In this document: in pieces, positions 1 to 64,000 of the stretch | How the letters are laid out: each line of letters starts with the position of its first letter | Position numbering within the stretch: position 1 is the first letter of the stretch | Assembly: GCF_026723765.1 (NCBI RefSeq) | Contig: NZ_CP113524.1 | Location: forward strand, 2,403,001 to 2,467,000 | Reading direction: 5' to 3' | Source of the DNA: Lacrimispora xylanolytica | GTDB taxonomy: Bacteria > Bacillota > Clostridia > Lachnospirales > Lachnospiraceae | Length of the DNA: 64,000 bases | The notes under the pieces: model-generated | The model's input: only the letters and a program-made list of their open reading frames with translations | Databases searched by the model: none | What the model was told of the DNA's origin: nothing | Position numbers and translations under genes: made by a program

Positions 1-26
1 TCGTCCCACACTGTAAGATTTTCTTT

Positions 27-206
27 TTAATTATCAGAAAGCTCTACTACAGCCTTTCTCCCGGGAACGTTGGTTATCACCTCAATATAATATTTCTCTG
101 GAATCAAAATTTTTCTTCTGCGCTTAGAGAGTACCCTTTTCTCCGCAGAGGCAGCTGACTTTTTTTCATCCAAATTGAGAAACTTCTGAAACAAAGACCT
201 TCTCAT
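27..206 (-). CDS. Small basic protein downstream of agrD (59 aa)
   Basis: This is an open frame of 59 codons from ATG (204-206) to TAA (27-29), preceded by an AGGAG-like stretch on the minus strand (AGGAGAACG before the ATG). The product is very basic in the middle (KRVLSKRRRKILIP) and ends in a short strand-like tail (YYIEVITNVPGRKAVVEL). I do not recognise a family, and there is no signal peptide, membrane span or cysteine. It lies on the same strand as agrB and agrD, about 350 bases downstream of agrD, so it may be a late member of the same transcript or independently expressed. Its size and base composition look gene-like, but a chance frame cannot be excluded. Confidence 0.5.
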   Translation of the reverse strand: MRRSLFQKFLNLDEKKSAASAEKRVLSKRRRKILIPEKYYIEVITNVPGRKAVVELSDN

Positions 207-330
207 GAATACGTTCTCCTAATTCCTTTTACCACATGTACACAAAGCAATTATTCCGTTTATCCAATTCTTTATTAACTCATTCACCCTATTGTCATAT
301 CCATTTATAAAATCACGGACTATAACTACT

Positions 331-416
331 ATTGCACTGAACAACTTATAAAACAATGATTGTATTGACGCCTTGTCAATCAAATCATTATTTCCCCCTT
401 AGTTATTCAGTGCAAT
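331..416. repeat. Nested imperfect palindrome, 86 bp, non-coding
   Basis: The outer arms at 331-345 (ATTGCACTGAACAAC) and 402-416 match as an inverted repeat at 14 of 15 positions. Inside them, arms at 355-369 (AATGATTGTATTGAC) and 375-389 pair at 13 of 15 positions around a 5-base loop (370-374). The rest of the gene-free stretch 207-559 shows no recognisable gene. The structure could be a stable RNA hairpin in the agrD 3' region, a cruciform, or a small MITE; I see no clear target-site duplication. Confidence 0.6.
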
Positions 417-559
417 TTAATTAATTCATCAAACAGCTACTCACACTGTTTGAAGTAATCTAGCTTTTTCATTATCCCTGGCCTTAGCCTTTTTACATAC
501 TCATACCGGACATCTTGCTTATAGTTGCTTTTACCGCTTTTCTAATCTGTCTAAAATCA

Positions 560-697
560 TTATTTTGCATCGCGAGCTTTTAATACTTCTACCGGGATTT
601 TTCTTTCATAAATTCCAGCAGGTATACTTCTCCCCACCGAATTTAAGGACACCTTTACTAAAGCCTTCTGAACTCTTTCAATCAATGTTTTCTTCAT
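560..697 (-). CDS. agrD: AgrD-like cyclic lactone autoinducer precursor, Ser in place of Cys (45 aa)
   Basis: This short gene sits 17 bases downstream of agrB and has a good ribosome site (AAAGGAGAG) before its ATG at 695-697. The 45-residue product has the three parts of an AgrD propeptide: an amphipathic basic leader (MKKTLIERVQKALVKVS), a short central segment (SVGRSIPAGIY) and an acidic-rich tail with the family's conserved proline context (ERKIPVEVLK). AgrB would cut this precursor and close a ring between the central nucleophile and the new C-terminus. The usual cysteine is absent; the protein has no Cys at all, so Ser24 (or Ser20) would have to form a lactone rather than a thiolactone. 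The identification rests on size, position and the tail motif. Confidence 0.82.
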   Translation of the reverse strand: MKKTLIERVQKALVKVSLNSVGRSIPAGIYERKIPVEVLKARDAK

Positions 698-714
698 CCC
701 TTGTACTCTCCTTT

Positions 715-1269
715 TTATATTTTTTTATTTTGGGGAAGTAATGTCAATACTTCCAAAATAACAGGTACCATAATCAGCTCTCTGATTGACGGAAAGATTG
801 AGGCTAACGCCATCAAAACAATCAATACTACAAAGGAAAATATCTTCTTTTGTAATTTGTCCTGAGAACTGAAATACTCAATATTGATGGTGCGGGGAAC
901 ACAAAGCAGAATCACCAATGTGGACGCAGCAAATATCAGAGGCAGTACGGAAATATGTATATTAAACCAATTGTCTGCCAACAGAGAAACTGCCCATACC
1001 AGGACCATGCTGATTCCACAGCCCAAGCCGGTTTTGGCATGAATGCCTCCAGCCTGAAGCCTTAGACCGCAAAAGGATGATAATATAATAAAAGTTTCAA
1101 AGCCCTTTCCAATAAAAATACCAATTAATTGAATTAAGGCGAACTTTATCATATTATCCAGCAATAATTCCATTCCATATTGAATCACTTTGTTTTCGTC
1201 TTGACTTTTTGGACTTATCTTATTCATCCAATTACAAAATCCGACAGCAATCCCAGATATATTCATCAT
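715..1269 (-). CDS. agrB: AgrB-like autoinducer-processing membrane endopeptidase
   Basis: AgrB is a membrane cysteine endopeptidase that cleaves the AgrD C-terminal tail and cyclises the signal peptide. The product has about six hydrophobic segments and the catalytic His-x6-Cys arrangement of the family, seen in RLQAGGIHAKTGLGCG (roughly residues 70-85), including the conserved GG before the His. The open frame runs upstream to a string of GTG codons at 1281, but the ATG pair at 1264-1269 is the more likely start because GGTGGTGA lies just upstream; that gives about 184 residues, a normal AgrB length. It is followed directly by agrD on the same strand and is divergent from the kinase and response-regulator genes. 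Confidence 0.93.
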   Translation of the reverse strand: MMNISGIAVGFCNWMNKISPKSQDENKVIQYGMELLLDNMIKFALIQLIGIFIGKGFETFIILSSFCGLRLQAGGIHAKTGLGCGISMVLVWAVSLLADNWFNIHISVLPLIFAASTLVILLCVPRTINIEYFSSQDKLQKKIFSFVVLIVLMALASIFPSIRELIMVPVILEVLTLLPQNKKI

Positions 1270-1329
1270 TATCACCACCACATATTGCTATATTAGCACA
1301 AAATTTTACATATGAATGTTTTTGCAATT

Positions 1330-1359
1330 TTCGTTGAATTTTTCTTCTTAAACGTTAGA
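1330..1359. promoter_or_regulatory. Putative LytTR-type direct-repeat operator
   Basis: Two CGTT-centred 9-base elements, TTCGTTGAA at 1330-1338 and AACGTTAGA at 1351-1359, lie 21 bases apart in the same orientation between agrB and the kinase gene. AgrA-like LytTR regulators bind pairs of 9-base direct repeats two helical turns apart, so the spacing fits. The second copy is closer to the consensus than the first. The site lies upstream of the rightward promoter and could also serve agrBD. Confidence 0.5.
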
Positions 1360-1384
1360 TGTTTATTTTAAGGAAACAATTCTC

Positions 1385-1413
1385 TTTACTTTCCTTATGC
1401 AACAGGGTAAAAT
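1385..1413 (+). promoter_or_regulatory. Putative promoter of the AgrC-like kinase gene
   Basis: TTTACT (1385-1390), a 17-base spacer and TAAAAT (1408-1413) form a sigma-A type promoter 30 bases before the chosen kinase start. The -35 element is weak, as expected for an activated promoter, and the LytTR-like repeats end 25 bases upstream of it. Confidence 0.45.
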
Positions 1414-1442
1414 GGATATACTTACCAACGAGAGGAAACATC

Positions 1443-2756
1443 ATGACTTACTTAATTTACACCTTGACCGGCGGCATATGTATATATTTTTCAAGCATTC
1501 ATCTGTTGCCGAATAAAATGACGAACGTCAGAAAACTTTGTATCTTTATGTACGCGTTTGGCAGTCTTTTTTTATTTAACAGAATTTACGGACAAGCCAG
1601 TACATACATTACCTTTGTAGGGATCTTATTGCTTATTTTTATTTTTGCAAAGGAACCTTATTTTAATATGTCGTGTTATTTATTTGGATACCTTTATACC
1701 ATCGCTTTTAATTACCTTTTCATGTGGATTGCCGGCTTTCTGCTTCAAATGGATATGCAGGATTTGCTGACACATAACAGGCTGAATATTATATTTTCTA
1801 TCACTTACAGTGTATACTGCGGAATTACTACGAAACTGCTGGGTTGGTATATCCATAAAAAGCTGAATATATCCCAATACTTAACAAATTCTCATTTATT
1901 AAAGGCTATATTTATTGACCTTTTTATTTTGGTATTCTTTTATATCTTTAACTTCTCCTATGGGGAGTATCTGGGGTATAATTATGGGGTGATAGCGTTA
2001 AATGGTATTATATTCCTTTTGCTGTTTGGCATTACCGTTTATCTCATGTATTCCATCTATAAAGCCACCATGGGAGAACAGGCTTATAAGCATCGTATGG
2101 CCCAATTTGAGAACCTACGCCACTATACAGAGCGGCTGGAGAATTCTTATGGGATCATGCGTAAATTCAAGCATGATTATATGAATATTTTAAGTACCAT
2201 GTCAGGCTATATGGAAGAAAATAACATGGATGGCCTGATGAAATATTACGGGGATCAGGTTCTTCCTATCAGTCATGCCTTTGCGGAATCAGATACGAAA
2301 CTGGGAGCCTTGTCAAATGTGAAAAATACCGCTTTAAAAAGCCTCCTTTCCTCTAAATTCATCTATTCCATGGAAATTGGAATTAAAGCAGAAATTGAAT
2401 TACTGGAGCCCATTGAATCCCTGCCTATGGATTCCCTGGATCTTTCCCGTGTTATTGGAATCTTTCTGGATAATGCCATTGAGGCTGCAACAGAAACAAA
2501 GGAAAAACAATTGGCTTTCTGTATGTTCTACAAAGAGCAGGATCTTTATATCATCATCAGAAACTCCTCTCCTGAACTGGATCATCCCATCTCGGAGCTG
2601 CGCAATCAGGGAATCTCTTCAAAAGGAGTGAATCGAGGAGTAGGCCTTTATAATGTGGAGGTGATCCTCAATCATTATGAAAATGTCATCTGGAATACTA
2701 CATACGAAAATCCTTATTTTACACAGGAAATAATCCTTAGGAAAAACAACTTATAA
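1443..2756 (+). CDS. AgrC/ComD-like sensor histidine kinase (GHKL family)
   Basis: This is the membrane sensor kinase expected to read the AgrD-derived peptide. The N-terminal half (roughly residues 1-200) carries about six hydrophobic segments. A linker leads to the phospho-acceptor region FKHDYMNIL (around residue 245), typical of the HPK10/AgrC class in which the His is followed by Asp. The C-terminal ATPase domain shows an N-box (GIFLDNAIEAA) and a G-box-like GVGLYNV. The reading frame is open from 1359, but the ATG at 1443 has the good ribosome site (GAGAGGAAACATC) and starts a cleaner membrane segment, giving 437 residues. It is followed after 10 bases by the response regulator gene. 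The ligand is inferred from the divergent agrBD. Confidence 0.9.
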   Translation: MTYLIYTLTGGICIYFSSIHLLPNKMTNVRKLCIFMYAFGSLFLFNRIYGQASTYITFVGILLLIFIFAKEPYFNMSCYLFGYLYTIAFNYLFMWIAGFLLQMDMQDLLTHNRLNIIFSITYSVYCGITTKLLGWYIHKKLNISQYLTNSHLLKAIFIDLFILVFFYIFNFSYGEYLGYNYGVIALNGIIFLLLFGITVYLMYSIYKATMGEQAYKHRMAQFENLRHYTERLENSYGIMRKFKHDYMNILSTMSGYMEENNMDGLMKYYGDQVLPISHAFAESDTKLGALSNVKNTALKSLLSSKFIYSMEIGIKAEIELLEPIESLPMDSLDLSRVIGIFLDNAIEAATETKEKQLAFCMFYKEQDLYIIIRNSSPELDHPISELRNQGISSKGVNRGVGLYNVEVILNHYENVIWNTTYENPYFTQEIILRKNNL

Positions 2757-2766
2757 GGAGTAAGAA

Positions 2767-3507
2767 ATGATACATATATATCTTTGTGAAGATAATAACA
2801 GACAGTTGACACGTTGGAAAAGCGTTGTGGAAAAATATTTGCTGATGAATTCTACAGAATCTCAGCTTTATTGTACTGCTAATAGTCCGGACGAGCTGCT
2901 TGAGATCAGAAAAAAATCAACGGTTACTGGCCTGTACTTTTTAGATATTGATTTGCAGTCTGAGAAAAATGGAATTGAACTGGCTCAGGAGATACGAAAA
3001 TACGATCCAAGGGGATATATTGTATTTGTCACCACACACAGTGAAATGGCAGTTCTCACCTTCCAGTATAAGGTGGAAGCCATGGATTTTATCGTGAAGG
3101 ATGAAATAGAAACACTTCCTGACCGGATATGTGCCTGTATTAAAAATGCAGAAGTCAAATATAAAACTCAGCTGGACTCTTCCAGCCGTCTTCTCTCGGT
3201 AAAGGTAGACAAGACCTCCCTGATTCTTGACCAGGATGATATTGTAGCCATTACTACCTGTGAAGATTATCATAAAATCATGATTCATACGAAACATGGG
3301 GTAAGACAGATGTCAGGGTCCTTAAAAGAACTGATAGCAGTTCTAAATCCTGCATTCTGTCAATGCAGCCGTTCTGCCATAGTAAATATGAAGCACGTAG
3401 TGAAGTATTCCAGAGAAGAAGCGCTATTAACCATGGATAACAAAGAAACGTATTCTGTCTCCATCCGAATGCTTGGTAAGATTCAAAGGGCTTTAAAACA
3501 GCTTTAG
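2767..3507 (+). CDS. LytTR-family response regulator (AgrA-like)
   Basis: This 246-residue cytoplasmic regulator has an N-terminal receiver domain (about residues 1-125) with acidic pocket CEDN, the phospho-acceptor Asp in FLDIDLQ (near residue 60) and the conserved Lys in FIVKDE. The C-terminal LytTR DNA-binding domain (about 140-245) contains the usual CEDYHK and CSRSAIVNMKHV features. AAGGAG sits 7 bases before the ATG and the gene directly follows the kinase gene, forming a two-component pair. It probably autoregulates the locus through the direct repeat at 1330-1359. A strong terminator follows. Confidence 0.93.
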   Translation: MIHIYLCEDNNRQLTRWKSVVEKYLLMNSTESQLYCTANSPDELLEIRKKSTVTGLYFLDIDLQSEKNGIELAQEIRKYDPRGYIVFVTTHSEMAVLTFQYKVEAMDFIVKDEIETLPDRICACIKNAEVKYKTQLDSSSRLLSVKVDKTSLILDQDDIVAITTCEDYHKIMIHTKHGVRQMSGSLKELIAVLNPAFCQCSRSAIVNMKHVVKYSREEALLTMDNKETYSVSIRMLGKIQRALKQL

Positions 3508-3514
3508 ACAGTAA

Positions 3515-3575
3515 GAAAGAGGGGAGTTGCAAAACTAACGTAAGTCGGTTTTGCAGCCCCCCTCTTCTCTTTTTA
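3515..3575. terminator. Bidirectional intrinsic terminator between the agr-like regulator and ilvA
   Basis: A long stem pairs AGAGGGG-AGTTGCAAAAC (from 3518) with GTTTTGCAGCCCCCCTCT (3548-3565), followed by CTTCTCTTTTT. The A-rich 5' side lets it also serve the converging ilvA transcript. Confidence 0.85.
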
Positions 3576-3609
3576 TGTTCGCAGTAGATACGATTGATAC
3601 AAAGTAGTT

Positions 3610-4839
3610 TTAGCAGCCATCGCTATATGTGCCCTTGGATTTTACCAGCTTGGGACGATATCCCTGGGAAGTCAGAGCTGCCATGATTGTATTCTTATGA
3701 TCCGTTCCAAAAGCCTCAAGGGTAATGCGCAGCTCTACCGCTGAGTTTCTGTTGATGCTGATAAACTGGTTATGTTCCAAACGAATGACATTGCCCTGTT
3801 CCTTGGCAAGCAAAGCAGACACTTTCGCAAGTTCTCCTGGCTTGTCCGGAAGAAGAATGGAGACAGTAAAGATACGGTCTCTCTGAATTAAGCCCAGCTG
3901 AACGATAGAGGCCATGGTAATCACATCCATATTTCCGCCGCTTAAAATAGAGACAATTTTCTTGTTATCCACCTTCATATGCTTTAATGCTGCAACCGTA
4001 AGAAGTCCGGAGTTCTCCACTACCATCTTATGATTTTCAACCATATCAAGGAATGCTACGATGAGTTCAGAATCTTCTATGCTGATGATTTCATCCACAT
4101 TGTCCTGAATATAGGAGAAAAGCTTATCTCCCGGACATTTTACTGCGGTACCGTCTGCAATTGTGTTGACGCTTGGAAGAGAAACCACCTTACCCTGGCG
4201 TATGGATTCCTGCATGCAGTTAGCTCCTGCCGGCTCTACCCCTATGATCTTAATCTTTGGATTTAACATCTTGGCAAGCGTGGATACTCCTGTACACAAT
4301 CCGCCACCGCCGATAGGAACCAGAATATAATCAACGGTTGGAAGCTCCTTAACAATCTCCATGGCGATGCTTCCCTGTCCGGCGGCAATGTCTAAATCAT
4401 TAAATGGGTGAACAAATGTCAGCCCCCGCTCTTCTGCCACCTTGTAGGCGTGATTACATGCTTCATCAAAAACATCGCCTTCCAGAATTACTTCAGCACC
4501 GTACCCTTTTGTTCTGTTTACCTTCATAAGAGGTGTGGTAGTCGGCATAACAATCGTAGCAGGGATACCAGCTAACTTTGCCGCATAGGCGACACCCTGG
4601 GCATGATTGCCGGCAGATGCGGTAATCAGACCTCTGGATTTTTCTTCCTCCGATAAAGTACTGATCTTATAATACGCCCCGCGAACCTTGTAGGCTCCGG
4701 TATACTGCATATTCTCCGGCTTAAAATACACCTTGTTCCCGGTCTGGGCAGAGAAGTACTCACTGTATACCAGCTTAGTTTCCAGAGTTACCTTACTTAC
4801 GACTTCTGATGCTTCTTCGAACTTTTCCAATGTCAACAT
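3610..4839 (-). CDS. ilvA: Threonine ammonia-lyase with C-terminal ACT domain
   Basis: The enzyme deaminates L-threonine to 2-oxobutyrate and ammonia, the entry to isoleucine synthesis, or supports threonine fermentation. The PLP-lysine is in TGAYKVRGA (near residue 51), the substrate loop is SAGNHAQG, and the phosphate-binding glycine loop is PIGGGGLCTG. The catalytic domain ends near residue 320 and an ACT-type domain (TVSILLPDKPGELAKVSALL) follows, as in the medium-length form of the family (409 residues). It starts 4 bases after ftsY ends and is the last gene of the plsX-to-ilvA run, ending at the shared terminator. The sequence does not show whether isoleucine or another effector acts on the ACT domain. 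Confidence 0.93.
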   Translation of the reverse strand: MLTLEKFEEASEVVSKVTLETKLVYSEYFSAQTGNKVYFKPENMQYTGAYKVRGAYYKISTLSEEEKSRGLITASAGNHAQGVAYAAKLAGIPATIVMPTTTPLMKVNRTKGYGAEVILEGDVFDEACNHAYKVAEERGLTFVHPFNDLDIAAGQGSIAMEIVKELPTVDYILVPIGGGGLCTGVSTLAKMLNPKIKIIGVEPAGANCMQESIRQGKVVSLPSVNTIADGTAVKCPGDKLFSYIQDNVDEIISIEDSELIVAFLDMVENHKMVVENSGLLTVAALKHMKVDNKKIVSILSGGNMDVITMASIVQLGLIQRDRIFTVSILLPDKPGELAKVSALLAKEQGNVIRLEHNQFISINRNSAVELRITLEAFGTDHKNTIMAALTSQGYRPKLVKSKGTYSDGC

Positions 4840-4843
4840 TTTT

Positions 4844-5785
4844 TTAAGCCTCTACTTTCTCATCTGCGTGAAACAATGCATTCACAAACTCGTTTGCATT
4901 GAACTTCTGTAAGTCATCGATTTTCTCCCCAACACCAATATATTTTACAGGAATGCCAAGCTCAGACTGAATGGCTACAGCAATTCCTCCTTTTGCAGTA
5001 CCGTCGAGCTTTGTCAGGATGATTCCAGTAATATCTGCAACCTCCATAAACTGTTTGGCCTGAACAAGTGCATTCTGTCCGGTGGTTCCATCTAAGACCA
5101 CCAGTGTTTCCCGGTAGGCATCCGGATATTCCTTATCAATGATCCGGTTGATTTTCTTAAGCTCCTCCATAAGATTTTTCTTGTTATGGAGACGCCCTGC
5201 CGTATCACAGATTAGAACATCTGCCTGTCTGGACTTTGCAGCTGCCACTGCGTCGTATACAACGGCGGCCGGGTCAGAGCCTTCCTGCTGGGCGATGATA
5301 TCGACATTCGCTCTTCTGGCCCATTCTGTAAGCTGTTCAATGGCGGCCGCACGGAAGGTATCAGCAGCTGCAACTATGACCTTCTTCCCGTCGTCCTTCA
5401 TCTGGCCTGCCAGCTTTCCAACGGAAGTGGTTTTACCTACACCATTGACGCCGATGACAAGGAGCACGGATTTGCGGTTCTCAAATTCATATGCATTTTC
5501 GCCAAGGTCCATCTGCTCTCTGATACTGTCCATCAGAAGCTCTTTGCATTCGGAAGGATCTTTAATTCCTTTTTCTTTCACTCTCTTTTTTAAATCTTCA
5601 ACAATAGACATGGTGGTCTGGATTCCCAGATCTCCCATGATGAGAATTTCTTCAATCTCTTCATAAAACTCATCATCAATCGCCGAGAAGCCGCTGAAAA
5701 TGGAATCCACGCCGGCAATAATGTTATCCCTTGTCTTTTGAAGTCCAGCAACCAGCTTCCCAAAAAATCCCTTTTTCTCACTCAT
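4844..5785 (-). CDS. ftsY: Signal recognition particle receptor FtsY
   Basis: FtsY is the membrane-associated SRP GTPase that docks ribosome-nascent-chain complexes on the Sec translocon. The NG domain is complete: a helical N domain (residues 1-95), the G1 loop GVNGVGKTTSVGKLA (about 112-126), DTFRAAA, the DTAGR G3 motif (about 194-198), TKLDGTAKGG and the closing GVGEKIDDL. At 313 residues it lacks the long acidic A domain of proteobacterial forms, which is normal in Firmicutes. It lies 11 bases downstream of smc and 4 bases upstream of ilvA on the same strand. Confidence 0.97.
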   Translation of the reverse strand: MSEKKGFFGKLVAGLQKTRDNIIAGVDSIFSGFSAIDDEFYEEIEEILIMGDLGIQTTMSIVEDLKKRVKEKGIKDPSECKELLMDSIREQMDLGENAYEFENRKSVLLVIGVNGVGKTTSVGKLAGQMKDDGKKVIVAAADTFRAAAIEQLTEWARRANVDIIAQQEGSDPAAVVYDAVAAAKSRQADVLICDTAGRLHNKKNLMEELKKINRIIDKEYPDAYRETLVVLDGTTGQNALVQAKQFMEVADITGIILTKLDGTAKGGIAVAIQSELGIPVKYIGVGEKIDDLQKFNANEFVNALFHADEKVEA

Positions 5786-5796
5786 AGTCGGTCTCC

Positions 5797-8700
5797 TTAA
5801 CTTTCTAGATCTTCCTCGATCAGATTTACTGATACAAGCGTTGAAACGCCTTTCTCCTGCATGGTAATACCAAACAGGCGGTCCGCAGATACCATAGTAC
5901 CACGTCTATGTGTAATTACAATGAACTGCGTATATTTCGTCAGCTTATGGAGGTATTTTGCAAAACGGTCTACGTTAGAATCATCCAGTGCCGCCTCAAT
6001 CTCATCCAAAAGGCAGAATGGGGATGGCTTTAAGTTCTGAATGGCAAACAGTAAGGCAATGGCAGTCAGTGCCTTTTCTCCACCAGAAAGCTGCATCATA
6101 TTCTGAAGCTTTTTTCCTGGCGGCTGGGAGATAATCTGGATTCCTGCTTCCAGGATGTCTTCATCTTCCACCAGCTCTAAGGTTCCGCGTCCTCCTCCGA
6201 ACAGCTCTTTAAATACCTTATCAAATTCTGCCCGAATTTCCCGGAATTTTTCCTCAAACTGCTTTCTCATTCCAGAATCCAGCTCATCTATGATCTTTAA
6301 CAGAGTTCCCTCTGCTAAAACAAGATCATCATGCTGAGTCTTCATAAACTCATATCGTTCTGAAACTTCCTTGTAATCTTCAATGGCATTGACATTTACA
6401 TTACCAAGCTTTCGAATCTCATCCTTTAACGATGCAATCATCCGCTTAATGTCGGGAAGTGATGTCCACTCATGATTCCTCAATGCCTCAGCGGATGAGA
6501 AGGTCAGTTCATATTCGTTCCACATATAGTTTACGTGGCCTTCCATTCGTTCATTCAGCTTTTCTTTCTGGCTTTGTAGACGGAATAATTCTTTATCCAA
6601 AAGACCGATACGGCCGGTGAGCTCTTCCCTGGTCCGAAACAGTTCTTTCTGCTCCTTTGACTTTAACTCCTTTTTACCTGCCTTATCCGCTATCGACTGT
6701 TCCAATTCTTCCCCACGGGACTTTTCTTTATGGATCTGGTCCTTTAAAAGCTCAATTTCTTTTTCCTTTTCCCCTACAATGAGCTGTGAATCATCGGAAC
6801 CGTTTGTAAGCCCTGAAAGTTCTTCTTCCAGTCGCCGTATCTCATCTTTGATACGCTTTATATTCTCCTGTTCAAAATCATCCTTTTGTTTTAAACCTGA
6901 GGTCTCAAGCTGTACGGCAGATAAATTTCTATAAAACTGCTCTCTGTCCGACTTCGCCTTTTCCAGACCGGAATTTAACAGCTCCAGTTCCTCACCGGTA
7001 TCCCGGTTCTGCTTTTCCAGAGTTTCCACTGCGGTAAGAAGCTCTTGCTGACTTCCTCCTATTTCCCGGATCTGTGCCTCCAGCTGAACATTCTCCCGTT
7101 CCAGATCTCCGTAGGATTCCCGGATTTCCGTCTTTTTATCTTCGATTCTCTTAAGATTGATACGAACGGTATTCTGCTTTAAATAAAGACTCTGCTTTTC
7201 ACTCCGGATTCGGTCAAGCTCTTCCTTGCTTTCCGTTAAAAGACCTTCATTCATCACCAGTTCTTTTTCCAGTTGTTCTACATCGGTAAGAGCTTTCGTA
7301 CAGCGTTCTTCCAGTTCTTCGATCTCTCTTTTCCGGCCAAGAAGATTACTTGTGTTTTTAAATGCACCACCGGTCATGGAACCGCCTGCACTTAAAAGTT
7401 CACCTTCCAGGGTAACGATCCGAAGGGAGTACTGGAATTTCTTAGCAAGGGCAATGGCATTGTCAATGGTATCTACCACAACGACGCGGCCCAGAAGATA
7501 ATTCATCAGGCCTTCGTACTGCTTGTCTGCTTCTACCAGGGTATTGGCAAGGCCAAGAACACCTGGTTCCGAAAGGGCCTTTTCCTGGGAAAAGGAATTC
7601 TTATTTGATATGTTTGTAAGAGGTAAAAAAGTAGCCCGTCCAAACCGGTTCTTTTTTAAATATTCAATCAGCTGCTTGGCAGTCTGGTCTGAATCTGTAA
7701 CAATATTTTGGATGCTTCCTCCCAGAGCGGTCTCAACGGCAATTTCATACTGTTTCGGCACTGTAATTAAATCTGCTACAACGCCATGAATGCCCTTAAT
7801 CCGGCCTCTGACTTCCATTACCTTACGGATGCTTCCGCCATAACCTTCATACCGTTCTGCAAGGTTTCTTAAGGACTCAAGCTTCGTATAGCTGGTATGA
7901 TACTCCTGCTGTTTGTCGTTTAAGTTCTTATTCAGCCGTTTCACCTGGGCTTCCAGCTCCTCGGTTCTGCTTTCGCATAGAGACTGGGCCTCATCCCGCT
8001 GTGATATTCCTTCATCGATTTCATCTGCTTCTTTTTTCAGATTTAAAAGCAGCTCATCCTGCTCGGATTCATCACTTTTAAATTTTAAAAGCTTCTGACA
8101 TACTTCGGAACGGCGGACATTCACCTGCTCAAGCATGGCTTCATACCGCTGCTGTCTAGCTGTTAGGGATCCTTTGTCATTTAAAAGATCCATCATACGG
8201 CCTTTGCCTTCCTCCAGCTTTTGCTCAAAGGTGCGGATCTTTTCATCCTCTGCAGTAAGAATCCCTTCCGCTTCCTTTAGTTTCTCCAGAGCTGAGTTTA
8301 CCTGGCTGGCAATATCTGCACGCGCCTGCTGGTAAGAAACCTCCTGTTCCTGCCTGGAAGCGATCTCCGTATGGATGGTTTTAATACGGCCTGCAATATG
8401 TTCTGCATTCATACGCTCCGTATTAATCTGCTCCTTCAATACGTTAATTCGGCCTTCCAGACCGCTGATCTCCATATTGGAACTGTTTTTTTCATTCCGC
8501 AGGGCAGTAATGGCTTCGTCCAGTTCCGTTAAGTATGTATCAAGGGCATCGTATTGTTCTTTGATTCCCTCGGAAATCGTCTTTGCATCTTCCAAATCTT
8601 TGGCTACAATGTTTTCCTTATCTTCACTCTCTTTCATCTGAAGTCTGAGTCCTTCAGTCTCCATTAAGAACTGGTTTACATCGTATTTTTTTAATTCCTC

Positions 8701-9357
8701 TTTCAGTCGGAGGTATTCTTTTGCTGCTTCGGATTGTCTGGCAAGTGGACCAACCTGCTTTTCCAGCTCCGTCAGAATATCATTGACACGGACCAGGTTT
8801 TGTTTCTCATCTTCCAGCTTTTTCTGTGCGATTGCCTTACGGCGCTTGAATTTAACAATACCAGCCGCTTCATCGAACAATTCCCGGCGTTCCTCTGGTT
8901 TTCCGCTTAGGATTTTATCAATCTGACCCTGTCCGATAATGGAATACCCCTCTTTGCCGATTCCAGTATCATAAAACAGTTCGTAGATATCTTTTAAACG
9001 GCAGGCACTGCCGTTGATCATATACTCGCTTTCACCAGAACGATAAACTCTTCTGGATACGGTTACCTGATCATAATCAATGGCAAGATGCTTGTCTGAA
9101 TTATCCAGGGTAATGGCAACATAAGCAAACCCCTGAGGCTTACGCTGTTCGGTTCCTGAAAAGATTACGTCCTGCATGCTGGAGCTTCGAAGCTGCTTTA
9201 CCTTCTGCTCTCCAAGTACCCAACGCACCGCATCAGCAACATTGCTTTTTCCGCTCCCATTAGGCCCCACAATGCCGGTAATTCCATTATGGAAATCAAA
9301 TACGATTTTATTGGCAAATGACTTAAAGCCCTGTATCTCAATACTTTTTAAATACAT
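5797..9357 (-). CDS. smc: Chromosome segregation ATPase SMC
   Basis: SMC forms the ring-shaped condensin that organises and segregates the chromosome with ScpA and ScpB. The 1186-residue product has the standard five-part plan: N-terminal ATPase half with Walker A GPNGSGKSNVADAVRW (about 32-47); a coiled coil; the hinge (about 505-670, with GRATFLPL and GGSMTGG); a returning coiled coil; and a C-terminal half with the signature LSGGEKALTAIALLF and Walker B CLLDEIEAALDD. Length and motifs are intact. The conserved rnc-smc-ftsY order is kept. Confidence 0.98.
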   Translation of the reverse strand: MYLKSIEIQGFKSFANKIVFDFHNGITGIVGPNGSGKSNVADAVRWVLGEQKVKQLRSSSMQDVIFSGTEQRKPQGFAYVAITLDNSDKHLAIDYDQVTVSRRVYRSGESEYMINGSACRLKDIYELFYDTGIGKEGYSIIGQGQIDKILSGKPEERRELFDEAAGIVKFKRRKAIAQKKLEDEKQNLVRVNDILTELEKQVGPLARQSEAAKEYLRLKEELKKYDVNQFLMETEGLRLQMKESEDKENIVAKDLEDAKTISEGIKEQYDALDTYLTELDEAITALRNEKNSSNMEISGLEGRINVLKEQINTERMNAEHIAGRIKTIHTEIASRQEQEVSYQQARADIASQVNSALEKLKEAEGILTAEDEKIRTFEQKLEEGKGRMMDLLNDKGSLTARQQRYEAMLEQVNVRRSEVCQKLLKFKSDESEQDELLLNLKKEADEIDEGISQRDEAQSLCESRTEELEAQVKRLNKNLNDKQQEYHTSYTKLESLRNLAERYEGYGGSIRKVMEVRGRIKGIHGVVADLITVPKQYEIAVETALGGSIQNIVTDSDQTAKQLIEYLKKNRFGRATFLPLTNISNKNSFSQEKALSEPGVLGLANTLVEADKQYEGLMNYLLGRVVVVDTIDNAIALAKKFQYSLRIVTLEGELLSAGGSMTGGAFKNTSNLLGRKREIEELEERCTKALTDVEQLEKELVMNEGLLTESKEELDRIRSEKQSLYLKQNTVRINLKRIEDKKTEIRESYGDLERENVQLEAQIREIGGSQQELLTAVETLEKQNRDTGEELELLNSGLEKAKSDREQFYRNLSAVQLETSGLKQKDDFEQENIKRIKDEIRRLEEELSGLTNGSDDSQLIVGEKEKEIELLKDQIHKEKSRGEELEQSIADKAGKKELKSKEQKELFRTREELTGRIGLLDKELFRLQSQKEKLNERMEGHVNYMWNEYELTFSSAEALRNHEWTSLPDIKRMIASLKDEIRKLGNVNVNAIEDYKEVSERYEFMKTQHDDLVLAEGTLLKIIDELDSGMRKQFEEKFREIRAEFDKVFKELFGGGRGTLELVEDEDILEAGIQIISQPPGKKLQNMMQLSGGEKALTAIALLFAIQNLKPSPFCLLDEIEAALDDSNVDRFAKYLHKLTKYTQFIVITHRRGTMVSADRLFGITMQEKGVSTLVSVNLIEEDLES

Positions 9358-9421
9358 ATTTCACGCCGACAGACTGTTAACGCCTGCCCTTTCTTCGTTT
9401 TTTGGACATGAAAACCCGCCA

Positions 9422-10117
9422 TTAACGCGCTTTCTCTTTTTTCAGTGCAAGAATACCATGGTAGGCAGCTACCTGCTCGGCTGCCTTTTTGGTTCTGCCG
9501 CTTCCCTGTCCGATGGCCTGATTTCCTATAAGAACCTGGGCTTCAAATAATTTGTTATGATCTGGTCCTTCTTCCCGTAAAAGCTTGTAGGTCAGCGGTT
9601 CCTCTGTCTGGCTCTGTACAATCTCCTGCAAGATAGTCTTGCTATCATAAAAGAGCTGTTTGTGTTCCAGGTCATTCATAATAAAACGCAAAATGAACTC
9701 TTTTGCATTAGCAAAACCACCGTCCAGATAAATAGCCCCAATCAATGCTTCCATGGCATCAGACACGATGGAAGCCCGTCCTCTTCCTCCGGTCGCTTCT
9801 TCTCCCTTACCTAAGAGAAGATATTGCCCAAGCTTTAATTCTTCCGCGCAATATGCCAGTGTAGGCTCACAGACTATACTGGCCCGTACCTTTGTTAAAT
9901 CACCCTCCGGCTTGTCCGGGTATTTGTGGTAAAGGCAGTCGCTTGAAAATAATTCTAGCACAGAATCTCCCAAAAACTCCAGCCGTTCGTTGCATTCCAG
10001 CTTGTTTAAGCGATGCTCGTTGGCATAGGAACTGTGAGTCATTGCCTGCGTCATCAGATGCTTATCCGAAAAACGGTAGCCGATCCGTTCCTCCAGTTCT
10101 TTTAAATTTCTACTCAT
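9422..10117 (-). CDS. rnc: Ribonuclease III
   Basis: This double-strand-specific endoribonuclease processes rRNA precursors and structured RNAs. The RNase III domain contains the catalytic signature CNERLEFLGDSVLEL (about residues 42-56) and the second acidic pair in VSDAMEALIGAIYLDGG (about 118-134). A C-terminal double-stranded RNA binding domain follows (about 158-228, ending in the GSGRTKKAAEQVAA motif). Its 231 residues are typical. It sits between acpP and smc, with a possible attenuating hairpin just upstream. Confidence 0.97.
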   Translation of the reverse strand: MSRNLKELEERIGYRFSDKHLMTQAMTHSSYANEHRLNKLECNERLEFLGDSVLELFSSDCLYHKYPDKPEGDLTKVRASIVCEPTLAYCAEELKLGQYLLLGKGEEATGGRGRASIVSDAMEALIGAIYLDGGFANAKEFILRFIMNDLEHKQLFYDSKTILQEIVQSQTEEPLTYKLLREEGPDHNKLFEAQVLIGNQAIGQGSGRTKKAAEQVAAYHGILALKKEKAR

Positions 10118-10146
10118 ATAATCCCTCTTTCCCTATTATAAAAGAA

Positions 10147-10182
10147 GGTGCTGCTAAAAGACCCTACGGTTCCAGCAGCACC
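10147..10182 (-). terminator. Hairpin between acpP and rnc
   Basis: Nine-base arms GGTGCTGCT (10147-10155) and AGCAGCACC (10174-10182) form a strong stem. On the minus strand it is followed by TTCTTTTAT, so it could act as a partial terminator that lets acyl carrier protein be made in excess over the genes behind it. Confidence 0.55.
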
Positions 10183-10190
10183 CACATCTA

Positions 10191-10421
10191 TTAATTTAAA
10201 GCATTCTTGATCTGATCTACTGCATCGCTGACACTAACAATGTTTTCTGCCACTTCAGTTGGAATCTCAATATCAAATTCCTCTTCAATGCCCATAATGA
10301 TCTGGAACACATCAAGGGAGTCAGCTCCAAGATCATCCACAAATGTGGAGTTCAAGTTAACCTCATCCGGCTCAATATTTAATACCTCTGCAATAATATT
10401 CTGTAACTTCTCAAATTCCAT
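10191..10421 (-). CDS. acpP: Acyl carrier protein
   Basis: This 76-residue acidic protein carries the growing acyl chain in fatty acid synthesis. The 4'-phosphopantetheine attachment serine is in the classical [15 protein letters not shown] motif (Ser near residue 37). The frame is open further upstream, but the ATG at 10421 has a close match to the ribosome site (GGAAGGAAAAG) and gives the normal length. It follows plsX on the same strand, consistent with a lipid-synthesis operon. Confidence 0.97.
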
Positions 10422-10440
10422 TTCTTTTCCTTCCTCTCTC

Positions 10441-11457
10441 CTATTCTTTACTTCCTTCATTCACTGATTTAAGACTTTCTCTTATCTTATCATTAATTCC
10501 CTGTTCTTTGAAGGTTACACACTGAAGTATGGAGTTTTTTACTTCTACCGCTTTTGAATTTCCGTGGGTTTTTACAACCAGACCATTAAGTCCCAGAAGC
10601 GGTGCTCCGCCGTATTGGGATGCGTCAAATGATTTTAATGTTTCCTTCAAAGCGGGCTTTACTAGTAAAGCTCCTATCTTGCTCCTTAAGCTTCCCATCA
10701 TACCGCTTTTCACCTTGCCGATCAAGGTTGCGCCCACTCCTTCATAAAGCTTTAGGATTACATTTCCTACAAATGCTTCACAGACTATAACATCTGCTCC
10801 GCCGCGGGGAATCTCCCTTGCTTCAATGCTTCCGGTAAAATTGATGTCTTCACATTCTTTTAACAGTGGAAAGGTTTCTTTCACAAGCACGTTTCCCTTT
10901 TCTTCTTCTGCGCCGATATTGACTATGGCTACTCTGGGATTTTTAATCCCCATAACGTGCTCCATGTAAATGGAACCCATTCTTGCGAACTGTACCAGAT
11001 GTGACGATCTGGCATCTACATTGGCTCCGCAGTCAATCAGCAGGGAAACTCCTTTTTCTGTAGGAATTAACGGAGCTAACGGCGGTCTTTCCACGCCCTT
11101 AATCCGGCCGACAATTACCTGACCGCCAACTAAGATGGCGCCTGAGCTGCCTGCCGATACAAATGCATCCGCTTCCTTTTGTTTTACCAGATTCATTCCC
11201 ACAACAATAGAAGAATCTTTCTTCTTTCGTATAGCATTAACCGGAGATTCTTCCGTCTCGATTACCTCTGATGCGTTTACAATCTGTATCTGTTCTTTCT
11301 GATACTGATGCTTTGAAAGTTCTTCTGATACAATCTGCTCTTTCCCTACTAAGAGAACCTGGATCCCTTTATTCGCATTCACAGCCGCCACAGCACCTGC
11401 TACCATCTCTGCTGGCGCATAGTCTCCACCCATGGCATCTACAGCTACTTTAATCAT
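10441..11457 (-). CDS. plsX: Phosphate acyltransferase PlsX
   Basis: PlsX converts acyl-ACP to acyl-phosphate, the donor for PlsY in the first step of phospholipid synthesis. The N-terminus [15 protein letters not shown] is the family signature, followed by the conserved [11 protein letters not shown] and the DCGANVDAR segment. The usual length of about 338 residues is reached from the ATG at 11457 (or its neighbour at 11460), just behind AAAGGGG; the longer open frame is not supported by a ribosome site. Normally rpmF lies directly upstream of plsX in this group; here MATE and about 29 kb of other genes intervene and plsX has its own promoter. Confidence 0.95.
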
Positions 11458-11500
11458 CATGATTCCCCTTTCAAGTACTTCCTTAGATAATCTATTACAT

Positions 11501-11529
11501 AATATACTAAATATTATTCTATAAATCAA
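11501..11529 (-). promoter_or_regulatory. Putative plsX promoter
   Basis: On the minus strand TTGATT (11529-11524), a 17-base spacer and TATATT (11506-11501) precede plsX by about 45 bases in an AT-rich stretch. Confidence 0.5.
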
Positions 11530-11559
11530 TAATAAATTGAGAAATTTAAAAGAGGAACC

Positions 11560-11588
11560 AAAAAACAAAATTCAGGATTCCAAATCCT
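11560..11588 (-). terminator. Terminator after the MATE gene
   Basis: On the minus strand AGGATT, a 3-base loop and AATCCT (11588-11574) are followed by GAATTTTGTTTTTT. The stem is short, so efficiency is uncertain. Confidence 0.45.
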
Positions 11589-11622
11589 AGTATGCCCGCT
11601 TTTTACAAATGATTTTAATCTT

Positions 11623-12969
11623 TTAGGATGTCAAATTCTTTTCTACCTTTTTCATAACAAAAATATAAGCAATGCCGGTAAATACTGCTGCGCTGACCCA
11701 GGCCGCCGGATCACCTGCACAGGATAAGGGAAAGCTTAAGAGACGGATTGCAAATACAGCCATGATAAGGCGCGCTATAAGCTCTACCACGCCGCCCATC
11801 ATGGGCAGAAATCCATACCCACAGCCCTGCATGGTATTTCTGAATATGAAAATTGTACTTAAGGGAATGTAAAATAAAGCGCATAAATAAATATAAGTCT
11901 TTGCCCAGGGAAGCATTTCTGATATATCCACATCACCGGAAAAGAACAGAGAAAGGGCGTATGGAAGCGCGAGGCATACCGCGGCGGAGCATACGATGGC
12001 ATAGACAAATTCTGTGGAAAGTGCCAGGCGGACTCCTCTCCGGATTCTCTTAATATCCCCCTTTCCGTAATTCTGACCGGTATAAGTTGCCATGGTCTGG
12101 CCCATTGCCATCATTCCCTGCATAGCAATGTTTTGAAACTTGCTGGCAGCCGTAAAAGAGGCAACTGCCGTTGAACCAAACAAATTGATTGCAGACTGCA
12201 TGATCATGGTACCGGAAGCTGTTATTCCAAATTGGAGTGCCATTGGGATACCTACAGACAGCTGATGCCTTGTATCGCTAAAACTTAGCTTCCAGTGATG
12301 CGCAAAAGGTGCAAGCACTGGTACTTTCTTAAAAATGTAAATAAGGCATAGAATGGTGGAAATTGCCTGTGATATATTGGTCGCCCAGGCCGAACCTGCA
12401 ACACCCCACTGAAAAACAATTACAAAAAGCAGATTTAACAAAAGATTTAACAGCGAGGAAAATGCCAGGAAGTAAAGAGGAACTCTGCTGTTTCCCACCG
12501 CCCGTAAAAAAGAGGAAAACAGATTATAAAATACGTTTGCAACAATACCTATGCAAATGATTGATATATATGTCAATGCATCATTAAAAATATCAGCCGG
12601 AGTGTTCATAAGTCTTAAAAGCGGCCTCATAACTAAAAGGCTGATCAAGGTCATAAACACGATTACAAAAACAGATAATATTGTACCGTTTGCCACGGAA
12701 TGCTTGGTTCCCTCCCGGTCGCCGGCTCCAAACCTCTGGCTGGTAAGAACCGTAAAACCAGTGCTCATTCCCTGAGAAAAACCTATCACTAAAAACATGA
12801 TAGTTCCTGTGGAACCAACTGCTGCAAGTGCACCTGGCCCTACAAAACGGCCCACAATAATGGTATCCACCATATTATAAAGCTGCTGAAAAATATTACC
12901 TAGAAAAAGTGGCAGTGTGAATTTTAAGATAATTGGTAGGGGACTGCCTTTTGTCATATCTGTTTCCAT
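11623..12969 (-). CDS. MATE family multidrug/metabolite exporter
   Basis: This is a cytoplasmic-membrane antiporter of the MATE family (448 residues, about twelve hydrophobic segments in two repeated MatE halves). It begins METDMTKGSPLPIILKFTLP and continues with LGNIFQQLYNMVDTIIVGRFVG, the typical first-helix signature of clostridial NorM/DinF-like members. The substrate cannot be told from sequence. It is followed by a short hairpin and then by plsX, so it is the left edge of the accessory segment that separates plsX from rpmF. Confidence 0.9.
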   Translation of the reverse strand: METDMTKGSPLPIILKFTLPLFLGNIFQQLYNMVDTIIVGRFVGPGALAAVGSTGTIMFLVIGFSQGMSTGFTVLTSQRFGAGDREGTKHSVANGTILSVFVIVFMTLISLLVMRPLLRLMNTPADIFNDALTYISIICIGIVANVFYNLFSSFLRAVGNSRVPLYFLAFSSLLNLLLNLLFVIVFQWGVAGSAWATNISQAISTILCLIYIFKKVPVLAPFAHHWKLSFSDTRHQLSVGIPMALQFGITASGTMIMQSAINLFGSTAVASFTAASKFQNIAMQGMMAMGQTMATYTGQNYGKGDIKRIRRGVRLALSTEFVYAIVCSAAVCLALPYALSLFFSGDVDISEMLPWAKTYIYLCALFYIPLSTIFIFRNTMQGCGYGFLPMMGGVVELIARLIMAVFAIRLLSFPLSCAGDPAAWVSAAVFTGIAYIFVMKKVEKNLTS

Positions 12970-13072
12970 TGTTTTTTATCCTTCTTTGCTGATAAGTATC
13001 CTGTTTTTAATCAGTGCAAACGTATTCTATCATGTTCCAATGGGCTTGTCACCGATATTTTATAATATAATG

Positions 13073-13114
13073 AAAAAACAGCCACATCGCTTATGACTTA
13101 AGCCTTGTGACTGT
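13073..13114 (-). terminator. Intrinsic terminator after the YczE-like gene
   Basis: On the minus strand ACAGTCACAAGGCTT (13114-13100) pairs imperfectly with AAGCGATGTGGCTGT (13092-13078) and is followed by a run of six T. Confidence 0.7.
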
Positions 13115-13132
13115 AGTTTCAATCCTTATTAT

Positions 13133-13795
13133 TTAGCTTTTTGCAGGTTTTAATTCCTTGTCATAAATATTACGGAACCAGCTTCCAAACTTCTTATTAA
13201 TAAAATGAATGATATTTCCTATGGTAAAGAATGCAACAACCGTTCCAATCCCAATGCCAATGATGGTTCCAGTGGATATCATGCTGATGACAACAGTGAT
13301 TGCAAGCATAATGCCGTCATAAAGCACTTTTGCACGTCCAAAAGGCAGCTTTGTAATGGCAGAAAGGGCTTGTACTCCGCCATCAGGAGGATTTGGTACA
13401 AAGTCCATATTAACTACCATGCTGATACCAATTGCGATACAAAGAATCGCTGATACCAGGAGCACGATTTTCATCATGATACTTGGATTTGATATGATTA
13501 TAAATTTATTATAAAAATCCACAATCCAGCCAAAAACAAAGGAAAAAGGAAACTGGAGAAGTACTTTGATTTTTATCTTACGGTAAATGATGCACTGAAA
13601 TAATACATCTGCCAGATATACTACGGTACAGGCTGTTCCCAGTGTCATTGAGCTGATTTTGCTGATAACAAACGGAACGGAATTTGTTGTGGATACTCCA
13701 AGTAAGCATTTTGTGTTTAGTACGACTCCCAGTGCAAGCAGAAGAACCCCAATTACGTATACAGCGATGCGCTGTGCCATTTTAGTATAATTCAT
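13133..13795 (-). CDS. YczE/YitT-like integral membrane protein
   Basis: The 220-residue product has five or six hydrophobic segments and matches in outline the YczE/YyaS group of Firmicutes membrane proteins: GVLLLALGVVLNTKCLLGVS near the start and NPPDGGVQALS in the middle. The biochemical role of this family is unknown. I start it at the ATG at 13795, which has an AAAAGGGG ribosome site; the upstream open frame overlaps the flavoprotein gene and has no such site. It lies 52 bases downstream of the flavoprotein gene on the same strand, so it may belong to the same operon and could be a transporter for its substrate, but that is inference. Confidence 0.8.
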   Translation of the reverse strand: MNYTKMAQRIAVYVIGVLLLALGVVLNTKCLLGVSTTNSVPFVISKISSMTLGTACTVVYLADVLFQCIIYRKIKIKVLLQFPFSFVFGWIVDFYNKFIIISNPSIMMKIVLLVSAILCIAIGISMVVNMDFVPNPPDGGVQALSAITKLPFGRAKVLYDGIMLAITVVISMISTGTIIGIGIGTVVAFFTIGNIIHFINKKFGSWFRNIYDKELKPAKS

Positions 13796-13847
13796 ATGAA
13801 TACCCCTTTTTTGTTGGTATGAAATAGAATGAAATGAGACCGTTACT

Positions 13848-15752
13848 TTATTGCGTTTGTTTGGACTGGCGCAGCGTTCGATGCTCTGCCCATATTGTTT
13901 CAAACCAGTCATTTTTCTGGGGAACCGGAGTCACTTCTTCCGTAAGGCTTGTGAAGCGGCCATTTTCCTGCCTTGTAATCAGGCGCAGGTTCTTATCATG
14001 AGATTTGGTTGGCAGATACCCACCCATCTCCTCTTTTACCAGGCAGCTTCCCCTGCTGCCAAATAAAGCTGCCGACTGCTCCATAGCCTCTAAAACAGCA
14101 CACTGGGTCACAATCATATCGTATGTCTTTAATAAGATAGGAAGCGTTCTGATATTAGGAACCCTGACCAGGCTCTTAAAATGAATCCGGTAGTGTTCCA
14201 CGTTCTCACGCAGTTTAGATAACCCCTTTATATCACGGACCTGGGCCGCCACACAAGACATGGCATTTTGAAGGTCCTCTCTTACCGTAAGGGCGTTATT
14301 TTCTTCTCCTATCATGCTTAAAAGACTGTTTCCTATTTCCTTAGCCAGCTTGTCTGGGGATACCTTCCACAACGAAGGATCTGGTGTCTCCTCCTCACTG
14401 GTGTAAGAAATGTGCTGAGCGGCCCGCATAGAGCCTACCTGAGTGGAATTTAAAGCGGAACCGCCTGGACGATGGACTCCAAAGGTACCTGCTGCTTCTC
14501 CTGCTGCAAACAATCCTTTCATCGAAGTCTCCCAGTTGGCATCCACCAATATTCCCCCATTGTGATGCTGGGCACAAACACTGATTTCAAGCATTTCTTT
14601 TTCAATATCAATGCTGTGGCTCTTATACAGGTCAATGGCAAGAGGATTCATATGCTTTAACCGCTCAATGGGAGTGCCAAACAGAGCATTGGATTTTAAA
14701 AGATAGGAATGAGCCTCTTTTGACAGGCATTCAAACCCGCCCTCTAAACCAGCTGGATTATTCATGAAATCCAGATACACTCTGCGCCCTTTTATTGCAG
14801 TTTCCTCATAGACACATAAATCGATCCGTGAAGAAGCATCTTTTTTACTGGCATCAAAGGGCCATTGATAACCTTTTAGGAACACCAGATTCAGTGCCTC
14901 TTCCTTACTCATATAGTCCATAAGGAATTCTCGCTCCACTCCATCTTTATCAATGGATACATACCGTGGCAGTACCTGCTGATAAGTACCTGATACATTC
15001 CAGCGAAACTTGATGGAAGCCAGTCCGTACTGCCATTCCTGAAGATTCACCCCCCTGACACCTGCATCAAGGAGTGTCCCTGACATTCCTGTATGACCTG
15101 CCGGATAGACCACATTTTTATAACAGGCGCTTGGTCCTCCGGTACACCAGATCACATGATTTGCTGCAACTACTACCAGTTCCAGCTGATTATCGGAAAG
15201 CTTATCTTTATTTAGGCAGATAATTCCCCGGATTTCATTGTCCTCTTCATAAATCTGAAAAGCCAGCAGCTCATTTAAAATTGGCATATTCTTTTTACTT
15301 ACTGACCTTTCCAGGGCTTCTGTCATGTAGCGGGATGTAAGAGGCCCTGCAGAAGTTGCTCGCTGACGCGGATCATGATCTGTCTTATAGCCTGTGTATA
15401 CTCCAAACTCATCGGTGGGAAAATCCACTCCCAGATTCGCCAGCTTGTAAAAACAGCGCAGGGAATTGGCTGCCTCTGCCAGGGCAACGCTGCCGTCTAC
15501 CCCCTCCCCGTCATATAGTGTCTGAGCCATCTCGTACACAGAATCGTTCTCATGAAACCCCACGGAAAGCTTATAGTAGGTCTGCTTATCACTTCCCGTA
15601 TTCCGGGAGGTTCCCATGCGGATTCCTTCTGTCAGCAAGGCAATATTTCTCCGGCCAAGATCATAGAGCCAATCGACCGCATTATAAGCTGCCGCACCGC
15701 TTCCTACTACGACTGTATCATATTGTAAGAACTTATAACTAACTTTCTCCAT
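13848..15752 (-). CDS. FAD-dependent reductase of the fumarate reductase/succinate dehydrogenase flavoprotein family
   Basis: The 634-residue protein has the N-terminal FAD Rossmann motif VVVGSGAAAYNA (about residues 14-25), a capping-domain active-site stretch GYKTDHDPRQRATSAGPLTSR with conserved Arg residues, a second FAD motif GLFAAGEAAGTFGVHRPGGSALNS and a C-terminal helical domain as in FrdA/aspartate oxidase. No iron-sulfur or membrane-anchor subunit is nearby, so it is not a complete respiratory complex; electrons may come from a partner such as the neighbouring flavoenzyme. The ATG at 15752 follows AGAGGT and leaves 13 bases after the SDR stop. Together with the OYE-type and SDR genes it probably reduces C=C or C=O bonds of a small imported molecule; the substrate is unknown. 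Confidence 0.85.
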   Translation of the reverse strand: MEKVSYKFLQYDTVVVGSGAAAYNAVDWLYDLGRRNIALLTEGIRMGTSRNTGSDKQTYYKLSVGFHENDSVYEMAQTLYDGEGVDGSVALAEAANSLRCFYKLANLGVDFPTDEFGVYTGYKTDHDPRQRATSAGPLTSRYMTEALERSVSKKNMPILNELLAFQIYEEDNEIRGIICLNKDKLSDNQLELVVVAANHVIWCTGGPSACYKNVVYPAGHTGMSGTLLDAGVRGVNLQEWQYGLASIKFRWNVSGTYQQVLPRYVSIDKDGVEREFLMDYMSKEEALNLVFLKGYQWPFDASKKDASSRIDLCVYEETAIKGRRVYLDFMNNPAGLEGGFECLSKEAHSYLLKSNALFGTPIERLKHMNPLAIDLYKSHSIDIEKEMLEISVCAQHHNGGILVDANWETSMKGLFAAGEAAGTFGVHRPGGSALNSTQVGSMRAAQHISYTSEEETPDPSLWKVSPDKLAKEIGNSLLSMIGEENNALTVREDLQNAMSCVAAQVRDIKGLSKLRENVEHYRIHFKSLVRVPNIRTLPILLKTYDMIVTQCAVLEAMEQSAALFGSRGSCLVKEEMGGYLPTKSHDKNLRLITRQENGRFTSLTEEVTPVPQKNDWFETIWAEHRTLRQSKQTQ

Positions 15753-15765
15753 TGTGTACCTCTGC

Positions 15766-16521
15766 TTAAAGTCGTTTGATGTGAAATCCTCCGTCCACAT
15801 CAATAAAGTTTCCTGTGGTATATGGGAATTTTCCTCCTGCAAACGCGCTTACGGCCAGTGCCACATCTTCTGGCAGTCCCCAGCGGCGAATAGGAAATAC
15901 GCCATCTTCAATCATCTTTTCGTACTTGGATTGCACAGTACTGGTCATATCCGTTAAGATAACACCCGGTCTGACTTCATAGACCAGAATTCCCTCTGCG
16001 GATAACCGATCCGCATAAAGCTTAGTCAACATGCTGACTCCAGCCTTTGAAATACAGTATTCTCCTCGGTTTACAGAGCTTACTTCCGCGGAACAGGACG
16101 AAACATTAATAATGATTCCTTTTTCCTCCTGCTTTATCATCTGGTTCGCAACCAGCTGGGTTAAAAACATATTTCCCCGAAGATTAATTGAAAGCACATA
16201 ATCAAAGCTTTCCTCGCTCATAGTAAGGAGATCTGCTCTTACTTTGGGAGCAACTCCGGCATTATTAACAAGGACGTTTATTTTCCCGTAATGTGCCACG
16301 CTTTCCTTTACAATGTGGATTCTGTCTTCATGGTTTGAAATATCACCGGTTACATAGAAATAATCCTTATTATTATCGTCAAACCACTTTAATTGATCTG
16401 CATACGCTTCCTTTTTACGGGTTCCGACAATGACAACCTGGAATCCATCTTCTGAAAGCTGCTTTGCAATGGCTAATCCAATACCACGGGTTCCTCCGGT
16501 CACTACTGCTGTTTTTGCCAT
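15766..16521 (-). CDS. Short-chain dehydrogenase/reductase
   Basis: This is a classical SDR of 251 residues that reduces or oxidises an alcohol/ketone with NAD(P). The cofactor motif TGGTRGIG (8-15), the NNAG motif (about 86-89), the catalytic Ser in INVSSCSAE and the YCISK pair (Tyr and Lys) are all present, and it ends in the usual DVDGG segment. It resembles 3-oxoacyl-ACP reductase-like enzymes, but its setting between two flavoenzymes suggests a catabolic or biotransformation role, for example on a hydroxyl/keto group of the same compound. It follows the OYE-like gene by 13 bases on the same strand. Confidence 0.92.
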   Translation of the reverse strand: MAKTAVVTGGTRGIGLAIAKQLSEDGFQVVIVGTRKKEAYADQLKWFDDNNKDYFYVTGDISNHEDRIHIVKESVAHYGKINVLVNNAGVAPKVRADLLTMSEESFDYVLSINLRGNMFLTQLVANQMIKQEEKGIIINVSSCSAEVSSVNRGEYCISKAGVSMLTKLYADRLSAEGILVYEVRPGVILTDMTSTVQSKYEKMIEDGVFPIRRWGLPEDVALAVSAFAGGKFPYTTGNFIDVDGGFHIKRL

Positions 16522-16534
16522 TTGAGACCTCCTG

Positions 16535-17905
16535 TTATCGTTTCGCTGCTGCCAAAGCTTCTGCCGCTGCTCTTGCTTCTTTGTATTTAGGAACGTATAC
16601 GGCTGAATCCCGGACTACACAGCCTGTGCTGCCATGATCTCTCATGATCTGGGTACATTTGCTGCAGCATACGCATACCTTTTTAGAATCCATTTCACCA
16701 TTTGTAAAAATGTCATGGGCTGCGTCCGGATATGCAAAGCTGGAACGGCCAAGACCTACCATGCTGCAGGAATGGGATTTAATATTAGCTGCGGCTGCAT
16801 TTGGAATATATTTACGAAGCCAGCTGTAACCATTTCCAATAATGGGCACATCACCTGCTGCCTCTTGTGCAATTCTGGTGTATTCAAATATCTTCTCAAT
16901 GATAGAAAGCTGAGATTCTTCCGGCTCTGGGATACCTAAGCTTGGAATATCGAAGGGACGTCCAAACTGAGGGTAAACAAAGTATGGGTTGCTGGAAGAG
17001 AGTGCAAATACATTGACCCCAGACTTTACCAGCATTTTGATTAATGCCACTGGCTCTGTGCTGTCAAATTGATAAATGTCATTTTTATCACATCCAAATC
17101 CATATGGGTATGGGTGAACATCGAACACATTTAAGCGGCAGCCGATAATAAAATCATCGCCAACGGCTTTTCGGATGGCTTCCACCGTCTGAACCAGAAA
17201 ACGACTGCGGTTCTCCAAGCTTTCTCCGCCGTACTTTCCTTCCCTGGTAAATCCACCTAGAAGTTCACTTAAAAGATATTTATGGCATGCCTTGATATCA
17301 ACTCCGTCAAATCCTGCCTCTTTGGCCAGCAGAGCAGATTCCACATATTTTTCAGTCAGGGAATCCAGATATTCATCGGTAACCACCTGATCATCACGAA
17401 ATACGCCGCTTCTCTCATCTAAGATTGGATCACGGAATGCCACCATAGGAGCTCTTTCCTCTCCTGGACGGCTATAGCGGCCAGAGTGGGTAAGCTGAAG
17501 GATATGAATGAGGGAAACATCATTTGCTTCCTTTCCTGCTTTTCTGCTCTCTTTTAAGAATTCCTGAAAAGAACCAACATTCTCTTTAGTCAGCATCAAA
17601 GACTGAGGATTTGCTTTTCCTTCTTCTACCACTGCATTAGCTTCCCACCAGATCAGACTGGAACCGCCGGTTGAAAATCTCATATAGCGGCGCCTCGTAA
17701 GCTCAGACATGGAGCCGTCTGGATTGCTGTCGCAACCTTCCATTGGAAGAATTGCCATCGCATTTGATGTTGTCAGGTGTCCTACGTTTACCTTGTTTTT
17801 AAGGGGGGATAAATCCTCTGTTAAATCAATGTTTACAGCCTGATCCTTGATTTCCTGTCTTAATTCATCCAATGACATATACCGGAACATTTTGTGCTTC
17901 GTCAT
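16535..17905 (-). CDS. Old-yellow-enzyme-like NADH:flavin oxidoreductase with C-terminal Cys cluster
   Basis: This is a TIM-barrel flavoenzyme of the family that includes enoate reductases, BaiCD/BaiH and 2,4-dienoyl-CoA reductase. The barrel shows HILQLTHSGRYS, the segment GFDGVDIKACHKYLLSELLGG and the FMN-phosphate region near VGLGRSSFAYPD. At the C-terminal end CVCCSKC...C (about residues 417-435) could bind a [4Fe-4S] cluster as in dienoyl-CoA reductase, but the protein (456 residues) lacks that enzyme's extra FAD/NAD(P) domain. GGAGG precedes the ATG at 17905. It is the first gene of a minus-strand run with the SDR and FAD reductase, divergent from an AraC regulator. An alkene or enone substrate is inferred. 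Confidence 0.88.
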   Translation of the reverse strand: MTKHKMFRYMSLDELRQEIKDQAVNIDLTEDLSPLKNKVNVGHLTTSNAMAILPMEGCDSNPDGSMSELTRRRYMRFSTGGSSLIWWEANAVVEEGKANPQSLMLTKENVGSFQEFLKESRKAGKEANDVSLIHILQLTHSGRYSRPGEERAPMVAFRDPILDERSGVFRDDQVVTDEYLDSLTEKYVESALLAKEAGFDGVDIKACHKYLLSELLGGFTREGKYGGESLENRSRFLVQTVEAIRKAVGDDFIIGCRLNVFDVHPYPYGFGCDKNDIYQFDSTEPVALIKMLVKSGVNVFALSSSNPYFVYPQFGRPFDIPSLGIPEPEESQLSIIEKIFEYTRIAQEAAGDVPIIGNGYSWLRKYIPNAAAANIKSHSCSMVGLGRSSFAYPDAAHDIFTNGEMDSKKVCVCCSKCTQIMRDHGSTGCVVRDSAVYVPKYKEARAAAEALAAAKR

Positions 17906-17962
17906 GCTTATAACCTCCAAAGTTGAACTATTAATATGACTTAATTATAAAAAGTTTTATTC

Positions 17963-17990
17963 ATAATAGCTAGGCAATAAATTGTTGCAA
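17963..17990 (-). promoter_or_regulatory. Putative promoter of the reductase cluster
   Basis: On the minus strand TTGCAA (17990-17985), a 16-base spacer and TATTAT (17968-17963) lie about 58 bases upstream of the OYE-like start. Confidence 0.5.
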
Positions 17991-18012
17991 AATACACCTT
18001 TCTTGTTTTCAT

Positions 18013-18042
18013 GTTGACTTAATACAGATTTACAGTTGACTT
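18013..18042. promoter_or_regulatory. Direct repeat GTTGACTT x2, probable AraC-type site
   Basis: GTTGACTT occurs at 18013-18020 and again at 18035-18042, exactly 22 bases apart in the same orientation. This two-turn spacing is what AraC-family proteins use. It lies upstream of the reductase-cluster promoter, and the second copy overlaps the -35 of the divergent araC-type gene, allowing activation one way and autorepression the other. Confidence 0.5.
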
Positions 18043-18063
18043 CCATAAAAAAATGGTTATAAT
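18036..18063 (+). promoter_or_regulatory. Promoter of the AraC-family regulator gene
   Basis: TTGACT (18036-18041), a 16-base spacer and TATAAT (18058-18063) form a near-consensus sigma-A promoter about 100 bases before the start codon. Confidence 0.6.
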
Positions 18064-18163
18064 TTACAAAACAGCTTGTTTTTCTTTTATTTACTCCATT
18101 TGTCAATGATATTGCTGTTATATAGAGCAATAACATTCCCTGTATAAGAGGAGGAGGTTTGGT

Positions 18164-19033
18164 ATGGGAGATAAGATAAATACGGCACAAAATGGGAACT
18201 TTCACTCAAAGGATTTCGCTCATGCCTATTATGATGAAAGCAATCATAATGCTGCACTTACAAGACACCATCACACCCAAAATGAAATTATATTTGTAAA
18301 GGAAGGTCAATGTACCTTTGACATTTCCGGAGAAGCGTATACCATCAAAAAGAATCAGATTGTGCTCATCAGTGCCCTTGAGAACCACTCCACCCATTCC
18401 ATGCACACGCCTTATCATCGATACGTGTTTGTATCTTCCATGGACCTGTGTTCTGACTACATTCACGATCCCATCATGGCCTCTGCCTTTGTCAGAAGCA
18501 ATCATCATCTGGGCGTTATTGACCTGCCCCCTGAAATAGCTGACGAAATGGAGGGCTATTTTAAAACCCTTGTTTCAGAAACAGCAAAGCATGAAGTAAA
18601 ATGGAAAGAACGATGTGCAACCACCCTTTTTAACATATTAATATTACTTTACCGCAGCAATCCGGAAACATTTGCAATCCAGAAAAACCCCGATGACCTG
18701 AATGTTATCTTTGCCATTAAGGATTACATTGACCATAATTACAGCCAGCCCTTAAGTCTTGAGACAGTCGCTCAGAGTTTTTACATCAATAAATATTATC
18801 TCTCTCACCAATTTAAGGAAATCATTGGCTATGGATTTAAAAAATACATTCAGCTGATCCGGATAAATAAGGCAAAAATATTATTGCAAAACACAAGTCT
18901 TACGGTAAATGAAATCTGTACTAAAATCGGTTATGATAATATCAATTACTTTATCCGCTTATTTAAGGAAAAGGAAGAAATGACCCCCTATCAATATCAC
19001 AAGATGTTTTATCAACATCATTCAGGAAAATAA
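18164..19033 (+). CDS. AraC-family regulator of the divergent reductase cluster
   Basis: This 289-residue transcription factor has an N-terminal cupin-like sensor domain (about 20-150, with RHHHTQNEIIFVKEGQCTF and NHSTHSMHTPYHRYV) and a C-terminal double helix-turn-helix (about 190-285, with LSLETVAQSFYINKYYLSHQFKE and INYFIRLFKEKEEMTPYQY). AGGAGGAGG precedes its ATG. It is divergent from the OYE-SDR-FAD reductase genes and is therefore their likely activator; a direct repeat suited to AraC binding lies in the shared intergenic region. The inducer is unknown. It ends at an intrinsic terminator. Confidence 0.92.
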   Translation: MGDKINTAQNGNFHSKDFAHAYYDESNHNAALTRHHHTQNEIIFVKEGQCTFDISGEAYTIKKNQIVLISALENHSTHSMHTPYHRYVFVSSMDLCSDYIHDPIMASAFVRSNHHLGVIDLPPEIADEMEGYFKTLVSETAKHEVKWKERCATTLFNILILLYRSNPETFAIQKNPDDLNVIFAIKDYIDHNYSQPLSLETVAQSFYINKYYLSHQFKEIIGYGFKKYIQLIRINKAKILLQNTSLTVNEICTKIGYDNINYFIRLFKEKEEMTPYQYHKMFYQHHSGK

Positions 19034-19046
19034 GAGAACGAAAAAA

Positions 19047-19074
19047 AAAGCTGGCTGTATCTGCCGGCTTTTTT
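19047..19074. terminator. Terminator between the AraC gene and the PfkB kinase gene
   Basis: AAGCTGGC (19049-19056) and GCCGGCTT (19063-19070) form a stem flanked by an A-run on one side and TTTTTTA on the other, so it can serve both converging transcripts. Confidence 0.75.
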
Positions 19075-19087
19075 ATTATTTGTTTAT

Positions 19088-20035
19088 TCAGGATAAGACC
19101 CACTCTCCTTTTCCGTGCTCTGCCACAAATGTATCAATTTCTTCCCGGTCAGGCATAGACGTTGTGGTCCCCATTTTCTGTACCGATAAAGCAGCAAGGG
19201 CATTGGCAAATTGGGCAGCTTCCCACAAATCCTTTCCTTCTGATAAGGCCGCTGTCAGCCCTCCATTAAAGGCATCCCCAGCACCAGTGGTATCCAAAGC
19301 ATTTACTTTATATGCCGGGAGAAAGCCTCTCTTTTGTGGTGTAGCAAGGAATACTCCACTGCTTCCCATGGTAATCAACACATTCTTAACACCTTTTTTT
19401 AAGAAATAATCAGCTGCTTTTTGGGCACCTTCCTGATTGTCTACTTTGATACCACTTAATATTCCAGCCTCAACCTCATTGGGCGTAATTAAATCCACCC
19501 GGCTTAATAAATCATCACTGATCGGTTGGACTGGAGCTGTGTTTAAAATTATCTTTACTCCCTTTTCAAAAGCCATGGCTACGATTTTCTCTACCGCTGT
19601 AACATTGGTTTCAAGCTGGGTCAGCAGATACTCTGACTGATCCAAAAGATCAGAGAGAGATTCCACCTCCTTATCGGTGATATTACCACAGGCACCAAGG
19701 ACCACAACAATTTCATTTTGTGCTGTATTCTCATCTACCAGAATCAGCGCGCTGCCGGTTTCTGTTTCGCTGGTCTGAAAAATTCGTTCCGTATTCATAC
19801 CAAGTTTATTCATAGTATTTAAGGCGACGTCTGCAAAGGCGTCACTTCCAAGCTTTGTTACCATGGTGACGTCAGCTCCTGCCTTATAAGCTGCTACCCC
19901 CTGGTTAAAGCCCTTTCCTCCAGGCCCCATGCGAAAGACACTCCCTTTTACCGTCTCACCCGGTGCCGGAAGATGAGGACACCGACTCATAAGATCAACT
20001 ACAAAACTGCCAAAAACTGTTACCTTCTTACCCAT
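19088..20035 (-). CDS. PfkB-family sugar kinase, ribokinase-like
   Basis: This cytoplasmic kinase transfers phosphate from ATP to a sugar or sugar phosphate. It shows the two PfkB signatures: GPGGKGFNQGVAAYKAGADV (about residues 37-56) and DTTGAGDAFNGGL (about 249-261, with the catalytic Asp). The N-terminus VFGSFVVDLMSRCPHLPAPGETV is ribokinase-like, so ribose or a related pentose would be the default reading. Its position behind a LacI gene and a fructose-type PTS plus class II aldolase suggests it phosphorylates an intermediate of that pathway. A LacI-type operator lies about 95 bases upstream. AAAGGAGAAAGGT precedes the ATG. Confidence 0.9.
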   Translation of the reverse strand: MGKKVTVFGSFVVDLMSRCPHLPAPGETVKGSVFRMGPGGKGFNQGVAAYKAGADVTMVTKLGSDAFADVALNTMNKLGMNTERIFQTSETETGSALILVDENTAQNEIVVVLGACGNITDKEVESLSDLLDQSEYLLTQLETNVTAVEKIVAMAFEKGVKIILNTAPVQPISDDLLSRVDLITPNEVEAGILSGIKVDNQEGAQKAADYFLKKGVKNVLITMGSSGVFLATPQKRGFLPAYKVNALDTTGAGDAFNGGLTAALSEGKDLWEAAQFANALAALSVQKMGTTTSMPDREEIDTFVAEHGKGEWVLS

Positions 20036-20050
20036 ACCTTTCTCCTTTAC

Positions 20051-20080
20051 TTAGAGCAGTATCATTCCTGCTAGATTCAT
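20051..20080 (-). CDS. Possible leader peptide (9 aa) before the kinase gene
   Basis: An ATG at 20080 with a very good ribosome site (AAAAGGAGAAAGAATC) opens a 9-codon frame (MNLAGMILL) that stops at 20051, directly before the ribosome site of the kinase gene. It may be translated and coupled to the kinase start, or it may be a chance frame. Confidence 0.3.
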   Translation of the reverse strand: MNLAGMILL

Positions 20081-20128
20081 GATTCTTTCTCCTTTTGTTA
20101 TCTCTGTGCTTGTATTATTTCGGACAAA

Positions 20129-20146
20129 TATGTAACCGGTTACATA
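20129..20146. promoter_or_regulatory. LacI-type operator upstream of the sugar kinase
   Basis: TATGTAACCGGTTACATA is a perfect 18-base palindrome with the central CCGG typical of LacI/GalR operators. It is identical to the copy at 21205-21222 and lies between the LacI-type gene and the kinase gene. Confidence 0.8.
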
Positions 20147-20177
20147 CTTGCCCGAAAAATAAACTGCTACCTGCAGC

Positions 20178-21191
20178 TTATTTTATCTTTTCGGAGCCGC
20201 GCAGTACCACCTGATACGGAACATATATCTTTTTTCCGGTACTTTTGCTTTCTTTTTGGGAAAGTTTATCAATGAGCATTGCCATTGCCTCATATCCCTG
20301 TTTTTTTGCATCCCTTTCTATGGTGGATAGCCTGTAATCTATGATTTTAAGGGACTCAATCTGGTCAAAACCCACAATCGAAAGGTCCCTTCCGATCTTC
20401 AACTTATTCTCTGTCAAATATTTTAACACGCCCAGGCTGGTCTGGTTATTGGAAGCGAAAATTGCAGTGGGCGGATCTGGCAGCTCCAATAATGCCTTTG
20501 TCTGTTCATAGGCTTTCATGCTTTTAAAATCTCCGGAAACTGCATATTCCCTCTTAAGCTCAACTCCATAGTCCCTTAAAGCAGCTTGATAGCCTTTATA
20601 GCGTTCCTTTCCTGGCATGGAAGTACTGGGTCCTTTGATCATGGCAATCTTTTTGTGCCCTGCCTTTATGAGTGCCTCTGTTCCCTCGTAGGCAGCCTTC
20701 ACATTATCTACAAAAACTCCATCCAGATTGGAATCTTTTATATTCCGGTCAACTAATACAACTGGAATTCCCTTATTTTCAAATTGCATCAGTTTGTCAC
20801 AAGTCTCTGTATCAAGTTCAGATACCGGCGTGATTAATAGCCCGGAAAGTCGCTGACGTTCTGCTATTTGAAGACATTGATTTTCCCTCTCCTGCATATG
20901 TCCAGTATCAAAAAGAACAATGTTATACTGATGAGTGGAAGCCATTTCTCCCATACCGCTGATAATACTAGAAAAAAACTCATTGGCAATATCCGGGACA
21001 ATCACTCCTATACTGGACGTATCGTTAATACTTAAGCTTCTGGCGATTGCATTGGGCACAAAGTTCGTCTCTGCAATGGCCGCCAGTACTTTCTGCTTCG
21101 TTTCCTCTTTCACATATCCAGATTCATTGATCACTCTGGAAACCGTTGCAGAAGATACTCCTGCTTTTTTTGCTATATCCCGTATATTCAT
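20178..21191 (-). CDS. LacI-family transcriptional repressor
   Basis: This 337-residue regulator has an N-terminal helix-turn-helix with hinge (IRDIAKKAGVSSATVSRVINESGYV, residues 3-27, then NAIARSL) and a periplasmic-binding-protein-like effector domain (about 60-335). Its own start codon is preceded by a perfect LacI-type palindrome, and the same palindrome precedes the downstream sugar kinase gene, so it very probably controls itself and the kinase. The effector is not evident; ribose-type regulators are similar in outline. It is separated from PTS IIA by about 100 bases and lies on the same strand. Confidence 0.94.
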   Translation of the reverse strand: MNIRDIAKKAGVSSATVSRVINESGYVKEETKQKVLAAIAETNFVPNAIARSLSINDTSSIGVIVPDIANEFFSSIISGMGEMASTHQYNIVLFDTGHMQERENQCLQIAERQRLSGLLITPVSELDTETCDKLMQFENKGIPVVLVDRNIKDSNLDGVFVDNVKAAYEGTEALIKAGHKKIAMIKGPSTSMPGKERYKGYQAALRDYGVELKREYAVSGDFKSMKAYEQTKALLELPDPPTAIFASNNQTSLGVLKYLTENKLKIGRDLSIVGFDQIESLKIIDYRLSTIERDAKKQGYEAMAMLIDKLSQKESKSTGKKIYVPYQVVLRGSEKIK

Positions 21192-21204
21192 GTAGATTCT
21201 CCTT

Positions 21205-21222
21205 TATGTAACCGGTTACATA
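21205..21222. promoter_or_regulatory. LacI-type operator upstream of the lacI-type gene
   Basis: This is a second perfect copy of TATGTAACCGGTTACATA, ending 14 bases before the repressor's start codon and close to its ribosome site. The placement indicates autoregulation. Confidence 0.8.
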
Positions 21223-21293
21223 TATAACATTACCATGATTTTCTAGCACTGTAAAGTCATTTTGTGTAAGCTTTCTATGTCATTTCTTCTGGG

Positions 21294-21743
21294 TTAAGAG
21301 AACGCTTCTAAAAGCTCTTCATAACTCCTGGCTGTCTGAAGTTTTTCCATTGTTTTGGCGTTTCCAAGCTTTCCGGCCAGCTCAGAAATCAGACGAAGGT
21401 GCTCCGATGCCCCCTGACTGTCAGAAGGGACTGCAAACAGGAAAAACAAATCAGAAGGTTCCCCATCGTAGGACTCCCATTCTACCATTTGTTTGGTCCG
21501 CCCAACGGCAATGCCTACCTGGCTTACGGAATCTGACTTACCGTGGGGGATGGCAACGTGACTGCCAATCCCTGTCACTCCTTCCGATTCTCTTAAATAT
21601 ACATCTTTTAAATACGCTTCTTCATCCTCTATATATCCAGCTTTTTTTAAAAGCCCGGATAAATGTCTTAAAACCTCATCCTTATTTCTTGCTTCCATGC
21701 TAAGATCAATGACTCTTTTGTCTAGTATTTCTGATACAGCCAT
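21294..21743 (-). CDS. PTS EIIA component, fructose/mannitol type
   Basis: EIIA accepts phosphate from HPr on a histidine and passes it to EIIB. The phospho-His is in GIGSHVAIPHGKSDSV (about residues 55-70), the signature of the fructose-mannitol PTS_EIIA_2 family, and the length of 149 residues is normal for a free-standing domain. It follows the PRD regulator gene by 11 bases, so IIB, IIC, aldolase, regulator and IIA form one minus-strand run. Confidence 0.93.
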   Translation of the reverse strand: MAVSEILDKRVIDLSMEARNKDEVLRHLSGLLKKAGYIEDEEAYLKDVYLRESEGVTGIGSHVAIPHGKSDSVSQVGIAVGRTKQMVEWESYDGEPSDLFFLFAVPSDSQGASEHLRLISELAGKLGNAKTMEKLQTARSYEELLEAFS

Positions 21744-21754
21744 AACATCACTCC

Positions 21755-23722
21755 TTATCGAATAAAATACTGGTATACTTCCAGCGGGGAATTTAACTTC
21801 TTTAAACTTTCCATGTTTTTTTCATTTTCTGTCAGCAGTAAGAAGTCTTTGTAGAACTGTTTTGTCCGTTTGATTTCATATTGGGAAGTCATCTTTACAG
21901 AGAGCAGGAATACGACATCCACAAGATCCCCTGCCCACTCAATGGGGCTGTCTAAGATGGCCACTGCTATTCTGGATTCATTCACCTCCATCATGTTTCC
22001 GTGGGGAATGGCAATGCCGTGTCCAATACTGGTAGTGGTGGCTTTTTCCCGGTCAAACACACTTTCTAAATATTTCCGGGTCACATCTCCTTTTTCCTCC
22101 AGTTTACGAACCATTAGACGAAGCAGCTCCCCTTTCTCTTTTACAGACGGCCGAAAGAAAATCAAATCAATTTCAAATAGCTGATGACACAGACTGTGAA
22201 ACTGAAAATCAGAAACTGGAATGCTTTTTCGTATTTCCTTTACCTTCCTGCGAATGACATCTATATTTTCCTCTGACATCCTATCACTGATTCTAACAAT
22301 TCTGGAATCGGTATCCGACAGGGGAACGGTACTGATAATAAGGTCCATGCTCCCGTACTGGGAGAGCTTAAAATCATGGTGGCTGACCGCCCGGATTTCA
22401 GAAATCTCCGGTATACTGTATTTAATCAGTTCCATCATGAGCTGACTGGAAGCCAGCCCCTGCCTGCTGACCATAAGAGCTTTAAATGGACGCTCTCTGT
22501 TTAACCGGATCAGAGAAGCCTGAATATATAAGGCGATCCCAGCCAGTTCATCCTCTGTCACCTGAACTCCATAATATTCTTCGAACAAGTTGCTGGTAGA
22601 CCATGTGGCAAGAAAGGTCTGTTTATATTCCTGCTTCACGTATTTACTAATGCTATCGGAATTAGTTGTGGAATATTTCATGCGGAAAATGGCGGAACGC
22701 ATATGGCTTAAAAGACTGTCAAACAGAATGTCATCTAAGGACAAATCCACATCCAGCACCGAATCTATGGTTTCAATGACTAGCTTTACAAACTCTCTTA
22801 AATCCTCATCGTATTTTTTTGCAGACTCCCCGTCTTCCATGCCGGAAAACCCCTCAATTTTCCTGGCAGACAGTAATAACATGGACAAAAGACTTACGTC
22901 ATCCGAATGAATGGAAATTCCATATTCCGACTCGATTCTCTGATAAATGGATTGAGCAAAGGAATATTCGTTATAATGCTGTACCTCTTCCTCTTCTCCC
23001 GGTGGGAAATGGCCAAGTGCTCCCGAATAGCCTCTGGAAAGAGAAAGGCATATCATGATCCAGACCATATTAAAGGAAACATCCGCCAGCTCAATTCTCC
23101 AGGCGTTTTCCGCATTTACAATAATCTTTCGAATTCTGCCGGCATCAATACCTGGTGCATAGGTTCCAAGAAGTGCCTCCATAATATCCGGCATCATATA
23201 GAGAATATAGTCCTTTATGGCGACCCGGTAGTTATACTCATCCCCAGCCACACAGATTCCTTTGTTCCGTACGGAAGTAATCTGGAGATGGCGGGTTTCG
23301 AACCAGGGAGAAATCTTTTTTAACATAGAGGCAACCGTTGGCGGACTTAAATAAAGACTGTCCGCCAATTGCTGCAGGGTAATGATTTCTCCAGGCTTAA
23401 GCTTTAATAGCTTTCCGGTAAGCTGTCGGTTGCGATTTTCAAGATCCGCAGAGAGGTCAACATTTGAATGGTCAGAAAATGTCTCCTTTAAGGCACAAAG
23501 CTGTTCCTTGTTACAGTCAAGCCAGATACCCTGCCCCTGCTTTTTTGTAATGCTCCCAAGACCGTTTGACTTCATCCAGTCGTTAAGCTGGTCGGTCTTT
23601 GTCCGTATTGTTTTTTCAGATAAGCCCATACCATCAGCCAGCTGCTTTACCGTGTACGTCTTCCCTGAAAAAAGATATGATAATATTTGGTTGTAGTATC
23701 GTGTATTTTTGTCCTGCTTCAA
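21755..23722 (-). CDS. PRD-containing transcriptional regulator with EIIB- and EIIA-like domains (MtlR/BglG family)
   Basis: This 655-residue regulator has N-terminal helix-turn-helix segments (KTYTVKQLADGMGLSEKTIRT and EIITLQQLADSLYLSPPTVASML), two PTS regulation domains (about 185-400), an EIIB-like stretch (about 410-490) and a C-terminal EIIA-like domain with the potential phospho-His in GHGIAIPHGNMMEV (near residue 565). Such proteins are activated or inactivated by PTS-dependent phosphorylation and control their own sugar operon. The gene lies inside the operon it presumably controls, between aldolase and IIA. Paired inverted repeats upstream of the IIB gene are candidate binding sites. 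Confidence 0.92.
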   Translation of the reverse strand: MKQDKNTRYYNQILSYLFSGKTYTVKQLADGMGLSEKTIRTKTDQLNDWMKSNGLGSITKKQGQGIWLDCNKEQLCALKETFSDHSNVDLSADLENRNRQLTGKLLKLKPGEIITLQQLADSLYLSPPTVASMLKKISPWFETRHLQITSVRNKGICVAGDEYNYRVAIKDYILYMMPDIMEALLGTYAPGIDAGRIRKIIVNAENAWRIELADVSFNMVWIMICLSLSRGYSGALGHFPPGEEEEVQHYNEYSFAQSIYQRIESEYGISIHSDDVSLLSMLLLSARKIEGFSGMEDGESAKKYDEDLREFVKLVIETIDSVLDVDLSLDDILFDSLLSHMRSAIFRMKYSTTNSDSISKYVKQEYKQTFLATWSTSNLFEEYYGVQVTEDELAGIALYIQASLIRLNRERPFKALMVSRQGLASSQLMMELIKYSIPEISEIRAVSHHDFKLSQYGSMDLIISTVPLSDTDSRIVRISDRMSEENIDVIRRKVKEIRKSIPVSDFQFHSLCHQLFEIDLIFFRPSVKEKGELLRLMVRKLEEKGDVTRKYLESVFDREKATTTSIGHGIAIPHGNMMEVNESRIAVAILDSPIEWAGDLVDVVFLLSVKMTSQYEIKRTKQFYKDFLLLTENEKNMESLKKLNSPLEVYQYFIR

Positions 23723-23735
23723 ATGACCACCTCAA

Positions 23736-24620
23736 TCATTCATATCCAATATGTCTAGTCTCCCCATAAATGTAACGCCCGCTGGAACCAATCACTTTCA
23801 TATAATCCTTTACAAAAGCTTTCATTCCAGCCTCGGCTGCCATGCATAAGTGCATGTAATCTAAATCTGGCTTCTCCTCCAATGCTTCTAACATAGAGCG
23901 TTTCCCAGCCTCAAATGCATCGGTGCACACATTGATTTTATTAATCCCGCATGCTACCGCTTTCTTTAAATTTTCTTCTCCAGAGCCTGATCCGCCATGA
24001 AGAACCAGAGGCATCCGAAGTGTTTCCTTTAACTTTTTAAGTCTCTCAAAATCAAGTTTTGGTATTTTTCCCTTAGGATATGCACCGTGAGCCGTACCAA
24101 TGGCAACTGCCAGGGCATCCACTCCGGTTCTCTGTACAAAATCAAGGGCCAGACCAGGATCTGTATAAAGGTCTACATCCGTATCATCGGAATCGATTGC
24201 CTGGCCTACGTGTCCCAGTTCTCCTTCCACCGAACAGCCCATTCCATGTGCCAGAGCCGTGATGATTGCAGTTCGGCTCACATTTTCCTCATAGGGTAGG
24301 GAAGAACCATCAAACATGACATTGGTAAAGCCACGGTTAATACAGTCTGCGATCACATTAAAGTCTGTACCGTGATCTAAGTTAAGGGCAACAGGAACTC
24401 TCACTCTGGAAGAGAGCTCCTTAATCACAGGTAGCATCTCTTCTGCATGTGCATGGTTTTTCATCTGGCCGGGACCAAACTGAATAATGATAGGAGAATG
24501 TTCTTCCTCTGCTGCCATAATACCGGCCCTGGCCATCTCCATATTGATGCTGTTCATGGCCATAACGCCGTAATTCATCTTATTTGCGTCGTCAAGAATT
24601 GCTTTCATTGATACCAGCAT
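23736..24620 (-). CDS. Class II ketose-bisphosphate aldolase
   Basis: This zinc-dependent aldolase (294 residues) cleaves a ketose 1,6-bisphosphate such as fructose- or tagatose-bisphosphate to dihydroxyacetone phosphate and an aldehyde. Zinc-ligand and active-site motifs visible are LNLDHGTDF (with Asp and His), EGELGHVGQ, GTAHGAYP and LHGGSGSGEENLKKAV, then INVCTD. It resembles GatY/KbaY/FbaA-like proteins; sequence alone does not fix the sugar. It sits between the PTS IIC and regulator genes, so its substrate should derive from the PTS sugar. Confidence 0.9.
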   Translation of the reverse strand: MLVSMKAILDDANKMNYGVMAMNSINMEMARAGIMAAEEEHSPIIIQFGPGQMKNHAHAEEMLPVIKELSSRVRVPVALNLDHGTDFNVIADCINRGFTNVMFDGSSLPYEENVSRTAIITALAHGMGCSVEGELGHVGQAIDSDDTDVDLYTDPGLALDFVQRTGVDALAVAIGTAHGAYPKGKIPKLDFERLKKLKETLRMPLVLHGGSGSGEENLKKAVACGINKINVCTDAFEAGKRSMLEALEEKPDLDYMHLCMAAEAGMKAFVKDYMKVIGSSGRYIYGETRHIGYE

Positions 24621-24652
24621 AATCTCACCCTTCCTCTCGTATATCTGGTCAT

Positions 24653-25759
24653 TTACTGGATCTGGATATCAAGATCAAAGTCCTGCTCCTCTTCCTTCTC
24701 ATCATTTCCTTCCTGACTTGGTCTTTTAATTGCTGCATAGATAAATCCAGTTACCAGAGAACCGATGAGTAAAGCAATGAGGAACCACATAGGGTTTTTC
24801 ATCATTGGAACTACGAAGATACCTCCATGGCCTGCTGCCGATTCACAGCCCATACCTACGGCTATGGCTCCAGCCACCGCTGATCCTATCATACAGCTGG
24901 GAATGACTCTTATCGGGTCTGCAGCTGCAAATGGAAGCACACCTTCCGTAATAAAGCATAAGCCCATGGGGAATGCAGTTTTGGCTGTATCAAATTCTAC
25001 CTTGGAGAAACTCTTTCTCTTAATCAGTGCTGCTATGAAAATACCGATAGGAGGTGTCATACCGCCAATGATTTTCGCTGCCATAGGACCGTAGATTCCA
25101 TCGGCGCCAAGTGCGTTTGCTGCCATGGAAGCCGTCTTATTCACAGGTCCCCCTAAGTCAAAGCCCATACAAGCTCCAATCACGCCACCGATGACTGCCT
25201 TTGCCCCTCCATTTAAGGAAATGATCCACTGCTGGAACACATTCATCACATAGGCAAGTGGAATGGAGAATACACATAAGAAAATCATTCCGCAGACAAG
25301 GGTGGATAAAACCGGGATAAACATAACAGGCTTTAAGCCCTCGCACCACTTTGGCATCTTCCACTTCTTCATCCAGTTGACGAATCCCCCGATGATAAAT
25401 GCCATAAGCAGTCCCCCCAGGAACCCGGCCTTTGATTGGGACGAACAATAACCGATTACAATACCCGGCACTATTCCCGGCCGCCCTGCAATGGAATAAG
25501 CTACTCCAGCCGTCATGACTGCAACTGCAAAGTCCATTGCGATGGAACCAAGCTTATTCACTCCCCACCAGAAGCCCAGCCAGGTAAATGGATTTAAATT
25601 CGTAAATGGTGTGGCTCCAGCCTCTATGGCGCTTCCGATATCATATCCCCCAAACCCTTTTGCCAGTGCAGATAAGATCCCCCCACACACTACGATAGGT
25701 ATCATATAAGAAATCCCCGTCATAACATGCTTTTTGATTTCAAACTTCTGCTTTGCCAT
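24653..25759 (-). CDS. PTS EIIC component, fructose family
   Basis: This is the membrane-spanning sugar channel of the phosphotransferase system, 368 residues with about nine or ten hydrophobic segments. The start KKHVMTGISYMIPIVVCGGILSALAKGFGG and the later DLGGPVNKTAS are hallmarks of fructose-type IIC proteins. The tail ends in an acidic stretch (EGNDEKEEEQDFDLDIQIQ). IIB is a separate gene 35 bases upstream and IIA is encoded four genes downstream, so the permease is split into three polypeptides. Confidence 0.93.
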   Translation of the reverse strand: MAKQKFEIKKHVMTGISYMIPIVVCGGILSALAKGFGGYDIGSAIEAGATPFTNLNPFTWLGFWWGVNKLGSIAMDFAVAVMTAGVAYSIAGRPGIVPGIVIGYCSSQSKAGFLGGLLMAFIIGGFVNWMKKWKMPKWCEGLKPVMFIPVLSTLVCGMIFLCVFSIPLAYVMNVFQQWIISLNGGAKAVIGGVIGACMGFDLGGPVNKTASMAANALGADGIYGPMAAKIIGGMTPPIGIFIAALIKRKSFSKVEFDTAKTAFPMGLCFITEGVLPFAAADPIRVIPSCMIGSAVAGAIAVGMGCESAAGHGGIFVVPMMKNPMWFLIALLIGSLVTGFIYAAIKRPSQEGNDEKEEEQDFDLDIQIQ

Positions 25760-25794
25760 TGATATCCCTCCTCGAATACTTCGCTAGTCTCCTG

Positions 25795-26103
25795 CTATTT
25801 CCCCAGCTTTTCGTGAATTTTAGAAATTACACTTTTGGGAGACTTCATGATCATGCTGATTGGTACGTCAACCACTGCCTTTCCGGCAAAACGCTCCTTT
25901 CCTACCCTTATGTCAGCTGCAATTAAAATCACATCTGCCTCCTTAATTTCTTCCGGTGTCAGCTCATTTTCCACCCCAATGGACCCCTGAGTTTCAACCT
26001 TGATGAAATCTCCCATTTCCCTTGCAGCGTTCTCGATTTTCTCCTTTGCAATGTAAGTATGGGCGATGCCTGCGGTGCAGGCTGTAATGGCCAGAATCTT
26101 CAT
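25795..26103 (-). CDS. PTS EIIB component, fructose family
   Basis: This is a 102-residue phosphocarrier domain. The phospho-Cys lies in ITACTAGIAHTYIAKEKIE (Cys at residue 9), close to the usual CPTGIAHT of fructose EIIB, followed by VETQGSIGVENELT. It is the first gene of the minus-strand PTS operon, with an AGGAGG-type ribosome site and two inverted repeats upstream. Confidence 0.93.
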   Translation of the reverse strand: MKILAITACTAGIAHTYIAKEKIENAAREMGDFIKVETQGSIGVENELTPEEIKEADVILIAADIRVGKERFAGKAVVDVPISMIMKSPKSVISKIHEKLGK

Positions 26104-26120
26104 AACTGATACCTCCTTCT

Positions 26121-26137
26121 CTTTAAGTTACTTAAAG
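26121..26137. promoter_or_regulatory. Palindrome CTTTAAGT-T-ACTTAAAG before the PTS operon
   Basis: Perfect 8-base arms (26121-26128 and 26130-26137) flank a single central base. It lies between the IIB ribosome site and the larger inverted repeat and could be an operator. Confidence 0.4.
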
Positions 26138-26166
26138 TTTACCATATCATGTACGCTTATGGTAAA
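26138..26166. promoter_or_regulatory. Inverted repeat TTTACCATA...TATGGTAAA before the PTS operon
   Basis: Nine-base perfect arms (26138-26146 and 26158-26166) with an 11-base spacer directly adjoin the palindrome at 26121-26137. Position and symmetry suit a dimeric regulator such as the PRD protein of this operon. Confidence 0.45.
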
Positions 26167-26229
26167 TATAAAAAGGCATATCGAAACGGTAATTTTTATG
26201 AAAAAGATTGTGTAAAATCAAAAAAAGGC

Positions 26230-26258
26230 TTGTAATTCATACCAAAAAGGTATAGTAT
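26230..26258 (+). promoter_or_regulatory. suf promoter with embedded operator-like palindrome
   Basis: TTGTAA (26230-26235) and TAGTAT (26253-26258) with a 17-base spacer form a plausible promoter. Between them sits ATACC-AAAAA-GGTAT (26239-26253), a perfect 5-base-arm palindrome placed where a repressor would block RNA polymerase. An Rrf2/IscR-type Fe-S sensor is a reasonable candidate, but no such gene lies in the window. Confidence 0.5.
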
Positions 26259-26273
26259 TATTATGAAAGGTAA

Positions 26274-26314
26274 GTTAGCATGTGCTAACCCTGTAATTGC
26301 CTGTGATCAGGCAA
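26274..26314 (+). promoter_or_regulatory. Two tandem hairpins in the suf 5' leader
   Basis: GTTAGCA/TGCTAAC (26274-26280 and 26283-26289) and TTGCCTG-TGAT-CAGGCAA (26297-26314) are two perfect inverted repeats. The second ends just before the AAGGAGG ribosome site of sufC, so folding could influence translation or message stability. Confidence 0.45.
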
Positions 26315-26332
26315 AAAAAGGAGGTTGAAAAT

Positions 26333-27079
26333 ATGAGCAGACCATTGCTTGAAATAGTAGATTTATGTGTATCAGTAGAAGATAAAGTAATTTTAGACGG
26401 AGTAAATTTAAAGGTGAATCCTGGTGAACTCCATGTCCTCATGGGGCCAAACGGAACTGGAAAATCCACGCTTGTTTCCACCGTCATGGGAGATCCAAGA
26501 TTTACCATCAGACGGGGAAGCATTCTTTTTGAGGGAAAAGACATTACTGAGGATAAGGCAGATGCAAGGGCCAGGGCAGGACTGTTTCTCTCCTTCCAGG
26601 TTCCGGAAGAGATTCCAGGAATTACTCTGGAGAACTTTCTCCGTACAGCCAGAGGAGCCGTCGAAGGGCAACAGCCTAAGATTCTCTCCTTCCGTAAGGA
26701 GCTGTTGGAGCAGATGAAGGCACTGGATATGGATTCTTCCTATGCGGAACGTTACTTAAACGTTGGATTTTCCGGCGGCGAAAAGAAAAAGGCAGAGATC
26801 TTACAGATGCTTATGTTAAAACCAAAGCTTGCACTGTTAGACGAAACAGATTCCGGCCTTGATGTGGATGCCGTTCGTACCGTAACAAAAGGAATCCGCA
26901 CCTTCTCAAATAAGAAAAACGGACTTTTTATCATTACTCACAACGCAAAAATTCTGGAGGGACTTGACGTAGATGTGGTCCATATCCTAGAAGGCGGACG
27001 CATCATACGTACCGGCGGAAAGGAACTCATCTCCTTAATTACAAACGACGGTTTTACTATACTTGATAAGGAGGAATGA
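26333..27079 (+). CDS. sufC: Fe-S cluster assembly ATPase SufC
   Basis: SufC is the ABC-type ATPase of the SufBCD scaffold that builds iron-sulfur clusters. The 248-residue protein has Walker A GPNGTGKSTL (about 38-47), the unusual signature NVGFSGGEKKKAEILQML and Walker B ALLDETDSGLD. The ATG at 26333, preceded by AAAAAAGGAGG, is the clear start; the frame is open slightly upstream across a hairpin. It heads the plus-strand operon sufC-sufB-sufD-sufS-sufU, the usual Firmicutes order. Confidence 0.97.
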   Translation: MSRPLLEIVDLCVSVEDKVILDGVNLKVNPGELHVLMGPNGTGKSTLVSTVMGDPRFTIRRGSILFEGKDITEDKADARARAGLFLSFQVPEEIPGITLENFLRTARGAVEGQQPKILSFRKELLEQMKALDMDSSYAERYLNVGFSGGEKKKAEILQMLMLKPKLALLDETDSGLDVDAVRTVTKGIRTFSNKKNGLFIITHNAKILEGLDVDVVHILEGGRIIRTGGKELISLITNDGFTILDKEE

Positions 27080-27083
27080 GGCG

Positions 27084-28502
27084 ATGAAAGACTTTAACCA
27101 GGAAAAGACCCATATAAGCGAAGTAGACCGAAGCATTTATGACATCAAGGACAAAGTAGATTCTTCCTTTGAAGTGGATTCCGGCCTGACTTCTGCCATT
27201 GTTTCAAAGATATCAGAGGAAAAAAACGATCCGGAATGGATGCGCATCTTCCGCTTAAAGGCTTTGGAGACGTATCACAAAACTCCCATGCCTGGCTGGG
27301 GACCACCCTTAGACGGACTTGATATTGGAAACATCGTTACTTATGTCCGTCCTAAGACAGACATGCGCACAGACTGGTCTGACGTCCCCGACTACATCAA
27401 AAACACCTTCGAGCGGCTGGGAATCCCGGAAGCAGAGAGAAAATCTCTGGCAGGCGTCGGTGCTCAGTATGATTCAGAAGTGGTCTACCACAGCGTAAGA
27501 GCTGAGGTGGCTGCCCAGGGCGTGGTTTATACTGACATGGAAAGTGCACTTACCGGTCCTTATGCAGAAATGGTACGAAAGCACTTTATGCGGCTGGTAC
27601 CGCCCTCTGATCATAAATTTGCAGCTCTTCATGGAGCCGTTTGGTCCGGCGGTTCTTTTGTATACGTTCCAAAAGGCGCTTCCGTAGAGATTCCTTTGCA
27701 GTCTTATTTCAGGCTGAATGCACCTGGCGCCGGACAGTTTGAACATACCCTTATCATTGTAGACGAAGGAGCTTATCTTCATTTTATCGAAGGCTGCTCC
27801 GCTCCAAAGTATAATGTGGCAAACCTTCATGCCGGATGCGTAGAGCTCTATGTAGGAAAAAATGCCAGACTCCGCTACTCTACCATTGAGAACTGGTCAA
27901 AAAATATGTATAACTTAAACACAAAACGTGCGGTTGTGGAAGAAGGAGGAACCATTGAATGGGTATCCGGGTCCTTTGGCTCCCACACCTCTTATTTATA
28001 TCCCATGAGCATTTTAAAGGGGAAAAATTCCCGAATGGAATTTACGGGAATTACCTTTGCAGGCGAGGGTCAGAACCTAGATACCGGAGCCAAGGTACTT
28101 CATTCCGCACCTGATACGACCTCTCATATTACGACCAAGTCCATTTCAAGAGACGGAGGCGTATCCACCTTCCGAAGTGCCATTACCGTTACCCCACAGG
28201 CGAAGGGAAGTAAATCCGCCGTATCCTGTGAATCCCTTATGTTAGACAGCATATCACGCTCCGATACCATTCCTGTCATGGATATTCAATGCGATGAAGT
28301 GGATATCGGACACGAAGCCAAGATTGGGCGAATCAGTGAATCTGCCATCTTCTATCTCATGAGCCGGGGGCTATCTGAGGAAGATGCAAGGGCCATGATC
28401 GTAGGCGGCTTTGCAGAACCCATTGCAAAGGAGCTTCCTTTGGAATATGCGGTTGAAATGAACAATTTAATCCACCTGGAGATGGTGGGAAGTATAGGAT
28501 GA
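27084..28502 (+). CDS. sufB: Fe-S cluster scaffold protein SufB
   Basis: SufB forms the cluster-building scaffold with SufC and SufD. The 472-residue product shows the family core (VWSGGSFVYVPKGASVEIPLQSYF, then EHTLIIVDEGAYLHFIEGCSAP with the conserved Cys, and the C-terminal HEAKIGRISESAIFYLMSRGLSEEDARAMIV). It starts at the ATG at 27084, 4 bases after the sufC stop, behind an AAGGAGG in the end of sufC. Confidence 0.97.
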   Translation: MKDFNQEKTHISEVDRSIYDIKDKVDSSFEVDSGLTSAIVSKISEEKNDPEWMRIFRLKALETYHKTPMPGWGPPLDGLDIGNIVTYVRPKTDMRTDWSDVPDYIKNTFERLGIPEAERKSLAGVGAQYDSEVVYHSVRAEVAAQGVVYTDMESALTGPYAEMVRKHFMRLVPPSDHKFAALHGAVWSGGSFVYVPKGASVEIPLQSYFRLNAPGAGQFEHTLIIVDEGAYLHFIEGCSAPKYNVANLHAGCVELYVGKNARLRYSTIENWSKNMYNLNTKRAVVEEGGTIEWVSGSFGSHTSYLYPMSILKGKNSRMEFTGITFAGEGQNLDTGAKVLHSAPDTTSHITTKSISRDGGVSTFRSAITVTPQAKGSKSAVSCESLMLDSISRSDTIPVMDIQCDEVDIGHEAKIGRISESAIFYLMSRGLSEEDARAMIVGGFAEPIAKELPLEYAVEMNNLIHLEMVGSIG

Positions 28503-28516
28503 GAGGAGGAACTGGT

Positions 28517-29605
28517 ATGAACGAAAGAATAAATATACTGCCGGTTCCCACCTGGAACCGTATGGGAGTCAACTGGGCAGAGGCAAAAGCCGATCTGCCA
28601 AAAGCATCGTTACCCAAAGGGAAAAAAGAACCATACACTGGCTCCGTTTCCCACGGAATGCAGACCTTAAGAGAACTCCCCACTGAGGTGACCCAGATCC
28701 AAAGCGGAATGGGCGCCTATTACGATGAATATGTTATGGATCAAGCGGATAAGACCTGTTATTTACAGGTAAATGATGACGTAAAAGAACCATTTATAAT
28801 TACAGAACAACTAGATTCCTCCAACCCGGCAAGCCGGACCCATTGGGGCATTGTGGCGGAGGAAGGCAGCCGCCTTACAGTGGTACAGATAAGCAGAGGA
28901 GACGCTATGGATGGTGCAGCTATGACCCTGACCCAGATTCATGCCAAGGCAGGCTCCTTTGTACGGCTGATTCAGCTCCAGCTTTTAGGGGATACTAGCC
29001 GAAGCTGGGAGGCCGTTGGCGCACGAATCGGAGAAGGTGCCAAGGTAGAGTTAGTCCGGGCCGTGCTTGGGGGCCAGGTGGCTGCCTCCGGCTCTCTTAT
29101 GAAGCTGGAGGGTGCAAAAAGCGGATATGACTTAAACTCCGCCTATTTCGGTCACAAGGAACAGTATCTTGACTTTAACGATACTGCGGAGCATATGGGA
29201 AGGGAATCTTCCTGCGAGATGTACACCTCAGGTGTGCTTGCTGATTACAGTACGAAGATATTACGTGGTACCATTGATTTTCGCAGTGGAGCTGTCCGTG
29301 CAGTTGGACATGAAAATGAAACTGTACTCTTACTCAGCCCCACAGCCCGCAACCGTACCACTCCTCTCATACTCTGCGGAGAAGAACAGGTAGAAGGCCA
29401 GCATGCTGCTACCCTTGGAAAATTTGATGAAAAACAGCTTTATTATCTCTGCTCCAGAGGACTTACCCCCACTCAGGCAAAGCGGCTTATGGTAGAAGCC
29501 CGTTTCATGCCGGTGCTGGATCTGCTTCCAGAGGAAGACTTACGCACTGAAATACTGGAAGGCATCGAAAGGAGGCTTGACCGCCATGAAAACAATCCAG
29601 GATGA
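28517..29605 (+). CDS. sufD: Fe-S cluster assembly protein SufD
   Basis: This SufD-type partner of SufB (362 residues) forms the heterodimer that, with SufC, assembles and delivers clusters. The C-terminal part carries the shared SufB/D beta-helix and helical end (GQHAATLGKFDEKQLYYLCSRGLTPTQAKRLMVEARF). The N-terminal half is divergent, as is usual for clostridial SufD. The ATG at 28517 follows GAGAGGAGG. The gene overlaps sufS by about 20 bases, suggesting translational coupling. Confidence 0.93.
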   Translation: MNERINILPVPTWNRMGVNWAEAKADLPKASLPKGKKEPYTGSVSHGMQTLRELPTEVTQIQSGMGAYYDEYVMDQADKTCYLQVNDDVKEPFIITEQLDSSNPASRTHWGIVAEEGSRLTVVQISRGDAMDGAAMTLTQIHAKAGSFVRLIQLQLLGDTSRSWEAVGARIGEGAKVELVRAVLGGQVAASGSLMKLEGAKSGYDLNSAYFGHKEQYLDFNDTAEHMGRESSCEMYTSGVLADYSTKILRGTIDFRSGAVRAVGHENETVLLLSPTARNRTTPLILCGEEQVEGQHAATLGKFDEKQLYYLCSRGLTPTQAKRLMVEARFMPVLDLLPEEDLRTEILEGIERRLDRHENNPG

Positions 29606-30806
29606 TTTCCCCATACTATCCGTTTTAGAGAATGGAAAACGGCTGGTGTATCTGGATAATGCCGCCACCACTCAGAAGCCTCTGGCTGTTTTAAATGCGG
29701 TGGAGTCATATAACAAACAAGACAATGCAAACCCTCATCGCGGCGTTTATGAACTGGGTGCCCGCGCTACAAAGGCCCATGAGGATTCCAGAAGCATTGT
29801 TAGCGGCTTTTTAAATGCTTCGACTGATGAAATTATATTTACTCAGAATACCACAGAAAGCCTGAATCTTGTTGCATACAGCTACGGCATGGAATTTTTA
29901 AAGGAAGGGGACGAAATTGTCCTCTCCGTAGCGGAGCATCACAGCAATCTGGTTCCATGGCAAAGAGTCTCCAAAGTAACTGGGGCTAAGCTGGTTTATC
30001 TCTATCCCGATGCCTTCGGCCATTTGACAGAGGAAGAACTGGATCAAAAAATCACTTCCAAAACCAGGCTGATTGCAGTTGCCCAGGTATCCAATGTTCT
30101 TGGCATAGAAATCCCCGTTGCCTCCATTGTCCGCCGGGCCCGTAAAGCTGGTGCAGTCGTTGTTTTGGATTGTGCCCAGAGTGTCCCTCATATGCCGGTG
30201 GATGTAAAAGCCCTGGATGTGGATTTTGCAGCATTCTCCGGCCACAAGCTTTATGCTCCCATGGGAATCGGAGTTCTGTACGGAAAGAAAGAGATTCTTG
30301 ATAAGATGCCCCCATTTTTAACGGGAGGTGACATGATTGGTAACGTTCATGAGCAAAGCTCCACCTATGCTGAGGTGCCCCGCCGTTTTGAGGCAGGCAC
30401 TAGAAATGTAGGAGGCGAAGTCGGTCTGGCTGCTGCCATCGGTTATTTGAATTCCCTGGGCTGGGATAACATTCAGAATCATGAACGGGATCTTATGATA
30501 CGTGCATTAAATGGATTGGCTGAAATTCCTCATATAACCGTATATGGAGACCTCTCCCCGGATAAGCGGCACGGAGTTATCGCCTTTAATGTAGAGGATG
30601 TCCACCCTCACGATACCGCTTCTCTTCTGGATTCTGACGGCATTACAATCCGGGCCGGACATCATTGCGCCCAGCCGCTCATGGAGTATTTAAAAATTAA
30701 CTCCTGTGTCCGTGCCAGCTTTGGAATTTATAATACGCCAGAAGATGTGGATGCCTTAATTAACAGCTTAAAGAATGTAAGGAGGTGGATGGGCTATGGA
30801 TCTTAA
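29586..30806 (+). CDS. sufS: Cysteine desulfurase SufS
   Basis: SufS is the group II PLP-dependent desulfurase that takes sulfur from cysteine for cluster assembly. The 406-residue enzyme shows the PLP-lysine in FSGHKLYAPMGIGVLYG, the PLP-contacting EHHSN and LDCAQSVPH stretches, and the active-site Cys in IRAGHHCAQPLM. AAAGGAGG precedes the ATG at 29586. It is followed by sufU with an 11-base overlap, consistent with SufU acting as its zinc-dependent sulfur acceptor. Confidence 0.97.
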   Translation: MKTIQDDFPILSVLENGKRLVYLDNAATTQKPLAVLNAVESYNKQDNANPHRGVYELGARATKAHEDSRSIVSGFLNASTDEIIFTQNTTESLNLVAYSYGMEFLKEGDEIVLSVAEHHSNLVPWQRVSKVTGAKLVYLYPDAFGHLTEEELDQKITSKTRLIAVAQVSNVLGIEIPVASIVRRARKAGAVVVLDCAQSVPHMPVDVKALDVDFAAFSGHKLYAPMGIGVLYGKKEILDKMPPFLTGGDMIGNVHEQSSTYAEVPRRFEAGTRNVGGEVGLAAAIGYLNSLGWDNIQNHERDLMIRALNGLAEIPHITVYGDLSPDKRHGVIAFNVEDVHPHDTASLLDSDGITIRAGHHCAQPLMEYLKINSCVRASFGIYNTPEDVDALINSLKNVRRWMGYGS

Positions 30807-31257
30807 GGCTTTGTATAATCAAATTATTGTAGAAAACAGCCGCGCTTCCCATAACCGCCATAAGGTAGATCATGCAACAGCCGTTTTAGAGGGAGTCAAT
30901 CCAAGCTGCGGCGATGATATTACACTGGAACTAAAGGTTTCAGACGGAAAGATTAAAGAAGCAGGTTTTACCGGAACCGGCTGTGCCATCTCTCAGGCTT
31001 CCGCCTCTTTGATGATTGATTTAGTCACAGGAAAAACCGTAGAAGAAGCAAAAGAACTTCTTTCCACCTTTTATGGAATGATTAAGGGAGAGATTACCGA
31101 TGATGATCAACTGGAAGTCCTTGACGATATCGTTGCCTTAAAGGGAGTATCCCATATGCCAGGAAGAGTAAAATGTGCTGTGCTTGCATGGCACACCCTG
31201 GAAGAGGCCCTGGACGGAAGAAACGAATCCACTGGATGTAATGACGGCCATTCCTAA
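30796..31257 (+). CDS. sufU: Sulfur-transfer protein SufU
   Basis: SufU is the zinc-containing sulfurtransferase that relays persulfide sulfur from SufS. In this 153-residue protein the three cysteines (NPSCGDDI, GTGCAISQAS, RVKCAVLAW) and the conserved Asp of the SCGD segment can be seen. It is the last gene of the suf operon and is followed by a strong shared terminator. Confidence 0.95.
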   Translation: MDLKALYNQIIVENSRASHNRHKVDHATAVLEGVNPSCGDDITLELKVSDGKIKEAGFTGTGCAISQASASLMIDLVTGKTVEEAKELLSTFYGMIKGEITDDDQLEVLDDIVALKGVSHMPGRVKCAVLAWHTLEEALDGRNESTGCNDGHS

Positions 31258-31326
31258 TACGGTTCCAATGTTTCTTAAGCAATAGCAAGTATAGGGGAGT
31301 TCATAGAACATTCCTATATCATAAAA

Positions 31327-31365
31327 AATAAGCTCTGATGGTCCAAGGACCAGATCAGGGCTTAT
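31327..31365. terminator. Bidirectional terminator between suf and oadB
   Basis: A long stem (AATAAGC-TCTGAT-GGTCC against GGACC-AGATCA-GGGCTTATT) has a two-base loop, with a T-run on the right and an A-run on the left. It serves both converging transcripts. Confidence 0.85.
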
Positions 31366-31380
31366 TTTTATGAAAAAATT

Positions 31381-32517
31381 CTATCCAAACAGGGACAGGA
31401 GAATACCAGCGGCTACTGCAGAACCAATGACACCAGCTACATTAGGACCTATGGCATGCATCAGCAGGAAATTGGCTGGATTGGCCTTCTGCCCCTCTAT
31501 ATGGGATACTCTGGCCGCCATGGGAACAGCAGAAACTCCAGCAGACCCAATCAAAGGATTAATTTTGCCTTTCGTAGCCCAAAACATCACCTTTCCAAGG
31601 AGTAATCCCCCTATTGTGCTGAAAACAAAAGCCAGGAGTCCCAGTCCAACGATCATAAGAGTCTGAGGACGTAAAAATGTTTCCGCATTAGCAGTGGCTC
31701 CCACCGTAACACCTAAAAATATAGTCACAATATTAATCAGGGCATTTTGCGCGGTATCTGACAAACGTTCCACAACTCCGGATTCCCGAAATAAATTTCC
31801 AAGCATAAGCATTCCAATGAGAGGAGCCACAGATGGAAGTAAGAGCACACATAAAATAGTAACGATTACAGGAAAGCATATCTTTTCCAGCTTTGATACC
31901 ACCCGAAGCTGTTCCATCCTTGTCTCCCGCTCCTTTTTCGTCGTCAGCAGTCTCATGATGGGCGGCTGTATCAGAGGAATCAGAGCCATATAGGAATAAG
32001 CCGCTACTGCAATGGCTGGCAATAATTCCGGAGCAAGTCTTGACGACAGGAAAATAGCTGTCGGTCCGTCAGCTCCTCCTATGATTGCGATGGAGGCAGC
32101 TTCTGATGGCTGAAATCCCAAGGCATTTGCAAGAACAAATGCAACACAGATACCAAACTGGGCACCAGCGCCAAGAAACAGACTGCTGGGCCGGGCAATC
32201 AATGGGCCAAAATCAGTCATAGCTCCAATTCCCAGAAATATCAGCGAAGGATAAATTCCCAATTTGACTCCCTGATACAGATAATAAAGAAGTCCTCCAG
32301 GCGCTGTGCCAGCACCAGGGCCCGTCATTAAGCCTGTCAGGGGAAGATTAACGAGCATCATCCCAAAGGCAATCGGCAAAAGCAAAAGGGGCTCAAATTT
32401 GCGGACAATGGCAAGGTAAATCAAAAAACAGGCCACCATAATCATTATCGCCTGCTGCCAGGTAAGTGCAGCAAACCCTGAGCTTAACCATAAGTTTTTT
32501 AATGCATTTATAAACAT
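31381..32517 (-). CDS. oadB: Sodium ion-translocating decarboxylase beta subunit
   Basis: OadB/GcdB-type proteins are the membrane part of biotin-dependent Na+-pumping decarboxylases (oxaloacetate, methylmalonyl-CoA or glutaconyl-CoA). The 378-residue product has about nine or ten hydrophobic segments and the conserved [13 protein letters not shown] loop (about 148-160) that carries the Asp needed for Na+ transport, plus the C-terminal SVAGVSAVP-like segment. Only the tiny gamma subunit is encoded next to it; no carboxyltransferase or biotin-carrier gene is in this window, so its partners must be elsewhere and the substrate is unknown. Confidence 0.93.
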
Positions 32518-32537
32518 AGTTTTTCTCCTCTTAATTT

Positions 32538-32693
32538 TCAGGTTTTTATATTTTTATCCGTTGACGTACTTCCTCTTTGAACCTTTTCCATCACAAAAGA
32601 AAACAATCGGATTGAAACGTACAGACAGAACAATACAAAAAACACAACCGCCAGCAAAAACAAGGAAACAGTCATACTTTCAATAAAATTCAT
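32538..32693 (-). CDS. oadG: OadG-like small membrane subunit (51 aa)
   Basis: The 51-codon frame starts at an ATG (32693) behind a perfect AGGAGG and ends 20 bases before oadB. The product has one strong membrane helix ([20 protein letters not shown]) followed by a short charged tail, which is the plan of the gamma subunit that anchors Na+-pumping decarboxylases. Sequence conservation in this family is low, so the call rests on size, topology and position upstream of oadB. Confidence 0.8.
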
Positions 32694-32722
32694 CCATTAT
32701 ACCTCCTTTTATTTCTGTCGAT

Positions 32723-32832
32723 TCCGGTTTGAAACACGCAAAAAAGGGCAGGGACTTCCAAAGAAGCCTCCACCCTAAAAGCAACAATTCTTGAAAACAG
32801 ATACAAAATACAGAAATATCTGTCCAACCGGA
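32723..32832 (-). promoter_or_regulatory. Structured 5' leader of oadG-oadB with internal terminator
   Basis: The leader of about 150 nt between the promoter and oadG folds, by eye, into a 7-base long-range pairing (32826-32832 with 32723-32729), a 7-base hairpin (ACAGATA/TATCTGT, arms 32817-32823 and 32797-32803) and a strong GC-rich hairpin followed by six T in the direction of oadG. This layout resembles a transcription attenuator or riboswitch. I do not recognise a known class. Confidence 0.5.
32740..32776 (-). terminator. Intrinsic terminator in the oadG leader
   Basis: On the minus strand AGGGTGGAGGCTTC (32776-32763) pairs with GAAGTCCCTGCCC (32758-32746), helped by G-U pairs, and is followed by TTTTTT. 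It could end read-through from the sugar ABC operon or act as an attenuator for oadG. Confidence 0.75.
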
Positions 32833-32853
32833 TCAATCATATTCATTTTTTAT

Positions 32854-32882
32854 ATCATATCGTACCACAAAGGATTTGTCAA
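32854..32882 (-). promoter_or_regulatory. Strong promoter reading toward oadG-oadB
   Basis: A consensus -35 TTGACA (32882-32877), 17-base spacer and TATGAT (32859-32854) on the minus strand lie 14 bases downstream of the end of the ABC permease gene. Confidence 0.75.
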
Positions 32883-32896
32883 TACGGCGGAGTCTG

Positions 32897-33751
32897 CTAC
32901 CCTTTTACTGCCCCTGTGGTCAGACCATCAACAATCTGATTGCTAAAGATACTGTACACGACTATGGTCGGCGCAATGGCTATAATAATGGCAGCAAACA
33001 TCTGAACGTAATTCGTTGCATAAGGCCCTACGAAATAGGTCAAGGTTACTGGCAGCGTCTTTTTTAAAGGATCGGATATAAATACCATTGCCAGCAAAAG
33101 CTCATTCCAGTTTCCTACGAAGGTCATGAGCCCGGCAACAAACATGCCAACCCTGGCTAAAGGCAGACCAATTCTTATAAAGCAGCCGTAAATAGAACAT
33201 CCATCGATACATGCCGCTTCAAACAGCTCATTGGGCATACTCTTAAAAAATCCCACCATAAGAAAAACAGTGATTGGAAGGGAAAAGGTTATGTAAGGAA
33301 TGATGAGACCAATTAGATGATTGGTCAGATTCCAGCTTGAGAAACGAACAAACAGAGGTATCAATACGCAGTGAACCGGTACCATCATACCAATTAAAAA
33401 ATACTGCATAAGATAACGCATGATCTTCAATCTCATTCTTGCAATGGCAAATGCTGCCATAGAACCAATTAGCAGGCTGATAATCAATGCCGCGGCACAG
33501 ACAATCATGGAATTTAAGGTCGCAATTCCCAGCTTACCATTTACCCAAGAAAATATATAATTCCCTAATTGCAATACCTGGGGTATGGAAAATGGATTCG
33601 TCAGTACTTCCCGGTTGGTTTTAAAGGAAACACTGAGCATCCATAGCAAGGGAAGAATATAAATCAGTGCAAGAATAACAAGACCTATATATATAATAAC
33701 ATCGACAATGGTAATTTGTTTCTTCTTCTTTACCAATTCATTTGTTTTCAT
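32897..33751 (-). CDS. Sugar ABC transporter permease (MalG type)
   Basis: This inner-membrane permease (284 residues, six hydrophobic segments) carries the EAA loop ELFEAACIDGCSIYGCFIRIGLPLARVG (about residues 180-207) that docks on the ATPase, in the carbohydrate uptake CUT1 family. It is the third gene of a minus-strand set with a binding lipoprotein and a MalF-type permease; the ATPase is not encoded here, which is common because CUT1 systems share an MsmK-type ATPase. The ATG at 33751 follows GGGAGGTGG. Confidence 0.93.
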   Translation of the reverse strand: MKTNELVKKKKQITIVDVIIYIGLVILALIYILPLLWMLSVSFKTNREVLTNPFSIPQVLQLGNYIFSWVNGKLGIATLNSMIVCAAALIISLLIGSMAAFAIARMRLKIMRYLMQYFLIGMMVPVHCVLIPLFVRFSSWNLTNHLIGLIIPYITFSLPITVFLMVGFFKSMPNELFEAACIDGCSIYGCFIRIGLPLARVGMFVAGLMTFVGNWNELLLAMVFISDPLKKTLPVTLTYFVGPYATNYVQMFAAIIIAIAPTIVVYSIFSNQIVDGLTTGAVKG

Positions 33752-33764
33752 TCTGCCACCTCCC

Positions 33765-34652
33765 TTAAGCCTCATAAGTTTCAACTTTTATGCACTTGCT
33801 GATTACAACTGTCATGACCATACATAAGATCAGTAAGACAATGGAAATCGAACTGGCATATCCGTATTTAAAAAATTTAAATCCCTGGGTATACAAATGA
33901 GATGCCAAAACCTCTGTTGTATGGTTCGGGCCACCTTGTGTCATGTTGTAAACCAAGTCAAAAAATTTCAAGGAACCAATGCAATTTAAAGAAAGGGTGG
34001 TAACTAACATAGGCCGGATAAGAGGAAGCGTAATATGCATGAAAGCTCGGGATTTCGATGCTCCGTCAATATAGGAAGCTTCGTAAATATCTCTTGATAT
34101 TCCACTGATCTGCGCCATATAAAGCATCATTGTCTGCCCTACATACTGCCAGAGTGCTACAAACCCAATGACCCACATAGGAAGTGGAATCAGTCCTTTG
34201 GTAGCAAAAAGCCAGTTTGGTCCCTGAACCCCAATCATACCTAAGAGTTGGTTTAATCCTATCTTAGGATTAAATAAAAATGCCCACAAAAGCCCAAGCG
34301 CTGCGGAAGACAGTACGCAAGGAAGATAATAGATATTTTTAAAAAGGTTTCTTCCCCATTTCAGATTTGTTAATATGACAGCAAGAAATAACCCTATTAC
34401 CTGTTGCGTGATGCCAGAAAAAACCATAAAGAATATCGAGTTTTTCAAAGCGGTTTTCATTGTTTCATCACTGGTGAACAGATCTATATAATTCTTTAGT
34501 CCCACGAAATCTGGTTTCGTAAGCCCCGTATAATTACAAAGAGAATAATAGATCACCTGAATGATTGGAACAAATAAAATCAGTGTAAACAAAAGGAATG
34601 CCGGTGCAAGAAATATAACTGCTGCTTTTTTATCTTCCAATAACTTGTTCAT
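33765..34652 (-). CDS. Sugar ABC transporter permease (MalF type)
   Basis: This is the partner CUT1 permease of 295 residues with six hydrophobic segments. The start NKLLEDKKAAVIFLAPAFLLF and the EAA loop DIYEASYIDGASKSRAFMHITLPLIRP (about 205-231) are typical, as is the TQGGPNHTTEVL stretch. It begins at the ATG at 34652 behind AAAGGAAAGGG and ends 13 bases before the next permease gene. Confidence 0.94.
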   Translation of the reverse strand: MNKLLEDKKAAVIFLAPAFLLFTLILFVPIIQVIYYSLCNYTGLTKPDFVGLKNYIDLFTSDETMKTALKNSIFFMVFSGITQQVIGLFLAVILTNLKWGRNLFKNIYYLPCVLSSAALGLLWAFLFNPKIGLNQLLGMIGVQGPNWLFATKGLIPLPMWVIGFVALWQYVGQTMMLYMAQISGISRDIYEASYIDGASKSRAFMHITLPLIRPMLVTTLSLNCIGSLKFFDLVYNMTQGGPNHTTEVLASHLYTQGFKFFKYGYASSISIVLLILCMVMTVVISKCIKVETYEA

Positions 34653-34727
34653 GTAATATCCCTTTCCTTTCAAAGCGAAGGTATACGAATGTATTTCTGC
34701 ACCGTATACCTTCTAATATCCTATGAT

Positions 34728-36086
34728 TTATTTCTTCCAAACATTTTTATTATAAAAATCCTGAACCTTTTGGAATGCTTCTTCTGGAGTTGCATTACCA
34801 AGATAGATATCTACCATTGCATTATCAAAGAAATCTCCTGCTTCAACGCTAGCTAAAGATTCATTGTAAAAGCCTAAGGTTCCAGTAACATTCTTCATTA
34901 TATCACTGATATAAGCAAACTGCTTTGGTGCTTTATCAAAATCGATCTTTACAGCAGTTACAGGAATCTTACCTGCTACTTCAGCCGTGTATCTCTGTGC
35001 AGTATCATCTGTAAACATCTTCAACAAAGCAAGGGAAGCTTCCTGATGCTTTGTAGATGAACTCATAACCAGGTTATCCGTCTTAACAATCATACGGTTA
35101 GGATTTGCTCCGCCTTCAATAGCTGGGAACTGGAAGATACCACATTTTTTTTCAAACTCAGGATTGTTGCCGTTGATCTGAGCAATAGCCCAGGATCCCT
35201 GTACCAGCATTGCTGCTTCTCCATTGTAGAAGTTAGCAGTTGCCTGATCATTGGAATCTCCAGCAGCAGAGTCCTGGAAATACTGGGACAGCTCTTTTAA
35301 CTTCGTTCCTGCATCGATAAAGCTTTTATTTGTCCAATCAAGCTTACCTTCATTGACAGCAATCAGATTATCCGGACCGCCTTCTCTATCACAAAGATAT
35401 CCAGCAATCATGGATAAACACCAGGAAGTACCTGCGGAACAGGAAATTGGTGTGTAGCCTGCTTCTTTAATCTTCTTACAAGCTTCGATTAAATCAGTAT
35501 AGTCCTTTGGTACCTCAACTCCTGCCTTTTCAAAGATCTCTGTATTATAAAATACACAGGCTGCGGCAAAGTTTGTAGGAACCGCCATAATCTTTCCGTC
35601 ATATGTAATACGCTCGAAAATACCATCGTTAAATGTCTTATACCATTCAGATTCTTTGTTTTTCAGAATATCTGTTAAATCTGCTGCTACTCCTACATCC
35701 ACATACTGGTTAAGGTTTGGTCCTGGATCACAGATAAATACATCAGGTGTATTCCCTGCTGCAACCAAAGCATTCAGCTTGGTATAGTAATCATCCAGAT
35801 TGGTTGTAACAACATTACAGTAGTATTTCCCCTTATACTGCTCGTTGAAGCGGTCAATGACCTGCTTGTACCCCTTACTGATAAGATCTTCTGTTGCATC
35901 CAGATTATCCCAGAACATCCAAGTGATCTGTTCTTCTGTACCGGTAGCTTTCACTGCCTCTGCTCCGCTTTCTGTGGAACCGCCTGCCGCCTGGGTAGCC
36001 CCTGTATCGGTTGAAACCCCACAACCAGAAAGTGATCCGATAACCAATCCTGCAGCTAAGAAACCTGAAATGAATCTTTTGATCAT
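34728..36086 (-). CDS. Extracellular sugar-binding lipoprotein
   Basis: This is the substrate receptor of the CUT1 ABC transporter. The 452-residue precursor has a lipoprotein signal peptide (MIKRFISGFLAAGLVIGSLSGC, with the lipobox Cys near residue 22), a Ser/Gly/Thr-rich linker and a family 1 solute-binding domain (WMFWDNLDATEDLI...VIDRFNEQYKG...NTPDVFICDPG). The ATG at 36086 follows GGAGGAGAAAGG. Its neighbours GH43 and an acetylesterase suggest an arabino- or xylo-oligosaccharide ligand. The 317-base gap upstream holds the promoter region it shares with a divergent AraC gene. Confidence 0.93.
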   Translation of the reverse strand: MIKRFISGFLAAGLVIGSLSGCGVSTDTGATQAAGGSTESGAEAVKATGTEEQITWMFWDNLDATEDLISKGYKQVIDRFNEQYKGKYYCNVVTTNLDDYYTKLNALVAAGNTPDVFICDPGPNLNQYVDVGVAADLTDILKNKESEWYKTFNDGIFERITYDGKIMAVPTNFAAACVFYNTEIFEKAGVEVPKDYTDLIEACKKIKEAGYTPISCSAGTSWCLSMIAGYLCDREGGPDNLIAVNEGKLDWTNKSFIDAGTKLKELSQYFQDSAAGDSNDQATANFYNGEAAMLVQGSWAIAQINGNNPEFEKKCGIFQFPAIEGGANPNRMIVKTDNLVMSSSTKHQEASLALLKMFTDDTAQRYTAEVAGKIPVTAVKIDFDKAPKQFAYISDIMKNVTGTLGFYNESLASVEAGDFFDNAMVDIYLGNATPEEAFQKVQDFYNKNVWKK

Positions 36087-36322
36087 ACCTTTCTCCTCCA
36101 TGACTCACATTTTTTTCATATTTACTTGATGTTTTAACTTTAACAGAATTCATCAGTGATTTCTTTAAAATTATTGCCTCCAGATTATCAATTATTGCTA
36201 TCATCCATTATTCGCACTTTTTATTTTTTCATATTATATACAGTATGAAGGCTTACGAATGGGTTTTTTTATGCTTTTTCACAATATAACGATTATTTGC
36301 TGTTACAATTTTCCTTTTATTA

Positions 36323-36351
36323 TTGTAATTTTCACATATGCATCCTATAAT
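36323..36351 (+). promoter_or_regulatory. Promoter of the AraC-family regulator at 36.4 kb
   Basis: TTGTAA (36323-36328), a 17-base spacer and a perfect TATAAT (36346-36351) lie about 50 bases before the AraC gene. The rest of the 36087-36403 gap is AT-rich; on the other strand a TATAAT near 36235 without a good -35 may be the activator-dependent promoter of the ABC operon. Confidence 0.6.
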
Positions 36352-36403
36352 AATTTCATTACAACAAGCAATTATTTATTGCTGATTTATAAGGAGCCGG
36401 AAA

Positions 36404-37264
36404 ATGATAGAAAATCTGAGAGGAATTCACGAAACGGTTAATTACAAGGAATACACAAATGTTCGCCTCTATGACAACACTGAGGCAGAAAACTACCCCG
36501 CCCACTGGCATACTCCCCTGGAGATCATTATGCCAATTAAGAACAACTATTCTGTTGTCTGTGACACTCATACCTTCGAAATAAGGCCTGGGGAGATCAT
36601 CTTAATATGTCCTGGCGTCATCCATTCCCTGAAAGCACCTAAGACAGGACGAAGAATTATCTTCCAGGCAGAGCTTCCCATGTTTAACGCAATCAAAGAA
36701 CTAGAATCCATTCTTACACTCCTAAGTCCGACCTTAATCATCACTCCACAGGCATTCCCTACCATTCACGACAAACTTTATAACTACATGCTGGAGATTA
36801 CAGAAGAATACAAAAAAGACATCCCATTAACAGAGACAAAGATCTACTCTGCCCTCTTAGACATGTTCGCCCTTATCGGACGAAATCACACAGAGCAGGT
36901 AAGCCTTCTGGATTCAGATAATATCAAACAGAAGAAATACACAGAAAAATTTATTTTTATTTGCAATTATATCAGCTGCCATTGTACAGAGGATTTGTCA
37001 CTGGAGGAGGTGGCCTCACTGGTTGGATTCAGTAAATACCATTTTGCACGCTTATTTAAGCAATTTGCAAACATATCCTTTTACAAATACGTAAATAAAA
37101 AGCGGATAGCCACTGCCGAAACGCTGCTAATCAATCCCCAGCTTTCCATTACTGAGGTTGCTCTTCGTTCCGGCTTTTCAAGTCCATCCGCTTTTATCCG
37201 TATGTTTAAAATCGTAAAATCCTGTACTCCTACGGAATTTCGCCGTATGTACAACGACAGCTAA
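36404..37264 (+). CDS. AraC-family regulator of the oligosaccharide locus
   Basis: The 286-residue regulator has a cupin sensor domain (about 25-100, with HWHTPLEIIMPIKNNYSVV and ICPGVIHSL) and a C-terminal AraC DNA-binding domain (about 185-283, with LSLEEVASLVGFSKYHFARLFKQ and SITEVALRSGFSSPSAFIRMFK). AAGGAGCCGG precedes the ATG. It is divergent from the ABC transporter genes and converges with GH43, overlapping its stop by 4 bases. It is the likely activator of the transporter and perhaps of the glycosidase genes in response to an oligosaccharide. Confidence 0.93.
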   Translation: MIENLRGIHETVNYKEYTNVRLYDNTEAENYPAHWHTPLEIIMPIKNNYSVVCDTHTFEIRPGEIILICPGVIHSLKAPKTGRRIIFQAELPMFNAIKELESILTLLSPTLIITPQAFPTIHDKLYNYMLEITEEYKKDIPLTETKIYSALLDMFALIGRNHTEQVSLLDSDNIKQKKYTEKFIFICNYISCHCTEDLSLEEVASLVGFSKYHFARLFKQFANISFYKYVNKKRIATAETLLINPQLSITEVALRSGFSSPSAFIRMFKIVKSCTPTEFRRMYNDS

Positions 37265-38787
37265 TCCATAAAGTCAAGATAAAGAGTGCCAAATGATGCC
37301 ATACGCTCCGATTCTCCCCGCTCCGATGCTGCATAGACTCCAATGGTGCACCCGGTAAAACCTCCTGCCATCTCCGAGCAAAGCTCTTTTAACTCCAGGG
37401 AATCGACAAGGACCGTCTGGTCTGCTTCCCCGAGGAGCCGCTGGTCTTCCCCCTTTAGGTATATGGTATGCAGACTGCCGGATATAACAGGGTTCCCCCA
37501 CTCCGACACTTCATCTCCCGTTCGTTTTATCATAACTGCTTCTAAGCTTCCAGCCCGGTTCTTTATGACTGCTTTTACATAATGATTCTCATCATAGAAA
37601 TAAATGAGCCCGGCCTCTTCTCCTTCCATCAAATCCGCATCTATCTCCACCCAGGCTTCAAAGCTGCGGGACAGAAGTCTTGTACAGATAAAGGAGGGAA
37701 CCGACAGATCCTCAATAGTTACAGTCTTAAAAGGAAGATAAAGCTTTCCCTGTTCTATCTTAAGGGGCAGCATGTCTGGATTTCCCCTTAAACCAAGACA
37801 CCTCATATCAAGAGGAGATGTCCATAGGATATCCCCCCTTGCAGCCGGCTTTGCTCTGTCACAACCAGGTAAGAACTTCATCTTTTGCTGCTCCATGACC
37901 GTTCCCACCATTGGGTTTACAACGGGCCAATCTTCTTCCCATTCTACTTTTGCTAAAAATGTTTCCCTGCCAAGCTCCGCACATCCATTCTTCGGCCTCG
38001 TTCCCAACATGACCATAAACCAATCCCCGCTTGGGCTCTCCACCAAATCCCCATGACCAATATTTTGTATGGGGTAACCATGGCCCAGATGACGGTGAGT
38101 GAGAATCGGATTATGAGGACATGATTCATAAGGACCAAAGACAGACCGGCTTCTGGCAACTGCTACGCTGTGATGGAAGGCTGTTCCTCCCTCTGCCAGC
38201 ATCAGATAATAAAAATCATCCTTGCGATATACATGAGGCCCTTCCGCCCAGATAGTGTGTTTCATACTTCCATCAAAAACACTTACTGGTTTGCCCAGGA
38301 GCTTTCCTTCCCTTAAATCAAGCTCTTGAATCCATATCTCACAGTCTCCATAATAAGCCGCGTTCTCTTTTGCTCTCTGGCCTACATAATAGCAGGTTTC
38401 ATCATCAAAAAACAAACTGGGGTCAATACCAGGGGCATTTTCCAAGTATATAGGATCCGACCACGGCCCATTTGCTGTCTCTGCTGTGACATAGAAATTC
38501 CCCCCGCCAGACACATTGGTAGTAATCACATAAAACAATCCATTAAAATACCGTATGGTAGGCGCATAAATCCCCTGGGAGACTTTGGCTCCATTTAAGC
38601 AAAGCTGCTCCTCCCGTTCCAGCACATGGCCGATCTGTTCCCAATCACTTAAATTATCGCTTTTAAAAACCGGTATTCCAGGTGCATATGCAAAGGTGGA
38701 ATGAACCATATAAAACTCTTCCCCCACCCGGCATATGGAAGGGTCCGGGTAAAACCCCTTTTGAATGGGATTTGTAATCGTTATCAT
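37261..38787 (-). CDS. Family 43 glycoside hydrolase (beta-xylosidase/arabinofuranosidase type)
   Basis: The 508-residue enzyme has the GH43 five-bladed propeller: catalytic base Asp in NPIQKGFYPDPSICRVGEEFYMV (about residue 14), PGIDPSLFFDDE carrying the second acid, and WAEGPHVYRKDDFYYLM with the general acid Glu. A C-terminal beta-sandwich (about 325-505) of the GH43 C2 type follows. There is no signal peptide, so it acts inside the cell on imported oligosaccharides. The ATG at 38787 follows AGAGAGGTG. It lies 28 bases downstream of the acetylesterase gene and shares its strand. Confidence 0.92.
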   Translation of the reverse strand: MITITNPIQKGFYPDPSICRVGEEFYMVHSTFAYAPGIPVFKSDNLSDWEQIGHVLEREEQLCLNGAKVSQGIYAPTIRYFNGLFYVITTNVSGGGNFYVTAETANGPWSDPIYLENAPGIDPSLFFDDETCYYVGQRAKENAAYYGDCEIWIQELDLREGKLLGKPVSVFDGSMKHTIWAEGPHVYRKDDFYYLMLAEGGTAFHHSVAVARSRSVFGPYESCPHNPILTHRHLGHGYPIQNIGHGDLVESPSGDWFMVMLGTRPKNGCAELGRETFLAKVEWEEDWPVVNPMVGTVMEQQKMKFLPGCDRAKPAARGDILWTSPLDMRCLGLRGNPDMLPLKIEQGKLYLPFKTVTIEDLSVPSFICTRLLSRSFEAWVEIDADLMEGEEAGLIYFYDENHYVKAVIKNRAGSLEAVMIKRTGDEVSEWGNPVISGSLHTIYLKGEDQRLLGEADQTVLVDSLELKELCSEMAGGFTGCTIGVYAASERGESERMASFGTLYLDFMD

Positions 38788-38815
38788 CTTAATCACCTCT
38801 CTTTGAATACCATTC

Positions 38816-40327
38816 CTATAAGCACACCACAGAAAACGGTTTTACAGGAAGTAAAGCCTCATTAAACAGGTTCACCTCGCAATATCCCTCTTTTGCAAAC
38901 TGAATCTCTATGGGATCCTCTGATAAGGATTCAAAGGTAAGTGTAACGCTTGTATCAAGACTAAAAGTTTCTATTTCTTTTATCTGTTTCCCTTGCCAAA
39001 TCTTCAGGCTTTTAATTTCTTCTCCTTTGAGGGTGAGACTCTTACCTGTATCTGAGAAATGAAGAATGAGCTTATTCTCTATTCTCTCAGCCTTTATAAA
39101 CTCCGGAGATTCACAAAGAATGTCTTCCCCATATATTTTTCCACGTGCCAGAAGGGCAAGCCTTTCCCCAACTTCAATCTTCTCCTTAGGATGGATATCC
39201 TCGTACATGCCAAGGTCCATGATAGAAATCATATAAGCACCTGGAACAAGCTTGGAGACCAGTTCCTGCCGTTCCCTGATAGCTGGGTAGCCGTTGCCAT
39301 CATTTCCAAGCCACCAGCCAAATGGAGCCAGCTGAACAAAAAGAAATGGCAACTCATCCTTCCAAAGCTTTCTCCAGCAGCGGATCATTGTTTCAAAGGT
39401 CTTATCGTATATGTCTGCATGACCTGCATCGGATTCTCCCTGATACCAGAGAACTCCTTTTACTGGAAAAGGTGCAAGCTTTTTGAGCATGGTCTCATAA
39501 AGGCCTGATGGGCGATAATGATGGTATGGTCCAAGAAGAACTGCGGGATCACCTGCATTTCTTTCCATCCATTCTTTCTGATCCTCTTCATTCATGCCAT
39601 ACATCATGGCTCTCCAGTCAATCTGATGCTCATAAGAGTCTTCAAATGCCCAGCCCTCCATGCTCTTATTCTTAATCTCTTCTTCTGGCATAGAAGATAA
39701 GGCCTGTTGATACTCTTCTTTAAAAACATGTAACGGTTCTTCATCAAAACAGGACCAGTCCATCCAGGCACAGGCAGGTGTCCCGCCCCAGTTACAGCCA
39801 ATAACACCCACTGGAACGCCAATGACCGGCTGCAAAGATCTGGCAAAGGAATATCCCGGTGCAGAAAAGGTCTCCCACTGAAAATCATGCTCTAAAAACC
39901 AGCTCCCGGAATCTGGCAGCTCCCTCTTCTGGCCTTCAAATGCAATTCTCTTACAGTTGAACATATGTATATCATCATTTCTTTCCCACTTCTTTATATC
40001 ATTCCAGTGAGCGTCGTATCTTAGAAAATACTCCATGTTGGACTGGCCTGCCGCAATATAGATATCTCCTATGCTTATATTGGAAATGGTGACTTCCGGA
40101 GCTTCCTCCTCATCCACAAAAATGGACAGAGTAAGTCCCACACCAGCATTCTGTTTTGAAAGCTCGCAGTAAAAGGTAACTCCATGGATCTCTGCCTCCT
40201 CCATATCATTGCAAAGGCTTATGCGAAGCCGTTTTGCCCCTGTTACTGTCCCCCATACTTTAATGGTCTTATCCCGTTGAAGCATCATTCCATCTTGAAA
40301 GATTTCAGGTAATTCAATTCGTGCCAT
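38816..40327 (-). CDS. SGNH-type carbohydrate acetylesterase (sialate O-acetylesterase-like)
   Basis: This 503-residue protein belongs to the sialate O-acetylesterase/CE6-like group. An N-terminal beta domain (ARIELPEIFQDGMMLQRDKTIKVWG) precedes the SGNH hydrolase, with nucleophile Ser in YIAAGQSNMEYFL (about 104-116), GCNWGGTPACAWM, WYQGESDAGHA, and Asp-His in EDIHPKEK. There is no signal peptide, so acetyl groups are removed in the cytoplasm. In this setting acetylated xylo-oligosaccharides are more likely than sialic acid, since no sialic acid genes are present. The ATG at 40327 follows TAGGGGGAAG. Confidence 0.88.
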   Translation of the reverse strand: MARIELPEIFQDGMMLQRDKTIKVWGTVTGAKRLRISLCNDMEEAEIHGVTFYCELSKQNAGVGLTLSIFVDEEEAPEVTISNISIGDIYIAAGQSNMEYFLRYDAHWNDIKKWERNDDIHMFNCKRIAFEGQKRELPDSGSWFLEHDFQWETFSAPGYSFARSLQPVIGVPVGVIGCNWGGTPACAWMDWSCFDEEPLHVFKEEYQQALSSMPEEEIKNKSMEGWAFEDSYEHQIDWRAMMYGMNEEDQKEWMERNAGDPAVLLGPYHHYRPSGLYETMLKKLAPFPVKGVLWYQGESDAGHADIYDKTFETMIRCWRKLWKDELPFLFVQLAPFGWWLGNDGNGYPAIRERQELVSKLVPGAYMISIMDLGMYEDIHPKEKIEVGERLALLARGKIYGEDILCESPEFIKAERIENKLILHFSDTGKSLTLKGEEIKSLKIWQGKQIKEIETFSLDTSVTLTFESLSEDPIEIQFAKEGYCEVNLFNEALLPVKPFSVVCL

Positions 40328-40471
40328 ACACTTCCCCCTAAGTATAAAATATGAAACTATTTTTCTATATTGTAGCATAGATATTTTTTTATCAAAACAT
40401 AAAACTTGCTCATTTTTTATAATTATAGGCAAACAAGAAAGAGTCTGACTCGTTTGCAGAACTTTCTTATA

Positions 40472-40511
40472 AAATAAAAAAGCCGTCACCCGCTATCGGG
40501 TAACAGCCTTC
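40472..40511 (-). terminator. Intrinsic terminator after rpmF
   Basis: On the minus strand AAGGCTGTTACCCG pairs with CGGGTGACGGCTT (arms 40510-40497 and 40492-40480) and is followed by TTTTATTTT. It marks where the ribosomal-protein operon now ends, before the accessory segment. Confidence 0.85.
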
Positions 40512-40570
40512 TTTTCACCATGTTTGTCCAGAAACTACATGAAGCAGTTTCTGGTTACACAAAACTTGAA

Positions 40571-40753
40571 TTAAGCTTCAACGTTGATGATTTCTTTCTT
40601 GTTGTAAGAACCGCAAGCCTTGCAAACTCTGTGAGGCATCATCAGCTCACCGCATTTGCTGCACTTCACTAAGTTTGGAGCGCTCATCTTCCAGTTTGCT
40701 CTACGTTTGTCTCTTCTAGCTTTAGAAGATTTGTTCTTTGGACAGATAGACAT
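40571..40753 (-). CDS. rpmF: Ribosomal protein L32
   Basis: The 60-residue basic protein of the large ribosomal subunit has the family start MSICPKNKSSKARRDKRRANW and a zinc ribbon (CSKCGELMMPHRVCKACG). It follows the DUF177 gene by 2 bases. In related genomes plsX comes next; here it is followed by a terminator and accessory genes. Confidence 0.97.
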   Translation of the reverse strand: MSICPKNKSSKARRDKRRANWKMSAPNLVKCSKCGELMMPHRVCKACGSYNKKEIINVEA

Positions 40754-40755
40754 GG

Positions 40756-41283
40756 TTACACCTCCTTAAACTGTTTAAAAATATCCTGGATGACTGCCAT
40801 TCTAGGGTCTGTAGGCCTAATATCGCAGTCACAAGTCTCACGATTGAGATTTGTTCCACATCTATTACAAATCCCCTTACAGTCTTCACTGCAGAGAACC
40901 TTCATAGGCAGGTTCAGTATGAGTTCATCACAAACCAACTGGTCTACATCCAGATTATAACCACTAACATATGGTTGTTCATCGAGATCTTCTTCACGCT
41001 CTTCCTCTGATTCACCTAAGTCAATCGTACGGATGATATCAAAATCCAAATCAATTGGAACAGGTTCCAGGCAGCGGTCACATGGAATAACAAGGGTAAG
41101 CTCTGCTTTCCCTTCCACTACCAGCTTTTTGCCTCCCAGATTGATAATCCGCAGCGTAACTGGTTTCTCAGCCGCTACTTTATAATCACCGTTTGGCCCA
41201 TGATAGACTGTCATCTCGATATCTGGCGTATAAGTTTTCTCTTTCCCTTCCAGGGTAAACAACTCGGTTAAATTAATAAGCAT
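40756..41283 (-). CDS. DUF177/YceD family protein
   Basis: This 175-residue protein of the YceD family is almost always encoded with rpmF and is implicated in 23S rRNA accumulation in plants and bacteria. It shows the family CDRCLEPV segment and an extra C-terminal Cys-rich ribbon (CSEDCKGICNRCGTNLNRETC) common in Firmicutes. The exact molecular role is not settled. It is transcribed with rpmF and lies about 110 bases downstream of ackA. Confidence 0.93.
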   Translation of the reverse strand: MLINLTELFTLEGKEKTYTPDIEMTVYHGPNGDYKVAAEKPVTLRIINLGGKKLVVEGKAELTLVIPCDRCLEPVPIDLDFDIIRTIDLGESEEEREEDLDEQPYVSGYNLDVDQLVCDELILNLPMKVLCSEDCKGICNRCGTNLNRETCDCDIRPTDPRMAVIQDIFKQFKEV

Positions 41284-41394
41284 ATTAGTCTCCTAATACG
41301 CACCTATGTAATTATACATAGATGCGCACTATTTGTCAACAAAATATTTCCATATTTGATGTTACATCACTAGGATGTACCACCCTGTCCAGGA

Positions 41395-42588
41395 TTATAC
41401 CAGAGCTTTTGTTTCTCTTGCGATTGCAAGCTCTTCGTTGGTAGGAATTACACATACCTTAACCTTGGATTCCGGTGTGGAAATCATGTTATCAAATCCT
41501 CTCTTGCTGTTAGCTTCGTCGTCAATTTCAACACCAAGGTATCCTAAATAGGAACAGATTTCTGCTCTGATTGCTCTGTCGTTTTCGCCAACGCCTGCAG
41601 TAAATGCAATTGCATCAACACCGTTCATTGCTGCTGTATAAGAACCGATGTATTTAGCTACACGGTATACATAAGCACTGATTGCTGTATCAGCAAGGTG
41701 GTTTCCTTCTGCCTGAGCTTTCTGAACATCACGGAAATCGCTGGAGATGCCGCCGGACATACCAAGGATACCGGATTTCTTGTTTAAGATATCAATTACT
41801 TCAGTAACAGTCTTTCCTTCTTTGTCACAGATAAACTGTACAACCGCTGGATCAATATCACCACTTCTGGTTCCCATGATAAGTCCCTCTAATGGAGTAA
41901 GACCCATGCTGGTATCTACACATTTGCCGCCGATGGAAGCAGAGATGCTTGCACCGTTGCCTAAATGGCATACGATTACTTTGCCCTTGTTCTCATCAAG
42001 GCCACAGAACTTTAAGGTTTCCTTAGATACATAGCTGTGGCTTGTACCATGGAAGCCGTAACGACGAATGCTGTATTTCTCATAATATTCTGTAGGGATT
42101 GCATATAAAGCAGCCTTCTCTGGCATACCCATACCAAATGCTGTATCAAATACAGCTACGTTAGGAACGCCTGGCATAGCAGCTTCACAAGCTTCAATAC
42201 CCATTAAGTTTGCAGGATTGTGAAGAGGTCCTAAATCGAAACAGTCACGTACTACTTTCTTTACATCTTCTGTTACAACGATAGAATCGCTATAGATGGT
42301 TCCGGCATGGAGAACTCTGTGTCCTACTGCGGAGATTTCACTTGTATCTTTGATTACGCCGTATTGAGGATCAACCAACGCATTCATAACGTGCTCAATC
42401 GCTAAGGTATGGTTAGGCATATCTTCTTCGATTACCATCTCGCCTTTTCCTTCACCCTTATGAACTAACTTTGAACCAGGGATACCGATTCTCTCACATA
42501 AACCTTTTGCTAAAACTCCCTCATTCTCCATATCGATCAGCTGATACTTTAAGGAAGAACTTCCACAGTTGATAACTAAAATTTTCAT
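41395..42588 (-). CDS. ackA: Acetate kinase
   Basis: AckA makes ATP and acetate from acetyl phosphate, the energy-yielding end step of fermentation. The 397-residue enzyme starts MKILVINCGSSSLKYQLID (signature 1) and has VFDTAFGMGMPEKAALYAIP, RRYGFHGTSH (signature 2), HLGNGASISA and TAGVGEND. It follows pduL, which makes acetyl phosphate, by about 20 bases. Confidence 0.98.
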   Translation of the reverse strand: MKILVINCGSSSLKYQLIDMENEGVLAKGLCERIGIPGSKLVHKGEGKGEMVIEEDMPNHTLAIEHVMNALVDPQYGVIKDTSEISAVGHRVLHAGTIYSDSIVVTEDVKKVVRDCFDLGPLHNPANLMGIEACEAAMPGVPNVAVFDTAFGMGMPEKAALYAIPTEYYEKYSIRRYGFHGTSHSYVSKETLKFCGLDENKGKVIVCHLGNGASISASIGGKCVDTSMGLTPLEGLIMGTRSGDIDPAVVQFICDKEGKTVTEVIDILNKKSGILGMSGGISSDFRDVQKAQAEGNHLADTAISAYVYRVAKYIGSYTAAMNGVDAIAFTAGVGENDRAIRAEICSYLGYLGVEIDDEANSKRGFDNMISTPESKVKVCVIPTNEELAIARETKALV

Positions 42589-42609
42589 AAAAATATAATT
42601 CTCCTTCGA

Positions 42610-43179
42610 TTATTTAACGATTTCGCCGTACTGCTCTCTACCGCAGCCAGCTGCGTTAGATTCATCGGTGTCAATATGCATAGCCAGAGCATAGGATTCG
42701 CTTACACGAACAACTACATCTCCAAAAACAAGGCTTCTGCCATCAGTGTCAATTTTTACAGATACGATCTCGCCGTTCTTTACGCCAAGCTGTTCTGCAT
42801 CTGCAGGTGTTGCATGAATGTGACGCTTTGCAGCGATAACACCTTCTGCAAGTTCAATCTCACCTGCTGGTCCAACGATCTTGCAGGCACCGCTTCCAGC
42901 GATATCACCGGATTCTTTTACTGGAGCTGCAATTCCAACGGAACGAGCGTCGGTCAGGGAAAGTTCTACCTGAGTTGCTTTTCTTACGGGTCCTAAGATA
43001 GAAACGCCCTTGAACTCACCTTTGGAGCCAACAACCGCTACTCTCTCTTCACAGGCAAACTGCCCTGGCTGGGATAAATCCTTCTTCTTTGTGAGTTCAT
43101 ATCCCTTACCAAATAAAATCTCAAGATCTTCTTGAGATAAATGTACATGACGTGCTGATGTTTCAACAATAAACTTCAT
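42610..43179 (-). CDS. pduL: PduL-type phosphate acetyl/propionyltransferase
   Basis: PduL converts acyl-CoA and phosphate to acyl phosphate, replacing Pta in many clostridia. The 189-residue protein contains the metal-binding histidine motifs ETSARHVHLSQ (near residue 10) and AKRHIHATPADAEQLGV (about 112-128), and a duplicated beta-barrel. The ATG at 43179 follows CAGGAGAATATC and gives the proper family start; the longer frame is not supported. No microcompartment genes are nearby, so the role is general acetate formation with AckA. Confidence 0.95.
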   Translation of the reverse strand: MKFIVETSARHVHLSQEDLEILFGKGYELTKKKDLSQPGQFACEERVAVVGSKGEFKGVSILGPVRKATQVELSLTDARSVGIAAPVKESGDIAGSGACKIVGPAGEIELAEGVIAAKRHIHATPADAEQLGVKNGEIVSVKIDTDGRSLVFGDVVVRVSESYALAMHIDTDESNAAGCGREQYGEIVK

Positions 43180-43233
43180 GTTTCGATATTCTCCTGTTCT
43201 CTTCCTGAAAGTTTTTAAATTAACTCTCACTCT

Positions 43234-43262
43234 ATTCTATGAGCATTCCTCAAAATTTTCAA
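43234..43262 (-). promoter_or_regulatory. Promoter of pduL-ackA
   Basis: On the minus strand TTGAAA (43262-43257), a 17-base spacer and TAGAAT (43239-43234) lie about 55 bases upstream of pduL. Confidence 0.6.
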
Positions 43263-43280
43263 GTCTTGTCTTTAAATTAT

Positions 43281-43309
43281 TTGCATTTTTTGCAAAACAA
43301 TAGCATAAT
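43281..43309 (+). promoter_or_regulatory. Promoter of tmcAL
   Basis: TTGCAT (43281-43286), a 17-base spacer and CATAAT (43304-43309) lie about 33 bases before tmcAL, back to back with the pduL promoter. Confidence 0.5.
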
Positions 43310-43342
43310 AGAGTATAAAATATCATAAAAAGGACTATTTTC

Positions 43343-44605
43343 ATGGCAAACCATACTCATTGCAGTGCCGTTGGCATCATTGCTGAATACAATCCATTCC
43401 ACAATGGACATGCATATCATATCAAAAAAGCCAAAGAATTATCAAAAGCAGATTACTGTATTGTTGTTATGAGCGGGGATTTCGTTCAAAGAGGCGCCCC
43501 GGCCATATTCGACAAACATACCCGCGCTACCATGGCACTTTCCTGCGGGGCTGATCTTGTAATCGAACTTCCATCTATCTTTGCCACCAGCAGCGCCGAA
43601 GACTTTGCTGCCTGCAGCATTGCCCTTCTCAGTAGTCTGGGAGTTGTAGATTCTGTTTGCTTTGGCAGCGAATGCGGAGAGATTCAAACGCTTTCAGACA
43701 TCGCATCCATTCTGGCCGAAGAACCAGAGGAATATAAGCAAATACTCCGCATGGAATTAAAAAAAGGGCTGAGCTTTCCTCAGGCAAGGAACAAAGCAAT
43801 CATCTCCTGCGAAAGCTTAGACGAGGAAGATGCCTCGATTCTCCTGACTCCCAATAACATACTTGGCATTGAATACTGTAAGGCGATCCACCGTCAAAAC
43901 AGCAGCCTGACTCCTCTTACCATCAAGAGAGCAGGAAGCGGCTATCACGATCCTCTGGTAACCCCGGACCAATATAGCTCAGCTACTGGCATCCGAATTC
44001 TGCTGAAAGAAAACGAAGGTGGAATTACGGATACGAATTCTCTTTATCTGCAAATTCCTGAATCAGCAAGACAGATAGTAAAAAACAGCCAGCCTGTATT
44101 TCCAGATGATTTCAGTCCCCTGTTAAATGCAGCTCTCCTTCGTCTCTCCATGGATGACTCATCTCTGGAAAGGTATGCCGACGTCTCCAGGGAGCTGGCT
44201 GCCCGAATAAAAAAGCAACTGCCTGATTTTCTTCCTTTCGAAGAAAAAATAAGCAGTTTAAAGACCAAGCAGTATACCTATACAAGAATCAGCCGTGCGC
44301 TGCTCCACATCATATTAGGGATCACAACGGAGCAGATAAAGGAAGGAAAAGAATTAGGTTACGCTCCCTATGCCAGAATTTTAGGGTTTCGGAAGGACTC
44401 AAAAGACTTATTAGGGCACATAAAAATGAGAGGGAGCATCCCTCTCATTACGAAAACAGCAGGCGCAGAACTCACACTCTCAGAAGCAGCCAGTTCCATG
44501 CTCCGGCAGGATTTTTACTGTTCCCACTTATATCAGACCGTACTTCAGAACAAATATCATATTCAGAATAAGAATGAATTCACTCGTTCCGTCGTCATCT
44601 TATGA
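43343..44605 (+). CDS. tmcAL: tRNA(Met) cytidine acetate ligase TmcAL
   Basis: TmcAL uses ATP and free acetate to acetylate the wobble cytidine of elongator tRNA-Met. The 420-residue protein has the nucleotidyltransferase-like motif VGIIAEYNPFHNGHAYHI (about 10-27), followed by VMSGDFVQRGAPAIFDKHTRA and the GIEYCKAI region. It is divergent from the acetate-producing pduL-ackA pair and overlaps the converging NUDIX gene by 6 bases. Confidence 0.94.
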   Translation: MANHTHCSAVGIIAEYNPFHNGHAYHIKKAKELSKADYCIVVMSGDFVQRGAPAIFDKHTRATMALSCGADLVIELPSIFATSSAEDFAACSIALLSSLGVVDSVCFGSECGEIQTLSDIASILAEEPEEYKQILRMELKKGLSFPQARNKAIISCESLDEEDASILLTPNNILGIEYCKAIHRQNSSLTPLTIKRAGSGYHDPLVTPDQYSSATGIRILLKENEGGITDTNSLYLQIPESARQIVKNSQPVFPDDFSPLLNAALLRLSMDDSSLERYADVSRELAARIKKQLPDFLPFEEKISSLKTKQYTYTRISRALLHIILGITTEQIKEGKELGYAPYARILGFRKDSKDLLGHIKMRGSIPLITKTAGAELTLSEAASSMLRQDFYCSHLYQTVLQNKYHIQNKNEFTRSVVIL

Positions 44606-45109
44606 CGGCGGAACAAGGAATGCGTGAATGGCATCTTTATATAGAAGAAACCGGGTTTTGGGAACAACAATTCCTTCTTCCCACATGTCTAAAAGTTCTT
44701 GAAAGGTTACAAACTTAGCATCAACCACTTCCTCTGGCTGAAGGACCAAATCCTTCCATGCAACCTTCTGGCGGGTAATATAAGTATCTACAAACCGGTC
44801 CTTAAACTGGATGGTATGGATCAGTTTTAGTTCATCCTCCCCTACCAGTAATCCCGTTTCTTCCAATAGCTCCCTTACCGCTCCCTGAAGGCTTGTTTCT
44901 CCTGCCAGTACAGATCCTCCGCTGCACTCCCACATCAGGCCGTAGGTTTTCTTTGGATGCCTTCTGGTGATTAAAACTCTTCCGGATTCATTGACAACCC
45001 AGATATCTGATATAAGATGATAATCCCCCTCCGGCATGGGAACCCCTCTCACATGGGTTTTCCCTGTCTTTTTTCTGCCTTCATCATAAACGTCCCAAAG
45101 CTCCATCAT
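44600..45109 (-). CDS. NUDIX hydrolase
   Basis: The 169-residue protein carries the Nudix box GETSLQGAVRELLEETGL (about 71-88), matching the metal-binding REXXEE core. The N-terminus (MELWDVYDEGRKKTGKTHVRG) resembles the IPP-isomerase-like/YfcD group of Nudix enzymes. The substrate cannot be named from sequence. Confidence 0.9.
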   Translation of the reverse strand: MMELWDVYDEGRKKTGKTHVRGVPMPEGDYHLISDIWVVNESGRVLITRRHPKKTYGLMWECSGGSVLAGETSLQGAVRELLEETGLLVGEDELKLIHTIQFKDRFVDTYITRQKVAWKDLVLQPEEVVDAKFVTFQELLDMWEEGIVVPKTRFLLYKDAIHAFLVPPS

Positions 45110-45143
45110 CCATTCCTCCTGCCATAAAACTCAATCAGTATGG

Positions 45144-45488
45144 TTAAAAGTTTGTTCCATTCCAGCCCCAATGTTCTGCTTCTTCATATTTAATATATAT
45201 CTTATCCTGAGCAATCCCAACCGTATCACGGTAAATCTTGCTGATTTCCTCTGTCAGACGTTCATAATCACGCTCTGCTGCACGTCCGAATATTTTTACT
45301 TCGATAAAAGCCATCTTCGTATTGTTCTTCCCTTTAAAATAGAGAGAACAGTTATCCTCAAGGCTTACCATGAGCCAGTTTTCCGATTTTCCCGGAATCA
45401 GGCTGATTGCTTGGCCAAGTTTCGTTTTTAATGCTTCTTTTACTTCTTCGGTTAAGGGAACATTCACTTTTGAATTAATAAACGGCAT
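45144..45488 (-). CDS. Macrophage migration inhibitory factor (MIF) family protein
   Basis: The 114-residue protein has the MIF/tautomerase plan: the catalytic Pro directly after the initiator Met (MPFINSKVNV), the central SLEDNCSLYFKG stretch, and the family end EHWGWNGTNF. Family members have phenylpyruvate tautomerase activity; eukaryotic ones are cytokines. Bacterial copies are known in gut Firmicutes but their role is unclear. It stands alone between a NUDIX and a methyltransferase gene, with a good ribosome site (GGAGG). Confidence 0.88.
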   Translation of the reverse strand: MPFINSKVNVPLTEEVKEALKTKLGQAISLIPGKSENWLMVSLEDNCSLYFKGKNNTKMAFIEVKIFGRAAERDYERLTEEISKIYRDTVGIAQDKIYIKYEEAEHWGWNGTNF

Positions 45489-45566
45489 GATATTCCTCCT
45501 TCATTTATATAATTTCCTTTCCGTGATTATATCATATAATTAAGGAAATTTCTATCTTTCAAAGCA

Positions 45567-46739
45567 TTACACTTCTTTTTCTTCAAATAGTCTTGGCAAG
45601 GTCAAATCACAGTGAAGAGATTCCATAATTTCCTTGATCTCTTTTTGATTGTCCTTCTTTCCTCCCTGCTTTACGGCGCGGATCAAGATGTTTTTAGGAG
45701 TGTGTTCCATATCAATAAATTCAAGAATCTGGGTCCGGTATCCCTGGTTTTCTAATACTTCTGCACGCAATGCATCCGTATAAAGGGCTGCTGTCCGTTC
45801 TTTAATGAGCCCATACTGGTAAATTGGCGCCATCAGATCGTTTTTTAGCTGGCGGTTCATCTCATGCTGACAGCAGGGAACGGATAAAATCACAGATGCC
45901 CCCCAGCGGACTGCTTTATAAAGAGCATAATCCGTAGCGGTATCACAGGCATGAAGAGTCACCACCATATCTACATGCTCGACTCCTTCATAGGAGGCAA
46001 TATCTCCATGATAGAAATTCAGCTTATGGTATCCGTATGCTTCCTTTAGCTGGTTGCATTTATCTATAACGGTCTGCTTTAAATCCAATCCGATGATACG
46101 AATGGGATATCCTTTTAACTCATGAAGATAATAATACATGGCAAAGGTGAGATAGGATTTACCACAACCGAAATCTATGATTACATTTTCCCTGTCTGAA
46201 TGAAGTCTTGGAAGAATATCTTCAATAAATTCTAAAAAACGGTTGATCTGACGAAACTTATCATATCTGGTTCTGACGATTTTGCCTTCCTCTGTCATGA
46301 CACCTAAATCCACCAGAAACGGAACCGGGATTCCTTCTTGTAAGATATAGCTTTTCTGTCTGTTATGTTCTGGTATGAAAGGGGCAGCCTCCATTTTTGG
46401 CTGCTGCCTTTTCTCCTTCATACTTAAGGTTCCTTTTTTACTTACCAGAACCCTTACCTGGCCTTTATTAGAATCAAGCTCCATTTGCCGAAGCTTGTCT
46501 TCCAATAAATCAGCCAGATAAGCGGCACACTCTATGACAGAAAGATTTTTGTGGAAAGCCTGGTTTCCCACCAATTCCTCTGCCTGAAATACCAAAGTCC
46601 CTTTGAGTAAGAGAGGACGTATCTTTACCTTTGAAACTCCCTCTTTTCCTGATGGATTGCTGACTATAATGCGAAGCAGGGCCTCGTCAAGATATTTCTG
46701 GACAGTTTGAATGAAATGTTCTCTTTCCTTTTGTTCCAT
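45567..46739 (-). CDS. SAM-dependent methyltransferase (Methyltransf_32 type)
   Basis: The 390-residue protein has an N-terminal domain of unknown function (about 1-150) and a Rossmann methyltransferase domain with the SAM motif VIIDFGCGKSYLTFAM (about 188-203), GLDLKQTVIDKC, and later LHACDTATDYAL and SVPCCQHE. Related proteins in Firmicutes are conserved but lack an assigned substrate; RNA or protein is possible. It stands alone, preceded by a short gap after the UPF0210 gene. Confidence 0.85.
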   Translation of the reverse strand: MEQKEREHFIQTVQKYLDEALLRIIVSNPSGKEGVSKVKIRPLLLKGTLVFQAEELVGNQAFHKNLSVIECAAYLADLLEDKLRQMELDSNKGQVRVLVSKKGTLSMKEKRQQPKMEAAPFIPEHNRQKSYILQEGIPVPFLVDLGVMTEEGKIVRTRYDKFRQINRFLEFIEDILPRLHSDRENVIIDFGCGKSYLTFAMYYYLHELKGYPIRIIGLDLKQTVIDKCNQLKEAYGYHKLNFYHGDIASYEGVEHVDMVVTLHACDTATDYALYKAVRWGASVILSVPCCQHEMNRQLKNDLMAPIYQYGLIKERTAALYTDALRAEVLENQGYRTQILEFIDMEHTPKNILIRAVKQGGKKDNQKEIKEIMESLHCDLTLPRLFEEKEV

Positions 46740-46800
46740 TGAACTAAGTAATTCCTTTCTCTACAGTTTCATGCCTTCTTCTGGCTGATACAATCGAAAC

Positions 46801-48165
46801 TTAATTTTTAAAGCTATGAATAGGAGCCGGGATTCTTCCGCCTCTGTTTACGAACTTCTCACAGGAGTACTTATTTACCGGCATAACGGGTGCATATCCA
46901 AGGAGTCCACCGAATTCTACCGTCTCACCTACGGACTTACCAACAACCGGAATAATACGGACTGCAGTTGTCTTCTGGTTGATCATACCAATGGCAGATT
47001 CATCTGCGATGATTCCGGAAATGGTAGAAGCAGGCGTATCTCCAGGAATTGCGATCATATCAAGACCAACGGAGCAGACACAAGTCATTGCTTCCAGCTT
47101 TTCTAAGTTAAGGGCTCCCATAGCAACCGCATCGATCATACCCTGATCCTCGCTGACCGGAATAAATGCGCCGCTTAATCCTCCAACATAAGAAGAAGCC
47201 ATAACGCCGCCTTTTTTTACCTGATCGTTTAAAAGTGCAAGAGCTGCTGTTGTTCCAGGAGCTCCCACTCTCTCCAGACCGATTTCTTCCAGTATCTCAG
47301 CCACACTGTCTCCAATGGCAGGAGTCGGAGCAAGAGAAAGATCAATGATACCAAATGGAATATTAAGACGCTTGGACGCTTCCTGAGCTACCAGCTGTCC
47401 AACACGTGTAATCTTAAATGCTGTCTTTTTAATGGTTTCGCAAAGTACCTCAAAGTCCTGTCCTCTGGCTGACTCAATGGCAGTCTTTACAACACCAGGG
47501 CCGCTGACACCTACATTGATGATGGCATCTGCTTCTGTCACCCCATGGAACGCTCCCGCCATAAATGGATTGTCATCCGGCGCATTGCAAAATACCACCA
47601 GCTTGGCGCAGCCAAGAGAGTCAATTTCCTTTGTTTCCTCCGCAGTTTCCAATACAATCTTACCCATAAGAGCTACGGCATCCATGTTAATACCTGTCTT
47701 TGTAGAGCCTACATTAATGGAGCTGCACACACGGTCGGTACAGGCAAGTGCCTTTGGTATGGAACGAATCAGGTACTCATCAGCGGTTGTCATTCCCTTG
47801 CTTACCAGTGCAGAATATCCGCCGATGAAATTAACGCCCACTTCTTTTGCTGCACGGTCTAATGTCTTTGCAATGGTTACGAAATCTTCCGGTTTTTTGC
47901 AGGCAGAACCACCTACCAATGCAATGGGAGTCACTGAAATCCGCTTATTTACAATGGGAATGGCGAAATCTTTCTCGATTTCTTTTCCTACGGAAACAAG
48001 GTCCTTGGCTACGGTTGTAATCTTGCGATAGATTTTTTCATTCACTGCATCCAGATTGCTGTCACAGCAGTCAAGAAGGCTGATACCCATGGTAATGGTA
48101 CGTACATCAAGCAGTTCCTGTTCAATCATCTTATTGGTCTCGTTTACTTCAAACATATTTAACAT
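46801..48165 (-). CDS. UPF0210 (PFL-like, DUF711) family protein
   Basis: This 454-residue conserved protein is widespread in Firmicutes and archaea. It is distantly related to glycyl-radical-type folds but lacks a clear radical motif here. Recognisable segments are [32 protein letters not shown] and the C-terminal [46 protein letters not shown]. It is transcribed with the UPF0237 ACT-domain gene immediately upstream, the invariant partner of this family. The function is unknown. Confidence 0.9.
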
Positions 48166-48204
48166 ATCGGGAACCCATCCTTTTCTTAAGCCTTGCAGTT
48201 ATCA

Positions 48205-48477
48205 TTAGATACGGTGCATTTTAGTAAATATCTCTTCTCTCTGGCATTTTACCTTTACGCCGATCTCGTCACCGATTCCCTCCAGTTCATCAGCAAGCTC
48301 TCCAAAAGGCTTTGCAGATTCATCCATATCGACAATCATCATCATATTGAAGTATCCCTGTACGATGGTCTGAGAAATATCCAGGATATTCACCCGGTTG
48401 TCTGCCAGGTATGTACAGATTTTTGCGATGATCCCAACGGTGTCTTTTCCAACTACTGTAATAATCGTCTTGTTCAT
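48205..48477 (-). CDS. ACT domain protein, UPF0237 family
   Basis: This 90-residue protein is a pair of ACT-type segments starting MNKTIITVVGKDTVGIIAKICTYLADNRVNILDISQTIV. It probably binds an amino acid or similar ligand and regulates the adjacent UPF0210 protein with which it is always paired; the ligand is not known. Confidence 0.93.
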   Translation of the reverse strand: MNKTIITVVGKDTVGIIAKICTYLADNRVNILDISQTIVQGYFNMMMIVDMDESAKPFGELADELEGIGDEIGVKVKCQREEIFTKMHRI

Positions 48478-48494
48478 AATGATCTCCTCTTTGA

Positions 48495-49292
48495 TTATAT
48501 AGTGATAATTTCCGACATCTGGTCTCTTTTCGCTACCGTGATAGAAAAATCAGATGCCCGAAATGGGTTATCGCCTTCTGTAATTTCCAGCTTTACTGTT
48601 TCATAAGCCAGCTCCTCATAATTGTTTTCCTTACTTAAATGACCCAGCAAAATCTTCTTTAAATTGTCATGGAGAATACAGCATAACAGCCGGCCTGCAT
48701 TCTCATTGGACAGATGTCCGTGATCTCCCAGAATTCTGCGTTTTAAATAATAGGGATAAGGTCCTGCCTGCAGCATATTCACATCATGGTTGGATTCTAA
48801 AAGAAGAGCGTCCAGCCCCTGGAGATGTTCGATGATATACTGGTCATAATGGCCCATGTCCGTAGCTACTGCTACCGATTTGCGTCCGTGCTGCACCCGG
48901 TAAGCCACTGGATTTGCCGCGTCGTGATCAATGGAAAACGGCTTTACATCAAGATCTCCTACCTGGAAATCCACGTCCGGGCGTATGGCACAAAATAATT
49001 CCTTTGGATATTCTCCCAGATACTTCTGCTTTGATATTTCCTCCAGAGTTTCCTTTGTTCCATAAATGGGAACACCGTACTTTCTGGCAAGTACTCCCAG
49101 TCCCTTGGTATGATCGGAATGCTCGTGGGTAATTACAATTCCTGTCAGCTCATTTCCCTTGACACCGATTTCATTTAACCCCTGCTCAATCCGTTTGTTG
49201 CTTATGCCTGCATCCACCAGGATATGGGTGGTGTCAGAGCCTACGTAGATGCAGTTACCACTGCTTCCGCTTGCTATGCTTACCAGTCTCAT
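48495..49292 (-). CDS. MBL-fold metallo-hydrolase (WalJ/YycJ-like)
   Basis: The 265-residue beta-lactamase-fold hydrolase has the metal motif ITHEHSDHTKGLG (about 54-66), a later DMGHYD and SNHD with an Asp ligand, and GHLSNENAG. It resembles YycJ/WalJ, a putative exonuclease-type enzyme linked to DNA maintenance. It overlaps coaE by 4 bases (ATGA), so the pair is translationally coupled and lies in a polA-coaE-MBL run. Confidence 0.9.
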   Translation of the reverse strand: MRLVSIASGSSGNCIYVGSDTTHILVDAGISNKRIEQGLNEIGVKGNELTGIVITHEHSDHTKGLGVLARKYGVPIYGTKETLEEISKQKYLGEYPKELFCAIRPDVDFQVGDLDVKPFSIDHDAANPVAYRVQHGRKSVAVATDMGHYDQYIIEHLQGLDALLLESNHDVNMLQAGPYPYYLKRRILGDHGHLSNENAGRLLCCILHDNLKKILLGHLSKENNYEELAYETVKLEITEGDNPFRASDFSITVAKRDQMSEIITI

Positions 49293-49882
49293 GATTCTTT
49301 CTGTCCCCTGTTTTTCAATATTTGCGCCAGCTGGTCCCTGATTTCTTCCATGGAACCATCATTTTTGATGACCCGGTCGCAACGGGCCAGATATTCCGAC
49401 TCGGCTGCCTGGCTTGCCATTATTCGCTTTGAATGTTCCTCTTCATAACCCCTGTTTTCTAAAAGCCGACGGATTCGAACCTCTTCCGATGCATAAACAT
49501 ACCACATTTCATCATAACCGACATCCGCCTTTTCACCCATAATTGCAAATTCTACCACAATAAGCTTCGCTTGGGAAGAAGAAATTTTACCCTTTATGAA
49601 TTTCCATACAAGAGGATGAATAATTCTATCAACTGCATTCCTGATTGTCTCATCCCGAAAAATGCATTGGGAAAGAATCGTTCGGTCTATGGAGCCATCG
49701 GGTTTTAAGATGCTATCTCCCAAAGCCGTGACAATGAGTTCATATCCTTCCTTCCCAGGTTCCATTAATTCCCTGGCCACTTCATCTGCCTTTATCACTT
49801 CTGCCCCATATTCATTCTCTAATATAGAAAGAACCAGGCTCTTACCTGCGCCTACCCCTCCCGTTAATCCAATTACTCTCAT
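49289..49882 (-). CDS. coaE: Dephospho-CoA kinase
   Basis: CoaE performs the last step of coenzyme A synthesis. In this 197-residue protein the P-loop is GLTGGVGAGKSLVLSIL (about 5-21), followed by the CoA-binding DEVARELM and RIIHPLVWKF. It starts 17 bases after polA and is coupled to the MBL gene. Confidence 0.95.
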   Translation of the reverse strand: MRVIGLTGGVGAGKSLVLSILENEYGAEVIKADEVARELMEPGKEGYELIVTALGDSILKPDGSIDRTILSQCIFRDETIRNAVDRIIHPLVWKFIKGKISSSQAKLIVVEFAIMGEKADVGYDEMWYVYASEEVRIRRLLENRGYEEEHSKRIMASQAAESEYLARCDRVIKNDGSMEEIRDQLAQILKNRGQKES

Positions 49883-49899
49883 GCGTTGCCACCAGTTCC

Positions 49900-52443
49900 T
49901 TACTTTGCGTCAAACCAGGATTCTCCCACATTGGCTTCCACCTCAAGGGATACCTCTAAGTCAGCCGCATGGATCATCTCATTTGTTAAAAGTTCCTTTA
50001 CTTTCTCCAGCTCTTCCTGATAGGCTTCAATCAGAAGTTCATCATGAACCTGAAGAACGATTCGGGATTTAAGACCCTGTTTTTTTAGTGCCTGATCTAC
50101 CCGTATCATAGCTATCTTCATGATATCGGCTGCCGTTCCCTGTATGGGAGAGTTCATAGCGACTCGTTCTCCAAAGGACCGCTGCATAAAATTCGATGAT
50201 TTCAACTCAGGCACCGGACGCCGTCTTCCAAACATGCTGACGGCATAGCCGCTTTCCTTTGCTTTTGTTACCAACCCATCCAGGAAGGATTTCACTCCTG
50301 GATACGTTTCAAAATATTTTTCTATATATTCGGAAGCTTCTTTTCTGGTAATGCTTAAGCCTTCACTTAAGCCAAAGGAGCTGATACCGTATACAATTCC
50401 GAAATTTACTGCCTTGGCATTTCTTCTTTGCAGCGACGTCACTTCGTTAAGAGGAATGTGGAACACCTCTGAGGCAGTGATGGCGTGAATATCCTCCGCC
50501 TGCTTATAAGCATTGATGAGACGGGTATCTCCTGACATATGTGCCAGCACCCGAAGCTCAATCTGGGAATAGTCAGCATCCACAAACACACAGCCTTCTT
50601 TTGGAACAAAGACCTTACGAATCTCTCGCCCAAGCTCCATTCGAACCGGTATGTTCTGGAGATTTGGCTCTGTACTGCTGATTCTTCCCGTTGCGGTGAT
50701 GGTCTGATTAAATGTTCCATGAATCCGTCCGTCTGGCCCGATATAAGCTGCCAGGCCGTCGGCATAGGTTGAATTTAATTTGGTCAGCTGACGGTAGTCC
50801 AGAATAAGTGTGACCACAGGATAATCCTGGGCAAGCTTTTCCAGTACATCGGCGGCTGTGGAATAACCAGTTTTAGTCTTTTTCCCTCCCGGTATTTTCA
50901 TATGGTCAAAGAGTACCTCACCAAGCTGCTTGGGGGAGTTGATATTAAAGGTCTCTCCTGTCTCCTCATATATCTTCTGTTCCAACTCTTTGATCTGAAC
51001 CTTTAACCGGTCTCCGTATTCCTTTAACCGTTCCCTCTCCACCTGAATTCCGGCTGTTTCCATGGAGTAAAGGCTATAGATCAAAGGCATCTCTATTTCA
51101 TGGAAGAGCTTCTCCATCTCCGCTTCTCTTAAAGCTTCTAAAAGACGGTCTCCACAGAGGAAGGCAATATAAGACATATAGCAGATAAAGGAGACACCAT
51201 TCTCCCGGTTATCAATAAGAGTGCGACTTATGGAGACTTTTCCTATCAGCTCTATTCTGGAAGGAACGGTCATATTAAGGTAATCCTCTGCAAGATCCTT
51301 GTAGCTGTAGGAATCCTTTAATGGGTTTAACAGATATCCCGCTACTCCAGCATCAAACACCGGACTTCCTGCCTCCAGTTTTAAATAGGGAAGCTGGCTC
51401 TTTAAATCAAGTACCGTAACATGTCCAGCCTTTTTACAAATTTCCTCTGCCTTGCCAGCCAGATAGTCTCCGCTTAATAAGCCTTCCGAAAGGATACAAT
51501 AGCAGTCTTTCTCTCCATAACATATAGACAACGCAATTACTGCTTTATCTTCAATGATCAGCTGAAGGCCAAGACGGTCTGCTGAGATACCTTTGCCAAA
51601 CACTGCTTCCGCTTCTGAAAAATCAGTAATCACATGAAAGCTAGTGGTTGGAGAAGATTCCTTCTCTGATTGATTCTCATCATCCGGAAATTCTGCGGGT
51701 ACAAAGTCCATATCCATGATTTCCTGAATTTCAGCCTCGGATATTGATTTTGTATCGTCCAGGGTTATATCGCAGTCTTCCTTTAAAAAAATTCGCTTTT
51801 CCTCCTCAAGAATCCTGTTTTCAAATGTCTTTAAAATTTCTTTGATTCTCTGGGATTCCATGCTTTCCAGATGTTCATAAAGACCGGCGATGTTTTCATA
51901 CTGTCTGATCAGCCCACAGGCGGTTTTTTCTCCAAGTCCGTCAGCGGCTATAAGAGAAAAGACTTCCTTCAGGCCCGCTGGCTCAAGTCCATACTCTTCC
52001 CGGATGGTTTCAAGATGGTAAGACTTTAAAATAAGTCCCTCTTCTCCCATAGCCGGAATCTGGACTGTCACATGCTCTGCTGCCGTCTGCAAAAGTCTTT
52101 GATCTTTCGTAATTATGGTAATATCACGCTCTTCGCTGCTGCACTTCTTTGCCAGGGAAGCCAGAATATCCGCAGATTCATATCCTTCTTTTATAAGAAC
52201 CTCTGCCTTAAGGGATGGTGCTATCCCTTTTAGAAGCTCTTCCTGTATCGTTATCTCCTTTTCTATCATGGACTGGCTGGCACCGGTCAAAGAAAAGGCA
52301 ACGGCCAGATAATCAGCTTCCTTTCGTTCCAGGATTCCTGTCATCAGGCTTTTGACTCCACCTGCGCCATTAGCCGGAAGGCTGTAAAAGGCTTCCTTTA
52401 CCATACTGCTTCCATCTATTAAAACAATTCGTTTTCTGCTCAT
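49900..52443 (-). CDS. polA: DNA polymerase I with degenerate nuclease domains
   Basis: The C-terminal polymerase domain is intact: DADYSQIELRVLAHMSGD (motif A), RRNAKAVNFGIVYGISSFGLS (O helix) and QVHDELLIEA (motif C). The middle 3'-5' exonuclease-like domain lacks the DxE motif, as in other Firmicutes. The N-terminal 5'-nuclease domain is recognisable, but key carboxylates are changed: Asp10 and Glu89 remain, YEADD is YESAD, GDKDL is KDQRL (Arg116), the Asp of VAFD is Ser51 and the DxSDNxPG segment is deleted. Primer removal would then need another enzyme. The ATG at 52443 follows GGAG; the product is 847 residues. It is followed by coaE. Confidence 0.95.
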   Translation of the reverse strand: MSRKRIVLIDGSSMVKEAFYSLPANGAGGVKSLMTGILERKEADYLAVAFSLTGASQSMIEKEITIQEELLKGIAPSLKAEVLIKEGYESADILASLAKKCSSEERDITIITKDQRLLQTAAEHVTVQIPAMGEEGLILKSYHLETIREEYGLEPAGLKEVFSLIAADGLGEKTACGLIRQYENIAGLYEHLESMESQRIKEILKTFENRILEEEKRIFLKEDCDITLDDTKSISEAEIQEIMDMDFVPAEFPDDENQSEKESSPTTSFHVITDFSEAEAVFGKGISADRLGLQLIIEDKAVIALSICYGEKDCYCILSEGLLSGDYLAGKAEEICKKAGHVTVLDLKSQLPYLKLEAGSPVFDAGVAGYLLNPLKDSYSYKDLAEDYLNMTVPSRIELIGKVSISRTLIDNRENGVSFICYMSYIAFLCGDRLLEALREAEMEKLFHEIEMPLIYSLYSMETAGIQVERERLKEYGDRLKVQIKELEQKIYEETGETFNINSPKQLGEVLFDHMKIPGGKKTKTGYSTAADVLEKLAQDYPVVTLILDYRQLTKLNSTYADGLAAYIGPDGRIHGTFNQTITATGRISSTEPNLQNIPVRMELGREIRKVFVPKEGCVFVDADYSQIELRVLAHMSGDTRLINAYKQAEDIHAITASEVFHIPLNEVTSLQRRNAKAVNFGIVYGISSFGLSEGLSITRKEASEYIEKYFETYPGVKSFLDGLVTKAKESGYAVSMFGRRRPVPELKSSNFMQRSFGERVAMNSPIQGTAADIMKIAMIRVDQALKKQGLKSRIVLQVHDELLIEAYQEELEKVKELLTNEMIHAADLEVSLEVEANVGESWFDAK

Positions 52444-52454
52444 CTGTTCTCCTA

Positions 52455-52802
52455 TCATAGTAAGCCCTGCTGCATCCAGATTCTGCATTGCAGGAGGACC
52501 GTAATTATCAATGCCATAACACTTAAGGTTGCTACAGAATACCTTGTTATTTTTATGAGCCTTATAGCCTGTATCCTTTGTCTTGACTGCTCAATGGCAG
52601 CTTCAAGAGCACCCTTTATATTATAGTTCCCAGTTTCGGAGTCCAGCTGTCTGATTCCCACCTCAACAGTGAAATAAATTTCCAGTTCATCACGACAGCC
52701 GGGACAGGATTCCATATGTTCCAGAAATTCCTTCAGTTCTTCATCCGTAAGTTCATCTCTGATGTATGGCATGACGAGACGCTCTGCTTCTTTGCATGTC
52801 AA
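52455..52802 (-). CDS. Zinc-finger (zf-HC2) membrane protein, anti-sigma-like
   Basis: The 115-residue protein has an N-terminal zinc-binding His-x3-Cys-x2-Cys (HMESCPGC, about residues 29-36) preceded by the typical TCKEAERLVMPYIRDEL, then a linker and one membrane helix near the end (VATLSVMALIITVLLQC). This is the layout of anti-sigma factors such as RsiW, but no sigma factor gene is adjacent. It lies 11 bases upstream of polA on the same strand. Confidence 0.8.
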   Translation of the reverse strand: MTCKEAERLVMPYIRDELTDEELKEFLEHMESCPGCRDELEIYFTVEVGIRQLDSETGNYNIKGALEAAIEQSRQRIQAIRLIKITRYSVATLSVMALIITVLLQCRIWMQQGLL

Positions 52803-52935
52803 AATCCCGACACCTCCTTAACAATTTCTTTCATCTATCATACAATATATTTTGCCTATTTTCAATTTAATAATCCAAAAAAACACTTGCCAAATGGAAA
52901 TTCCTGTGATAAAATAATCATCGTTGCAGACGAGA

Positions 52936-53018
52936 GCCGATGTGGCGGAACTGGCAGACGCACTGCACTCAAAATGCAGCGGACACTCTCCGTGCCGGTT
53001 CGAATCCGGCCATCGGCA
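52936..53018 (+). tRNA. tRNA-Leu(CAA)
   Basis: A class II tRNA with acceptor arms GCCGATG (52936-52942) and CATCGGC (53011-53017), discriminator A, an anticodon stem CTGCA/TGCAG around CTCAAAA (anticodon CAA), a long variable arm and the T-arm GCCGGTTCGAATCCGGC. The 3' CCA is not encoded. A terminator follows. Confidence 0.97.
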
Positions 53019-53033
53019 TTCTAGTATGGGCAA

Positions 53034-53065
53034 AAGAAATCGGTTTTATATCGGTTTCTTTTTTT
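53034..53065 (+). terminator. Terminator after tRNA-Leu
   Basis: AAGAAATCG (53034-53042) pairs with CGGTTTCTT (53052-53060) and is followed by a T-run. Confidence 0.7.
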
Positions 53066-53093
53066 ATTTCTTCTATAAGTCAATATATATGAA

Positions 53094-53140
53094 AAAGGCG
53101 GAACCATGGGTCCATTTTACCCTACCGGTGCCGCCTCTTT
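53094..53140 (-). terminator. Terminator of the nitrogenase-like operon
   Basis: On the minus strand AAGAGGCGGCACC pairs with GGTTCCGCCTTT (outer arms 53139-53127 and 53105-53094) around an inner loop, followed by T-rich sequence. It begins immediately after the last stop codon. Confidence 0.65.
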
Positions 53141-53142
53141 TA

Positions 53143-54387
53143 TTACTCTTCTTCCTCTTCCTGCTCTAACAGAGCATTGAGCCATAATCCTGCCAAATGA
53201 ATGGCTCCATGAAATCCAACGAAAGGAGGATCATAAGGACTTAGTCTCCATCTGACATCCGGATTGCTGATTTGAAGTTCCAATCCTTTTCCTGCCCATT
53301 TTAAAGCTTCTCCACTTCCCATGAAGATTCCTTTCTTTCGATTTTTCACTGCTTTGGACCATTCCTCCTCTAAGAAGTATGGTATATCCTCATCTCCCAT
53401 GTCCGGACTATCACACCAGCAGTCTCCCCGGTACAAAGACAGCTCCTTATGACCATATTCCAGAATTCCTTTTACTATATCCGCGTGACCTCCCAGAGAA
53501 ATCGTAGCTTCAGCCGGGTGGGAACGAATCATATGGTTTAAAACAGGCATTGCAGGTCTTAAATGATTCCTGGCTCTATTGGCTTCCTGGTTCACAAAGT
53601 CATGGTCTGCCTCCACCCCCAGGATATTTGATATGTTTGCAATCCACGAAAGAGTTCCTTCTATTCCATAAGGCCTGCCGATCACATAGGGTGTGCCAAA
53701 TCGCTTTTCTAAATATTTTGCCGCCTTTTCTCCTTCTCTTCTGACCACTATATTGATATGAGCTCCTCCCATATCCATTACCTGGCTTGCCGAGGTATGA
53801 GATGTCATCACGCAAACCGGGTCTATTCCAAAGGCTCCTTTAAGAATTCTCACCATTTCTTCTGCATCTGACTGAAAGCGAAACATATCTGCGCAGGACC
53901 CAATGATATTAAAGCTGGGCCGGGTCGTTTTTTCCCTTTCTTTTGGAAGCTCCTTCGCCAGTAAAAGAAGGGCTTCTTCCACCCCTTCGTATCCATGGAC
54001 ATGAAAGCCTCCTGCCCCAAATGGGAGTAAAGGAATATCCGGATATTCTGGCTGCAGTTCCTTGCAGATTGCATTTAAATCTGTTCCAATGACGGTTGGA
54101 ACGGAAGAAGGAAGGAAAAAGATGATTTCCGGCTTATCTTTTTCTACGATTTCAGCAATTGTGCGGTTAAGCCGCTTGGTATCGCCCATGGAAATATCTG
54201 TTTCGTCAATGTGCGTCGAGTACAGCCTGCACCCATCTGCCACTCCAGCCTGATTTAAAAACACCCGGCTATACAGCATATGTCCCATACAGCCATATTC
54301 AATCAGAGCTGCACCCCGAATGGATCCAAGGGTGCGCAAAGTACCCATTCTTCCGGAAAGAGGCGGCCTGAATCTATGTAATCCCAT
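53143..54387 (-). CDS. Nitrogenase-like oxidoreductase, second subunit (NifK/BchZ-like)
   Basis: This 414-residue member of the nitrogenase component 1 family is the last gene of the operon. The N-terminal region LIEYGCMGHMLYSR holds the only cysteine at a P-cluster-like position (Cys33). The third ligand site is LPSSVPTVIG, with Ser95 where the partner has Cys, and the first ligand Cys is absent. Later parts show FNIIGSCADMF and RFGTPYVIGRPYGIEG typical of the family's Rossmann-like domains. Paired with the upstream subunit, which has three Cys, it would complete a single [4Fe-4S] site. There is no sign of FeMo-cofactor ligands. The ATG at 54387 has AAGGAG nine bases upstream; an in-frame ATG at 54396 is too close to it. 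The tail is a run of Glu. Confidence 0.85.
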   Translation of the reverse strand: MGLHRFRPPLSGRMGTLRTLGSIRGAALIEYGCMGHMLYSRVFLNQAGVADGCRLYSTHIDETDISMGDTKRLNRTIAEIVEKDKPEIIFFLPSSVPTVIGTDLNAICKELQPEYPDIPLLPFGAGGFHVHGYEGVEEALLLLAKELPKEREKTTRPSFNIIGSCADMFRFQSDAEEMVRILKGAFGIDPVCVMTSHTSASQVMDMGGAHINIVVRREGEKAAKYLEKRFGTPYVIGRPYGIEGTLSWIANISNILGVEADHDFVNQEANRARNHLRPAMPVLNHMIRSHPAEATISLGGHADIVKGILEYGHKELSLYRGDCWCDSPDMGDEDIPYFLEEEWSKAVKNRKKGIFMGSGEALKWAGKGLELQISNPDVRWRLSPYDPPFVGFHGAIHLAGLWLNALLEQEEEEE

Positions 54388-54412
54388 TTCAATCATCTCC
54401 TTACCTGTTGGT

Positions 54413-55663
54413 TTATTTGAAAGCGTTTATCAGTCTTTTTAATAATAATTCTGTCCGTTCATAACCTGCCTGCCCGTATAGTTCATCTAAGTGGGGGACA
54501 CAAGGAATCATCCCATTTCCGCCAGGTATCTCTCCAAAAGAAACATCTGGGCTTATCACCTCCAGTATTCTTGCATCGGAGGGTTCATTTACCATATGGC
54601 AGAGATAGGGATTCTGTCCTTGTTCCAGAAGAAGATTAGACCATTTTTTATCATCCGGATAATATTCTTCCATGTGAAGCAGCAATGGCTCCATCCCCAG
54701 CCTTAACAGATAATGAGCCAGTGGCAGTGTCATTAAGGTGTTACGATGGGTCGAGACAAAGCGGAGCCCTTTTACCATTTCTTTTGCTTCTGCCTCCAAA
54801 TGGGCAGCTGCCTTTCTTGATTTTAGAAAACCGTCTCCCCACTGAATGCCTAACTTTGAAGCAATGTCATGATATAGATAGTCAATACCATCTACGTCAT
54901 AGACTTCATGAACGCTGACAAAGGGGACTCCAAAACGATTTTCCATCCGTTTGGCAAGAGGATTCATATAAGGGGAAAGCACGAGATTCAGCGCTCCGTC
55001 TGGTGCGGAGACAAAATCTGTGATATCAGATTTAGGTGCCAGATAACGAAGGGTCATTTCTCTGGTTTCCAGTGCCTGTAAAAGCTCTGGCATTGGAATA
55101 TGGTCCTCTTCTTTGCTTCTGCCCAGAATGTTTACCACATCCGGGCGTTTTTTAATAGGCTTCATCATCTCTCCAAAGGACTCCAGCGTTTTATAGAAAC
55201 CGGAAGGATAGCTGTTGCATTTAAAATGAGGCATTTGCACATAGTTAAGTCTGGCTTTTGTTTGGGGCTGCAGCTCCCGAATGATTCCTTCCATATCCTC
55301 TCCTATGACTTCGGGAACACAGGTGGAAATCAGCATAATCGCCCTTGCTCCAGCTTCATCCATTTCCTTAACAGCCTGCATGACTCCCTTTCTGCATCCA
55401 AAGACCACCTCATTGGAATCCAGCACATACATCCAGTGGAAGGTATGATCCTCCGGCTTATTTTTCTCAATAATGCTGCGGCTGTAATTGCCGCATTCTG
55501 CCGTTCCGATTAATAGGGTTGACATTCCTTTAATATTGGAACTCAGCGCCAATGCAGTGTGCATGGGGCAATGATTGCCGGGAAAGGCAGCTGGAGTTAG
55601 AAATTTAATTCCAGCATTGGATTTAACGGCAGACAACCTCTTTAGATGCTTTAGCTCATTCAT
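54413..55663 (-). CDS. Nitrogenase-like oxidoreductase, first subunit (NifD/BchY-like)
   Basis: This 416-residue catalytic-component protein of the nitrogenase superfamily has three cysteines at the P-cluster ligand positions: [10 protein letters not shown] (Cys32), [10 protein letters not shown] (Cys57) and [12 protein letters not shown] (Cys115). The order and spacing match NifD Cys62/88/154 and the three-Cys subunits of dark-operative chlorophyllide-type reductases. It starts at the ATG at 55663 behind GGAGGG, overlapping the NifH-like stop by 8 bases, and is followed after 25 bases by the second subunit. No nifB, nifE, nifN or nifV-like gene is present, so a nitrogen-fixing role is unlikely. 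The substrate is unknown; the upstream transporter genes suggest an imported metal chelate or macrocycle. Confidence 0.87.
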
Positions 55664-56414
55664 CCTCAAGCCCTCCTTCCAGCAACAGCCTTGCTAAAGA
55701 ACGGTAATGCTCTGCCATATCAGAATCCGGCAAGGCCTCAATCACAGTCTTTCCTTCTGCCTCCGCCTGTTGCACGGCGCCATCTCTTGGCAGACGGTAA
55801 AGGATTGGGGCATCGATTTCAGAGGCTGCTTTTTTAACCAGCTCCTCTTCCAGCTCAATATTCTTGGAATTTAATATAAGCCCCCGAAGACTTGCGTAGC
55901 CCCGGCTTCCAAAGCTTTTCACCGCATGAGCAATATTCGAAGCCGCATAAAGGGACATCATTTCCCCAGAGGTTACAATACACACCTCATCCGCATAGCC
56001 GCCGCGAATGGGCATGGCAAATCCTCCGCAGACCACATCTCCAAGCACGTCATAAAGCACTACATCCGGCCGGTATGTATCATAGGCCTCTAACTCTTCC
56101 AATTTTTCAAACGCAGTTATGATTCCTCTGCCAGCACAGCCGATTCCTGGCACGGGACCACCCGCTTCCACGCAAAGCACTCCAGTACTGCTTTTGACCA
56201 CAAAATCCTCAAGCTCCGCATCTCCCTGGTCTCTTAAAATATCCAGTACGGTGGGAATATTTTTTCCGCCAGTTAAGTTCCTTGTAGAATCCGCCTTTGG
56301 GTCACAGCCTATTTGCAGCACGGTTTTCCCCATTTCAGCCATTGCAGCCGATATATTTGAAACTGTGGTGGATTTTCCAATTCCGCCTTTTCCGTAAATT
56401 GCGATCTTTTTCAT
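55656..56414 (-). CDS. NifH-like iron protein (ATP-dependent electron donor)
   Basis: The 252-residue ATPase of the NifH/BchL/BchX family forms a dimer bridged by one [4Fe-4S] cluster and passes low-potential electrons to its partner while hydrolysing ATP. The P-loop is [11 protein letters not shown] (about 7-17), switch [10 protein letters not shown] (about 36-44), the first cluster Cys is in [10 protein letters not shown] (Cys93) and the second in [17 protein letters not shown] (Cys129), which is also switch II. All signature residues are intact. It is slightly shorter than NifH at the C-terminus. It lies 109 bases after the second permease gene and overlaps the NifD-like gene. Confidence 0.93.
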
Positions 56415-56523
56415 CTTCTTCCTGCCTTTCTTTGCTTCTGCCTTGTTTCAATTCTGTTTTCATCTCAGAAGATATCTTGTCGATTGTAGACTCTATGTCC
56501 ATATTTCTTATTTCATATTTCAC

Positions 56524-57564
56524 TCAGTTTCTGCGCTTCCTTAACAGATATAAAAAGTAAGGTGCTCCAATAACGGCTGTTACCAGACCGGCCGGCAGCT
56601 CAGAGGGCTGAACAATGGTTCTTCCTACGGTATCCGCTGCCAGGACCAGTACTGACCCTGTCAGGGCACATACGGGCAAAAGGATCTGGTGACGCGATCC
56701 TACCAGTTTCGCTGCCAGGTGGGGTGCAATTAGTCCCACAAAGCCAATGCCACCGCCAACAGCCACGCAAGAACCAGCCAGCGCTACTGCTGACGAAAGA
56801 AGAAAGATTCTCTGACGCGAAACTGAAATCCCCAGTCCGCCAGCCACTTCTTCTCCCAGACTTAACACATCAAGAACAAGTGCCTTTGACCAAACATAGA
56901 ATCCAAGTATAAAAATCCATGGCAGCAAAGCCATGACGTAGTTCCAATTTGCCCCCCATATGGTCCCTGCCTGCCAGGCGGCCACAAAATTGTATTGGGT
57001 TTCGTCAAGCCTGACCACAGTTACCGTCGTCAGGGCAGTTAAGCCTGCCTGTAAAGCCACCCCCACTAAAATCAGACGAACCGGGGAGGCTTCCCTTCGT
57101 CTGGCATACGCCAGAATATATATGAAAAAGGACGTTACTCCTCCCCCAGCCATGGCAATAAAGGGCATGGTAAAGACCGCCAAAAAGGACTGTGTCCCAA
57201 GAAACAGCACATACATAGTAACTGCAAAGCCAGCCCCCGCATGAATACCCAGAAGCCCCGGATCTGCCAGGGAATTTCCCAGTACCGCCTGTATAATGCG
57301 GCCTGAAATAGAAAGACCTGCCCCCACCAATATGGAAATCACGATGCGAGGAAGACGAAACTGAAATAAAACCAGATTTTCTTTCCCGCTGCCGCCTCCA
57401 AAAAGAGTGCGGAGCGTATCAAATGGAGATAGCCTTATTTGACCTGTATTCATACTGACCAGCAGAGTAAAGAGAAGTATTCCACATAAAATCACCACCA
57501 CTCCATGGTTTCGAGAAAGACGCCTACCCCTGTCAGTCCTAACTAACTCTCTCACGGGATTCAT
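56524..57564 (-). CDS. FecCD-family ABC transporter permease 2
   Basis: This membrane permease of the iron-chelate/cobalamin/heme importer family has 346 residues and about ten hydrophobic segments. It shows LSISGRIIQAVLGNSLADPGLLGIHAGAGFAV near residue 85 and the ATPase-docking region SVALAGSCVAVGGGIGFVGLIAPHLAAKLVG (about 255-285). It overlaps the first permease by 4 bases (ATGA), so the two are translationally coupled and form a heterodimer. No ATPase gene follows; the next gene is the NifH-like protein. Confidence 0.93.
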   Translation of the reverse strand: MNPVRELVRTDRGRRLSRNHGVVVILCGILLFTLLVSMNTGQIRLSPFDTLRTLFGGGSGKENLVLFQFRLPRIVISILVGAGLSISGRIIQAVLGNSLADPGLLGIHAGAGFAVTMYVLFLGTQSFLAVFTMPFIAMAGGGVTSFFIYILAYARRREASPVRLILVGVALQAGLTALTTVTVVRLDETQYNFVAAWQAGTIWGANWNYVMALLPWIFILGFYVWSKALVLDVLSLGEEVAGGLGISVSRQRIFLLSSAVALAGSCVAVGGGIGFVGLIAPHLAAKLVGSRHQILLPVCALTGSVLVLAADTVGRTIVQPSELPAGLVTAVIGAPYFLYLLRKRRN

Positions 57565-58601
57565 ACGTTACGCCTCCTTTGGCTACATGCCAGATACAGA
57601 AAAAACGGGCCTCCAAGCAAAGCAACCACAGCACCTAAGGGTGTTTCAAAGGGTGGATTGACCAGCCGGGCGCCTAAATCCGCTGCAACAACCAACGCTG
57701 CCCCAAAGATGGCGGAGACAGGAAGAATGCTTCGATAATCCATACCAACAAAATAACGGACGATATGAGGGACCATAAGCCCTACAAATCCAATTCCGCC
57801 AGCTATGGATACCGCTGCACCTGCAAGTATAAACACCAAACAGGAGCAGACTGCATTTACTGCCCCGGTATTCACACCAAGTCCTTTTGCGGTTTCCTGA
57901 CCAAGACTGAGCAGTGATATTGACCTAGCCAGAAGAAAAGCTCCAATAAGTCCTGCTGCAATCCAGGGAGATATCCCCTTAATCTGCTGCCAGTTTGCGC
58001 CTGCTGTCCCTCCTGTTGTCCAGAACATCACCTTCTGAGAAACATTATAATGCAAGGCAATTCCCTGGCTGAATGCAGTAAGTAGCGCACTGACCGCAGC
58101 TCCTGCCAGTACAATTCTCCCAGACTCATTTGTTCCTCCTCTCATGCCAGAGGCCCCGATAACTAAGCCTGCTCCCAGGGCTGCTCCAGCAAATGCCGCC
58201 CACATCATCTCCTGATAACGCAGACCGGGAAAGAAGGCAAAGCAGACCGAAAGAGAGAAGACTGCCCCGGCATTAAGGCCCATAAGCCCGGAATCTGCCA
58301 AAGGATTCTTCGTCATTGCCTGCATCATTGCCCCGGCTACAGCAAGGGAAGCTCCAACCATTGCCCCAGTGACCACCCTGGGGAGCCGCAGATCCATAAT
58401 AATTAAATGCTGGGACTGTCCGGCATCATACTGTGTCACTGCCTCCCACAAGGTTTTAACAGGTATATCTGACGCCCCGCCCATCACGGAAACTGTCATG
58501 GCGTAAAGAAGTAATAAGAGACCTCCTAAAAGAGCCAGACACGTCCTCCTCAGAAGATTTTTTTGGTAACCGGTTTGTTCTGTAAAAATGCTCGGTTTCA
58601 T
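57561..58601 (-). CDS. FecCD-family ABC transporter permease 1
   Basis: This 346-residue partner permease shows the same landmarks: ASLAVAGAMMQAMTKNPLADSGLMGLNAGA (about 80-110) and GGIGFVGLMVPHIVRYFVGMDYR (about 267-290). TTAGGAGGGTTC precedes its ATG. It is separated from the binding-protein gene by a strong terminator, so less permease than binding protein should be made. Confidence 0.93.
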   Translation of the reverse strand: MKPSIFTEQTGYQKNLLRRTCLALLGGLLLLLYAMTVSVMGGASDIPVKTLWEAVTQYDAGQSQHLIIMDLRLPRVVTGAMVGASLAVAGAMMQAMTKNPLADSGLMGLNAGAVFSLSVCFAFFPGLRYQEMMWAAFAGAALGAGLVIGASGMRGGTNESGRIVLAGAAVSALLTAFSQGIALHYNVSQKVMFWTTGGTAGANWQQIKGISPWIAAGLIGAFLLARSISLLSLGQETAKGLGVNTGAVNAVCSCLVFILAGAAVSIAGGIGFVGLMVPHIVRYFVGMDYRSILPVSAIFGAALVVAADLGARLVNPPFETPLGAVVALLGGPFFLYLACSQRRRNV

Positions 58602-58625
58602 TGAACCCTCCTAAATTAAGTATAC

Positions 58626-58663
58626 AAAAAACCGGGCAACTCACTGTCTTAATGTCGCCCGGC
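58626..58663 (-). terminator. Intrinsic terminator/attenuator between binding-protein and permease genes
   Basis: On the minus strand CCGGGCGAC (58662-58654) pairs with GTTGCCCGG (58640-58632), followed by TTTTTT. It lies between two genes of one apparent operon and probably allows partial read-through. Confidence 0.85.
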
Positions 58664-58682
58664 AAATCCTATGATAAATCCG

Positions 58683-59639
58683 TTACCTTACCAATGCTTC
58701 CGTCAGTCCCTTTGCTGCTGCCTGTATGGCAAGAGGACTAGTGGTATTCAAAGAGCCATCCAGATAAACGACTTGCTGGTTCCTGACCGCCGTTAAATTA
58801 TTCCATACAGCAGACGCTTCCAGGGACGTTACAAGGCCTTTGGCATCGGAGATAAAGTCCTGAAAAATAATATAATCCGGATCCAGCTCAGACAGAGTCT
58901 CTAAAGAAATTACGCCCCATTCCTCAGGATATCCATCTGGTATGGAGAGTCCAAAGCCGGAGGTTTTATCATAATAGTAAGGATATCGGGAGGTTCCAAG
59001 GGCAAATACTCCACCCTTTCCATCGGAACGAACAAAAACCGCCGTTTTATCGCCTATGCCTGCAAGCTTTTCTCCTGCTTCCGACATGATTTTTTCTGTT
59101 TCCCTGATTCGCTGCTCTGCTAAGTTTTCCTTACCTGCAATCTTGGCACAATCACGTATGGAATCCTGCCAGCTTGCTGTATAATCCAGCATAACTACCG
59201 GAGCTATTCGTGTCAGCTGGTCATATATTTCATTTACTCCCCCATGTCCGTTAAAGGTAACGATGACATCTGGCTCTGCTGCAAGAATTGCTTCCAAGTT
59301 AAGCTGACGTGCACTTCCTAAGTCAATAATATCCGCGGTTCCCTTAAAGGGGCGAAGCGTTTCAAATTCTTCCAGCGCTTTCATGGCTGTTCCTGTATTA
59401 GCACCAGCGGAAGCAATTGGGGGCGTATCCAGTGCAAAGAAATACTCCAGATACATGGAATGCAGGATTGCGATTCTCTCCGGCTGCTTCTCTAAAACCA
59501 CCTCATGCCCTGCCGCGTCTTTAAAACTTCTTGGCCACTGGGAACCAGTGACTGCCGTCTCTTTGGGCGCTTTGGTACAACCACTGATCAGGCAGGAGAA
59601 AACTGCAATGGAAAGAAGTATTCTCATCATTTTTTTCAT
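58683..59639 (-). CDS. Iron-chelate-type substrate-binding lipoprotein
   Basis: This is the extracellular receptor of the FecCD transporter. The 318-residue precursor has a lipoprotein signal (ILLSIAVFSCLISGC, Cys near residue 21), then two lobes joined by a long helix as in FepB/FhuD/BtuF-type proteins: DAAGHEVVLEKQPERIAILH at the start and DPDYIIFQDFISDAKGL later. The ligand class (siderophore, heme, cobalamin or another chelate) cannot be decided by eye. GGAGGATATGAC precedes its ATG. It heads the transporter/nitrogenase-like set, behind an AraC regulator gene on the same strand. Confidence 0.92.
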   Translation of the reverse strand: MKKMMRILLSIAVFSCLISGCTKAPKETAVTGSQWPRSFKDAAGHEVVLEKQPERIAILHSMYLEYFFALDTPPIASAGANTGTAMKALEEFETLRPFKGTADIIDLGSARQLNLEAILAAEPDVIVTFNGHGGVNEIYDQLTRIAPVVMLDYTASWQDSIRDCAKIAGKENLAEQRIRETEKIMSEAGEKLAGIGDKTAVFVRSDGKGGVFALGTSRYPYYYDKTSGFGLSIPDGYPEEWGVISLETLSELDPDYIIFQDFISDAKGLVTSLEASAVWNNLTAVRNQQVVYLDGSLNTTSPLAIQAAAKGLTEALVR

Positions 59640-59726
59640 GTCATATCCTCCAGGTACTGAATGATGTGTTCCGTATTCAACTCATACAGTATAGCAATGG
59701 AAGAAATTGATTGGAATGGAATAATC

Positions 59727-60557
59727 CTAAGATGGACATGGATTATTCCTGAATTTCTCACGAAAGCCGCTGGGTGTTATTCCAAACTGCTTTTTAAATA
59801 ACCTGCTAAAATACAGTGGATCATCGTAACCAACTCCCCGGGCAACGTCACTGATTAAAGCATCACTTGTAATGAGAATTTCCTTTGCACGATTTAAGCG
59901 GTACCGGAGAAGATAATCTCCCGGCCCCATTCCGGCATAGCTTCGAAATACATAAAACAAACGGTTTGCAGTCACTCCATTTTGTTCCGCCAGTCCTCCT
60001 ACCGTCAGCCCCTCCATATAATAATCGTGAATATAGGAACGGACAGATTTAAAAAGCATATGGGAGCTGTCACTTGTCTGGCTCGCAGCACTGATAAACA
60101 TTTCCTCCAAAATGCAGCGAAACAACACTTCTGACTGAAAGGAAGAAAGGGCCCCGGGTTCTGAAAAAGCTCTGCGAAGACGCCATAAAAGACCGTTCAG
60201 CCTGGGGCTATGCCCAACCGTCAGTTCAAAATGGGTATCAGGAAGAAACTCTCCCTCCGGCTTCTTCCCTGTTATGTCATAAAAAACAGATATGTATTCC
60301 CACCTTCTATTTCCCAGAACAAGCTTGTCTAACATCATATCCGGCACACCATGAATGATTTTCCGGGAATCTGTGGTATAGAGAGTTCCATCAAAGGCAT
60401 ACTGCGCCCTTCCGCTGATGGGAAATATAAATCCACGAAATGGGGCCGTTTTCTGTCTGCCGGAAGATCCTGGCTCTATTGCATAGTGATAAACCCCTTG
60501 TACACATATAGAGGCATTGGAGTAGCTTTTTATAAACTGTTCTAATTCTGCATCCAT
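59727..60557 (-). CDS. AraC-family regulator of the transporter/nitrogenase-like operon
   Basis: The 276-residue regulator has an N-terminal sensor half (about 1-165, with FRGFIFPISGRAQYAFDG) and a C-terminal AraC domain (about 172-270, with LTVGGLAEQNGVTANRLFYVFRS and LISDVARGVGYDDPLYFSRLFKKQFGITP). Regulators of this kind next to siderophore transporters often bind the imported ferric chelate. It lies directly upstream of the binding-protein gene on the same strand; the 87-base gap contains AATAATCC...GGATTATT and a TATACT-type -10 with a poor -35, fitting activator-dependent expression. Confidence 0.88.
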   Translation of the reverse strand: MDAELEQFIKSYSNASICVQGVYHYAIEPGSSGRQKTAPFRGFIFPISGRAQYAFDGTLYTTDSRKIIHGVPDMMLDKLVLGNRRWEYISVFYDITGKKPEGEFLPDTHFELTVGHSPRLNGLLWRLRRAFSEPGALSSFQSEVLFRCILEEMFISAASQTSDSSHMLFKSVRSYIHDYYMEGLTVGGLAEQNGVTANRLFYVFRSYAGMGPGDYLLRYRLNRAKEILITSDALISDVARGVGYDDPLYFSRLFKKQFGITPSGFREKFRNNPCPS

Positions 60558-60754
60558 AGTTCTATCTCTTTTCTTATCTTTTTAAGTTAGTCGTGTCTAA
60601 CTATCAAATTATACTATTTCTCCTGGTTTCCCGCAAGCAAAGGTGGAAAAATGACGCAGAAATACAATCATTTCCACATTCTTTTCCCCATATTTTCATA
60701 CTTTATGATATACTGAATTTGAATGTGAACAAAAAGAAAGGTGGTAGTTCTAAT

Positions 60755-61543
60755 ATGTTCCGCAAACAGCTTCTCTTTTTTTCTGCTCTCTGTGTTCTAA
60801 TTTTATCCGGGTGCAATCAAAAGAATTATATCAAAACCGTCTCCCCGGAAGCTTCCAAGGTGGAAAGCCAGGCAAGCACCATTGTAATCAGAGATTATTC
60901 AGAAAAACCAGTCACTCATCCAGTCATCACCACATCAATAAAAACGCATAAAGACAAAAATGTCTCCATTCAATATCCTGCAATCTCTAATTTAGAAGAT
61001 AAGAAAAAAGAAGAAAGCGTCAATCAACTGCTGAAAGACAATGCCCTCAGCTTTCTAAGCATTGCTTCCGTTGATTCCTTAAAGGACACAGTGATTGTTG
61101 ATGCTGAAATTATTTCTGCTGATCCCAAACGGATTACAGCCGTTTACACCGGTACCTTTTACGCAGAGGGAGCTGCACATCCTATTAATCTCTTTTACAC
61201 AAATACAATTGATATCAACCAGGTGAAGGATCTTGGTCTGACAGATTTTGCAAATCCCGAGGCTCTGGCAGAGTACGTTCTTTCCGATCAGGTGAAATTC
61301 TACAATGCTTCCCCGGAACTTACAGAAGCACTTATGGATGCAAGAACGCAGATGGACCTTTCTTCGTATGTCAAATTATTCCAGGAAGCTGACTTTCCCA
61401 TTAAGACAAAGCTGCCGGGTGGAACCCCAGCATTCCCGGATTCCTTTAGTTATGAAGACAAGGGAAACATCATTTTCTCCATTCCAGTGCCCCATGCTTT
61501 AGGCGATTCTGCCCTGGTTTCTTACACTCCTGTGACAAAATAG
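60755..61543 (+). CDS. Lipoprotein with DUF3298/RsiV-like domain
   Basis: The 262-residue precursor has a lipoprotein signal (FFSALCVLILSGC, Cys near residue 20) and an extracellular domain whose pattern (TTSIKTHKDKNVSIQYPAIS, then a PINLFYTNTIDINQVKDLGLTDF stretch) fits the DUF4163/DUF3298 pair seen in RsiV and PdaC. Role unknown; cell-envelope or peptidoglycan sensing is possible. The ATG at 60755 follows AAAGGTGG and fits the signal peptide; the longer open frame does not. It is divergent from the AraC gene and followed by its own gap before uraA. Confidence 0.75.
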   Translation: MFRKQLLFFSALCVLILSGCNQKNYIKTVSPEASKVESQASTIVIRDYSEKPVTHPVITTSIKTHKDKNVSIQYPAISNLEDKKKEESVNQLLKDNALSFLSIASVDSLKDTVIVDAEIISADPKRITAVYTGTFYAEGAAHPINLFYTNTIDINQVKDLGLTDFANPEALAEYVLSDQVKFYNASPELTEALMDARTQMDLSSYVKLFQEADFPIKTKLPGGTPAFPDSFSYEDKGNIIFSIPVPHALGDSALVSYTPVTK

Positions 61544-61552
61544 GAAAAATAG

Positions 61553-61581
61553 TTGCCATTTACTCCTTTCTCTGTTAAAAT
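61553..61581 (+). promoter_or_regulatory. Promoter of uraA-upp
   Basis: TTGCCA (61553-61558), a 17-base spacer and TAAAAT (61576-61581) lie 33 bases before uraA. The untranslated leader is too short for a PyrR attenuator. Confidence 0.65.
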
Positions 61582-61614
61582 AGGACGGAAAATAAATAGA
61601 AATGGAGTCGAAAA

Positions 61615-62955
61615 ATGAGTAATAAAGAAAAACTCACCACGCGAGATTATCTGCTCAGTATCCAGCATCTGTTCGCTATGTTTGGCGCAACCGTACTGGT
61701 TCCTTTGCTGACTGGTCTCAACCCATCGCTGGCACTATTTTCTGCAGGCGTTGGTACCTTAATATTCCACTGCTGTACTAAATTTAAGGTTCCTGTGTTT
61801 CTTGGTTCTTCCTTCGCATTTCTGGCCGCCGTTAGCTCTATCATCCGCCCGGAAGGAACCGTGATTCCAGAGAACGTACCTTTAGCACAGGGTGGAATTA
61901 TTTTTGCCGGTTTAGTCTATCTTTTCTTTTCCCTTCTTGTTTTTATCGTAGGTTCGGACAAGATTAAGAGGATATTCCCTCCGGTAGTAACAGGTCCTGT
62001 CATTGTAGTAATCGGAATTAACCTTGCAAGCACGGCAATCAATGATGCTACCGGCAACCTAAGCCTTGCCGACGGAATGACTCCAGCCATAGCGTTAAAC
62101 CTGGGAATTGCCTTATTTACCCTGCTTGTAGTAATCCTATGCTCTATCTTCGCACACGGATTCTTTAAGCTTGTCCCGATTCTTATCGGAATTGCGGCAG
62201 GTTATTTGTTGTGCATAATTTTAGGAAGCTTAGGCGTCTTTCACATGGACTATTCCGCCATTACATCTGCAGCCTGGATCAACATTCCTTATGTAACCAA
62301 AGATCTAAATGGAGTAGCTTTCATGACAGTTCCAAAATTCAGCCTGGGAGCAATTCTCTCCATCGCACCGATTGCCTGTGTTACGTTTATGGAGCACATC
62401 GGTGACATTACTACCAATGGAACAGTCGTAGGAAAAGACTTCTTAAAAGATCCCGGACTCCACCGCACTCTTATGGGTGATGGTGTTGCAACTCTTTTTG
62501 CAGGTTTCACAGGCGGTCCAGCTAATACTACTTATGCGGAAAACACTGGAGTGCTTGCAACTACAAAGAACTATAACCCAAGACTTCTTCGTATTACCGC
62601 AGTGTTTGCAATCATTTTAGGTCTATTTGGAAAAATGGGCGCAATTCTTCAGACCATACCCGGTCCTGTAAAAGGCGGCGTTGAAATCATGCTCTTTGGT
62701 ATGATTGCTGCCGTAGGTATCCGTTCTCTTGCCGAATCAGATTTGGATTTTACACATAGCAGAAATTTATCCATTGTTGGACTTATTCTGGTGTTTGGTC
62801 TTGGATTTGGCCAGATCGGCGGTCTTAATGCAGAGATCGGTTCTGTTACTTTAAACATTTCAGGCCTTTTCATCGCAGTTGTAGTAGGTGTCATTATGAA
62901 CCTGATTCTGCCGGAAACCCCTGATACAACAAGAGATTCAAGAAAGGACAAATAA
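61615..62955 (+). CDS. uraA: Uracil permease
   Basis: This is a nucleobase:cation symporter of the NCS2 family, 446 residues, about fourteen hydrophobic segments. The start [29 protein letters not shown] with its conserved [15 protein letters not shown], and the late [21 protein letters not shown] with the substrate-binding Glu are uracil-permease hallmarks. It is followed after 4 bases by upp, so uracil is imported and converted directly to UMP. Confidence 0.95.
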
Positions 62956-62959
62956 CATT

Positions 62960-63601
62960 ATGGATTTTTCAATGGACAATGTAACCGTTTTTACCCACCC
63001 CCTGATTCAGCACAAAATTTCTATCTTAAGAGATAAAAGAACAGGCACCAATGAATTCCGTGCTCTTATTGAAGAAATTGCTATGCTGATGGGCTTTGAA
63101 GCCTTAAGAGATCTCCCTTTACAGGATGTAGAAGTAGAGACTCCAATCGAAACCTGCATGACTCCAATGATTGCCGGCAAGAAAATGGCAATCGTACCAA
63201 TTCTCCGCGCAGGACTGGGTATGGTAAATGGTATTTTGGCTCTGGTTCCTTCTGCAAAAGTAGGACACATCGGCTTATACCGGGACGAAGTGACTCACGA
63301 GCCTCACGAGTATTACTGTAAGCTTCCAAGCCCAATCGAACAGAGAACCATCGTTGTCACAGATCCTATGGTAGCGACCGGCGGTTCTGCAGTTGAAGCA
63401 ATCAATTTCATCAAGCAGTACGGCGGCAAACACATTAAATTCATGTGTATCATTGCTGCTCCAGAAGGCTTAAAGAAGCTTCAGGAAGCTCATCCTGATA
63501 TTCAGATTTATGTAGGACATTTAGACCGTGGATTAAATGAGAATGCCTACATCTGTCCAGGACTTGGCGATGCAGGCGATCGTATTTTCGGAACAAAATA
63601 G
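62960..63601 (+). CDS. upp: Uracil phosphoribosyltransferase
   Basis: Upp makes UMP from uracil and PRPP. The 213-residue enzyme shows [24 protein letters not shown] at the start, RAGLGMVNG, the PRPP loop [17 protein letters not shown] (about 131-147) and the uracil-binding [16 protein letters not shown] at the end. The first ATG has a weak ribosome site; an ATG four codons later is an alternative. It ends at a strong terminator. Confidence 0.97.
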
Positions 63602-63616
63602 AGATTTAATAGATAG

Positions 63617-63661
63617 AAACAGGGGTACAAGACTTCATTCAAGTTTTGTACCCCTGTTTTT
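63617..63661. terminator. Terminator between upp and the MFS gene
   Basis: AAACAGGGGTACAA (63617-63630) pairs perfectly with TTGTACCCCTGTTT (63646-63659), followed by TT. It overlaps the end of the converging MFS gene and can act in both directions. Confidence 0.85.
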
Positions 63662-64000
63662 ATGTTGTAAGATGATTGTATACACGTTCCTTCCGGCCCA
63701 ATACCAGTAAAGCCCCGGTGATTAAAACCACTCCCATTAAGGCTGGTGATACATGGCCAAGCAATACATAGAGCTGGCCCCCAATGACCGGTCCTGCAAT
63801 TCTTGCCAGGGATTGTATGGCCTGGCTCCCACCCTGCACTCTCCCCTGTTCGCTTGATTCCACCGACTTAGAAATCATACCATTAAAGGATGGTCCAAAA
63901 ATGGAATCACCAAATCCAAAGACAAACATACCTAAAATGAAAAAGGGATAGAAGGAAAACAAGGCGGATACTGCAATCAAACAATACCCTAATATCTCAG
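63660..64000 (-). CDS. MFS transporter, C-terminal part (cut by the window edge)
   Basis: The frame is open to the right edge, so only the last 113 or so residues are seen. They contain three hydrophobic segments and the loop SKSVESSEQGRVQGGSQAIQSLARIAGPVIGG, typical of drug-efflux major facilitator proteins of the TetA/MdtG kind (motif near helix 11). The substrate is not identifiable. Confidence 0.8.
   Translation of the reverse strand, partial: EILGYCLIAVSALFSFYPFFILGMFVFGFGDSIFGPSFNGMISKSVESSEQGRVQGGSQAIQSLARIAGPVIGGQLYVLLGHVSPALMGVVLITGALLVLGRKERVYNHLTT

Follow-up and report, generated by a model that had tools for sequence, protein, structure and literature searches.

A candidate iron-acquisition operon joining a siderophore-type importer to a nitrogenase-like reductase in Lacrimispora xylanolytica

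A seven-gene operon of Lacrimispora xylanolytica joins a siderophore-type importer to a three-component, nitrogenase-like reductase, and on balance we read it as an iron-acquisition system, in which a DPOR-like, ATP-driven enzyme would free iron from an imported ferric siderophore. The linkage of the genes, the predicted operator and the cluster residues are read from the sequence; the substrate and the reaction are probable assignments deduced from them. Somewhat more tentatively, the locus may represent a branch of the nitrogenase superfamily for iron acquisition, whose ATP-driven Cys3-His [4Fe-4S] reductases strip iron from imported chelates and which would comprise a siderophore clade (this locus) and a heme sister clade. 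We know of no biochemistry for the clade of the window (the whole stretch of 64,000 nucleotides analysed here).

Locus layout and conservation

The features are as follows, with Pfam scores in brackets:

53143-60557, minus strand: seven-gene operon (AraC, binding lipoprotein, two FecCD permeases, NifH-, NifD- and NifK-like genes)
60586..60601, no strand assigned: palindrome GTTAGTCGTGTCTAAC, GTTAG-N6-CTAAC, 28 nt upstream of the AraC start codon
59727..60557, minus strand: AraC-family regulator, 276 aa, first gene of the operon (HTH_18, 72.9 bits; also HTH_AraC)
58683..59639, minus strand: substrate-binding lipoprotein of siderophore type, 318 aa (Peripla_BP_2, 108.1 bits)
57561..58601, minus strand: FecCD permease 1, 346 aa (PF01032, 304.5 bits)
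56524..57564, minus strand: FecCD permease 2, 346 aa (PF01032, 308 bits)
56415..56523, minus strand: gap of 109 nt between FecCD2 and nifH, the site of a FecE-type ATPase in many relatives
55656..56414, minus strand: NifH-like ATP-dependent [4Fe-4S] reductase (H), 252 aa (Fer4_NifH, 320.9 bits)
54413..55669, minus strand: NifD/BchN-like subunit (D), 418 aa, with Cys34, Cys59 and Cys117 (Oxidored_nitro, 230.2 bits)
53143..54396, minus strand: NifK/BchB-like subunit (K), 417 aa, with His39 at the BchB Asp36 position (Oxidored_nitro, 179.9 bits)

All seven genes lie on one strand at the positions originally predicted, and each is confirmed by Pfam; the FecCD genes overlap by 4 nt, NifH and NifD by 14 nt, and NifD and NifK are 16 nt apart. 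The NifH motifs are intact, as had been claimed, with the P-loop, Cys93 and Cys129 invariant in all 21 aligned rows, the window's included. The operon is not a chance arrangement, as most of 80 related loci carry the same genes together. These are the loci covered by our counts, from 148 found, and comprise 56 of type I (the window's clade) and 24 of type II (its sister clade), contig-edge loci included; two of the latter, L137 and L145, are assigned from gene content and not from the tree. From the tree, in which BchN, BchB and NifK sit on long branches with some doubtful joins and NifN is represented by the first 440 residues of an N-B fusion, we take only the split between the two types; Alkaliphilus transvaalensis is placed in type II.

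Loci are termed complete when sequence is available for 7 kb on the upstream side of K and 1.5 kb on the downstream side (46 of type I, 16 of type II). FecCD genes adjoin HDK in 41/46 complete type I loci, as does a binding protein in 41/46 and an AraC regulator in 42/46; in type II, FecCD, binding protein and ATPase each accompany HDK in 16/16 complete loci, the importer genes usually sitting between nifH and nifDK. The original prediction had proposed an import-and-reduce system that would fall if homologues never co-occurred with FecCD genes. The co-occurrence is borne out, and the linkage supports that system as a hypothesis.

The window operon has no ABC ATPase gene, nor does that of the 96% relative [Clostridium] aerotolerans. 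An ATPase lies near HDK in 32/46 complete type I loci, where some of those counted as lacking it may hold broken or miscalled frames (L081, L088, L125). A paralogous ATPase is found in another importer of the same genome, under the same palindrome, and shares 77% identity with the ATPase encoded in the operon of a species of the same genus. Since FecCD is missing beside HDK in 5/46 complete type I loci, and the window has no ATPase, import and reduction may be separable, or the window's importer may be decaying. The gene is dispensable in part of the genus, as 9/24 genomes give no K-like match at E<=1e-40.

Elsewhere, the genome carries a nif cluster at 3.55 Mb, which holds four further PF00148 matches (H, D, K, E, the N-B fusion and neighbours, named by eye), so that the earlier statement that nifB/E/N/V are lacking holds within the window but not for the genome. 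This cluster, the missing ATPase and the palindromic operator had all been overlooked.

Cluster residues and family placement

Cys34, Cys59 and Cys117 of D are kept in every row that spans the position, among 77 related D rows. In K, the position of BchB Asp36 is His in 54/55 type I proteins (one contig-edge row has Arg) and Thr in 24/24 of type II. Three residues before His39, residue 36 is Cys in 36/55 and Ser in 19/55 type I proteins; since Cys36 lies near His39 and is this frequent, K of the window may instead contribute a cysteine as ligand. Model alignments comprise 52 K and 51 D rows, with near-duplicates and odd lengths removed; the residue counts were redone with the full sets of 79 K and 77 D rows, in which D positions are missing from the cut rows L086, L088 and L105 and from one type II row. 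The ligand rows labelled as the window are the L074 proteins, which show two differences in K and two in D besides the D start codon, none at the positions used; the cluster positions were rechecked with the window's own proteins.

The structural model of K has DPOR BchB as its closest fold, so the fold is predicted to be DPOR-like. Membership in DPOR (BchLNB) is nevertheless ruled out by His in place of Asp36 and by the NCBIfam equivalog cut-offs, which none of the three proteins reaches (bits scored/cut-off). For H these are NifH 334.5/394.35, CfbC 337.4/402, BchL 210.3/345.15 and BchX 196.4/331.2; for D, BchN 44.2/419.95, BchY 26.4/425.15 and CfbD 21.4/268.4; for K, BchB 100.7/490.35, BchZ 46.8/529 and CfbD 24.8/268.4. 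The cut-offs likewise rule out COR (BchXYZ) and, together with the presence of two subunits here against one D-type subunit there, CfbCD of F430 synthesis. Neither FeMo-co ligand, Cys275 or His442, is found at the aligned positions of D (in the near-identical L074 protein), and of the six P-cluster cysteines, three per subunit, D retains three and K none of the three aligned positions; the missing FeMo-co ligands and K cysteines rule out nitrogenase (NifHDK, VnfDK, AnfDK).

In the portion of the source on its clusters, methylthio-alkane reductase MarHDK is described with a six-Cys P-cluster and an [Fe8S9C] cluster held by MarD Cys270/His429 (PMC12552129); it is ruled out here, K being without the three cysteines and D without the cofactor cysteine. 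In isethionate reductase IsrBHDK, as characterised in PMC11423573, D contributes a single conserved cluster Cys and K three, and IsrB is a radical-SAM partner; this enzyme is excluded by the opposite pattern here, three Cys in D and none in K. A search for radical-SAM partners by the CX3CX2C pattern only, among the neighbours in the 80 loci, gives two stray cases, one of them in type I. The concern raised with the original prediction, that the proteins might belong to a clade of known substrate, is thus answered in part: they score under all NCBIfam cut-offs and fall outside NifDKEN and BchNB in a tree that contains no MarDK, IsrDK, BchYZ or CfbD.

Substrate class and iron control

Among named PDB entries, the closest relatives of the window lipoprotein are the ferri-enterobactin, YfmC, HtsA, FhuD and vibriobactin-binding proteins. 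All 38 type I binding proteins scanned, the window's own plus 37 from the 47 found, match a FepB-type model (best E 4.1e-24); the same 38/38 match an IsdE model weakly, and 4/38 match BtuF. The window protein scores 85.1 bits against FepB (cut-off 205) and 25.6 bits against IsdE; none of the binding-protein family scores given singly attains a curated cut-off. TonB receptors occur in 5/56 type I loci (some diderms): the Pelosinus and Anaerospora receptors, both tested, match TonB-siderophor with 357.9 and 346.9 bits, above the cut-off of 223.5, and for two Seleniivibrio receptors siderophore models fit best, with scores under the cut-off. No receptor lies near HDK in three Pelosinus loci. A Sporomusa plasmid operon includes a PF00756 esterase alongside a receptor annotated as a siderophore receptor.

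In type II, IsdE is matched by 16/16 binding proteins (best E 4.3e-107) and BtuF by 15/16, and the neighbours include NEAT (4/24 loci), HugZ-like (4/24) and flavodoxin (10/24) genes. The linked genes thus point to siderophores for type I and to heme for type II. Among the substrates originally listed, the siderophore is favoured in the window's clade, and heme in its sister. The corrinoid is dropped, as nothing points to it: cobalamin riboswitches are absent from the window and from seven related loci, despite the BtuF matches in type II.

The pattern GTTAG-N6-CTAAC occurs at 23 sites in the genome, against 3 for a reversed control pattern. Of the 22 sites other than the window's, 12 adjoin iron-related or chelate-importer genes (FecCD/binding-protein, FeoB/DtxR-type, DtxR-type, SufC, superoxide dismutase, DUF3793-flavodoxin and an AraC-binding-protein fusion); the other 10 lack an obvious iron-related neighbour, and 3 of these lie inside long reading frames. 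With up to one mismatch, 27/51 type I loci have the palindrome upstream, where shuffles that preserve base counts but not dinucleotides give a mean of 0.88 and a largest value of 3, the loci of one genus not being independent; control palindromes are found upstream of 0/51 and 2/51. The palindrome of L074 itself is outside the 27, probably through an overlapping spurious ORF that fails the 60-nt gap filter. By its sequence context, the set is an iron regulon, with a predicted operator at the window promoter. No Fur box is seen at this promoter, and the eight weak matches across the window compare with 6.7 expected. Fur-like sites lie upstream of 25/51 type I loci (shuffle mean 6.82, largest 13) and 9/18 type II loci (shuffle mean 2.94, largest 5), which lends weak support to iron control across loci.

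Proposed reaction, alternatives and known systems

In the proposed sequence of events, a putative repressor, for which the DtxR-type proteins with genes next to two of the palindromes are the leading candidates, would leave the palindrome when the cell is poor in iron, and the AraC protein would probably activate the operon when it senses a ferric siderophore. The lipoprotein and the two permeases would take up the ferric siderophore, driven by an ATPase acting in trans from elsewhere. In the cytoplasm, the ATP-driven NifH-like dimer, presumably fed by flavodoxin or ferredoxin, would hand low-potential electrons to a D-K tetramer, whose [4Fe-4S] cluster would be held by the three D cysteines and most likely His39 of K. 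This cluster would reduce the bound ferric siderophore, releasing Fe(II); in type II, the equivalent reaction would take place on heme.

It is unlikely, though worth weighing, that the enzyme reduces the chelator and not the iron, for example by cleaving hydroxamate N-O bonds or, in type II, by reducing the heme ring, after which the iron would drop off. DPOR reduces a ring double bond, so that the nearest fold is that of a ligand-reducing enzyme. In type II, the enzyme would act on a tetrapyrrole, as do DPOR, COR and CfbCD in the part of PMC11423573 that surveys them; however, direct evidence for chelator reduction is lacking, and the type I binding proteins are not hydroxamate-specific in their matches. 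That type I also acts on a corrinoid, heme or other macrocycle is decidedly improbable: FecCD importers carry all such substrates and IsdE is matched throughout the type I binding proteins scanned, but the siderophore receptors and esterase beside some type I operons, the higher FepB than IsdE score of the window protein and the lack of cobalamin riboswitches speak against it.

Co-location would also fit an importer that supplies iron or another metal for the building of a metal cofactor, either in HDK or elsewhere, a proposal made by Dos Santos et al. in 2012 to account for transporter-linked nitrogenase-like genes (metal transport for cofactor assembly; PMC3464626). This is highly improbable here: the binding proteins are of chelate type, FeMo-co ligands are absent, radical-SAM-like neighbours, by the CX3CX2C pattern, amount to two stray cases among the 80 loci, and the operon shares its palindrome with a broader set of iron-related genes. 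Alternatively, HDK might act in the metabolism of sulfur or nitrogen, as Mar, Isr and nitrogenase do, and share the operon because its clusters need iron: iron-sulfur proteins can be under iron control, and the genome has a nif cluster. With a ligand pattern unlike all three, importer genes inside the type II operon, and the oddity that an iron-rich enzyme would present in an iron-starvation gene set, this is extremely improbable.

Reductive release of siderophore iron, the reading we prefer, would give an ancient enzyme family a new use, in which anaerobes use ATP to get at the iron in its strongest chelates. Ferric catecholates have lower potentials than NAD(P)H; by coupling electron transfer to ATP, anaerobes would be able to reduce these chelates without esterase or oxygen. 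It would also explain siderophore iron release in a genus where FhuF and FAD-type siderophore reductases are found in 0/25 genomes, offer a lead for heme opening without oxygen, and add to the superfamily a substrate that is neither tetrapyrrole nor gas, with a cluster ligand set new relative to the aspartate of DPOR. The siderophore/heme split and the iron-related operator make the substrate class concrete and testable.

The original prediction knew of no assigned function for this arrangement, and our search of open-licence papers finds none in which these genes are given a role with siderophores or heme; the co-location with ABC transporters, however, has been in print since 2012. In the passage concerned, NifH, ABC and NifE/N-like genes are reported together in C. 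botulinum, Alkaliphilus oremlandii and C. cellulovorans, the NifE-like protein with three cysteines and the NifN-like one without (Dos Santos et al., 2012; PMC3464626). The gene company and Cys pattern are the same here; to what that passage gives, the present analysis adds the siderophore/heme split, the iron regulon and a probable substrate.

Compared with DPOR (BchLNB/ChlLNB), K has His39 in place of BchB Asp36 and a shorter C terminus, and a siderophore-type importer and iron-related operator stand where DPOR has pigment genes. With the importers FepBDGC, FhuBCD and FeuABC-YusV, the operon has in common a binding lipoprotein and two FecCD permeases; of the features of FecBCDE-type importers, the Peripla_BP_2 lipoprotein and the FecCD permeases are thus present and the operon ATPase is absent. 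FhuC and YusV are ATPases that act in trans and are shared among importers. The operon differs from siderophore ABC importers in having no ATPase in cis and in being shared with a nitrogenase-like reductase. FhuF and the FAD-type siderophore-interacting proteins resemble HDK in the role proposed, reductive iron release after uptake, and differ from it in protein family.

The operon and its relatives

The genes of the window's operon are closely spaced, with overlaps of 4 and 14 nt and one 16-nt gap; the exception is the 109 nt between the second FecCD permease and nifH.

53143-60557, minus strand: seven genes, for an AraC regulator, a substrate-binding lipoprotein, two FecCD permeases and NifH-, NifD- and NifK-like proteins (H, D, K)
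3549000-3568000 (3.55 Mb; genome G000, stretch L004): nif cluster with H, D, K, E, N-B fusion, NifV-like and modABC-type genes, named by eye

As the host genome, a single 4.5-Mb contig, holds this separate nif cluster, the NifHDK-like genes of the window are extra; given the cluster, the host may be a diazotroph. The nearest named match of the window's K is from Clostridium sp. 12(A), 100% identical by rounding, with two residues differing. The window also contains a Na+ riboswitch aptamer (RF03071, 32765-32829, minus strand, 42.4 bits).

Of 24 genomes of the genus, 15 hold a K-like protein (E ≤ 1e-40), against none of the 17 other genomes in that search; a sample of 295 genomes from the order includes 15 with a match at E ≤ 1e-60. 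A pattern search of 84,980 species genomes returned 148 loci, 80 of which were kept, and a tree of 88 K/D rows resolves two sister clades joined at support 96/93. Type I (54 rows, 100/98) contains the lineage of the window; type II has 24 rows (97/90). The usual type I order is AraC, binding protein, FecCD, FecCD, ATPase, H, D, K, with an extra fused ABC membrane-ATPase protein in 11 of 56 loci; the usual type II order is H, binding protein, FecCD, ATPase, D, K, often with a flavodoxin next, so that the importer genes lie within the nitrogenase-like operon. The original prediction had tied the reductase genes to a FecCD-type importer, and this neighborhood is indeed conserved, in 41 of the 46 complete type I loci and all 16 complete type II loci (those with 7 kb upstream and 1.5 kb downstream of K).

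Two of the type I loci, L060 and L066, have been stripped of importer genes (a binding-protein remnant, or AraC-HDK only); another type I locus with more of the gene set (L059, L069) is present in each of their genomes. Type I also occurs on a Sporomusa termitida plasmid and in records labelled Deferribacterota, Chloroflexota, Actinomycetota and Thermoplasmatota, several of which are metagenome bins with possible binning errors. In Mobilisporobacter (L109, 11371-13209), an HMA-DsbD-cupredoxin protein directly follows K and a P-type-ATPase-like piece lies upstream, possible copper neighbors.

A palindrome at iron genes

60586-60601: palindrome GTTAGTCGTGTCTAAC, upstream of the window's AraC gene

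This palindrome, GTTAG-N6-CTAAC, has 23 copies in the window genome against 3 for the reversed control, and its count exceeds the control's in all 25 genomes examined from the genus. Iron-biology genes adjoin 12 of the 22 other sites:

L174 (twice), L175, L176, L179: FecCD or FecCD-type binding-protein genes
L177: a DtxR-type gene on one side and feoB, at 575 nt, on the other
L180: 299 nt ahead of another DtxR-type gene
L182: sufC, above cut-off
L173, L186: AraC-binding-protein fusion regulators, at 35 and 87 nt
L178: DUF3793-flavodoxin pair
L187: Fe/Mn superoxide dismutase

The other 10 have no clear iron neighbor; three of these (L172, L184, L189) fall within long reading frames, about the control count. 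With up to one mismatch, the palindrome precedes 27 of 51 type I loci (shuffle mean 0.88) and 3 of 18 type II loci (shuffle mean 0.26). One palindrome precedes a pair of genes at L196, 3818-4902: the first is a DUF3793 gene, and the second encodes a short-chain flavodoxin (145.6 bits, cut-off 123). The pair offers a candidate source of electrons for the NifH-like protein.

Substrates and mechanism

The linked genes of type I point, at the level of sequence, to siderophores. The nearest named solved relatives of the window's lipoprotein are the ferri-enterobactin, ferric-citrate (YfmC), HtsA, FhuD and ferric-vibriobactin binding proteins, and a FepB-type model matches each of the 38 scanned binding proteins of type I (the window's plus 37 of 47 found); all 38 also match IsdE, at best more weakly. 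Five of 56 type I loci, every one from a diderm host, have a TonB receptor close by: the tested Pelosinus and Anaerospora receptors score above the TonB-siderophor cut-off, and for two from Seleniivibrio siderophore-receptor models score best, yet below cut-offs. No receptor is close to three other Pelosinus type I loci. On the Sporomusa plasmid, the operon lies between an annotated siderophore receptor and a PF00756 esterase.

For type II, the linked genes point to heme. Its binding proteins match IsdE in 16 of 16 cases (best E 4.3e-107); the four given individual scores range from 82 to 285 bits (cut-off 298.65). Among 24 loci, neighbors include NEAT domains (4), sortase B (2), BilS-like flavodoxins (10) and, below cut-off, HugZ/HutZ-like proteins (4). 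Short proteins of this last kind directly follow K in L141 (11223-11684), L132 (8114-8578) and L138 (4952-5431), at 134-137 bits (cut-off 240); in strict anaerobes they are perhaps heme binders rather than oxygenases.

From the observed gene content, conservation, palindrome, neighbors, residues and modelled fold, we infer that the importer would take up a ferric siderophore, which HDK would reduce at the expense of ATP, setting Fe(II) free. Ferric catecholates have very low potentials, and electron transfer driven by ATP would be useful for them. Release by reduction is in keeping with a genus whose genomes, in 25 of 25 cases, yielded no FhuF and no FAD-type siderophore reductase; the K-like gene is also absent, at E ≤ 1e-40, from 9 of 24. 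The main rival has HDK reducing the chelator rather than the iron.

The seven genes of the window's operon include no ABC ATPase, whereas among complete type I loci with FecCD, 32 of 41 have one nearby. Within the window genome, the ATPase most like the operon type (77% identity to the one in the same-genus locus L059) belongs to a second importer, which has a palindrome of its own at 1326725:

L196, 10726-16420: binding protein, two FecCD, the 77% ATPase and a 574-aa fused ABC protein resembling that inside some type I operons

The window's importer may be decaying, but its reading frames are intact both here and in the 96% relative, [Clostridium] aerotolerans. The simplest view is that it would be served by an ATPase shared in trans, by analogy with FhuC in Staphylococcus and YusV in Bacillus.

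Relation to described nitrogenase-like genes

Among open-licence papers, the literature search found no siderophore or heme role assigned to these genes. Other nifHDK-like genes that do not serve nitrogen fixation are described in Paenibacillus sabinae (PMC4246453, in excerpt). Excerpts of Dos Santos et al. (2012; PMC3464626) report that nitrogenase-like genes adjoin ABC transporters and that, in C. botulinum and Alkaliphilus oremlandii, the NifE-like subunit has three cysteines and the NifN-like one has none; they propose metal transport coupled to cofactor assembly. Two loci outside types I and II (L046, 8165-15529; L156, 6835-13131) carry H, D, K, a binding protein, FecCD and an ATPase, L046 adjoining FeoB-, Fur- and DtxR-like genes (by eye). 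This third group has two cluster-type cysteines in D and one in K, as in the Methanocorpusculum/Desulfitobacterium clade in the excerpted text of Dos Santos et al. (2012).
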